From: Myxococcales bacterium
GTDB taxonomy: Bacteria > Myxococcota_A > Polyangia > Polyangiales > Polyangiaceae
Assembly: GCA_025351875.1 (NCBI GenBank)
Contig: JANXVA010000631.1
Coordinates: forward strand, 1 to 33,799
DNA: 33,799 bases
Reading direction: 5' to 3'
This document shows, in pieces, positions 1-33,799 of the stretch. A program made the translations under genes and the position numbers. The notes below the pieces were generated by a model, which did no database searches, was not told the DNA's origin, and saw nothing but the letters and a program-made list of their open reading frames with translations. Position 1 is the stretch's first letter. Each line of letters starts with the position of its first letter.

Positions 1-1004
1 CGGAGCTCGGCCATGTCCTTGTCCTTGGGGGCGAGGCGCGCGAGGGCGGCGTCGACCTTCTTGATGGTCGGCGTGACGAAGCGGAGGAACGAGGTGTTCT
101 TCTTCGTGCGGTCGATGAACACGAAGCGCCCGGCGTCCTTCAGCTTGCGCTGGACGGTGACGAGGTCGAACTCGCCGAGGAGCTTCGCCTTCTCCTTTGC
201 CGGGAGGCCGGCGGCCTCGGCGTACTCGGCGAGGCGCTCCTCGACGAACGCGCGGTCGAACTCCTGGTAGCTGTCGTTGAGCAGCGCCACGAGGTCGTAG
301 ACGCGCGGCCCGAGGAGCGCGTCCTGGAAGTCGATCCAGACGAGACGGAGCTTGCTGTCGTCGACGACCATCAGGTTGCGCGACTGGTAGTCGCGGTGGA
401 CGAAGCCCTTCGGCAGGTCTGCCACGCGCTGCGCCAGGCGATCGGCGATCTCCGAGAAGCGCGTGGCGTCGGCCTCGGCGAGCGACTTGCCGCGAGCGTC
501 GAGCCCCCACTCGCGAAAGTGGTCAATCTCCCAGCGGAGGAGCTCGTAGTCGAACGTTCGGCTCGCGACGATGCACCCCTTCGGCAGCTCGGCGAGCGCC
601 TTCTGCGCCCTCGCGAGGTCGGTGACGGCCTTCGTGTAGAGCGCGGGCTTGTCGCCTGGGTTGCGAAGGAGCCAGTTCGCGAGCGTGTCGTCTCCCAGGT
701 CCTGGATGACCAGCCAGCCGCGCGACGTATCTTCGGCGAGCACCGAAGGGACGTCGACCCCGTGCTCGGCGAGCAGATCGCGGACCTCGAGGAAGGGCCA
801 GCGCGTCCCCTCGTGGGCAGTCTGGACCTCCTCGGGCTTGGCGCCGCCCGGGACGTACATCGCGACGGCGCTCTTGTCGTTCGGCAGCGCAATCCTGAAA
901 TACTGGCGTGTCGACGCTCCGCCGGGCATCGGCGTGGCGTTCAGCTCCGTGTCGAACGCGCGCCGGACCAGCTCCTCGAGAGGAACGAAATCGACAGGCG
1001 CCAT
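1..1004 (-). CDS. AmgK-like aminoglycoside-phosphotransferase-fold sugar kinase, partial (3' end outside window)
   Basis: About 334 codons are visible and the frame is still open at the left edge, so the C-terminus is missing. The APH/choline-kinase fold is shown by the catalytic-loop motif HRDYQSRN (near 400) and the metal-binding motif IDFQDALLGPRVYDL further on. FDYELLRWEIDHF (near 550) is typical of the COG3178 group that includes AmgK, the anomeric N-acetylmuramate/N-acetylglucosamine kinase of peptidoglycan recycling. The fold is clear; the substrate is inferred. The ATG at 1004 gives the expected N-terminus (MAPVDFVPLEELV). A GTG at 1046 is in frame and follows a purine-rich stretch, so the true start may be there. 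The gene lies 119 bases downstream of a lipoprotein gene on the same strand. Confidence 0.85.
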   Translation of the reverse strand, partial: MAPVDFVPLEELVRRAFDTELNATPMPGGASTRQYFRIALPNDKSAVAMYVPGGAKPEEVQTAHEGTRWPFLEVRDLLAEHGVDVPSVLAEDTSRGWLVIQDLGDDTLANWLLRNPGDKPALYTKAVTDLARAQKALAELPKGCIVASRTFDYELLRWEIDHFREWGLDARGKSLAEADATRFSEIADRLAQRVADLPKGFVHRDYQSRNLMVVDDSKLRLVWIDFQDALLGPRVYDLVALLNDSYQEFDRAFVEERLAEYAEAAGLPAKEKAKLLGEFDLVTVQRKLKDAGRFVFIDRTKKNTSFLRFVTPTIKKVDAALARLAPKDKDMAEL

Positions 1005-1123
1005 CGGGCCGACGGGAATGCTCTGGGACGGGCGGACGAGCGACACTGCCTTTCCGATTATCCTTTTTGTCGGATCGGCGCCACACGCATCGACGCCGTC
1101 GTCACCCGCGAGCTCATGCGCCG

Positions 1124-1738
1124 TCAGGGCGTGCAGACCGTGTTCGTGACGCCGGCGAAGACGCTCGGATAAGAGCGGCACTTCGGGCCGTCGTGCGTTG
1201 CATAGGCGACCTCGCCGATGACCGCGGAGGCGACCGCGACCTGGTGGCTCACGTGCGCGTCCTGCTCGCGTTCGCGGCGCGCCTCGATCTCGCTCTCGGC
1301 GCGCGCGGCGTCGTCGCGCACGCGCCGGTTGTGCGAGTCGACGAGGCGCAGCTCGTAGCGGACGGGGTCGTCACAGCTTCCGGGATCGCTGTCGCACGAC
1401 AGCGCAACAGCCCCCCAGTCGGCGAGGCGGTAGCGCTGGGCGAGCCAGGCGTCGATCATCTTCTGGTAGAGCTGCTCGCACGCGGGCGCGTCCTTTCCCA
1501 CGCACTTCAGATCGCGGAACTTCGTGCGAAAGTCCTCGCTCGACGCCCGCTTGAGGAGGAGGCCGCAGTTGCCGGCCACGGCTGCACGATCGGGGCACGT
1601 CGGGTAGACGGCCTCGCGCTCGGCGGTCACGCGCGCGTCGTTCAGGTTCTCGTTCGCGCGATCGTCGATGGCGCCGCTCCGACAACCGGAGAGCCCCACG
1701 ACCACGGCTGCCCACAGTGCGAAGGAACGCGAGCTCAT
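1124..1738 (-). CDS. Hypothetical lipoprotein
   Basis: The product is 204 aa if started at the ATG at 1738. That start gives a short lipoprotein signal peptide, MSSRSFALWAAVVVGLSGC, with the lipobox cysteine at residue 19. A start at 1789 would add 17 basic residues and spoil the signal, so 1738 is preferred, although no strong ribosome binding site is visible. The mature part has about eight cysteines, including SCDSDPGSCDDP and pairs near both ends, which suggests disulfides in the periplasm. A charged helical stretch rich in Arg and Glu lies near residues 150-170. I do not recognise the family. Coding potential is good and the codon bias matches the neighbours. Confidence 0.7.
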   Translation of the reverse strand: MSSRSFALWAAVVVGLSGCRSGAIDDRANENLNDARVTAEREAVYPTCPDRAAVAGNCGLLLKRASSEDFRTKFRDLKCVGKDAPACEQLYQKMIDAWLAQRYRLADWGAVALSCDSDPGSCDDPVRYELRLVDSHNRRVRDDAARAESEIEARREREQDAHVSHQVAVASAVIGEVAYATHDGPKCRSYPSVFAGVTNTVCTP

Positions 1739-1835
1739 TGCGCGCTGCGAGAGCAATTTGCGCGCCTTGCGGTGACGCCACCGAATCACCGCCGAAAGTG
1801 CGGGGGCGGGCCGTCACTGTGGACGGCGGTTCTCT

Positions 1836-1871
1836 TCTGGCCACTCGTTCTTCTCTGGCCACTCGTTCTTC
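1836..1871. repeat. 18-bp perfect tandem duplication
   Basis: TCTGGCCACTCGTTCTTC occurs twice head to tail at 1836-1853 and 1854-1871. It lies in the spacer between the divergent lipoprotein genes starting at 1738 (minus) and 1902 (plus), 31 bases before the GTG of the latter. It may affect promoter spacing or be a replication-slippage product; no dyad is evident inside the unit. Confidence 0.85.
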
Positions 1872-1901
1872 GCGACGTTGGAGTTCTGGTAGCCTGGACG
1901 G

Positions 1902-2750
1902 GTGCGTCTGGTCTCTGTAGCCCTTTGCCTGCTCGCTGGGGCGGCTGGGTGTAGCCTCGTCATCGGAACGGACGGACTCTCTGGCGAGGCGCCAAACCCC
2001 AACCCCAACGACGCGGCCGCCTCACCCGATGGGGCCGACGGCGCGCAGGGAACCGACGGCGCAGCGGTCGTGGACGGCGCCGACGCCGGCCTCCGCGGGT
2101 GCGGCCTCTATGCCGACGCGAGCTTCTGCCAGGACTTCGACGACCCGACGACCGCGCTGTCGCCCTCGACGTGGACGAGCGCCGTCATTGCCGGCCCGGC
2201 CGGGACGATCACGCTCGTCGAGGCGGGCGCGGCGAGCCAGCCCTACGCTGCGCGCCTGGCTCTCCTCGATGCCAGCAATGGCTGCGAGTTCCTCAGGCTG
2301 TCGAAGGAGCTTCCAGGCACTCGTTCTGCTTTGAGGACGCGCGTCGCGGTGCGGGCGGACGGGCTCGGCACCTTCCTCGCCGTCGTCGCCGCTCCGTCGA
2401 CCACGCCAGGGAACAGCTACCGTGTCCTCCTGGCCTTCGAGAAGCCCGACAGCTCGACCGGGTATCTCTCCGCGTTCGTCCAGAAGCACGATGCGTCGGG
2501 CTTCAGCGACGTCACCTCCGACACGCTGCCGTTCCCGAGCGACCCGGTCGGCAGGGACTTCGTGGTGGGCGTCGAGATCACGGCGGCGCCCAGCGCGAGC
2601 ATCATCGTTCGCGAAGGAGGGCGAGCGCTCACGCTCACGGCGCCCTCGGACCTCACGATCGTCGACGGTCGCGTCGACCTCGGGCCCTACTGCCAGAGCG
2701 CGGCGCGCACATTCACGTTCGACGATCTCGCGATCTGGACGTCTCCCTGA
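1902..2750 (+). CDS. Secreted lipoprotein, possible lectin-like beta-sandwich
   Basis: This 282-aa protein starts with GTG. The signal peptide is MRLVSVALCLLAGAAGC, with the lipobox cysteine at residue 17. The following SLVIGTDGLSG resembles the start of many myxobacterial lipoproteins. Residues 25-65 are a low-complexity Asp/Ala/Gly/Pro linker. Residues 66-282 look like an all-beta domain: one pair near CGLYADASFCQDFDD, then alternating hydrophobic strands, ending with RTFTFDDLAIWTSP. That ending is reminiscent of concanavalin-like/LamG folds. The fold is a guess and no catalytic motif is seen. The gene ends 16 bases from the convergent lipoprotein gene. Confidence 0.75.
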   Translation: MRLVSVALCLLAGAAGCSLVIGTDGLSGEAPNPNPNDAAASPDGADGAQGTDGAAVVDGADAGLRGCGLYADASFCQDFDDPTTALSPSTWTSAVIAGPAGTITLVEAGAASQPYAARLALLDASNGCEFLRLSKELPGTRSALRTRVAVRADGLGTFLAVVAAPSTTPGNSYRVLLAFEKPDSSTGYLSAFVQKHDASGFSDVTSDTLPFPSDPVGRDFVVGVEITAAPSASIIVREGGRALTLTAPSDLTIVDGRVDLGPYCQSAARTFTFDDLAIWTSP

Positions 2751-2751
2751 T

Positions 2752-2763
2752 CGCGCCGGCGCG
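2752..2763. terminator. Perfect 12-bp palindrome between convergent genes
   Basis: CGCGCCGGCGCG fills most of the 16-base gap between the convergent stop codons at 2750 and 2767. A GC-rich dyad here could help end transcription from both sides. However, there is no loop and no T-run, and such palindromes arise readily in GC-rich DNA. Confidence 0.2.
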
Positions 2764-2766
2764 TGT

Positions 2767-3363
2767 TCACAGCTTCGCCTGGATCGTGCCCGAGACCGTG
2801 ACCTTGCCGCCGCCGGCCACGAGCACGTCGGGCACGGTGCTGTCGAAGCTCGGTGAGGTCACCTCCGGCCACGTGACGCCGCCGAGCGTGATCACGTTCG
2901 TGGCGACGTCGACGGTGACGCCCGCGCAGGACGTGGCCTTCGCATCGCAGCCGTAGAACTTGTCGGGCGCGACGTTCATCCCGGTGCCCGCGTAGTTCCA
3001 GACGTGCGCGGCCTTCACGGTCCCGCTCGTGTCGGTGTCGATCTCGACCTCGATCTTCCCGTCGAAGTTGCCGTTGAACGCGAGGCCGCTCGCGGTCGTT
3101 ATGCGCGTCACCTGGATGTCGTAGGTGCCGTCGAGCGATGCGACCGTCGCGTTCGAGAGGATGAGGCCCTTGCCCGTCGGGACGCTCGTCTCGGGCGTGG
3201 TGGAGCTATCGGTGCCGCCATCCGTCGTGGTGGAAGCTTCGGCGGTCGGCCCGCTGTCGCCTCCTGCAGGGGTCGACGTGGCTGAGCTGCTGCTGCACGC
3301 AAGCAGCACGAGGGTACCGAGCGAGAGAGCGAACGACGCGAACGGAAGGGTGAAGCGATGCAT
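2767..3363 (-). CDS. Hypothetical lipoprotein
   Basis: The product is 198 aa from the ATG at 3363; a GTG two codons upstream (3369) is equally possible. The signal peptide has a long hydrophobic core ending LGTLVLLAC, with the cysteine near residue 23. It is followed by a Ser/Thr/Gly/Asp linker to about residue 65. The remainder is a small beta-rich domain containing GTYDIQVTRITTASGLAFNG and one cysteine pair around YGCDAKATSCAG, ending VTVSGTIQAKL. I do not recognise the domain. It is probably anchored in the outer membrane, judging only from the lipobox. It converges with the lipoprotein gene at 1902-2750. Confidence 0.7.
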   Translation of the reverse strand: MHRFTLPFASFALSLGTLVLLACSSSSATSTPAGGDSGPTAEASTTTDGGTDSSTTPETSVPTGKGLILSNATVASLDGTYDIQVTRITTASGLAFNGNFDGKIEVEIDTDTSGTVKAAHVWNYAGTGMNVAPDKFYGCDAKATSCAGVTVDVATNVITLGGVTWPEVTSPSFDSTVPDVLVAGGGKVTVSGTIQAKL

Positions 3364-3404
3364 TCGCACGAACGTAGCGCAATCAGACGCGGCCCGGAGA
3401 TGGC

Positions 3405-4346
3405 TCAGGGGAGCACGCCGTCGCGCGGCTCGAAGAGCGGCGGAGGCTCCTCACCGAGGCGTGCGCGCAGGTTGGCTTCGATCGCGCGAGAGATGGTGCT
3501 GAGCGGAAGATCGTTCGGGTCGAGGCCGAATGGCTGCTCGATCTCGTCACCGATCGCGTCCAGCCCGAACAGCGCGTACGAAACGAAGAGGACGACGACC
3601 GGAGTCGCCCACCCGATCGTCTCGTCGAGGCCGAACGGGAGGAGACCGCAGTACACCGCGACGATGCGGTGCATGAGTACCGTGTAGGAGTACGGAATCG
3701 GGGTCGACTTGATGCGCTCGCAGCCGCCCTGAATGTCCGTCAGCGCCGTGAGCGACTGCTCGACGACGGGCACGTGGAGCGGGTGAATCCAGTGCTTGCG
3801 CCTCGCTTCGACCATCAGGTCGGCGATGCGCTGGAGGATGGCGATCGGCACGTTCGACTCGCCGCGGAAGAGCGCGGCCTCCTGCACCGGGAGGACGCGC
3901 TCGAGCGTCGAGAACGGATTCGATCCGCGAAGGTGATGGCGGAGCGAATGCACGTACGCAATGAGCATGTGGACCATCGCGGTCTCGTGAGCGCGGATCG
4001 CTTCCGGGGCCTTCTCTTCCGCCTCGGGCTGCGGCTCGATGAGCGTGAGGATCTGACGCGTGAGGCTGCGGGCGGTGTTCACCAGCGAGCCCCACAGCTT
4101 TCGCCCTTCCCAGAAGCGGTCGTACGCCGTGTTGTTCCGGAAGCCGAGGAAGATGCCGAGCGGGAGCCCGATGAGGACGAAGGGCGTGGTCGTGATGCTG
4201 TAGTGCAGCGCCGGCACCTCGCGGTACGCGACCGTGACCGCAACGCTGATCGCGGTCACCGTCAGCGTCCGCGTCCAGATGTGCGGCAAGGCGGTGCCGC
4301 CCAGGGCGACAGTCGCGATCCACGAGCTGCGTTTCTCCACGAACAT
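3405..4346 (-). CDS. Bestrophin family (UPF0187) anion-channel-like membrane protein
   Basis: The protein is 313 aa. The bestrophin signature GFRNNTAYDRFWEGRKLWG lies at residues 68-86, and the N-terminal MFVEKRSSW is also usual for bacterial members. Hydrophobic helices lie near residues 25-42 and 52-68, with further ones in the C-terminal third around YCGLLPFGL and VVVLFVSYALFGL. Bacterial bestrophins form pentameric ion channels in the inner membrane; the ion carried here cannot be predicted. A longer open frame exists upstream, but its first 64 codons are basic and overlap the preceding gene, so the ATG at 4346 was chosen. It lies 65 bases downstream of the kinase-like gene at 4412-5392 and is probably co-transcribed with it. 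Confidence 0.9.
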   Translation of the reverse strand: MFVEKRSSWIATVALGGTALPHIWTRTLTVTAISVAVTVAYREVPALHYSITTTPFVLIGLPLGIFLGFRNNTAYDRFWEGRKLWGSLVNTARSLTRQILTLIEPQPEAEEKAPEAIRAHETAMVHMLIAYVHSLRHHLRGSNPFSTLERVLPVQEAALFRGESNVPIAILQRIADLMVEARRKHWIHPLHVPVVEQSLTALTDIQGGCERIKSTPIPYSYTVLMHRIVAVYCGLLPFGLDETIGWATPVVVLFVSYALFGLDAIGDEIEQPFGLDPNDLPLSTISRAIEANLRARLGEEPPPLFEPRDGVLP

Positions 4347-4411
4347 CGCCGTCGAATCTACATCGTGACGGGTGCGCTCGGTCGTCGCGAATTGCAACGG
4401 GACCAGCGAGG

Positions 4412-5392
4412 TCAAAGAGAGCGAAGCACGTCGCGCGTGAGCGCTTGCGCACGCGTGTCGCGCCGCCAGTGGTCCTTCGCCCAGCCGGCGAGGAAGCGAT
4501 GGTAGTCGGCTCGGGCGATCGGATAGAGCGCGCGCCACTCGCGCTCGAGCGCATCGGATTCGACGCGCTCGGTGCGCTGGTCGAGCGCGCTACGCAGATG
4601 GGCGAAGTAGACGTCGAGCCAGCGCATTTCGGCGGGATCTTCGCTTGGGTCGTGTGGCTCACACGACACGAGCTCCCGAAGGTCGCTCAGAAGATAGGCG
4701 ACGTCGCTCATCCCGCAGCCACCGCCCACGTACTGAAAGTCGACGGCAGCGACCGCCGTGCCTCCACGCGCGAAGCAGAAGTTCGCGGGCTTGGCGTCGC
4801 CGTGGACGAGCGTCTGGAACGTGCACGCGCGGAGCTTCTGATCGAGAAGCGGCGCCGCGGCACGGAGCTCGGCGTCCTCCATCACGGCGAGCTCGTCCTG
4901 ACGCGTGGCGAGGTGCCAGTAGGTGCCATTTTTCCAGAGGCCGTCGGGCGCGACGCCGAGGAAGCGCGCGTGGAAGGCGGCGAGCCAGCGAAGGCAGGCG
5001 TCCATGCCGCTCGGGCCCGGATCGCGACGGCGCTCCGGGAAGCCCGCCGCGTCGATGTCCTCGAGCGCGATCAGCCACTCCTCCGTCGCGCTCTGCGCCC
5101 CCACGAGGCGCGGCACGCGACAGCTGTCATCACAGCGCGACGCGAAGGTCCGATACCAGGTGGTCTCCACGTCGTAGGAGCGGCACTTCCGCGCGTGCGA
5201 GGCGTCCTTCTTCGCGCCACGGAGACGCGCGGGGGGCTGCACCGATTTCACGACCACCGTCTCGACGTCCGCACCGGTGAGCTCGACACGCACGATCTCG
5301 CCGTACCCGCTCCACAGGGACTGGATGCGCTGACCGCGACGAGCGCTCGTTGCCCCCGTCGCCCTCGCGACCCATTCGTGGTCGTGGCTCAT
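4412..5392 (-). CDS. CHK/ecdysteroid-kinase-like phosphotransferase
   Basis: The 326-aa product has the APH/choline-kinase fold. The catalytic loop HGDAKPAN is at residues 197-204 and the metal-binding AVDFQYVGGG near 216-225. HGDxKxxN followed by DFQ is characteristic of the CHK kinase-like group, which is known mainly from insects and is also found in bacteria. There an alcohol or choline-like small molecule is phosphorylated; the substrate here is unknown. The N-terminal lobe has VETVVVKSVQPP, with the likely ATP-binding Lys. The start ATG at 5392 (MSHDHEWVARATG) was chosen because upstream codons are arginine-rich and lie in the divergent spacer. The bestrophin-like gene follows on the same strand. 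Confidence 0.8.
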   Translation of the reverse strand: MSHDHEWVARATGATSARRGQRIQSLWSGYGEIVRVELTGADVETVVVKSVQPPARLRGAKKDASHARKCRSYDVETTWYRTFASRCDDSCRVPRLVGAQSATEEWLIALEDIDAAGFPERRRDPGPSGMDACLRWLAAFHARFLGVAPDGLWKNGTYWHLATRQDELAVMEDAELRAAAPLLDQKLRACTFQTLVHGDAKPANFCFARGGTAVAAVDFQYVGGGCGMSDVAYLLSDLRELVSCEPHDPSEDPAEMRWLDVYFAHLRSALDQRTERVESDALEREWRALYPIARADYHRFLAGWAKDHWRRDTRAQALTRDVLRSL

Positions 5393-5502
5393 TCGCTCCG
5401 CCGGCTGGCTCGAGCGTGAACGGGCCAGAGGAAGGGTGCGTCGGTGCCGAGGACGGCGCGAAGGACGACGGCGCACTCCATGGGTCCCACGTATCACCGA
5501 CC

Positions 5503-5526
5503 GGCGGGTCGAGGGTACAACCCGCC
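5503..5526. promoter_or_regulatory. Inverted repeat in divergent spacer upstream of the Clp gene
   Basis: GGCGGGT at 5503-5509 and ACCCGCC at 5520-5526 form a perfect 7-bp dyad with a 10-base loop. It lies 67 bases before the Clp start and about 110 bases before the divergent kinase start. It could be an operator. The T6 run at 5552-5557 is too distant for a classic terminator. No CIRCE heat-shock element is visible. Confidence 0.3.
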
Positions 5527-5593
5527 TCCGGTAGCAAGCGATTTGGTTCCGTTTTTTGCCCTCTCCCATGCGCCCGTGCGATGGCCTAGAACA

Positions 5594-8158
5594 ATGGAGA
5601 GGGCGCTACCGACCCGGGACACGGAGCTCGCTACGCTCCGCCGAACTGCCGAAGACCTCGCGAAGCAGCGAGGACAGAAGCCGACGACCACGCACCTCCT
5701 GGCCGCGCTCGCGGGCGGGCGGGACGACGCCGCCCAGCTCCTGCTGGATCGCCGGCTCGACGCCGAGGTCTTGCTCAAGGCCGCCCGCGTGACGGTCGAC
5801 GACACGTCGGACGCGATTGCACGCGCGATCCAGCGCGCGCGCGAGCTCGCGGGGCGCTCGGGCGCGGGGCGGACGGAGGCTCGGTCGGTCCACGTCCTGT
5901 TCTCGCTGTGCCAGGAGAGCGGGACGGCTGCGCATCGGGCACTCGTCCAGTGCGGGACGGATGTGACGCGCCTCCGGACGAGCGCAATGCAGCTCGCGAT
6001 GGGGCTCGCGCCGCCTCGTCGGATGACGCACTCGGCGGAGGCTGTGGCCCGGACGAGCGGGATCATGCCGGTGGGGAGGGTCGTGACGACACCTGGGCCC
6101 GCGACGGTGCCCGGGGTGAAGAGAGACGGGACGCCGGTGGGCAAGGTGGGGAGTCCGTCGCCCAAGGTGACGTTTCCGCGCACGGGCACGGGCACGGCCG
6201 AGAGTGGCAAGGATGAGGTCGGGACGAAGGTGGGTTCTGGGCACGCGAAGGGCAAGCGCAAGGAGCCCGTGCCCGTTCCCGTCAAGGAGACCGCCAAGGC
6301 GACGAAGGCTCGCGTGGACAGGTTTGCTCTGGATCCGAAGCAGTTTCCTCTCCTCTGTCAGCTCGGGCAGAACCTCACGCAGCTCGCGGCCCGCGGGGAG
6401 CTCGATCCGGTGGTCGGGCGCGATGCGGAGATCGAGCGCGCGCTCGACGTGCTCGCGAAGCGGAATGCCAACAACGCGTGTCTGATCGGCGCGCCCGGTG
6501 TCGGCAAGACGAGCGTCGTGCGCGGGCTTGCGGTGCGGATCGCGAACGGCGACGACGTCGCGTGCTTCGAGGACAAGATCCTCGTGGGCATCGAGCCTGC
6601 GGGGATGCTCGCCGGGACCGGGGTGCGTGGGTCGCTGGCGGAGAGGATCGGTCAGCTCAAGACGGAGCTCGCGCGCGCCAAAGGGCGCGTGATCCTGTTC
6701 TTCGACGAGATGCACGTGCTGTTCGGGCAGGACGCCGGCGATGAGGCGTCGAGCGAGCTGCGACTCGCGCTCGCGCGCGGGGAGATCGTCTGCATCGGCG
6801 CGACCACGGAGATCGACTACCGCCGCGTGATCGACGGCGATCCGGGGCTCTCGCGCTGCTTCACGCCGATCGAGGTGTGCGAGCTCTCTCCCGAGGAGGC
6901 GCTGCTCGCGATCGAGGGGATCGCGCCGCTCTTCGAGAAGCACCACGGCTGCGCATACGACGAGAATGCGCTCGCCAAGGCGATCACGTGGAGCGTGCGT
7001 TATCTGCCGAGCAAGGCGCTGCCTGACAAGGCCGTGCAGATCCTCGACCTCGCCGGCGCGCGCGCTCGGCGACGCGGCGGGCGGCATGTCGAGTGCGAGC
7101 ACGTCGCCGAGGTGGTGAGCGAGCTCGCGGGCGTTCCCGAGGAGCGCCTCCTCGAGAGCGATGCCGAGAGGTTGCTCCGTCTCGAGGAGCTCCTCGGCAA
7201 CCGCATCGTCGGTCATGCGAACGCGCTCGAGCGGATCTCGCACGTGCTGCGGCGCAATGCGTCCGGGTTCCGTTCGCGCCGCCCGATCGGCACGTTCCTG
7301 CTCCTCGGACCGACGGGCGTCGGCAAGACGGAGACCGCAAAGGCCATCGCCGAGTGCCTGTTTCACTCGGCCGACGCGATGACCCGCCTCGACCTCTCGG
7401 AGTATGCCGAGTCGCACGCGATCTCGCGGCTCGTCGGCGCGCCTCCCGGCTACGTCGGCTACGATGCGGGCGGGCAGCTGACGGAATCGGTGCGTCGTCG
7501 TCCCTACCAGGTCATCCTGCTCGACGAGATCGAGAAGGCGCACCGCGACGTGCTCGAGAGCTTCCTTGGCGTCTTCGACGAGGGGCGACTCACCGACGGA
7601 CGCGGGCGCACGGTCGACTTCACGAACACCGTGATCATCCTCACGTCGAACATCGGCGCGGATCTCTCGCCGACCACGACGACGAGCCGCGCACGTATCG
7701 GTTTCGGCACGCCGGCGCGTGGCAAGGAGGTCCGCGACCGCGAGATCTCCGCCTACCAGAGCGCGGTGACGGACGCGGCGCGGCGCGCGCTGCCGCCCGA
7801 GCTGTTCAATCGCCTCGACGAGGTGCTGGCCTTCGCGCCCCTCTCGCGCGAGGACGTCGCCGAGGTCGCGCGACGGATTCTCAAGGGGCTCGCGCTGGAG
7901 CTCGAACGCGCACGTGGCGTGAAGCTCGACGCGAGCGACGCCGCGGTGGAAGCGCTGCTCGACGCGGGCGGCTTCGACCCGGAGATGGGCGCACGCCCGA
8001 TGCGTCGGGCGATCGGCCGGCACATCGAGGCGCCGATCGCAGAGATGATCCTGAAGGGCCTCCTGAGCCGCGGCGACGTCGCGACGGTCGACGTCGAGGG
8101 CGGCATGATCGTCGTCGACGCGGTCACACCGAACAAGGCCACGAAGAAGCTCGCCTGA
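5594..8158 (+). CDS. ClpA/ClpC-like double-AAA+ unfoldase with a divergent first ATPase
   Basis: The 854-aa protein has two Clp_N-type repeats (about residues 1-140), then a Gly/Pro/Thr/Lys linker (140-240) and two AAA+ modules. Module 1 has Walker A GAPGVGKT (299-306) and Walker B ILFFDE. Module 2 has GPTGVGKT (572-579), ILLDE, pore loop GYVGY (619-623), FNRLDE and sensor-2 GARPMRR. The long ClpB middle domain is absent, so this is ClpA/ClpC-type. ARIGFGTP (about 700) sits where ClpA and ClpC carry the IGL/VGF ClpP-docking loop. Oddities are in module 1: the usual KYRG pore motif reads GVRG (343-346), losing the aromatic, and the usual ERRF trans-arginine motif reads SRCF. No clpP or adaptor gene is nearby. 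The ATG at 5594 was chosen because upstream codons lie in the divergent promoter region. Confidence 0.9.
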   Translation: MERALPTRDTELATLRRTAEDLAKQRGQKPTTTHLLAALAGGRDDAAQLLLDRRLDAEVLLKAARVTVDDTSDAIARAIQRARELAGRSGAGRTEARSVHVLFSLCQESGTAAHRALVQCGTDVTRLRTSAMQLAMGLAPPRRMTHSAEAVARTSGIMPVGRVVTTPGPATVPGVKRDGTPVGKVGSPSPKVTFPRTGTGTAESGKDEVGTKVGSGHAKGKRKEPVPVPVKETAKATKARVDRFALDPKQFPLLCQLGQNLTQLAARGELDPVVGRDAEIERALDVLAKRNANNACLIGAPGVGKTSVVRGLAVRIANGDDVACFEDKILVGIEPAGMLAGTGVRGSLAERIGQLKTELARAKGRVILFFDEMHVLFGQDAGDEASSELRLALARGEIVCIGATTEIDYRRVIDGDPGLSRCFTPIEVCELSPEEALLAIEGIAPLFEKHHGCAYDENALAKAITWSVRYLPSKALPDKAVQILDLAGARARRRGGRHVECEHVAEVVSELAGVPEERLLESDAERLLRLEELLGNRIVGHANALERISHVLRRNASGFRSRRPIGTFLLLGPTGVGKTETAKAIAECLFHSADAMTRLDLSEYAESHAISRLVGAPPGYVGYDAGGQLTESVRRRPYQVILLDEIEKAHRDVLESFLGVFDEGRLTDGRGRTVDFTNTVIILTSNIGADLSPTTTTSRARIGFGTPARGKEVRDREISAYQSAVTDAARRALPPELFNRLDEVLAFAPLSREDVAEVARRILKGLALELERARGVKLDASDAAVEALLDAGGFDPEMGARPMRRAIGRHIEAPIAEMILKGLLSRGDVATVDVEGGMIVVDAVTPNKATKKLA

Positions 8159-8322
8159 GCGCGGCGACCTCGGGTCAGAACGTCCCGACAGCGGCAGCTG
8201 CATGAAAAGCGGTGCCGCCAGGTTCCTGGTCACTGGAGAGTCCACGCTCGCTCGAGGCCAGCAGCTCGCTCGAGGCGAGAAGGTGGAGGCGAAGTGGCGC
8301 TTCGATCACGTAGTCTTCGAGG

Positions 8323-9588
8323 ATGCGCTTCGTCCTGTCGGGCATGGCGTTCGCGTTCGTGCTCGTCGCGGGTACGGCGCGGGCGCAGAGTCACGTGACA
8401 TGCGTGGGGGACAGCATCACGTTCGGTGCCGGGACGTCGACGCCGGCCAACGCGTATCCCGCGGTCCTCCAGGGGCTGCTCGGCGGCGGCTACGCCGTCG
8501 AGAACGACGGGTTCAGCGGCGCGACGATGCTCAAGTCCGGGGACATCCCCTACTGGACGACCGCCGAGTACGCGACATCGACGACGTGGGCGGGAGGCGG
8601 CGGCGACGTCGTCATCCAGCTCGGAACGAACGACTCGAAGCCGAAGAACTGGGTCAACAAGGCGAGCTTCCTTGGTGACTGCGAGGCGATGATCGATCAC
8701 TACCGCGCCGCGAACGCCTCGGCGCGCGTGTGGCTCAACCTCATTCCGCCCGCGACGTCCGGCGCCTGCTGCAAGATCAGCGGGACGACGATCGACAACG
8801 AGATCATCCCGCTCCTGAAGCAATGCGCAGCCGACAAGACGGCGAGCACCATCGATGTGCATACCGCGCTCTTGCCTCACACGATCTGGCTCACGGACGG
8901 GGTGCACCCGAACGATCAAGGTGCCGCGCTCCTCGCGCAGACCGTCCACGACGCGCTCGCGCAGGTTCCGACCATCGTGCTCTCCGCGACGCCGCCGGCG
9001 ACACCGGCGCCGGCTTCGATCACGCTCACGGCTGCGCCCACGGCGGCCTACGGCAAGGTCGAGAAGGTGCGGTTCTACGAGGGCGCGACGCTCTTGCGGG
9101 AGCTGACCGCCGCGCCCTGGGCGATGACCGCGGGAGGGCTCCTTGCGGGGTCGCACACGTTCACGGCGGAGGCCGTCGAGACCGCGGGGCGCGCCGTCAC
9201 CTCGGCGCCCGTCATGGTCGATGTCGACGCGCCGCCGCCGCCGCCGCCTCTCGATCCCGACGCGGGTGCCGACGCAGGCGATGCATCGTCCGAAGGGAGC
9301 GCCGACGGCGCGGCGGATGCATCCGGCGCATCGGCGTCTTCGTCCTCGGGCTCGGCCTCGTCATCAGGGACGAGCGGAACGAGCGGGACCAGCATGGCGG
9401 GCACGTCGTCGTCCGGCGCGCCGTCCGCGAGCGCCTCGGCGTCCTCCTCGGGCGACGAAGCACCCGTCGCAGGCGACGACGGCGGCGGTTGCAGCTCCAG
9501 CCCGACCAACGGCGATGCGAGCCCGATCTTCGTAGGCGTTCTCGCGACGCTGCTCGGCTTGATCGTGCGCACACGTCGTCGCCGGTGA
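8323..9588 (+). CDS. Secreted SGNH/GDSL hydrolase with MYXO-CTERM-like tail
   Basis: The 421-aa protein has an N-terminal signal ending near TARAQ (residue 22). The SGNH hydrolase domain shows block I GDSITFGAG (nucleophile Ser31), block III LGTND (101-104) and block V DGVHPN (Asp192, His195). Residues 215-300 resemble a small Ig-like beta domain. Residues 302-375 form a Pro-, Asp/Ala- and then Ser-rich stalk. The C-terminus has GGGCSSSP, a hydrophobic segment (IFVGVLATLLGLIV) and RTRRRR, as in MYXO-CTERM sorting tails. The enzyme probably removes acyl groups from a carbohydrate or lipid at the cell surface; the substrate is unknown. Upstream, 8159-8322 holds only a short direct repeat of GCTCGCTCGAGGC. 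Confidence 0.87.
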   Translation: MRFVLSGMAFAFVLVAGTARAQSHVTCVGDSITFGAGTSTPANAYPAVLQGLLGGGYAVENDGFSGATMLKSGDIPYWTTAEYATSTTWAGGGGDVVIQLGTNDSKPKNWVNKASFLGDCEAMIDHYRAANASARVWLNLIPPATSGACCKISGTTIDNEIIPLLKQCAADKTASTIDVHTALLPHTIWLTDGVHPNDQGAALLAQTVHDALAQVPTIVLSATPPATPAPASITLTAAPTAAYGKVEKVRFYEGATLLRELTAAPWAMTAGGLLAGSHTFTAEAVETAGRAVTSAPVMVDVDAPPPPPPLDPDAGADAGDASSEGSADGAADASGASASSSSGSASSSGTSGTSGTSMAGTSSSGAPSASASASSSGDEAPVAGDDGGGCSSSPTNGDASPIFVGVLATLLGLIVRTRRRR

Positions 9589-9649
9589 GACGACGGCCAG
9601 CGGGCGTTGAGGCGATGCCCGCACGCGCGAGGGGCTATAACATCGCCCA

Positions 9650-11092
9650 ATGAACGTCACTCGACTGCCGTTGCGCCTGATGGCAGACCCCCGCCGCGTC
9701 ATCGCGCGGCCGTTCATTCCGGGGGGCACGGCGCGCATCCGCGCCGTCATCGAGCGTGTCCGCCTGCTGACCGACGCCGAGGTCTCGTCGATGGTGACGG
9801 TGCTCGTCACCGACTACCGCCAACGTCACAAGGATGTCCGCGGGATCTTCCGCCAGAACTACGCGAACGCGCTTGCCTTCATCAGCGAGCTCCCCGATCC
9901 GAGCGAGGAGCGCCGCCTGCTCCTCGGCTCGTACTTCACGAACGAGTACTCGCTCGAGGCCGTCGCGCTCTTCAACCCGTCGATGGTCGCGCACCCCGAT
10001 CAGAACGGCGTACCCGCCGGCTCGCTTCGCTTCGTCATGAGCCTGCGCGCGTGCGGTGAAGGGCACATCTCCTCGATCGAGTTTCGCACCGGCCTCGTCG
10101 ACGCCGACAACTGCGTCGAGGTCGACCCGCCGACCCGCTTCGCGCTCACCGCACGCCCCGAGGACGACGCGCTCTACGACAAGGAGAGCTACGACCACAA
10201 GCTCCGCGAGATGAAGGCGTTCCGGCCGCTCGCCGAGCAGATCCTCGCGGTCCTCGACACGCGGTTCACCATCAGCGACCTCGAGTACGCGATCCGCAAG
10301 TGCCAGCCGGAGACCGGGACCACGCAGTACAAAGAGCTCGCCGACAACATGCTCTGGCTGGCTCACTCGAACTACGAGCTCGATTTTTCGCCCGACGCCG
10401 ACCTCTCCGAGCGTGTCATCTTCCCGGTGAGCGAGAGCGAGAGTCGCGGCATCGAGGACGCGCGCTTCGTTCGCTTCACGCACACCGACGGGCGCGTGAG
10501 CTACTACGCGACCTACACGGCCTACAACGGCCTTCGCGTGCTCCCGCAGCTCATCGAGACGACGGACTTTCGCCGTTTCAAGATCAACACGCTCAACGGA
10601 AGCTGCGTTCAGAACAAGGGAATGGCGCTCTTCCCGCGCAAGGTCGGCGGCCAGTTCATGATGGCGTCGCGCCTCGACGGCGAGAACATCTACCTGCTCG
10701 CCTCCGACAACATCCACTTCTGGAGCGAGTCGAAGCTCGTCTACGCGCCGAAGCACCCGTGGGAGTTCATTCAGGTCGGCAACTGCGGCTCGCCGATCGA
10801 GACCGAGGCCGGCTGGATCCTCCTCACGCACGGCGTCGGCCCCATGCGCCAGTACTGGCTCGGCGCGCTGCTCCTCGATCGCAAGGATCCCTCGAAGGTG
10901 ATCGGCTCGCTGAAGGAGCCGCTGCTCGTGCCCAATGCCGACGAGCGCGACGGCTACGTGCCCAACGTCGTCTACTCCTGCGGCGCGCTGCTCCACGGCG
11001 ACCGCCTGATCATTCCGTATGCGGTGTCCGACAGCCACTCGAGCATCGCCACCGTGTCGGTGAAGGAGCTCCTCGCGCGCCTGCTGTCGTGA
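9650..11092 (+). CDS. GH130 family glycoside phosphorylase/hydrolase, long form
   Basis: The 480-aa protein belongs to the GH130 five-bladed propeller family. Motifs are FNPSMV (108-113), RGIEDARFVRF (266-276, matching the family ED-P/A-R segment with its general-acid Asp), NKGMALFPRK (322-331) and GNCGSPIETEAGW (377-389) followed by LLTHGV. Known GH130 enzymes phosphorolyse or hydrolyse beta-mannosides, usually with 300-400 residues. This one has about 100 extra N-terminal residues and an insert near 165-240. There is no signal peptide, so it is cytoplasmic. It begins a tight operon; its stop overlaps the next GH130 start by 4 bases (GTGA). TATAAC, 12 bases before the ATG, could be a -10-like element. 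Phosphorylase versus hydrolase is not decided by eye. Confidence 0.88.
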   Translation: MNVTRLPLRLMADPRRVIARPFIPGGTARIRAVIERVRLLTDAEVSSMVTVLVTDYRQRHKDVRGIFRQNYANALAFISELPDPSEERRLLLGSYFTNEYSLEAVALFNPSMVAHPDQNGVPAGSLRFVMSLRACGEGHISSIEFRTGLVDADNCVEVDPPTRFALTARPEDDALYDKESYDHKLREMKAFRPLAEQILAVLDTRFTISDLEYAIRKCQPETGTTQYKELADNMLWLAHSNYELDFSPDADLSERVIFPVSESESRGIEDARFVRFTHTDGRVSYYATYTAYNGLRVLPQLIETTDFRRFKINTLNGSCVQNKGMALFPRKVGGQFMMASRLDGENIYLLASDNIHFWSESKLVYAPKHPWEFIQVGNCGSPIETEAGWILLTHGVGPMRQYWLGALLLDRKDPSKVIGSLKEPLLVPNADERDGYVPNVVYSCGALLHGDRLIIPYAVSDSHSSIATVSVKELLARLLS

Positions 11093-12201
11093 CGGATCGG
11101 CTCGTCTTCCGTCCTCGCGACATCGATCTTGACCGCTCGCCGCTCCGTCGCTCGCTTACGGCGGCGACGCGGGTGCTCGGCGCGTTCAACCCCGGTTTCA
11201 CGCGGTTGCCGAACGGCAACCTGCTCCTCATGGTCCGCGTCGCCGAGGCGCTCGCAGAGCCCGTCGCTGATGGATCCGCGCGTGCGATCCGCTGGACGCC
11301 CGAGGGCTACGTGCTCGATGAGCATCCGCTCGCCTCGGTGAGCATGACCGATCCGCGCCAGTTCGCGCTGCTCGGCGGTCCGCATCGTCTGCTCGGGCTG
11401 ACGTCGATCTCGTGGCTCCTCCCCGTCGAGCTCACGCCCGACGGCCTCGAGGTCGTCACCGTCCACTACGAGCACGCGATCGAACCCGCCGCCTCGTACC
11501 AGCAGTACGGCGTCGAGGATGCGCGCATCAGCAAGGTCGGCGAGCTCTGGTACATGACGACCTGCTCGGTCAGCGCCGAGCGCCACTCGAGCACGCTCCA
11601 CGTCTCGAGCGACGGCCTCCGCTACAGGCTCGAGGGCATCGTGCTCGACCACCAGAACAAGGACATGATCCTGTTCGAGGGAAAGCTCGGCGGCAGGTTC
11701 ATCGCGCTCACGCGGCCGCTCGGCGAGGTCTACTTCGCGTATCCGCCGGGCAGCCCGTGGGCCGGAGGCCCCTCGATGCAGCTCGCCGGTTCGCCCGACG
11801 CGCTCCACTGGCGGCCGTTCGACCAGCCCGGCATCCGCGCGCGCAAGGGCTCGACCTCGAGCATGAAGGTCGGCGGCGGCAGCCCGCCCATCCGCACCGA
11901 GCACGGCTGGCTCGTTCTCTACCACGGCGTCGAGACGCGTGAGACCGTCGGCATCTACCGCACGTTCTGGGCGCTGCTCGATCTCGACGACCCGAGCAAG
12001 ATCCTCCGCCTGGAGGACGAGACGCCGCTGCTCGAGGCCAACGCGGAGCTCACGCGCTCGATCGCCGAGCAGATGTACCTGCCTACGCCGGTCGTCTTCA
12101 CCACCGGCATCGCCGACGGCGGCGACCACTACGTCGTGGCCTCAGGCGAGGCCGATCTCGCATGCCGCATCACCCACCTCCCGAAGTCGCGCTTCGCATG
12201 A
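11089..12201 (+). CDS. Second GH130 family glycoside phosphorylase/hydrolase
   Basis: The 370-aa product starts at a GTG overlapping the upstream stop (GTGA). GH130 motifs are GAFNPGFTRL (31-40), YGVEDARISKV (140-150), KDMILFEGKLGGRF (191-204) and VGGGSPPIRTEHGWLVLYHG (261-280). Length is normal for the family. It differs widely from the first GH130, so the two are not recent duplicates and probably act on different chain lengths or linkages. Adjacent GH130 pairs are known, for example the beta-1,2-mannoside phosphorylases of Thermoanaerobacter. The frame is open far upstream (to 10300), but that part is antiphase to the first GH130 gene and was discarded. Its stop overlaps the GH13 start (ATGA). 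There is no signal peptide. Confidence 0.88.
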   Translation: MTDRLVFRPRDIDLDRSPLRRSLTAATRVLGAFNPGFTRLPNGNLLLMVRVAEALAEPVADGSARAIRWTPEGYVLDEHPLASVSMTDPRQFALLGGPHRLLGLTSISWLLPVELTPDGLEVVTVHYEHAIEPAASYQQYGVEDARISKVGELWYMTTCSVSAERHSSTLHVSSDGLRYRLEGIVLDHQNKDMILFEGKLGGRFIALTRPLGEVYFAYPPGSPWAGGPSMQLAGSPDALHWRPFDQPGIRARKGSTSSMKVGGGSPPIRTEHGWLVLYHGVETRETVGIYRTFWALLDLDDPSKILRLEDETPLLEANAELTRSIAEQMYLPTPVVFTTGIADGGDHYVVASGEADLACRITHLPKSRFA

Positions 12202-13799
12202 GCGCCGCGTGGTGGCAGGGCGGCGTCGTCTATCAGGTCTATCCGCGCTCGTTCCAGGACAGCGACGGTGACGGCATCGGCGATCTGCGAGGCATCGAGT
12301 CGAGGCTCGAGCATCTCGTGAGCCTCGGCATCGACGCCATCTGGATATCGCCTATCTACCCCTCTCCGATGGCCGACTTCGGCTACGACGTCGCGGACTA
12401 CTGCGATGTCGATCCGCGCTTCGGGACGCTCAGCGACTTCGACAGCCTGCTCGCCGCCGCACACTCGCGTGGCCTCAAGATCATTCTCGACTTCGTGCCC
12501 AATCACAGCTCGAGCCAGCATCCCTGGTTCCTCGAGAGCAAGCGCGCGCGCACGAGCGCAAAACGCGACTGGTACGTCTGGCGCGACGCGGCGTCGGGAG
12601 GCGGCCCTCCCAACAACTGGATCAGCGATTTTGGAGGCTCGGCCTGGGAGTGGGACGAGACTACAGGCCAGTACTACCTGCATGCTTTCCTGAAGGAGCA
12701 GCCCGATCTGAACTGGCGCAACCCTGCCGTCCAGCAGGCGATGTACGACGCGCTGCGCTTCTGGTTCGCGCGCGGCGTCGACGGCTTCCGGATCGACGTG
12801 CTGTGGCACCTCATCAAGGCCGAAGGCCTTCCCGACAATCCGCCGAATCCCGCGTATCGCCCGGGGATGGGCGAGATGCACCGCGTGCTGCAGCTCCACT
12901 CCACGGACCAGCCCGAGGTGCACGCCATCGCCGGCGAGATGCGCCGGATCGCCGACGGCTTCGGCGACCGCGTGCTGATCGGCGAGATCTACCTCCCCGT
13001 CGAGCGGCTCGTCCGTTACTACGGCGTCGAGACGCTCGGCGTCCATCTGCCATTCAACTTCCAGCTCGTCGACGCGCCGTGGAACGCGCGCGCGCTCGCG
13101 GCTGTCATCGCGGAGTACGAGGCCGCGCTTCCGTGCGGCGGCTGGCCGAACTGGGTGCTCGGCAATCACGACCGACCGCGCGTCGCCGAGAGGGTCGGAG
13201 AGGCGCAGGCACGGGTCGCAGCGATGCTTCTCCTCACGCTGCGCGGCACGCCGACCCTCTACTACGGCGACGAGCTCGGGCTCGGTCGCGTCGAGATCCC
13301 TTCCGCACGTGTGCAGGACCCGCGCGAGCTCCGCGAGCCCGGCCTCGGGCTCGGTCGCGATCCGGTGCGCACGCCGATGCCCTGGGACGCGTCCGCGAAT
13401 GCCGGCTTCACGACGGGCGCGCCTTGGCTGCCGCTGAATGGCGACTGGGCCGAGCGGAACGTCGCGAGCGAGGCGCGGGACGCGCGGTCGATGCTCGTCC
13501 TTCATCGCCAGCTGCTCGCGCTTCGGCGCGCTCACCCTGCGCTCTCCGTCGGCGACCTCACGCTGCTCGAGCCCGGCGACGCCACAGACGTCCTTGCCTA
13601 CGAGCGGCGCCACGGCGACCAACGACTCCTCGTCGCGCTCAATCTCGGCGCCATGCCGCAGAGCGTCGCGCTGCCCGGGTGGGCGCACGGCTCGAAGGTG
13701 CTCCTCTCCACGCTCGAAGCCGAGGTCGCGTCGATCGGCGAGAGCCTGCTGCTCCGTCCCGCCGAGGGTATCGTCCTCGCTCCCCCGTGCAGACCTTGA
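12198..13799 (+). CDS. GH13 alpha-glucosidase/oligo-1,6-glucosidase-type enzyme
   Basis: The 533-aa protein has a complete TIM-barrel amylase core. It opens with WWQGGVVYQVYPRSFQDSDG, then DFVPNHSS (region I, 98-105), GVDGFRID (region II, nucleophile Asp200), IGEIY (region III, acid Glu263) and LGNHDRPR (region IV, Asp325). GIGDLRGI and the lack of a signal peptide fit intracellular alpha-glucosidases acting on short oligosaccharides. Trehalose- or sucrose-type substrates cannot be excluded. The ATG at 12198 overlaps the previous stop (ATGA), which fixes the start; a possible start 12 codons earlier lies inside the GH130 gene. Its TGA is part of the ribosome binding site of the following GT4 gene, implying translational coupling. 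Confidence 0.9.
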   Translation: MSAAWWQGGVVYQVYPRSFQDSDGDGIGDLRGIESRLEHLVSLGIDAIWISPIYPSPMADFGYDVADYCDVDPRFGTLSDFDSLLAAAHSRGLKIILDFVPNHSSSQHPWFLESKRARTSAKRDWYVWRDAASGGGPPNNWISDFGGSAWEWDETTGQYYLHAFLKEQPDLNWRNPAVQQAMYDALRFWFARGVDGFRIDVLWHLIKAEGLPDNPPNPAYRPGMGEMHRVLQLHSTDQPEVHAIAGEMRRIADGFGDRVLIGEIYLPVERLVRYYGVETLGVHLPFNFQLVDAPWNARALAAVIAEYEAALPCGGWPNWVLGNHDRPRVAERVGEAQARVAAMLLLTLRGTPTLYYGDELGLGRVEIPSARVQDPRELREPGLGLGRDPVRTPMPWDASANAGFTTGAPWLPLNGDWAERNVASEARDARSMLVLHRQLLALRRAHPALSVGDLTLLEPGDATDVLAYERRHGDQRLLVALNLGAMPQSVALPGWAHGSKVLLSTLEAEVASIGESLLLRPAEGIVLAPPCRP

Positions 13800-13804
13800 A
13801 GGAG
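13799..13804 (+). promoter_or_regulatory. Ribosome binding site fixing a TTG start for the GT4 gene
   Basis: AAGGAG lies 6 bases before the TTG at 13811 and begins on the last base of the GH13 stop codon. A GTG at 13787 and an ATG at 13823 are in frame but have no such spacing. Ribosomes ending the GH13 gene would meet this site directly. Confidence 0.75.
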
Positions 13805-13810
13805 CCGCCC

Positions 13811-14818
13811 TTGCGTATCGCGATGCTCGCGCCGATCTCGTGGCGCACGCCGCCGCGTCACTACGGTCCGTGGGAGCTCGTCACCAGCCTGCTCACCGAG
13901 GCGCTCGTCGCGCGAGGCGTCGACGTGACGCTCTTCGCGACGCTCGACTCGATCACGGCGGGCAAGCTCGCCGGGGTCTGTCCTCGACCGTACTCGGAGG
14001 ATCCGACCATCGACGCGAAGGTCTGGGAGCTACTCCACGTCTCGCATGTCTTCGAGCGCGCGAGCGAGTTCGATCTCATCCACAACCAGGCGGACTTCGT
14101 TCCCCTCGCCTTCTCGCGCCTCGTGGACACGCCGATCGTCACCACCATTCACGGTTTGTCGTCCGAGCGGATCGTCCCCGTCTTCAAGCGCTATGACGAT
14201 CGCGTCTCGTACGTCGCGATCAGCGACGCCGACCGCCACGCCGACCTGCGCTACGCGGCGACGATCCATCACGGCCTCTCGCTCGACGAGTTCCCCTTCG
14301 ACCCGCGCGGCGGCGAGGACCTCCTCTTCTTCGGCCGCATCCACCCCGACAAGGGCGCCGCCGAGGCGATCGAGACGGCGGCTCGTGTGGGACGCCGGCT
14401 CGTGATGGCAGGCATCGTCCAGGACCAGCACTACTACGAGCACCTCGTCGCGCCGGCCGTCGACGGCACGAACGTGGTCTACGACGGCCCGGTCGGTGGC
14501 GAGAAGCGCACGCGCATGCTCGGCGCCGCGCGCGCGCTCCTCCACCTCATCAACTTCGACGAGCCGTTCGGCCTCTCGGTGATCGAGGCGATGGCATGCG
14601 GGACGCCCGTCATCGCGTGCAACCGCGGCTCGATGCGCGAGCTCGTCGAGCACGGCGTCACCGGCTTTCTCGTCGACAGCGTCGACGACGCCGTCGACGC
14701 CGTCGCGCGCCTCCACGAGATCGACCGACGCGCGTGCCGCGCGGCAATTGCGGCTCGTTTCACGGTGGATCAGATGGCGGACCGCTACCTGTCGCTCTAC
14801 CGCAGCCTCCTCGGCTGA
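13811..14818 (+). CDS. Family 4 glycosyltransferase (GT-B fold)
   Basis: The 335-aa product is encoded from a TTG start chosen for its ideal upstream AAGGAG. The N-terminus RIAMLAPISWRTPPRHYGPWE is the first Rossmann strand plus Gly-rich loop of GT4 enzymes. The second domain begins LLFFGRIHPDKG and carries the EX7E motif in EPFGLSVIEA (Glu251, Glu259), followed by MACGTPVIACNRGSMRE. It transfers a sugar from a nucleotide donor with retention; donor and acceptor are unknown. There are no membrane segments, so the enzyme is cytoplasmic. It closes the overlapping GH130-GH130-GH13-GT4 set and probably makes, or makes a precursor of, the glycoside that the GH enzymes process. Confidence 0.88.
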   Translation: MRIAMLAPISWRTPPRHYGPWELVTSLLTEALVARGVDVTLFATLDSITAGKLAGVCPRPYSEDPTIDAKVWELLHVSHVFERASEFDLIHNQADFVPLAFSRLVDTPIVTTIHGLSSERIVPVFKRYDDRVSYVAISDADRHADLRYAATIHHGLSLDEFPFDPRGGEDLLFFGRIHPDKGAAEAIETAARVGRRLVMAGIVQDQHYYEHLVAPAVDGTNVVYDGPVGGEKRTRMLGAARALLHLINFDEPFGLSVIEAMACGTPVIACNRGSMRELVEHGVTGFLVDSVDDAVDAVARLHEIDRRACRAAIAARFTVDQMADRYLSLYRSLLG

Positions 14819-14859
14819 AGGCGGCCTCCTCCGCCTCGCGGGAGGGTTAGGATGTCGTC

Positions 14860-16962
14860 ATGAGGAGCTCCTCTTCGACCCGACCTCTCGTCGCGCTCGG
14901 GATCGCGCTCGTCCTCGTCGCCTGCTCGGGCGGTGGCTCGGGCGGTGGCTCCACTCCCGGGTCGGGCGGCGACGGAGGAAGCGGCGACCTGTGTCCGGAA
15001 GGCTTTGCGCTCGACCCCGCGCTCGGCGCGTGCACGGAGATCGCCGCGACCGACTGTCCTGGCGGGACGATGCCGATGATCGGTCACGCGGACTGTCAGC
15101 CCGTGGGCTGGACGAGCGCCTGTCCCGACGGCTTCGAGCGGGAACCCTCCGGATGGGGATGCCTCGACCACTTCAAGGCGATGGCTTCGGCGTGTCCCGG
15201 GGCGCAGCGGGAGGACATGAAGAGCGGCAGCTGCGTGCCGATCGGTGATTGCAACGCGGGGTTTCCCCCGGCGAACGCGAAGCTCTTCGTCGACCCGCTC
15301 GTCACCGAGGACGCCACGCACGTTCACACGCTGGGCCAGGCGATGGCAAAGGCGAAACCGGGCGACATCATCGCGGTCGAGTCCGGCACCTACCCCGAGG
15401 TCGTCGACCTCCTCGTGGACAACGTCAGCGTCGTCGGGCGATGCGCAGCGAAGGTGCTCTTCAAGGGCCCGGTCGGACCGCGCGCCGGGATGTACGTCTC
15501 GGCGACGGCCGGGGCGAAGGTGAGCGGGCTGACCGTCTCGGGCTTCGTCGGCGGTGTGCTCCTCGAAGGAGGAGACCTCACAGCCGACGACGTCGTGATC
15601 GACGGCAACGACACGCTCGGCATCTACCTGCGGTTCGGCGCCAAGGCGACGCTGCGGCGCTCGAAAATCTCGCACACGAGACGCGGCACCGGCGCGCTCG
15701 GAAGCGCGAGCATCGTCTACGACGGGAGCGCTCTCACGTTCGAGGACTCCGCCCTCGTCGACAACTACTTCCGCCATGCGACGGTGGACGGCGCTGGCTC
15801 GACGTTGAGCGCGACGAGCACCGTCTTCGCTCGCAACAGCAAGCTGAGTGGCGACGAAGCGAGCATCGCCTTGGTGAAGGGCGGGAGCGCGAAGCTCGCC
15901 CGCTGCGCCGTTCTCGATTCGTACGGCTCTGGCATCAGGGTCGAGGGGGCTGGCAGCCATGCGGACGTCGAGGAGAGCGTGGTTCGGCGCTCCGTCGGAG
16001 TGGTCGCCAGCCCGGGCGGAATCGGAGTCCTCGCGTTGACCGGAGGCACCGCGAAGCTCGTGTCGAGCGCCGTGACCGATCATCCCAGCCTCGGCGTCTA
16101 CGCGGGCACAGGCGCGGTACTGACGCTCATGAACAGCGTGCTGCTCGGGGTCCCCGTCGGGGGGACTGTCGACTTCGGACGCTGCGCCTCGGCAGCCGAC
16201 GCGGGACGACTCGAGGTTGCGAGCACCGCGGCGATCGGCTGCCCGCAGTCGGGCGTCGGGCTCCAGCACGGAGGCGTCGGCACGTTCGACGGGCTCTACG
16301 TGAAGGATTCGTGGCCGACGAAGCAGCCTCCTTACGAAAAATACGGCGGCTTCGGCATGCTCGTCGAGGACTCCTCGGAGGCGACCGTGATGCGCAGCTC
16401 ATTCGTCGGCAACTCACTGGCCGGTATTACGTCGACGCTCGGCGCGACGGTCACCGCGGAGGCCGTGTTGATTCGAGACACGCACGAGCTGCCTTCGCTC
16501 ACGGCAGGGAGCGGCGTGCTGCTCGCGAAGGACGGTTCGATGAATCTGACCAGGTGCGCGCTCTCCGGTAACTCGCAGGAGAGCATCCTGGTAGCCACCG
16601 GGGGTCATCTCGTGATGAAAGCATCGACGGTCCACGGAACGCGCAAGTCCGCGGACGGAGCGTTCGGGCACGGCGTGACGCTCTTCACGGGAGCCACCGT
16701 CGAGCTCACCGATGTCGTCGTCTACGACGCGGATGCCGTCGGCCTCATCTCCGACGGCGGAAGCGCGCTCGTGAGGGGCGGAACGTTCGCGCGCAGCCAG
16801 GTCGCCCTGCACGCCCAGAACGGCGCGACCATCACGCAGTCCGACGCGACGGGAGAGCTCGCGACAGGAGAGGTCCGCGTCTCCAGCTCGACCCGGTTCG
16901 TCGACAACGCGTCGCGCCTCGGCAGCGGGCTCATTCCGGTGCCGCCCGCGCCGCTCCAGTAA
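14860..16962 (+). CDS. Right-handed parallel beta-helix lipoprotein
   Basis: The 700-aa protein has a lipoprotein signal ending LVLVAC (Cys22) and a Gly/Ser linker. A Cys-rich module follows (about 45-130, with CPEGFALDPALGACTE and CPDGFEREPSGWGC). Residues 140-680 form a long beta-helix of repeated strands of the type GATVELTDVVVYDADAVG. The rung pattern resembles pectate-lyase-like and NosD/CASH proteins, but no catalytic set is evident, so it may be a surface or adhesive scaffold. A good AGGA lies 7 bases before the ATG. The gene sits between the GT4 operon and the GT4 fusion gene. A 5'-truncated paralogue lies beyond that fusion gene. Confidence 0.85.
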   Translation: MRSSSSTRPLVALGIALVLVACSGGGSGGGSTPGSGGDGGSGDLCPEGFALDPALGACTEIAATDCPGGTMPMIGHADCQPVGWTSACPDGFEREPSGWGCLDHFKAMASACPGAQREDMKSGSCVPIGDCNAGFPPANAKLFVDPLVTEDATHVHTLGQAMAKAKPGDIIAVESGTYPEVVDLLVDNVSVVGRCAAKVLFKGPVGPRAGMYVSATAGAKVSGLTVSGFVGGVLLEGGDLTADDVVIDGNDTLGIYLRFGAKATLRRSKISHTRRGTGALGSASIVYDGSALTFEDSALVDNYFRHATVDGAGSTLSATSTVFARNSKLSGDEASIALVKGGSAKLARCAVLDSYGSGIRVEGAGSHADVEESVVRRSVGVVASPGGIGVLALTGGTAKLVSSAVTDHPSLGVYAGTGAVLTLMNSVLLGVPVGGTVDFGRCASAADAGRLEVASTAAIGCPQSGVGLQHGGVGTFDGLYVKDSWPTKQPPYEKYGGFGMLVEDSSEATVMRSSFVGNSLAGITSTLGATVTAEAVLIRDTHELPSLTAGSGVLLAKDGSMNLTRCALSGNSQESILVATGGHLVMKASTVHGTRKSADGAFGHGVTLFTGATVELTDVVVYDADAVGLISDGGSALVRGGTFARSQVALHAQNGATITQSDATGELATGEVRVSSSTRFVDNASRLGSGLIPVPPAPLQ

Positions 16963-17093
16963 GGTCCGAGCCTGGTCCGCACGGCTTGCGCTCGGGGCCG
17001 GGCAGACGCATGGTGACTACACGCGATCGGGTCGTCGTCCCGACGAGCTGCGCGCACCAAACTTCGGCCTGATCCGCGGTTTATCGAGGGATC

Positions 17094-19421
17094 ATGACTG
17101 AAATCGGTCAGGCGCAGAGGTCCATCCAAACCATCGCGATGCTCGGCAATCACCTGCCGAGGCAGTGCGGAATTGCGACATTCACGACCGACCTGAGCGA
17201 TGCGATCGAGCGCGAGCTGCCGGACCTCGATTGCTTCGTGCTGGCGATGAACGACGTCGGCGTGCGGCACGCGTATCCGCCGCGCGTCCGCTTCGAGATC
17301 CCCGAGGGGGACGTCGCGGCGTACCGGCGCGCCGCGGACTTCCTGAACGTCAGCTCCGTCGACGTCGTCTCCGTGCAGCACGAGTACGGGATCTTCGGAC
17401 CGAAGGCAGGCGGACACGTCCTCGAGCTCCTGCGCGATCTCCGGGTGCCGGTCGTCACCACGCTGCACACCATCCTCGCGAAGCCCGACCCGGTGCAGCG
17501 CGCGGTGATGGACGCGCTCGCCGGTTTCTCCGACCGCCTCGTGGTCATGAGCAGCGACGGCGCAGCGCTCCTCCACGAGGTGCACGGCGTGGACCTCGCG
17601 AAGATCGACGTCATTCCGCACGGCATCCCCATCGCGCCCGATCGCCGGAGCAAGGACAAGCTCGGGGTCGAGGGCAGCTCGGTCATCCTCACGTTCGGAC
17701 TCCTCTCTCCGGACAAGGGCATCGAGTACGTGATCGACGCGATGCCCGCGATCCTCGCGAAGCACCCGAACACCGTCTACATCGTGCTCGGCGCGACACA
17801 TCCGCACGTGAAGCAGCAGCACGGCGAGGCGTACCGGCACATGCTCCAGAACCGCGCCGAGCGGCTCGGTGTGGACGCGAACGTCATCTTCCACAATCGC
17901 TTCGTCAGCCACGAGGAGCTCGTCGAGTTCCTCGGCGCCGCCGATCTCTACGTGACCCCGTACCTCAAGGAGGAGCAGAGCACGTCGGGCACGCTTGCCT
18001 ACGCGGTCGGCTGCGGGAAGGCCGTCGTCTCCACGCCGTATCGCTACGCGCGCGAGCTCCTCGCGGACGGCCGAGGCATCCTCGTGCCGTGGCGTGATGC
18101 GGAGGCGATCGGCCGTGAGATCGTCGGGCTGCTCGACGACCCCGCGAAACGGATCGAGCTCCAGCAGCGAGCTTCAGCCTTCGGCAGGTCGATGGGCTGG
18201 CCGATCGTCGCACGTCGCTACGTCGAGTCCTTCGAGAAGGCGCGCGCCGCGCACGCCGAGCGTCGCAGCGCAAAGCGGCTCGCGAAGCGTCGACCCGAGC
18301 TCCCGGAGATCAAGCTGGCTCACGTCCAGCTCATGACGGACGACACCGGCATGCTCCAGCACGCGACGTTCGACATCCCGCGCTACAGCGACGGGTACTG
18401 CCTCGACGACAACGCCCGCGCGCTGCTGCTCATGACGCACGTCGAGGAGGCCGGCACCGAGGCGCCCGCCGTCGTCCGCGCGCTCTCGACGCGCTACCTC
18501 GCCTTCATGAACCACGCGTTCGACGAGTCGACGGGACGGTTCCACAATTTTCTCACCTACGCGAAGGCATGGCACGACGAGCCCGGGTCGGACGACAGCC
18601 AGGGGCGCGCGCTCTGGGCGCTCGGCGCGGTCATCGGCCGGTCGTCGGACCCTGGAAGGCGAGGCCTCTCGACGCGCCTCTTCCGCGGCGCGCTCCCGCA
18701 GGCAACCGCGCTCACCAGCCCGCGCGGGTGGGCGTACGCGCTCCTCGGGATCGACGAATACCTCCGCGCCTTCGAAGGCGACAACGCCGTCGAGTCGATG
18801 AGGGCGGAGCTGACGGCCAAGCTGATGCACCGCTTCCAGGAGTCCCAGAGCGCCGAGTGGCCGTGGTTCGAGGATCGCCTCACCTACTGCAACGCGCGAC
18901 TCCCGCAGGCGCTCCTGGTGTCCGCCGCGCGCATGGGCGACACGGCGATGACCGAAGTAGCGCTTCGCTCACTGGAGTGGCTCATGAGCCAGCACCTCGG
19001 CGCCAACGGGACGTTCGCTCCCGTCGGCTCGAACGGCTTTCACGTGCGTGGCGAGGCGCGCGCGAGCTTCGATCAGCAGCCCGTCGAGGCGTGCGCGATG
19101 GTCTCTGCGTGCCTCGACGCGCAGCGGCTCACGGGTGAGCCTCGCTTTCTCGAGCACGCCCGGTACGCATTCCAGTGGTTTCTCGGGCAGAACGCGCGAG
19201 AGGAGCAGGTCTACGACGCGAGGACTGGCGGCTGTCGCGACGGGATCCACGCCGATCGCCTGAACGAGAACCAGGGCGCCGAATCGACGCTGTCGTTCCT
19301 GACGGCGCTCGCCGAGATGCGCGCCGCCGATCGACACGCGGCGCGGCTCGTACCGTCGACTGCCGCCTCGCTCGGCAAGGCGCGTGCGGACGGAGTGCCA
19401 GCGAGCTCAGGCGCCGGGTAG
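17094..19421 (+). CDS. Family 4 glycosyltransferase fused to an (alpha/alpha)6-like domain
   Basis: The 775-aa protein begins with a GT4 domain (about 12-385): GNHLPRQCGIATF donor loop, VQHEYGIFG, and ILTFGLLSPDKGIEYVIDAM opening the second Rossmann half. In the usual EX7E site the first Glu is kept (EEQSTSGTLAYA, Glu294) but the second position is Ala302. Residues 405-745 are helical with conserved aromatic and acidic stretches: YSDGYCLDDNARAL, NFLTYAKAWHDEPGSDDSQG, EWPWFEDRLTYCNARLPQAL and NENQGAEST. This looks like a six-hairpin toroid as in several glycosidase and epimerase families. I infer carbohydrate binding or hydrolysis; its activity is unknown. No signal peptide. A one-protein make-and-trim enzyme is possible. 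The TAG stop is followed in the same frame by a beta-helix remnant. Confidence 0.85.
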   Translation: MTEIGQAQRSIQTIAMLGNHLPRQCGIATFTTDLSDAIERELPDLDCFVLAMNDVGVRHAYPPRVRFEIPEGDVAAYRRAADFLNVSSVDVVSVQHEYGIFGPKAGGHVLELLRDLRVPVVTTLHTILAKPDPVQRAVMDALAGFSDRLVVMSSDGAALLHEVHGVDLAKIDVIPHGIPIAPDRRSKDKLGVEGSSVILTFGLLSPDKGIEYVIDAMPAILAKHPNTVYIVLGATHPHVKQQHGEAYRHMLQNRAERLGVDANVIFHNRFVSHEELVEFLGAADLYVTPYLKEEQSTSGTLAYAVGCGKAVVSTPYRYARELLADGRGILVPWRDAEAIGREIVGLLDDPAKRIELQQRASAFGRSMGWPIVARRYVESFEKARAAHAERRSAKRLAKRRPELPEIKLAHVQLMTDDTGMLQHATFDIPRYSDGYCLDDNARALLLMTHVEEAGTEAPAVVRALSTRYLAFMNHAFDESTGRFHNFLTYAKAWHDEPGSDDSQGRALWALGAVIGRSSDPGRRGLSTRLFRGALPQATALTSPRGWAYALLGIDEYLRAFEGDNAVESMRAELTAKLMHRFQESQSAEWPWFEDRLTYCNARLPQALLVSAARMGDTAMTEVALRSLEWLMSQHLGANGTFAPVGSNGFHVRGEARASFDQQPVEACAMVSACLDAQRLTGEPRFLEHARYAFQWFLGQNAREEQVYDARTGGCRDGIHADRLNENQGAESTLSFLTALAEMRAADRHAARLVPSTAASLGKARADGVPASSGAG

Positions 19422-19969
19422 CAACGGCCCGTCCAGGACGGGATCATCGCGCTCGGCTCGGGTTCGAGTGTCACGCTCACGCGGTCGCTCGTGAGCGGCA
19501 CCGCGTATCGCGCGAGCTCGGCCGACGGGCAGAACGCCGGCGTCGCGCCCGCGATCAGCATCAACGAAGGCGCGCATGCAACGGTCCGCGCGAGCACGAT
19601 CCTCGCGAGCCAGCAGTACGGGATCCACGCGTCGCTCGGGAGCACCGTCACGGCAGAAGACGTATTCATCGACGCCACGTCCCGGCCCGAGAGCGGTGAC
19701 GGCGTGATCGTCGAGACCGGACGGGTCGGGGCGCTACGGTGCGTGATCCGTGGCAGCGCCGATGCAGCGTTCGTGTTCCGAGGCGGCGGCAGCGTCGTCG
19801 GCGAGTCGACCATCGTCGACAACGCACTCGTGCTCCGGATCGGCGGCGCGAGTCTGGCGCAAATTTCGTCGCCACCGGCGGGTGAGAGCGAGGACGTCGT
19901 TTTCTATCCCTCGGAGGGCGCCCGGAGGTCGCGTGGGGCGCGGCGCGCGGTGCTACACTTGCGGATCTC
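19422..19969 (+). pseudogene. 5'-truncated remnant of a beta-helix lipoprotein gene
   Basis: The frame directly after the TAG of the GT4 fusion gene stays open to 19994. It reads as beta-helix rungs (GSGSSVTLTRSLVSG, GIHASLGSTVTAEDVFI, RCVIRGSADAAFVF). It aligns by eye with the C-terminal third of the lipoprotein at 14860-16962; ATVRASTILASQQYGIHAS matches ATVMRSSFVGNSLAGITS. It lacks a signal peptide and Cys-rich module. A GTG at 19491 could start a 167-aa product, but no good ribosome binding site is seen and the tail runs into the next gene. It is most likely a gene fragment left after rearrangement. If expressed it would be cytoplasmic. Confidence 0.65.
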
Positions 19970-20998
19970 GTGCGGCTCTTCCTCGTCGGCTTGATCGCTG
20001 CGGCGTCTGCCGTCGCTTGCACTCCGGCGGCCGAGACTCGCCCGGTGAAGCCGCCCCGCGGGCAGGGCCGCCTCGCGACGGCGACGTCCGCGAACGAGGA
20101 TGCTCCCCGCACCTACACGCCGCGGAAGGCAAAGCTGAAGTACGAGATCCACGGGCGCGCCTTCCCGCTCCCGCTCGTCACCGGGACGATCGCCGGGCAG
20201 CCCGTGCTGATGCTCGTCGACACGGGAGCCAACTCGCACGTCATCGCGGGGTGGTTCGCGCGCAAGCTCGGTCTGCCGATGAAGAAGCTCGGCGACGTCG
20301 GTACCGATCACGTCGGCAAGACGATCGCCACGTTCCGCATCGAGAAGCCCGACATCACGATCGACGACTGGGGCGCACTCACGCCCGTTCCGGTGCTCGC
20401 GACCGACGTCCCCGAGGTCATCGAGAAGCTCGGGATCGGCGCGTTCATCTCGCCGCAGCGGCTCGTCGAGGAGGGTGACTCGGTCGTGCTCGATCTCGCG
20501 AAGGGCGAGCTCCGGCCGGCCTGGTGGGACGAGGCTCGCTACGAGATGTCCGCGACCGGCCTGCCGCTCGTCCTCGCCGAGCCGCGCGCGTGCGAGGAGA
20601 CCGAGGGGCCGATCAAGGGCCTCGCTTACGTGCTCCCGGCGACCGTCGAGTACCAGCGCGTGGAGCTCCTGCTCGACACAGGGGCGCAGCACTCCGACGT
20701 GTTCACGACCTCGGCCGCCGGGCAGAAGCTCGCGGCGCAGAGCACGGTGAACAAGGAGCCGATGTACACGGCCTCCGGGAAGATCTCCGCCCGCAAGCTG
20801 AAGGGCGCACACCTGAACGCAGGCTCGTTCGGCGTCATCACGGACGTCGACCTGATCGGCGGCGGCGCGGACTCGTCGTGCCCTCGCGACGGCGTGCTCG
20901 CGATGGATTTCCTCCGCTCGTGCACGCTCCTCCTGGGCCGCTCGCGCGTCTACGGGCGCTGCATGCCGCCGCCCGAGCCCGTGACACCCACGAAGTGA
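19970..20998 (+). CDS. Lipoprotein with two retropepsin-like aspartic protease units
   Basis: The 342-aa protein starts with GTG; its signal is MRLFLVGLIAAASAVAC (Cys17). Two aspartic-protease active-site motifs occur: LVDTGANSH (Asp84) and LLDTGAQHS (Asp236). Each is followed about 75 residues later by a hydrophobic-Gly segment: IGAFISPQRL in unit 1, and DGVLAMDFLRSCTLLLG, close to the retropepsin consensus, in unit 2. One chain could therefore form a pseudodimer with both catalytic aspartates, as pepsin does, while retroviral enzymes need two chains. Location would be periplasmic or outer membrane. Substrate and partner are unknown. Its 3' end overlaps the convergent phosphatase gene by 49 bases. 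Confidence 0.85.
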   Translation: MRLFLVGLIAAASAVACTPAAETRPVKPPRGQGRLATATSANEDAPRTYTPRKAKLKYEIHGRAFPLPLVTGTIAGQPVLMLVDTGANSHVIAGWFARKLGLPMKKLGDVGTDHVGKTIATFRIEKPDITIDDWGALTPVPVLATDVPEVIEKLGIGAFISPQRLVEEGDSVVLDLAKGELRPAWWDEARYEMSATGLPLVLAEPRACEETEGPIKGLAYVLPATVEYQRVELLLDTGAQHSDVFTTSAAGQKLAAQSTVNKEPMYTASGKISARKLKGAHLNAGSFGVITDVDLIGGGADSSCPRDGVLAMDFLRSCTLLLGRSRVYGRCMPPPEPVTPTK

Positions 20999-22182
20999 CC
21001 TATTTCCAGGTGCGCGACGGCGGCGGCCTGCGGACCGACGATCTCCTCGATCGGGCGGCCCGACTCGGGGGATGTGTCGGGGCGCAACCCGACGAGCAGG
21101 CGGATCGTCGGCGCGATGTCAGCGAGCGTGACGTCACGCGACGGGCAGACGATGCCGCGCGAGGCGACACGCGCGCCGAACGCGATGACGAACGTGCGCG
21201 CCGAGGGCGTGCTGAGCGCGCCGTGGTGCTGAAAGTCCTTGTTCCGCCCGTGGTCGGTCGTGACGATGACGGTCGTGCGCGCGCCGAGGGGACCCATGCT
21301 GTCCAGCGTGTCGGCGACCCTGCCGATGAAGGCGTCAGCCGCCGCGATCGCGCCGAGGTACGCCGAGTAGTCGTTTCGATGGCCGTACTCGTCGGGGTCA
21401 CCGAGGCCGACGTGGAGCACCGCCGGCGCTTCCGTGCGCAGATACTCGAGCGCTATCGCCGCCGTGGCCGCATCGGGGCGATACTTGCCGGCGCCAGGGA
21501 ACGCGTCGGCGCTCTCCCCTGCCGCGACGAGATCCTCGAGACGCGCGGACGCGAGCGGACGCTCACCCGGCCAGCGTTGTGAGCCCTCGGCAACGAGCAC
21601 CGGCGCGCCCGTGCGGCTCGCGGCGCGGTCGAGGATGTCCCACGCGCCGATGCTCGCGACCGGCGAGAGTCCGGCCTCCGCGCTCTCGTCGAGCACGGTC
21701 GGTAGCTCGGTGCGAGCGCAGTGGTTGTCGCGACAGCGCGTCTTCCGGCCGGTGAAGATCTCGAGGTAGCCAGGGAGCGATACGTTCGCGCCGCTCGCGG
21801 TCCGAACCACTCCGCAGCCGGGTCGATCGGCGCCGAGCGCGACGCCGCGCGACTCCACGAGCCGATGCGTTCGCGGCATCACGTTCTCGGGCTTGGCGAA
21901 GCCCTCGACGTGCGCCCCGGGCCGCAGCCGAGGATCGGCGCCATCGAAGACATCCTCGGCGCGTACACCGTCGATCGTCACGAGCACGATGCGGCCGTCG
22001 TTCGTGGGTCTTGCGGGCACGCGCGCGCCGATGCTGGCGATCGGGAGAACCGGAAACGCGAATTCGTCACTCGGTGCGGGAGAGGCGAAGGCGATCTGGT
22101 GGTGACGGTGATCGACGCACGAGGCGACACCGACGACCGAGAACAAGAGGACGAAGAACGAGACGGGCGGGTACTGCTTCAA
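20950..22182 (-). CDS. Alkaline-phosphatase-superfamily lipoprotein (phosphodiesterase/sulfatase-like)
   Basis: The protein is 410 aa from a TTG start at 22182, chosen because AGGAG lies 8 bases upstream. It gives a clean lipoprotein signal, KQYPPVSFFVLLFSVVGVASC (Cys22). Superfamily motifs are VTIDGVRAEDVF (metal Asp71), SGANVSLPGYLEIFTGR (probable Ser or Thr nucleophile), GDPDEYGHRNDYSAY (metal Asp and His) and VTTDHGRN (Asp-His pair). The order fits the type I phosphodiesterase/nucleotide pyrophosphatase group. It probably hydrolyses a phosphate ester in the periplasm. An ATG-led frame starts 29 codons further up but would bury the signal. The upstream spacer holds dyad repeats that may control it. 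Confidence 0.85.
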   Translation of the reverse strand: MKQYPPVSFFVLLFSVVGVASCVDHRHHQIAFASPAPSDEFAFPVLPIASIGARVPARPTNDGRIVLVTIDGVRAEDVFDGADPRLRPGAHVEGFAKPENVMPRTHRLVESRGVALGADRPGCGVVRTASGANVSLPGYLEIFTGRKTRCRDNHCARTELPTVLDESAEAGLSPVASIGAWDILDRAASRTGAPVLVAEGSQRWPGERPLASARLEDLVAAGESADAFPGAGKYRPDAATAAIALEYLRTEAPAVLHVGLGDPDEYGHRNDYSAYLGAIAAADAFIGRVADTLDSMGPLGARTTVIVTTDHGRNKDFQHHGALSTPSARTFVIAFGARVASRGIVCPSRDVTLADIAPTIRLLVGLRPDTSPESGRPIEEIVGPQAAAVAHLEIGHFVGVTGSGGGMQRP

Positions 22183-22190
22183 GGCCCACT

Positions 22191-22195
22191 CTCCT
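22191..22195 (-). promoter_or_regulatory. Ribosome binding site fixing a TTG start for the phosphatase gene
   Basis: On the minus strand AGGAG (within GAGAGGAGAG) lies 8 bases before the TTG at 22182. It is the only start that places a lipoprotein signal at the N-terminus. Confidence 0.7.
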
Positions 22196-22251
22196 CTCTC
22201 AACGCTAGCTACGGAATCACGGCGCGCCACGTCGCAAAAAGTCACGCGCCA

Positions 22252-22338
22252 TGACGCGCGTGTCAGCACGACAATCGCGCGCTCGTCGCGTTCGAGTCAC
22301 GCGCTCGGTGACGTGCGTGTCAGTGACGTGCGTGTCAG
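22252..22338. promoter_or_regulatory. Cluster of three TGAC-N6-GTCA dyads, probable operators
   Basis: TGACGCGCGTGTCAG occurs at 22252-22266 and TGACGTGCGTGTCAG at 22309-22323 and 22324-22338, the last two in direct tandem. Each unit has TGAC/GTCA arms, the size and symmetry of a MarR-type site. GTCACGCGC also occurs at 22241-22249 and 22296-22304. The cluster lies between the MarR stop (22349) and the phosphatase start (22182), 70-156 bases upstream of the latter. MarR binding is inferred from position only. Confidence 0.5.
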
Positions 22339-22348
22339 CGCGAGGTGA

Positions 22349-22876
22349 TCAGCGATCGGTGCGAGAGAGCTCGTCCGCAAGCGCGGAGAGGACGGCGCGC
22401 GCTGTCTCGACCTGGTCGGGCTCGAGGCGTGAGAGTGCGCGACGAACTGCGGCTTCGATGGTCCCGGCCTGGGTGCCGTCGATCTTCCCGCCCTCGCCCG
22501 TGAGCGTGAAGTGGGCGATGCGCGCATCCGCGGCGTCGCGCTCGCGATGCACGTAGCCGCGCTCGACGACGCGTTTCAGCACACCTGTGAGCGTGCTCGG
22601 GTGCACGTGCAAGAGCTCCGCGAGGCGACCCGCTGTGACGGAAGGGAAACGACCGATGAGGCGGATCACGACACGCTGCATCCCGGTGACGCCGAGCTCG
22701 ACCTCCATCCGCTTCGAGCGGCGCTGGAGCCCGTGATCGGTTGCCCACAACAGGCGCATGAAATCGAGGGCGGCGCCGAGCGCCTCTACCTCGCCATCGG
22801 TTGGCGCCTTCGCCGGGCGACTGCTGCGCGACGCGGTCGGCTGCAAGGATCCCGAGAGGGCGCGGTTCGTGCTCAC
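22349..22876 (-). CDS. MarR-family transcriptional regulator
   Basis: The 175-aa protein has a MarR-type winged helix: GVTGMQRVVIRLIGRFPSV, the recognition helix region LLHVHPSTLTGVLKRVVERG, then the wing YVHRERDAADARIAHFTLT and the usual TGEG. C-terminal helices for dimerisation follow. The first 35 residues are Ser/Arg-rich. The GTG at 22876 overlaps the stop of the radical SAM gene (GTGA), so the two are translationally coupled. An ATG further upstream would run through that gene out of phase and is rejected. The regulator may control its own operon and the phosphatase downstream, where dyad repeats lie. The ligand is unknown. Confidence 0.88.
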   Translation of the reverse strand: MSTNRALSGSLQPTASRSSRPAKAPTDGEVEALGAALDFMRLLWATDHGLQRRSKRMEVELGVTGMQRVVIRLIGRFPSVTAGRLAELLHVHPSTLTGVLKRVVERGYVHRERDAADARIAHFTLTGEGGKIDGTQAGTIEAAVRRALSRLEPDQVETARAVLSALADELSRTDR

Positions 22877-24783
22877 GTCTCGAGGACCCGCAGGCGCACG
22901 CGCGCCTTCTCGACCGGCTTGCCGGCCACCGCGGGCGTCGCGCTCTCCGCCATCACCACGGTACCGAGCGAGGGCGGCAGCGAGAGGTCCTGGCCCTTCG
23001 CGTAGACGGGGTGACGACCGTTCGCCTTGTACCAATCGGCGACGCTCGCCGTAGCCTTCATCTTCTCGATGACCTGCCGCCAGCCGACGCCCGTGTTGTA
23101 GGCGCAGAAGCTGATCTCACCCATCTGCGTGCCGTAGGGGATGATGCACATCTCGGTGCGGCGAAAATCGTAGTTGAACAGATCCTGAAACCACATCCCG
23201 GCGACGAAGAGGATGCGCCACTCGAACTCGTGGGCGTCGCTCTCGTGCTCGCCGATCTTCTTTCCGCGAGCGCCTGTCTGGCTGAAGAACTGCTTCATCA
23301 GCACGGGGAAGCTCACCGGCGCGCGGTCCGCGTCGAAGTTCTTGAGCATCGCGACCGCGACCTCGGCGATCGTGATCGTGCGGCCCTGCGCGGCGTCGGT
23401 GATGTCCTGGATGTCCTGGAGCAGCTGCTCGAGATCGAGGAACTCCGTGACGGGGATCGCCTGCTTCGTCGTCTTGTGGACGAAGATGGCCGTGCCGATC
23501 CCGCAGTTGGGGTGACAGCCGCACTTCATCGAGCCCCAGTCGGCGCTCTCGCCGAGGATGGTGTCGGTGAGATCGCTGAAGGGGCCCATCGCCGAGAGCG
23601 GGAACCAGTCGCGCATCGGCTCGGTGATGCCGGACTGCTTCTTGATGTCGTGTGCGAGGTGGCTGAGCGTGTAACGCTGCTTCTCGCGGAGCTCGTCGGT
23701 GATGTCCTCGTCCCGACCCGTGAAGCTCACGGGCTGGAAGCTGACGACCGTGACCTTGTCGGCATTCGCGATCGCGAAATCGACGATTTTACCGACCTGA
23801 TCGTTGTTCACGCCGTTGATGACGGTGACGACGAGAATGACGTCGACGCCGGCGGCATGGAGGTTCTCGATCGCGCGGACCTTCACGTCGAAGAGGTTGC
23901 CGATCTTCCGGTGCGAGTTCGACTCGTTGTCGACGCCGTCGAACTGGAGGTAGGCCATGCGGAGGCCCGCCTTCTTCGCGTTGTGCGCCAGCTCGGGGTC
24001 CTGCGCGAAGAGAACGCCGTTGGTCGCGCACTGCACGGCGAAGAAGCCGTTGGTGCGCGAGTACTCGATCGCCTTCAGGAAGTACGGCGAGAGCGTGGGC
24101 TCGCCGCCGGAGAACTGGATGCTCATCTGCCGGCGCGGCTGGACGGTGAGCGCGTCGTCCAGGATCTTCTGGATCTCTTCCCACTGGAGCTCGTGGACGT
24201 AGCCGACCTGGTTGGCGTCCATGAAGCAGGGATCGCACATCATGTTGCAGCGGTTGGTGAGGTCCACGGTGAGGACCGAGCCGCGACCGAACTTGATGCT
24301 GGAGCTCCCGTGCTCGCGGAGCTTGGTGAGCGGAGCGAGAAAATCGCGACCGGGATAGAGGTTCTCGAGGCGGCGAAGGAACTCGGGGTCCGTCGACATC
24401 ACGTCCTCGAAGTGCCCGTGCGTCGGGCAATCCTTGGTCATCACGACGCAGTTGACGCCGTTGATCTCCTTCTCGACGATGCTCGCCTTGATCTCGCCGG
24501 GGCGACCGTCGACGAGCTCGCGGAGATCTCGCTTCCCGCTGAGGATGTCCGTACGGACCTCCTTGACGCAACGCGGGCAGAGCGAGTCCGTCTGGCGCGG
24601 GAAGCCGAGCTGCGGGAATGTTCGTTCGCGGCGCTTGAGGAGCGGCGCCGGGGCCCAGGCGGGCTTGGCGGACGGGCGCTCGATGGCCCTGTTCAGGCGC
24701 TGGACCAGCGGCCAGACACCCTGCGCCGAACGGGTCAGGGCGCGAGTGATGACGCGGGTCGAGGTGGGGCGATCGAAGGGCAC
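22873..24783 (-). CDS. Radical SAM enzyme of the Tes/MJ0619-like family
   Basis: The 636-aa protein has the radical SAM motif CNMMCDPC (179-186) and GGEPT (226-230). Upstream is a zinc/iron-ribbon-like part: TDSLCPRCV (69-72) and KDCPTHGHF (119-125). After the barrel come CGCHPNCG (421-428) and MCIIPYGTQMGEISFCAYN (Cys546, Cys560), probable extra Fe-S ligands. This layout (SLCPxC, CPxHGxF, CxxxCxxC, CGCHxxCG) is what I recall of the MJ0619/Tes group. There archaeal Tes couples lipid tails to make tetraethers and bacterial relatives have been linked to membrane-spanning lipids. A lipid substrate is inference. The GTG at 24783 lacks a clear ribosome binding site. A coupled MarR gene follows, and an AgmX-like gene is divergent 53 bases away. 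Confidence 0.85.
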   Translation of the reverse strand: MPFDRPTSTRVITRALTRSAQGVWPLVQRLNRAIERPSAKPAWAPAPLLKRRERTFPQLGFPRQTDSLCPRCVKEVRTDILSGKRDLRELVDGRPGEIKASIVEKEINGVNCVVMTKDCPTHGHFEDVMSTDPEFLRRLENLYPGRDFLAPLTKLREHGSSSIKFGRGSVLTVDLTNRCNMMCDPCFMDANQVGYVHELQWEEIQKILDDALTVQPRRQMSIQFSGGEPTLSPYFLKAIEYSRTNGFFAVQCATNGVLFAQDPELAHNAKKAGLRMAYLQFDGVDNESNSHRKIGNLFDVKVRAIENLHAAGVDVILVVTVINGVNNDQVGKIVDFAIANADKVTVVSFQPVSFTGRDEDITDELREKQRYTLSHLAHDIKKQSGITEPMRDWFPLSAMGPFSDLTDTILGESADWGSMKCGCHPNCGIGTAIFVHKTTKQAIPVTEFLDLEQLLQDIQDITDAAQGRTITIAEVAVAMLKNFDADRAPVSFPVLMKQFFSQTGARGKKIGEHESDAHEFEWRILFVAGMWFQDLFNYDFRRTEMCIIPYGTQMGEISFCAYNTGVGWRQVIEKMKATASVADWYKANGRHPVYAKGQDLSLPPSLGTVVMAESATPAVAGKPVEKARVRLRVLET

Positions 24784-24836
24784 GGACGCACCCTATAACG
24801 AGCCGCGAGCAGGGAAAAGCCTGGCATGATGCGGGG

Positions 24837-25571
24837 GTGAAACCTCCTGTGAAACGCGGCGATGGACCCTCGAAGGGGGTCTCCGGCAAGCAGCTGATCC
24901 TCGGCTTGATCGGCGCCATCGTCCTCGTCGCGGGCCTCCTCTTCTGGGCCGGGATGACGGGCGGGAGCACGCACGTGCCGCCGTCGAAGGCGGGTGTTGG
25001 CTTCGAGAAGGACGACGCTGGCGCCACACCGAGCGCCTCGGGCAGCGCGGCGGGCCTGGCGGCGTGGGACGGCGGCGCGATCGCCGAGACGATTCACGAT
25101 CGGAAGGTCCGCGAGCAGCTGCGGCAACGGATCCTCGCGGGGTGGGCAGCCGGGTCCGACCCGGAGTCCGCGGCGGCCGCGAAGCAGGGTCGGTTCGTGC
25201 CCGCGCCGGTCAGCCCCGACGGCGGGGCCATGGACCCGAAGTACATCCAGGAGGTCGTCCGCGGTGACTTCATGCCGATGGCGAAGGGCTGTTACGAGGA
25301 GCTCCTCACGCGGAACAAGACGGCGCGGGGGCGCTTCGAGATGAGCTTCACGATCGTCTCGGACGCGAAGCTCGGGGCGATCGTCGAGGATGTCGAGGCG
25401 GATCACGGAGACAGCGGCGTCGCCGACGAGAGGATGACGACGTGCATGCGCGAGTCGCTCTCGACGCTCTCGTTTCGACCTCCGGCACACGGCGGCTACG
25501 TCACCGTCGTCTACCCGATCCTCTTCTCTCCGGACGACGAGGACGAACACGACGCGGGCCACAAGAAGTGA
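24837..25571 (+). CDS. AgmX/PglI C-terminal-domain membrane protein
   Basis: The 244-aa protein starts with GTG. A basic N-terminus is followed by one membrane helix (about 19-40, QLILGLIGAIVLVAGLLFW). A low-complexity Ala/Gly/Ser/Asp region and a periplasmic C-terminal domain come next. That domain has YIQEVVRGDFMPMAKGCYEE, RGRFEMSFTIVSD and MTTCMRESLSTLSFRPP. This is the TonB-like repeat seen at the C-terminus of AgmX/PglI gliding-motility proteins and in many short myxobacterial proteins; the cysteine pair is usual. The short form lacks the cytoplasmic zinc-ribbon and GYF parts of AgmX, so a gliding role is not implied. It is divergent from the radical SAM gene with only 53 bases between. 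Confidence 0.8.
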   Translation: MKPPVKRGDGPSKGVSGKQLILGLIGAIVLVAGLLFWAGMTGGSTHVPPSKAGVGFEKDDAGATPSASGSAAGLAAWDGGAIAETIHDRKVREQLRQRILAGWAAGSDPESAAAAKQGRFVPAPVSPDGGAMDPKYIQEVVRGDFMPMAKGCYEELLTRNKTARGRFEMSFTIVSDAKLGAIVEDVEADHGDSGVADERMTTCMRESLSTLSFRPPAHGGYVTVVYPILFSPDDEDEHDAGHKK

Positions 25572-25665
25572 CCGCTCGGTGCTTCAGTTCTGGTCGACGG
25601 TGAACTCCACCCCGTTCCGGATGAATCGACGAGCCGAAGGCCGCGGACCCGCTATCTTGTTACCG

Positions 25666-27831
25666 ATGGCTTTGCGTGGCCCGAGGCAGCTTCTCGTCGT
25701 CGTTTCATGCGCCGTGGCCACGATCGGCGCGTGCACGTCGGACCGCACGGCCACGGGGCCGGTCGTGCTCGGTGAGTCTTCGCAAGACACCCACGATCAC
25801 GGCAAGACGGCAAAAGTCTCGCAGGACCTCTCCGCGACGAACTTCTTCGGCACGAGCCTGCCCGCCAAGACGCTCGCGCTCACGTTCGACGACGGCCCCG
25901 GCCCGCGGACGAAGGAGCTCTCGATCTATCTGAAGTCCGTGAACATCAGGGCCGCGTTCTTCATGAACGGCGCGCGCCTCGCCGCGACTGCGCTGCCCAA
26001 CCCGAACGGCATCACAGTCGTCGGCGACCCGGCCGGCACGCTCGCGCAGGTGCTCTCGGACGGACACCTCGTCGCCAATCACACGACGACGCATCGCGAC
26101 CTCACGAACCAGGTGCCCGACGCGCAGCGCGTGCAGGAGCTCAGCGACACCGACACGGACATCGCAGGCTCGGTGTCGCCGGCGAACCACCTGCTCTTTC
26201 GCGCACCGTACGGCGCGTACAACGGGACGGTCTTCAGCACCCTCTCGGCGTCGACGATGAACAAGTACATCGGCCCGATCTACTGGGAGGCCGGCGGCTT
26301 CTCCGATCAGTACCCGACCAAGGCGGCGGACTGGGCGTGCTGGCAAGGAAGCCTCTACATGGGCGCCACCAAGGTCAACCTCGTTGCAGGCAGTCCCGGC
26401 TACGCGACGACGACGCAGTGCGGTGACGCGTACCTGACGGAGATCGCCTCCTTCGGGAAGGGCATCGTGCTCATGCATGATCCGTATGAGTGGGCCCAGG
26501 GCAGCACGGTCGACATGGTCAAGTACATCGTCCCGATCCTGATCGGGAATGGCTACTCGTTCGTACGCGTCGACGAGGTCCCCACCATCGCCGCCGCGCT
26601 TCCGCCGCCTCCGTGCCACGCGACGTGCGCAACGTGCTCGGGGCCGAGCGCGAACGAGTGCACGGCGTGCCTCGGCGGCCGCTACAAGAGCGGCGGCCAG
26701 TGCCTTGCTTGCTCGACGTGCAGCGCGAGCCAGTACCAGGTGTCTGCGTGCAGCGCGAACGCCGACGCCACCTGCGCCGCGTGCAATGCCGCCTGCGCGA
26801 CGTGCTCGGGGCCGAGCGCGACTCAGTGCACCAGCTGCGCGGGCGGCAAGTACCTGAACGGCGGCCAGTGCGTCGCGTGCAGCACCTGTGGCGCGAGCGA
26901 GTACCAGGTGTCCGCGTGCAGCCCGAATGCCAACACCGCCTGCGCAGCCTGCAGCGCGACGTGTGGGACGTGTACCGGCCCGAGCGCCACCGAATGCGCG
27001 AGCTGCACAGCCAACAAGTACCTCAGCGGCGGCGCGTGCACCGCATGCAGCGTGTGCGGGACGAGCACGTACCAGTCGGCCGCGTGCACCGCCGCGGCGA
27101 ACACCGTCTGCGGTGCCTGTGATGCGAGCTGCACGGCGTGCTCCGGCCCGAACCCGAACCAGTGCGGGAGCTGTCCGACGGGGTTCTTCCTGGGCGGCGG
27201 CGGCTGCAACGCGTGCAAGGTCTGCGAGATCGGCACCTTCCAGGCGACCGCGTGCACGACGACGGCGAACACACTCTGCACCGCGTGCCCGGCCGGCTCA
27301 TTCACCAAGGTCGCCGGCGCGACGACCTGCACCAAGTGCGAGCCGGGGACGACCTCGGCCGTTGGTGCGATGGCGTGTACCCCCTGCGCGGCCGGAACGA
27401 GCGCCTCCGCCGCGGGCGCCGCGAGTTGCACGCCGTGCGCGGGTGGCACCTCCGCCGCCGCCGCGGGCGCAGTCACGTGCTCGGCATGCTCCGCAGGCAC
27501 CACCTCCGCTCCCGGCGCCGTGGCCTGCACGGCGTGCGGCAGCTGCGACGACGGCAACGCGTGCACGGCGGATCGCTGCGACCCCGCGAACGGCTGCGTT
27601 CACGACCCGATCGCGAGCTGCGGCGCGGACTCCGGGACGTCAGGCGGGCTCCACGACGACGTCGAGGGAGGCCCAGCCCAGCCCGCCGCGTCCGACAACG
27701 GATGCAGCGTCACGGGCCCGCTCGGCCACTCCGGCTCCGGTCACGGTGCGCGCGGCCTGTTCTTCCTCGCCGCTCTCGGGATGGCGCGGCTCGTGCGACG
27801 CCGAAAGTCGGCGCGGCAGCACACGTGCTAG
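25666..27831 (+). CDS. Polysaccharide deacetylase with Cys-rich repeats and MYXO-CTERM-like tail
   Basis: The 721-aa protein has a lipoprotein-like signal (MALRGPRQLL to TIGAC, Cys23). Its NodB-type carbohydrate esterase 4 domain has LTFDDGPGP (Asp75, Asp76), the metal site NHTTTH (His139, His143), FRAPYG (Arg179) and VLMHDPYEW. It likely N-deacetylates chitin-like or peptidoglycan sugars on a metal ion. From about residue 311 come four 56-residue furin/TNFR-like Cys-rich repeats and then four 16-17-residue Cys repeats. The C-terminus has DNGCSVTG, a hydrophobic stretch and RLVRRRK. ATGs at 25621 and further upstream are in frame, but 25666 places the signal at the N-terminus. Both a lipobox and a sorting tail are present, which is unusual. 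Confidence 0.88.
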   Translation: MALRGPRQLLVVVSCAVATIGACTSDRTATGPVVLGESSQDTHDHGKTAKVSQDLSATNFFGTSLPAKTLALTFDDGPGPRTKELSIYLKSVNIRAAFFMNGARLAATALPNPNGITVVGDPAGTLAQVLSDGHLVANHTTTHRDLTNQVPDAQRVQELSDTDTDIAGSVSPANHLLFRAPYGAYNGTVFSTLSASTMNKYIGPIYWEAGGFSDQYPTKAADWACWQGSLYMGATKVNLVAGSPGYATTTQCGDAYLTEIASFGKGIVLMHDPYEWAQGSTVDMVKYIVPILIGNGYSFVRVDEVPTIAAALPPPPCHATCATCSGPSANECTACLGGRYKSGGQCLACSTCSASQYQVSACSANADATCAACNAACATCSGPSATQCTSCAGGKYLNGGQCVACSTCGASEYQVSACSPNANTACAACSATCGTCTGPSATECASCTANKYLSGGACTACSVCGTSTYQSAACTAAANTVCGACDASCTACSGPNPNQCGSCPTGFFLGGGGCNACKVCEIGTFQATACTTTANTLCTACPAGSFTKVAGATTCTKCEPGTTSAVGAMACTPCAAGTSASAAGAASCTPCAGGTSAAAAGAVTCSACSAGTTSAPGAVACTACGSCDDGNACTADRCDPANGCVHDPIASCGADSGTSGGLHDDVEGGPAQPAASDNGCSVTGPLGHSGSGHGARGLFFLAALGMARLVRRRKSARQHTC
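26633..27304 (+). repeat. Four in-gene 168-bp repeats encoding 56-residue Cys-rich units
   Basis: The CGTGCTCGGGGCC-type segment recurs at 26633, 26801, 26969 and 27137, an exact 168-base period. Each unit encodes CxxCxGPSxxxC, a GGxYL/K segment and CxxCxxSxYQ. Copies 1 and 2 are nearly identical and copy 4 is the most diverged, as expected from repeated local duplication. Shorter Cys repeats follow to about 27540. Confidence 0.85.
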
Positions 27832-27861
27832 CCGAGCGTCGGCTAGAATGCCGACGCGCCG

Positions 27862-28275
27862 ATGAAGAGTCACACCGAGTACTTCACGTTCCACACGAAG
27901 AAGAAGCGCGAGCTCGTCCACCTCACGCCACGACTCGAGGGCGTCCTCGAGAAGAGCGGCATCGTCGAGGGCTTCATGCTCGTGAGCGCGATGCACATCA
28001 CCGCGGGTGTCTTCGTGAACGACGACGAGTCCGGCCTGCACGAGGACATCTGGAAGTGGCTCGAGGGTCTCGCCCCGTTTCGTGCAGAGTACAACCATCA
28101 TCGCACCGGCGAGGACAACGGTGACGCGCACCTGAAGTCGATGCTCGTTCACCACGAGGTGACCGTGCCGATCACGAAGGGCCGCCTCGATCTCGGGACG
28201 TGGCAGCGCGTCTTCTACGCCGAGTTCGACGGCCAGCGCGACAAGCGCCTCATCGTGAAGATCCTGGGTTTCTGA
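27862..28275 (+). CDS. yjbQ: YjbQ (UPF0047) family protein
   Basis: The 137-aa product is full length for the family. The hallmarks are the His motif [21 protein letters not shown] and [19 protein letters not shown], then [20 protein letters not shown] and a C-terminal [15 protein letters not shown]. YjbQ of E. coli has weak thiamine-phosphate synthase activity; the physiological role remains unsettled, and clustered histidines suggest metal or phosphate binding. Cytoplasmic, no signal. It is 30 bases after the deacetylase gene, and a lipoprotein gene follows after 2 bases, so the three may be co-transcribed. No clear ribosome binding site precedes the ATG. Confidence 0.92.
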
Positions 28276-28277
28276 AC

Positions 28278-29693
28278 GTGGCTTGGGCGACCACCAGGCT
28301 CGGCGCCACCGGAGCGATGCTCGCGCTCGCGGTGGGCTGCGGGCCGGCGCCAGGAAACGTCGAAGCGCCGAGGGCGATGGACGAGACGGCCAGCCGCGTG
28401 GCGCGATTCAAGTCCGTGGAGGACGACGTGCTCCACACGCTGGCGGCGATCGATCGACGCGTGGCCCGACGCGCGCATCTCGAGCCTCGTGAGGAGGATC
28501 TGCGACACCTGACGATGGGCGCGGTGCTCGCCGAGGATGCCTCGCTCGCCGTCGTCGACGGGGCGATTGATCCGTTTTCTTTCGAAGCGCGCGCGCGTGG
28601 GCTCGCGGCGGTCAAGGCCACGATCGCGACCGCACCCGCCGAGCTGCCGCTCGCCAGCGGACCGCTCGCAGCGCCGGCCCTCGAGAGGGAGCTCCTGCTC
28701 CGGCTCGTCGACGAGGAGGTGGTGCGTCTCGAGGAGGAGCGTGCGCTGCCGCGCTCCGCGAGCTCGCTCGTGCGCGCGGTCGTCGAGACATGGCAGGCGC
28801 CTGCTTCGCAGCAGCATGCGGCGGAGCGCGATCGCTGGCTGTCGCGACGGCTACACGAGGTGAGCGCCTCGATCTCCGGCGCTGCGGCTCCTGGCACGGG
28901 AGCGCTCGACGTCGTGCGAGCGCGAGAGCTCGACGACGCGCTCGATGCTCTCGAGCACGACGCGGAGTCCGGGGGGCTCGTGCGCGCGACCGCGGAGCTC
29001 GTGAAGCTTCGCGAGCTGCTCGAGGGCCTGGCGACGCGACCCGCGGTCGCCGCGAGCTCGGACTGGACCTCCGTCGGCCGCCGCCTGCGGGTCCACCTGG
29101 GCCTTGCGCTCGCGCCCGACGTGCTCGAGCGCAGGCTCGACGCCGCAGAGCGCGCGCTTCGCTCCGCCGCAACGCGCGCAGCCGACGGGGCACACCTCGA
29201 CCCGGACGCTCTGGCCGCGCACGCGGCGCTGCTCGTGTTCGCGGGCGGCCCGTGTGCGGTCGCGGTTCCCGGCTCGCGCGTGCGCTCGATGGCGCCTTCG
29301 CCCGAGCGCGCCGTCGGTTGTCGCCTTCGGCAGGGCATGCTCTCTGCGACCGACGACACCATGCGCGCGTACATGCTCGTCGCGATGCACGATCACGTGG
29401 TGGTCGCGCAATGGGCACTCGACGCGGCGCGGGGGACGGCGACGATCGCGCAGGCGACGGGAAAGCACCGGCCTCTCTCGCGTCCCGGCCCCGACGTCGC
29501 GGCGCGATGGGAGAGGATCGCGCTCGCGCGGCCCGTCGCCGCGATAGGCGGAGGCCTCGCGGCCGACGTGCTGTTCGGCGCCGGCGATCCGGGCGCGCGC
29601 GCACGCGTATGGTCGGAGCTTGGCGAGGTACCGCTCGACATCGCCGAGCGGGAGCTCCAGCTTCGCGCAGCGGACGCGCCTACGAAGAAATAG
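28278..29693 (+). CDS. Large hypothetical lipoprotein
   Basis: The 471-aa protein is encoded from a GTG at 28278, giving a signal with lipobox LAVGC (about residue 21). An in-frame ATG at 28200 lies inside yjbQ and was rejected. The mature protein is Ala/Arg/Glu/Leu-rich and largely helical, with SVEDDVLHTLAAIDRRVARR and long amphipathic stretches. Cysteines are few, GGPCAVAV and GCRLRQG being the main ones. I do not recognise a family. The stop is 3 bases from the convergent stop of the dehydrogenase gene. Low complexity and high GC make the reading frame look odd, but the long uninterrupted frame, coupled start and signal peptide support it. Confidence 0.7.
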   Translation: MAWATTRLGATGAMLALAVGCGPAPGNVEAPRAMDETASRVARFKSVEDDVLHTLAAIDRRVARRAHLEPREEDLRHLTMGAVLAEDASLAVVDGAIDPFSFEARARGLAAVKATIATAPAELPLASGPLAAPALERELLLRLVDEEVVRLEEERALPRSASSLVRAVVETWQAPASQQHAAERDRWLSRRLHEVSASISGAAAPGTGALDVVRARELDDALDALEHDAESGGLVRATAELVKLRELLEGLATRPAVAASSDWTSVGRRLRVHLGLALAPDVLERRLDAAERALRSAATRAADGAHLDPDALAAHAALLVFAGGPCAVAVPGSRVRSMAPSPERAVGCRLRQGMLSATDDTMRAYMLVAMHDHVVVAQWALDAARGTATIAQATGKHRPLSRPGPDVAARWERIALARPVAAIGGGLAADVLFGAGDPGARARVWSELGEVPLDIAERELQLRAADAPTKK

Positions 29694-29696
29694 CCC

Positions 29697-30782
29697 TCAG
29701 GCGTCCGGCTTCGACGGCGACGCAGCGCGCATCTTCGAGCGCGACACGGCGGCGAGCTTCTCCTCGACCATCATGTCGGCGATGAGGTACGTCGGAGTGC
29801 CGGTCTTGGAGCTGCGGTCGGCGATCTCGAGGATCGTGTCGTAGATCTCGAGGGTCTTCTTGCGCGCCTTCTGGGCGTCGTAGCCGAGCACCTCCTGCGC
29901 GACGTTGACGAGCCCTCCCGCGTTGATGGCGTAGTCGGGCGCGTAGAGGATGCCGCGCGCGTGGAGGTCGTCACCGTGGCGGGGCTGCGCGAGCTGGTTG
30001 TTCGCGGCGCCCGCGACGATCTTCGCGACGATGCGCGGGATCGTGGTGTCGTTCAGGGCCGAGCCGAGGGCGCACGGGGCGATGACGTCACAGGGCGTCT
30101 CGAAGATCTTGTCGAGGGGCACGACGGTCGCACCGAACTCGCGCGTCGCGCGCTCGGCCTTGAGCGGGTCGACGTCCGCCACGGAGAGCTTCGCGCCGGC
30201 GATGTGGAGCTCGTTGCAGAGGTGGTAGCCGACGTGACCGACGCCCTGGACGGCGACATGGACGCCCTCGAGCGAGTCGCGACCGAGCTTTGCCTTCACA
30301 CACGCCTCGATGCCGCGACGCACGCCGAGCGCAGTGAAGGGCGACGGATCGCCGGAGCCGCCGCGCGCGATGTCGACGCCCGTGACGTGCTTGGTGACGC
30401 CGTGGAGGATCTCCATGTCCTCGAGGCCGGTGCCGCTGTCCTCGGCCGTGATGTAGTGGCCGCCGAGGTTGTCGACGAAGCGACCGAACGCGCGGAAAAG
30501 CGCGACGCGATCGAAGTGCTGCTTCGGACGGATGAGGACGCTCTTGCCGCCACCGTGCGCGAGGCCGGCGAGCGCGGCCTTGTAGGTCATGCCGCGCGCG
30601 AGGCGAAGCGCGTCGACGAGCGCATCTTCATCGGTGTCGTACGGGAGGAAGCGACAGCCCCCGAGCGCGGGGCCGAGCCGCGAATCGTGGATGGCGATGA
30701 TGGCCTTCAGGCCGGTCGCCTTGTCGTGGCTGAAGTGAACGTCGCCGTAGTCGTACGCCTTGAGATGTCCAAAGAGATCCAT
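29697..30782 (-). CDS. Leucine-dehydrogenase-type Glu/Leu/Phe/Val dehydrogenase
   Basis: The 361-aa protein matches bacterial leucine dehydrogenases in length and numbering. GMTYKAALAGLAHGGGK carries Lys68 and Lys80, the substrate and catalytic lysines of the Bacillus enzyme. GPALGGCRF precedes them, and GVHVAVQGVGHVGYHLC is the NAD Rossmann loop. PCALGSALND and GAANNQL follow. It oxidatively deaminates branched-chain amino acids to 2-oxoacids with NAD, or runs in reverse; in myxobacteria this can feed iso-branched fatty acid supply, which is inference here. The ATG at 30782 (MDLFGHLKAYDYGDVHF) fits the family, whereas a frame extension to 30932 would translate the tandem repeats. Cytoplasmic. 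Confidence 0.92.
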   Translation of the reverse strand: MDLFGHLKAYDYGDVHFSHDKATGLKAIIAIHDSRLGPALGGCRFLPYDTDEDALVDALRLARGMTYKAALAGLAHGGGKSVLIRPKQHFDRVALFRAFGRFVDNLGGHYITAEDSGTGLEDMEILHGVTKHVTGVDIARGGSGDPSPFTALGVRRGIEACVKAKLGRDSLEGVHVAVQGVGHVGYHLCNELHIAGAKLSVADVDPLKAERATREFGATVVPLDKIFETPCDVIAPCALGSALNDTTIPRIVAKIVAGAANNQLAQPRHGDDLHARGILYAPDYAINAGGLVNVAQEVLGYDAQKARKKTLEIYDTILEIADRSSKTGTPTYLIADMMVEEKLAAVSRSKMRAASPSKPDA

Positions 30783-30810
30783 CGGGCGTGGTTCGTACCA
30801 CGGGACCCGC

Positions 30811-30879
30811 GCGGCTCGGCAAGCGAGAACGGCGCGGCTCGGCAAGCGAGAACGGCGCCGCTCGGCAAGCGAGAACGGC
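30811..30879. repeat. Three tandem copies of a 23-bp repeat
   Basis: Units start at 30811, 30834 and 30857 (GCGGCTCGGCAAGCGAGAAC plus GGC). Copy 3 differs by one base near its start. Inside each unit CTCG and CGAG flank GCAAG, a small dyad. The array lies 29 bases upstream of the leucine-dehydrogenase start (minus) and about 100 bases before the small lipoprotein (plus), so it may be an operator array or a slippage product. Confidence 0.9.
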
Positions 30880-30979
30880 GCTGCGCGGGTCGCGTCACGC
30901 AGCACTGAGGTACGCGCGCTCGATGGCGCCATGCGTCACGTTCGCGCGCGTGCGTCCGGGTTCGCCTATCCTCTCGCGC

Positions 30980-31261
30980 GTGCGTGGCTTCGTGATCGGT
31001 TGCTGGTTCCTGACGGCCTGCGGTGCGGCAACTGCGCCGGCGGCGCCCGCCCCTTCCTCCGCTCCGTCCGCGAGCGAGGCCGCACCTGGCCCGTCCGTTT
31101 CGCCGCCGCCGACGCCACCCACGCCAGCGACAACATCGCGCGTGTCGCCGCGCGGGATGCGCCCCGCGACGAACTTGTCGCCGGAGTGCTCTCAGACGGC
31201 GCGCGAAGCACGACGGTCGCCGAAGGCGAAGGCGAACCTAGGGGGTCCCGGCACGAAGTGA
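30980..31261 (+). CDS. Small Ala/Pro-rich putative lipoprotein
   Basis: From the GTG at 30980 the product is 93 aa. A short signal, MRGFVIGCWFLTAC, has a lipobox-like FLTAC, followed by a long Ala/Pro/Ser linker (about 15-55). The C-terminal part is basic: SPECSQTAREARRSPKAKAN. No domain is recognised. The frame is open further upstream to 30788, but that part translates the 23-bp repeats. It could be a real minor lipoprotein or chance coding in GC-rich DNA. No ribosome binding site is evident. Confidence 0.4.
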   Translation: MRGFVIGCWFLTACGAATAPAAPAPSSAPSASEAAPGPSVSPPPTPPTPATTSRVSPRGMRPATNLSPECSQTAREARRSPKAKANLGGPGTK

Positions 31262-31336
31262 CGGGGGGCGAAGCCCAGAAGAGTAGGAGCTGAGTGGCAG
31301 GGCGCGAGTCGAGGAACGAGAATCGCGCTCGGCCGC

Positions 31337-32398
31337 TCAGTGACCGTGCGGGTCGGGCATACCGTGAGGCATCTGCATGCCCGGCGGCATCTGCATGCCC
31401 GGTGGCATCCCCATCGGCATCGGCGGACCGCCCTTGCCGGCGTCGGCTCCGGCGTCCTTCGGCCTCTGGAACTTGCTCGGCTCGGCGAGCGCCCAGTCCG
31501 CCGTGAACTGCGGGATGACGAAGACGGTCGCGTCGCCGTCCTTCTGCGCGTAGCGCGACGTACCCGTGGAGGTCTTGCCGACCTTGAGCACGTACTTGCC
31601 CGCGCCGTCCTTCAAGTTGATCGTCACCGTGGACTCGGGGCTGTCGAGGCCCGTGTCCGCGGGCGTCTTGCCGTCGCCGAAGTCCTCGGCGTTGAGCGCC
31701 TTGAACGCGCGGACCGCGTCCTTGACCTTCTCGCCGTCGAAGTCCGCGATCGCCTTGCCCTTGGCGGTGCCGGCCCAGTTCTCACCCTTCGTGAACGAGA
31801 GATCTCCGCTCTTGTTCGCGATGGTGACCTGCGTGGCGTTCGCGTCGTCGAACTTGAAGATCTCCGTGTCGCGCCAGCCCTTGAGCTCGCGCGCGTAGAG
31901 GTAGCTCGAGTAGCCGGCCGCCGTGTAGATGCCCGGCTTGCCCTCGACCATGACCATCTGACCGCGCGCGCCCGATTTCCCGAAGCTCGCGTCGACCTTC
32001 TTGTCGGCGCCCTTGGACGCGACGACGTGGACGGCCTTGTCCTTGTCGAACTGGAACTCCTTCTTCTGGTCCTCGGAGGGCGCCGCAGCGATGACCTCCT
32101 TGACCTTGAGCTCCTTCATGTTGTCGAGCAGCTGCTTGACGTTCGCCTGGTTCGCCGGGGCGACGACGGGCTTGGTCACCTCCCACTTGTCGCCCTTCTT
32201 CTCGAGGACGACGTCGCCCTTTTCGGCGTTCGTGATCGTGATCTTGTCGATGTCGTCGGTCGCCTTGATTTCAGGGAGATCCGCGGACGTCGTCGTCGCG
32301 GTTCCCTTCGTCGCGTCGTCCTTGGACACCTTGTAGACGGCGCCACCGAGAGCGGCGAGCACCACCACACCAATCCACAGCTGGGTCGAGCGTTCCAT
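31337..32398 (-). CDS. DUF4340 membrane-anchored protein with Met/Pro/His-rich tail
   Basis: The 353-aa protein has one N-terminal membrane helix (about 7-24, LWIGVVVLAALGGAVYKV). Repeated beta-strand modules of the DUF4340 type follow: DKITITNAEKGDVVLEKKGD, VKQLLDNMKELKVKEVIA and SSYLYARELKGWRDTEIF. Residues 328-353 are a Met/Pro/Gly/His tail (PMPMGMPPGMQMPPGMQMP, then HGMPDPHGH). DUF4340 genes usually sit with GldG/ABC-2-type genes, as here. The GldG-like stop is 15 bases upstream, giving one operon. Its role is unknown, presumably periplasmic support of that ABC complex. The tail could bind Cu or other soft metals; this is untested. Confidence 0.85.
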   Translation of the reverse strand: MERSTQLWIGVVVLAALGGAVYKVSKDDATKGTATTTSADLPEIKATDDIDKITITNAEKGDVVLEKKGDKWEVTKPVVAPANQANVKQLLDNMKELKVKEVIAAAPSEDQKKEFQFDKDKAVHVVASKGADKKVDASFGKSGARGQMVMVEGKPGIYTAAGYSSYLYARELKGWRDTEIFKFDDANATQVTIANKSGDLSFTKGENWAGTAKGKAIADFDGEKVKDAVRAFKALNAEDFGDGKTPADTGLDSPESTVTINLKDGAGKYVLKVGKTSTGTSRYAQKDGDATVFVIPQFTADWALAEPSKFQRPKDAGADAGKGGPPMPMGMPPGMQMPPGMQMPHGMPDPHGH

Positions 32399-32413
32399 CG
32401 TTTCTAGGTCCTG

Positions 32414-33799
32414 TCAGGCGAGCGAAACGTTTTCGCGCGAGGAGATACGGCGGCGCCAGAGAATGACGCCGAAGAGAGCGAAGAGCAGCGGCAGACCGAG
32501 GACGAGCGTGCCCTCGACCCAGTGCTGCGTGCGCTTGCGCTCCTTCTTCATGGTCTCGTCCTGCTTCTTGATCTGCTCCTCGCTCATGTCGTCGAAGTTG
32601 GGCTTCGAGACGTCGCCGTAAGCGAGGCCGGGCTCCTGGAGGATCTTCGCCGAGACGGCGAGGAGATCCGTATCGCCGGTGACCCAGTCGAGCATGTTCT
32701 TGAAGACGAGGATGGTGTTGGTCAGGATCTGCTGCGCGTAGGGCATCGCGAGCTGCTGGAGCATCTCGTCGCCGCCGCCGCCCGGCATCATCATGCCCAT
32801 CTGTCCCATGTCCGGGCCGTTACCGGCGCGGGCGAAGGGGTTCGCGAAGAACTGCGAGGACGAGATGACGAGGATGCGGCCGTTGTTCGCCGCGACCGCG
32901 GGGGTCTCGACGCCCATCTTGTCGCCCTCGGGGAAGGCCGTCTTCAGCTTGCCCTCGACCGTCGCGGCGAGGTTGTACTGGCTGAACTCGCCCTTCGGAC
33001 GCCACTGGCGCATCGGCTTCATGTCGATGGTGTCGCCGGTCTCGCGGAGGGTCTTCGGCGTGGTGCGCGCGAGGACCTTGAACTGCGCGCCGCAGGGCTT
33101 GCCCGCGGGGCACGCGGCGGCGGCCGCCGACACTTCCGGCTGCTTCTCGGGGTGCATGACGAGCGACGAGGCGAACGGGAACGGGACCTGCGAGATCCGG
33201 AAGAACGCCGCGAAGCCGGTGTCGAGCAGCTGCTCGTCGCCGGTGAAGCGGAAGTCGTCACGGACGTCGTGGAGCGGCGGGAAGCGCATCGTCTGCGGGC
33301 CGCCCTGCGTGAAGACGTTCACGCGGAAGGGCCGACCGAACTCGAGGAGCGCGTCCTTGCGCATCTCGATGCCGTAGCCGCCGAGGAGCTTCTCGAGGCC
33401 GTGGGTCGCGAGCGCGCCGTTCATCGTCGCGTCGCTCGCCTTGACGTTCACCGCGCTGGCGATGACCGCGAGGCTCTTGCCGCGCATGACGAACTGGTCG
33501 ATGCGGCGAAGCTCCTTCTCGGAGAGATCCTTCGCGGGCTGCGTGATGATCATGCCGTCGAGCGTCTCGTCGACCTCGGCGTCGCCGTTCTTCAGGTCGA
33601 CGTCGACGAACTGATAGAACGGAAAGTACTGGGTGACGATGCCCTGGAGCGTCGGCTTCTGACCGCTGTTCGCGGCGACGAGGTTCGCCTCCGAGAGCTT
33701 CATCTCGTCGTGGCCGGTGAGCAGGCCGATCTTGTGCTTGAGGCTGTCGCCCTTGTCGCGGACCTCACGAATCTTGTTCGTGATCCAGAACTCCATGCC
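32414..33799 (-). CDS. GldG-like ABC-complex component, partial (5' end outside window)
   Basis: At least 460 codons are visible. The frame is open at the right edge, so MEFWITNKI near 33796 is probably internal. The protein resembles the GldG / PF09822 group (ABC-2-associated auxiliary transport proteins). It has KHKIGLLTGHDE, LDGMIITQPAKDLSEKELRR and IDQFVMRGKSLAVIASAV in an alpha/beta domain. The last 35 residues hold a membrane helix, GTLVLGLPLLFALFGVILWRR. A Met/Gly-rich segment, MGQMGMMMPGGGGDEM, lies near 32780. In Bacteroidetes GldG acts with GldA and GldF in gliding. In myxobacteria such complexes are usually uncharacterised, and a gliding role is not implied. An ABC permease and ATPase are expected upstream, outside the window. 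Confidence 0.83.
   Translation of the reverse strand, partial: GMEFWITNKIREVRDKGDSLKHKIGLLTGHDEMKLSEANLVAANSGQKPTLQGIVTQYFPFYQFVDVDLKNGDAEVDETLDGMIITQPAKDLSEKELRRIDQFVMRGKSLAVIASAVNVKASDATMNGALATHGLEKLLGGYGIEMRKDALLEFGRPFRVNVFTQGGPQTMRFPPLHDVRDDFRFTGDEQLLDTGFAAFFRISQVPFPFASSLVMHPEKQPEVSAAAAACPAGKPCGAQFKVLARTTPKTLRETGDTIDMKPMRQWRPKGEFSQYNLAATVEGKLKTAFPEGDKMGVETPAVAANNGRILVISSSQFFANPFARAGNGPDMGQMGMMMPGGGGDEMLQQLAMPYAQQILTNTILVFKNMLDWVTGDTDLLAVSAKILQEPGLAYGDVSKPNFDDMSEEQIKKQDETMKKERKRTQHWVEGTLVLGLPLLFALFGVILWRRRISSRENVSLA

Follow-up and report, generated by a model that had tools for sequence, protein, structure and literature searches.

A branch of Tes-clade radical SAM enzymes without the N-terminal auxiliary cluster motif in Polyangia and Acidobacteriota: candidates for lipid-tail coupling

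Introduction

Which reaction does a Tes-like radical SAM enzyme perform in a soil-type bacterium of the Myxococcales, and does the overlapping gene of a MarR-family regulator say anything about it? In most of the Acidobacteria studied, iso-diabolic acid is one of the main constituents of the membrane; the responsible enzyme was called unknown in 2022, in a study which also reported two Tes homologs in S. usitatus (PMC10087280). Bacterial Tes homologs are thus already known. Zeng et al. proposed them for the synthesis of branched tetraethers, and a homolog of 32% identity was described in E. aggregans (PMC8941075). Since 2022, both Mss and bacterial Tes homologs have been proposed as the iso-diabolic acid enzyme, Tes without proof; the activity of the bacterial Tes homologs is stated to be unproven, and in the literature found no activity is given for any of them (PMC11868695), nor are there lipid data for Polyangia.

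The stretch of DNA analyzed here (the window) has 33,799 bases and is one contig (C772) of a draft genome of 8.9 Mb in 805 contigs; all positions refer to it. An earlier note, made from the sequence alone, had proposed that it encodes a Tes/MJ0619-like enzyme which may modify lipids and is coupled to a MarR regulator.

Results

Identity and fold of the enzyme

The enzyme gene covers positions 22873..24783 of the minus strand, begins with a GTG start codon at 24783 and encodes 636 amino acids. Both this open reading frame and its four-base overlap with the MarR gene, as described before, are present in the sequence, and so are the motifs SLCPxC, CPxHGxF, CxxxCxxC and CGCHPNCG as well as C546 and C560. 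The best phmmer match in PDB was the GDGT-MAS of M. jannaschii (Tes, 7TOL) with an E-value of 2.3e-63, all other matches being weaker than 1e-7. In NCBIfam, the top family was Tes (NF045702) with 335.7 bits, which is below the cut-off of 450 bits, followed by TrsS with 209; the window-type relatives also remain under this cut-off (307–365 bits). Pfam recognized Radical_SAM and Zn_ribbon_HMPTM (39.3 bits, cut-off 27), and neither a SPASM domain nor a peptide partner was found for the enzyme. The gene is single in its own genome (search at E 1e-20), and the protein is 57–87% identical to its relatives in the branch.

An AlphaFold2 model of the enzyme, based on 67 window and locus proteins, reached a mean pLDDT of 92.4. 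Compared to known structures, 7TOL was the sole full-length match (Z 45.3, 2.3 Å rmsd, 476 of 493 residues), with MoaA as the second structure at Z 21.7; Foldseek agreed on 7TOL as the best. The predicted structure therefore points to a GDGT-MAS fold over the full length.

Phylogeny

Two trees were calculated, one of 77 rows and a more careful one of 39 rows, with one archaeal Tes included and Mss left out. In both trees, the paralogs are separated from the Tes clade at 100/100. The window-type proteins form one clade (100/100) with a long stem of 1.2–1.7 changes per site, and this clade is nested in the bacterial Tes radiation, beside an intermediate acidobacterial group. A phylogeny outside the Tes clade had been named in advance as refuting the assignment; the protein falls inside this clade at 100/100. 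Together with the full-length match to 7TOL by phmmer and by the model, its position bears out the Tes/MJ0619-like assignment.

The TrsS-like paralogs of Myxococcota (relatives of NF045646) share the wider family, the rubredoxin-type motif and the radical SAM core, but belong to the separate clade; in most of them, the N-terminal cluster motif is retained and the positions of Met439, Tyr459 and C470 (MJ0619 numbering) are variable. Such TrsS-like genes occur two or three in tandem in Myxococcota and one acidobacterium (loci L036, L171 and L175; G275:C78, G053:C309, G237:C67 and G111:C586).

Conserved residues and a missing cluster motif

For the comparison of residues, 7TOL was renumbered on the basis of the printed alignment, and this numbering reproduces the published positions C9, C12, C33, C73, C77, C80, M439, Y459, Q268, S271 and R275 (PMC9433317). 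The conservation set consisted of 98 members of the window's branch, 97 of which reach the C-terminal residues, and was compared to 32 other family members.

A rubredoxin-type site of the form CX2C...CX2H is found at C69/C72/C119/H122 (SLCPRC and CPTHGHF; 24418..24579, minus strand), corresponding to C9/C12/C33/H36 of MJ0619, and contains a loop insert of about 22 residues in the alignment. The CX3CX2C motif of the radical SAM cluster reads CNMMCDPC (C179/C183/C186; 24226..24249, minus strand). The ligands of both sites are invariant (98/98), as are G145, Q268, S271, R275, H335 and C338 in MJ0619 numbering. The last of these, on the side of the C-terminal cluster, corresponds to C427 within CGCHPNC (23503..23523, minus strand), where two extra cysteines, C421 and C423, are likewise present in 98/98 each. 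Met530 (23194..23196, minus strand) corresponds to Met439, the labile ligand of the cluster, and the C-terminal cluster region (23104..23148, minus strand) holds C546, Y550 (the catalytic Tyr459) and C560. Wherever this part of the protein is present, these residues, including M439, C455, Y459 and C470 in MJ0619 numbering, are kept without exception (97/97 each). Since every catalytic cysteine is retained in 98 relatives from independent genomes (97/97 for the C-terminal part), the motifs of the enzyme are not due to chance.

One feature of Tes, on which the earlier note is silent, is missing. In place of the N-terminal auxiliary [4Fe-4S] motif CPxxCGLCxxH, the enzyme has the segment LREHGSSSIKFGRGS (24277..24321, minus strand), and, of the cluster ligands C73, C77, C80 and a histidine, the three cysteines are absent from the entire branch (0/98). 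In contrast, they are at least partly kept in 31 of the 32 other family members (C73 in 31/32, C77 and C80 in 30/32 each), and the full motif is retained by every archaeal-like bacterial Tes aligned, including the nearest sister group (L200–L205). A single loss on the stem of the window-type clade would explain these data. Further, a median of 64 residues precedes the first cysteine in the window's branch, and a long helix is predicted within this N-terminal extension (residues 7–33 of the enzyme).

Hence, the likeness to Tes/GDGT-MAS (MJ0619, MA_1486; 7TOL/7TOM) comprises the clade, the fold, the rubredoxin-type site, the radical SAM core with the SAM-contacting loop, and the cysteines, labile methionine and catalytic tyrosine at the C-terminal cluster. 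The window's branch differs from these proteins in the absent auxiliary motif, an extra invariant CxC before HPNC, about 64 instead of 8 residues (archaeal) ahead of the first cysteine, and the loop insert; the window protein is 28–30% identical to them and stays below the NCBIfam cut-off. The archaeal-like bacterial Tes of Acidobacteriota (472–619 bits to NF045702) are the nearest sisters in the tree, with approximately 33–38% identity to the window protein, but they keep CPxxCGLCxxH and have neither the N-terminal extension nor the loop insert nor the CGCHPNC form.

Regulator, promoter region and neighboring genes

The MarR-family regulator (175 amino acids; 22349..22876, minus strand; Pfam MarR_2, 47.3 bits) starts with a GTG at 22876, and its start and the stop of the enzyme gene share the four bases GTGA (22876–22873). 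The enzyme gene is located upstream, and in the window's genus the two genes are probably carried on one transcript. A MarR homolog adjoins the enzyme gene in eight of the eleven genomes of this genus which have the gene, the window's own included, and in no locus searched outside the genus. Immediately 5′ of the GTG start, a promoter-like segment CTCGTTATAGGGTGCGTCC is present (24784..24802, minus strand). It contains a TTATA/CTAA-like element, found at a similar distance in seven relatives of the same genus; the TTATA-type element is 10–15 bases ahead of the start codon in the window and in relatives. An element so near to the GTG suggests a leaderless transcript, judging from the base sequence. 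A MarR operator upstream of the enzyme gene was considered and rejected, as no operator-like palindrome common to the upstream regions of eight same-genus genomes was seen. The idea that the enzyme is induced by a membrane-related signal consequently has nothing behind it beyond the overlap, because MarR adjoined the gene in no searched locus outside the genus and the upstream regions share no palindrome. The adjacency of MarR is silent on the general role of the enzyme.

No gene recurs beside the enzyme gene across families, and no lipid gene is consistently adjacent. Conserved operon partners were, therefore, rejected, MarR having been found beside the gene only in the window's genus. Elsewhere in the window, an AgmX/PglI-type protein (24837–25571) is encoded next to a polysaccharide deacetylase that carries TNFR/ephrin-receptor-like cysteine-rich repeats at its C-terminus (25579–27831, plus strand). 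A dehydrogenase (29697–30932, minus strand) scored 357 bits to the tryptophan dehydrogenase ScyB (cut-off 600) and is found near the enzyme in several relatives. Positions 31337–33796 (minus strand) encode DUF4340 and GldG-like ABC auxiliary proteins of the kind known from gliding-associated transporters; they are conserved together in relatives.

The genome of the window also encodes a PF09989 (DUF2229) protein (G000:C293:1070-1765); PF09989 is presumably the domain of the ether-lipid enzymes PlsA/Ger. Of the Myxococcota genomes, 17/17 that have the window type also encode proteins with this domain, versus 119/265 of those lacking it; inside the family, the numbers are 14/14 versus 3/8. We take a two-gene ether-lipid pathway as a hint only, since kinship and genome size confound these counts and most PF09989 proteins have about 1220 amino acids.

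Distribution

Window-type genes were found in several strains of Sorangium cellulosum, in Minicystis rosea, Polyangium fumosum, a Labilithrix MAG and many further MAGs of Polyangia, in many Acidobacteriota and in one Latescibacterota MAG. Among 282 Myxococcota genomes, 17 are within the window-type score band (321–365 bits), and no genome has a match at or above the Tes cut-off. Among 247 Acidobacteriota genomes, 29 reach this cut-off with archaeal-like proteins and about 105 fall into the window-type band of 307–350 bits; types were counted here by score band, and the members inspected (L161–L168, L206) were all of the window type. By score, the window type is thus the commonest Tes-family type in the sampled Acidobacteriota. 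Two window-type copies of near-equal score are present in many acidobacterial genomes (G442, G375, G485, G477, G509, G450). In two related acidobacterial genomes (G410 and G457), which count as one independent observation, a window-type gene is located approximately 4–6 kb from an archaeal-like tes on one strand. The earlier note had singled out the presence of such an enzyme in this kind of genome. This presence is real, but it is no oddity of one genome, since members of the branch occur widely among Polyangia and Acidobacteriota.

Discussion

Lipid-tail coupling is the most likely role of the enzyme. We assign a probability of roughly 0.6 to the reading that it forms C(sp3)–C(sp3) bonds between lipid tails and thereby yields membrane-spanning lipids of the (iso-)diabolic type, with substrate and product inferred from its relatedness to Tes. 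Two membrane lipids would be held with their tail ends together, and a 5′-deoxyadenosyl radical from the CX3CX2C cluster would abstract a hydrogen from one acyl or alkyl tail, at its terminal carbon. A sulfur of the C-terminal [4Fe-4S] cluster would then hold the resulting carbon radical until a second radical tail attacks, by which two tails would become one membrane-spanning chain. The N-terminal auxiliary cluster would be dispensed with in this branch. Where the fatty acids of a bacterium are iso-branched, a tetraester or ether/ester lipid of the (iso-)diabolic acid type would be expected as the product.

Coupling of two tails is favored because the conserved parts are those which Tes uses for two hydrogen abstractions and for holding a radical on the C-terminal cluster (PMC9433317). 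All catalytic features to which the structure paper assigns a role (PMC9433317) are invariant, namely the radical SAM cluster, the SAM loop Q268/S271/R275, C338, C455, C470, Met439 and Tyr459, whereas three of these positions (Met439, Tyr459 and C470) are variable in the more distant paralogs. Ester lipids are plausible substrates, since the crystallized Tes, which has two lipid pockets, binds bacterial phosphatidic acid; the methanopterin-methylase role once proposed for MJ0619 was dismissed in the same work (PMC9433317). We also count in favor of coupling the placement in the Tes clade at 100/100, 7TOL as the only full-length structural match, the single copy in the window's genome with relatives of 57–87% identity, the location near an archaeal-like tes in the two acidobacterial genomes, and the frequency of the branch in Acidobacteriota, where iso-diabolic acid is made by most of the members studied. 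Against it, we count the score of 335.7 bits versus the equivalog cut-off of 450, the lost auxiliary cluster, the long stem, which leaves room for an altered substrate, the want of a consistently adjacent lipid gene, and one study in which S. usitatus had brGDGTs without detectable iso-diabolic acid (PMC10087280). The two types described here agree with the homologs reported for E. aggregans and S. usitatus, the named strains themselves being outside this comparison.

The same long stem, together with the N-terminal cluster loss, the new invariant C421/C423, the N-terminal extension and the loop insert, might instead indicate that a Tes-fold lipid enzyme activates an unreactive alkyl carbon with another outcome, i.e., an intra-lipid cross-link, a ring, a desaturation or a sulfur insertion. 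Gms and Grs, archaeal lipid radical SAM relatives, indeed perform other C–C closures (PMC11186832). Nevertheless, the parts linked to two-step coupling in Tes (C-terminal cluster cysteines and methionine, Tyr459) are invariant and the 7TOL fold is matched along the whole length, and we regard a different outcome as rather unlikely, though it is the strongest competitor of tail coupling.

Less probable still is that the enzyme is simply Mss, the membrane-spanning lipid synthase of bacteria, by a different name, and thus of no new function. Mss, whose sequence is outside this comparison, is proposed to catalyze the same reaction class in bacteria (PMC13274423); it performs the same kind of tail coupling, its models are reported to have the Tes architecture, and it is reported in Acidobacteria and Myxococcota (PMC13274423, PMC11868695). 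On the other hand, a Black Sea survey treats Tes and Mss matches as separate sets (PMC11868695). Moreover, our control genome, Thermotoga maritima, had no match to the Tes model. This species makes diabolic acid.

We consider it highly improbable that the enzymes of this branch no longer act on lipids but on a different substrate, either a peptide or some other large hydrophobic molecule. Such a shift would agree with the absence of conserved lipid neighbors and with bacterial members (PMC11868695) and same-phylum paralogs, some of them in tandem, that are biochemically uncharacterized. However, neither a SPASM domain nor a peptide partner was found, and by structure the enzyme is by far closest to a lipid enzyme, in which two lipid pockets are present (PMC9433317).

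Returning to tail coupling, we found no description of a sub-branch without the N-terminal cluster, of the CxCHPNC signature or of its spread in Polyangia in the literature, mostly open-access main texts. The sub-branch may tentatively be seen, at somewhat less than even odds, as the main coupling enzyme for iso-diabolic-type lipids of Acidobacteriota, with the Polyangia (Sorangium, Minicystis, Polyangium) as unrecognized makers of such lipids by a Tes without the N-terminal auxiliary cluster. Acidobacterial iso-diabolic acid is a precursor of the branched tetraethers used as proxies of past temperature. With its clear delimitation, its higher frequency in Acidobacteriota than that of the archaeal-like type and its presence in culturable Polyangia, the Tes sub-branch makes a direct test possible. 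If the enzyme is active, the possible sources of these lipids would extend to myxobacteria, and the chemistry of Tes would be able to do without the N-terminal auxiliary cluster.
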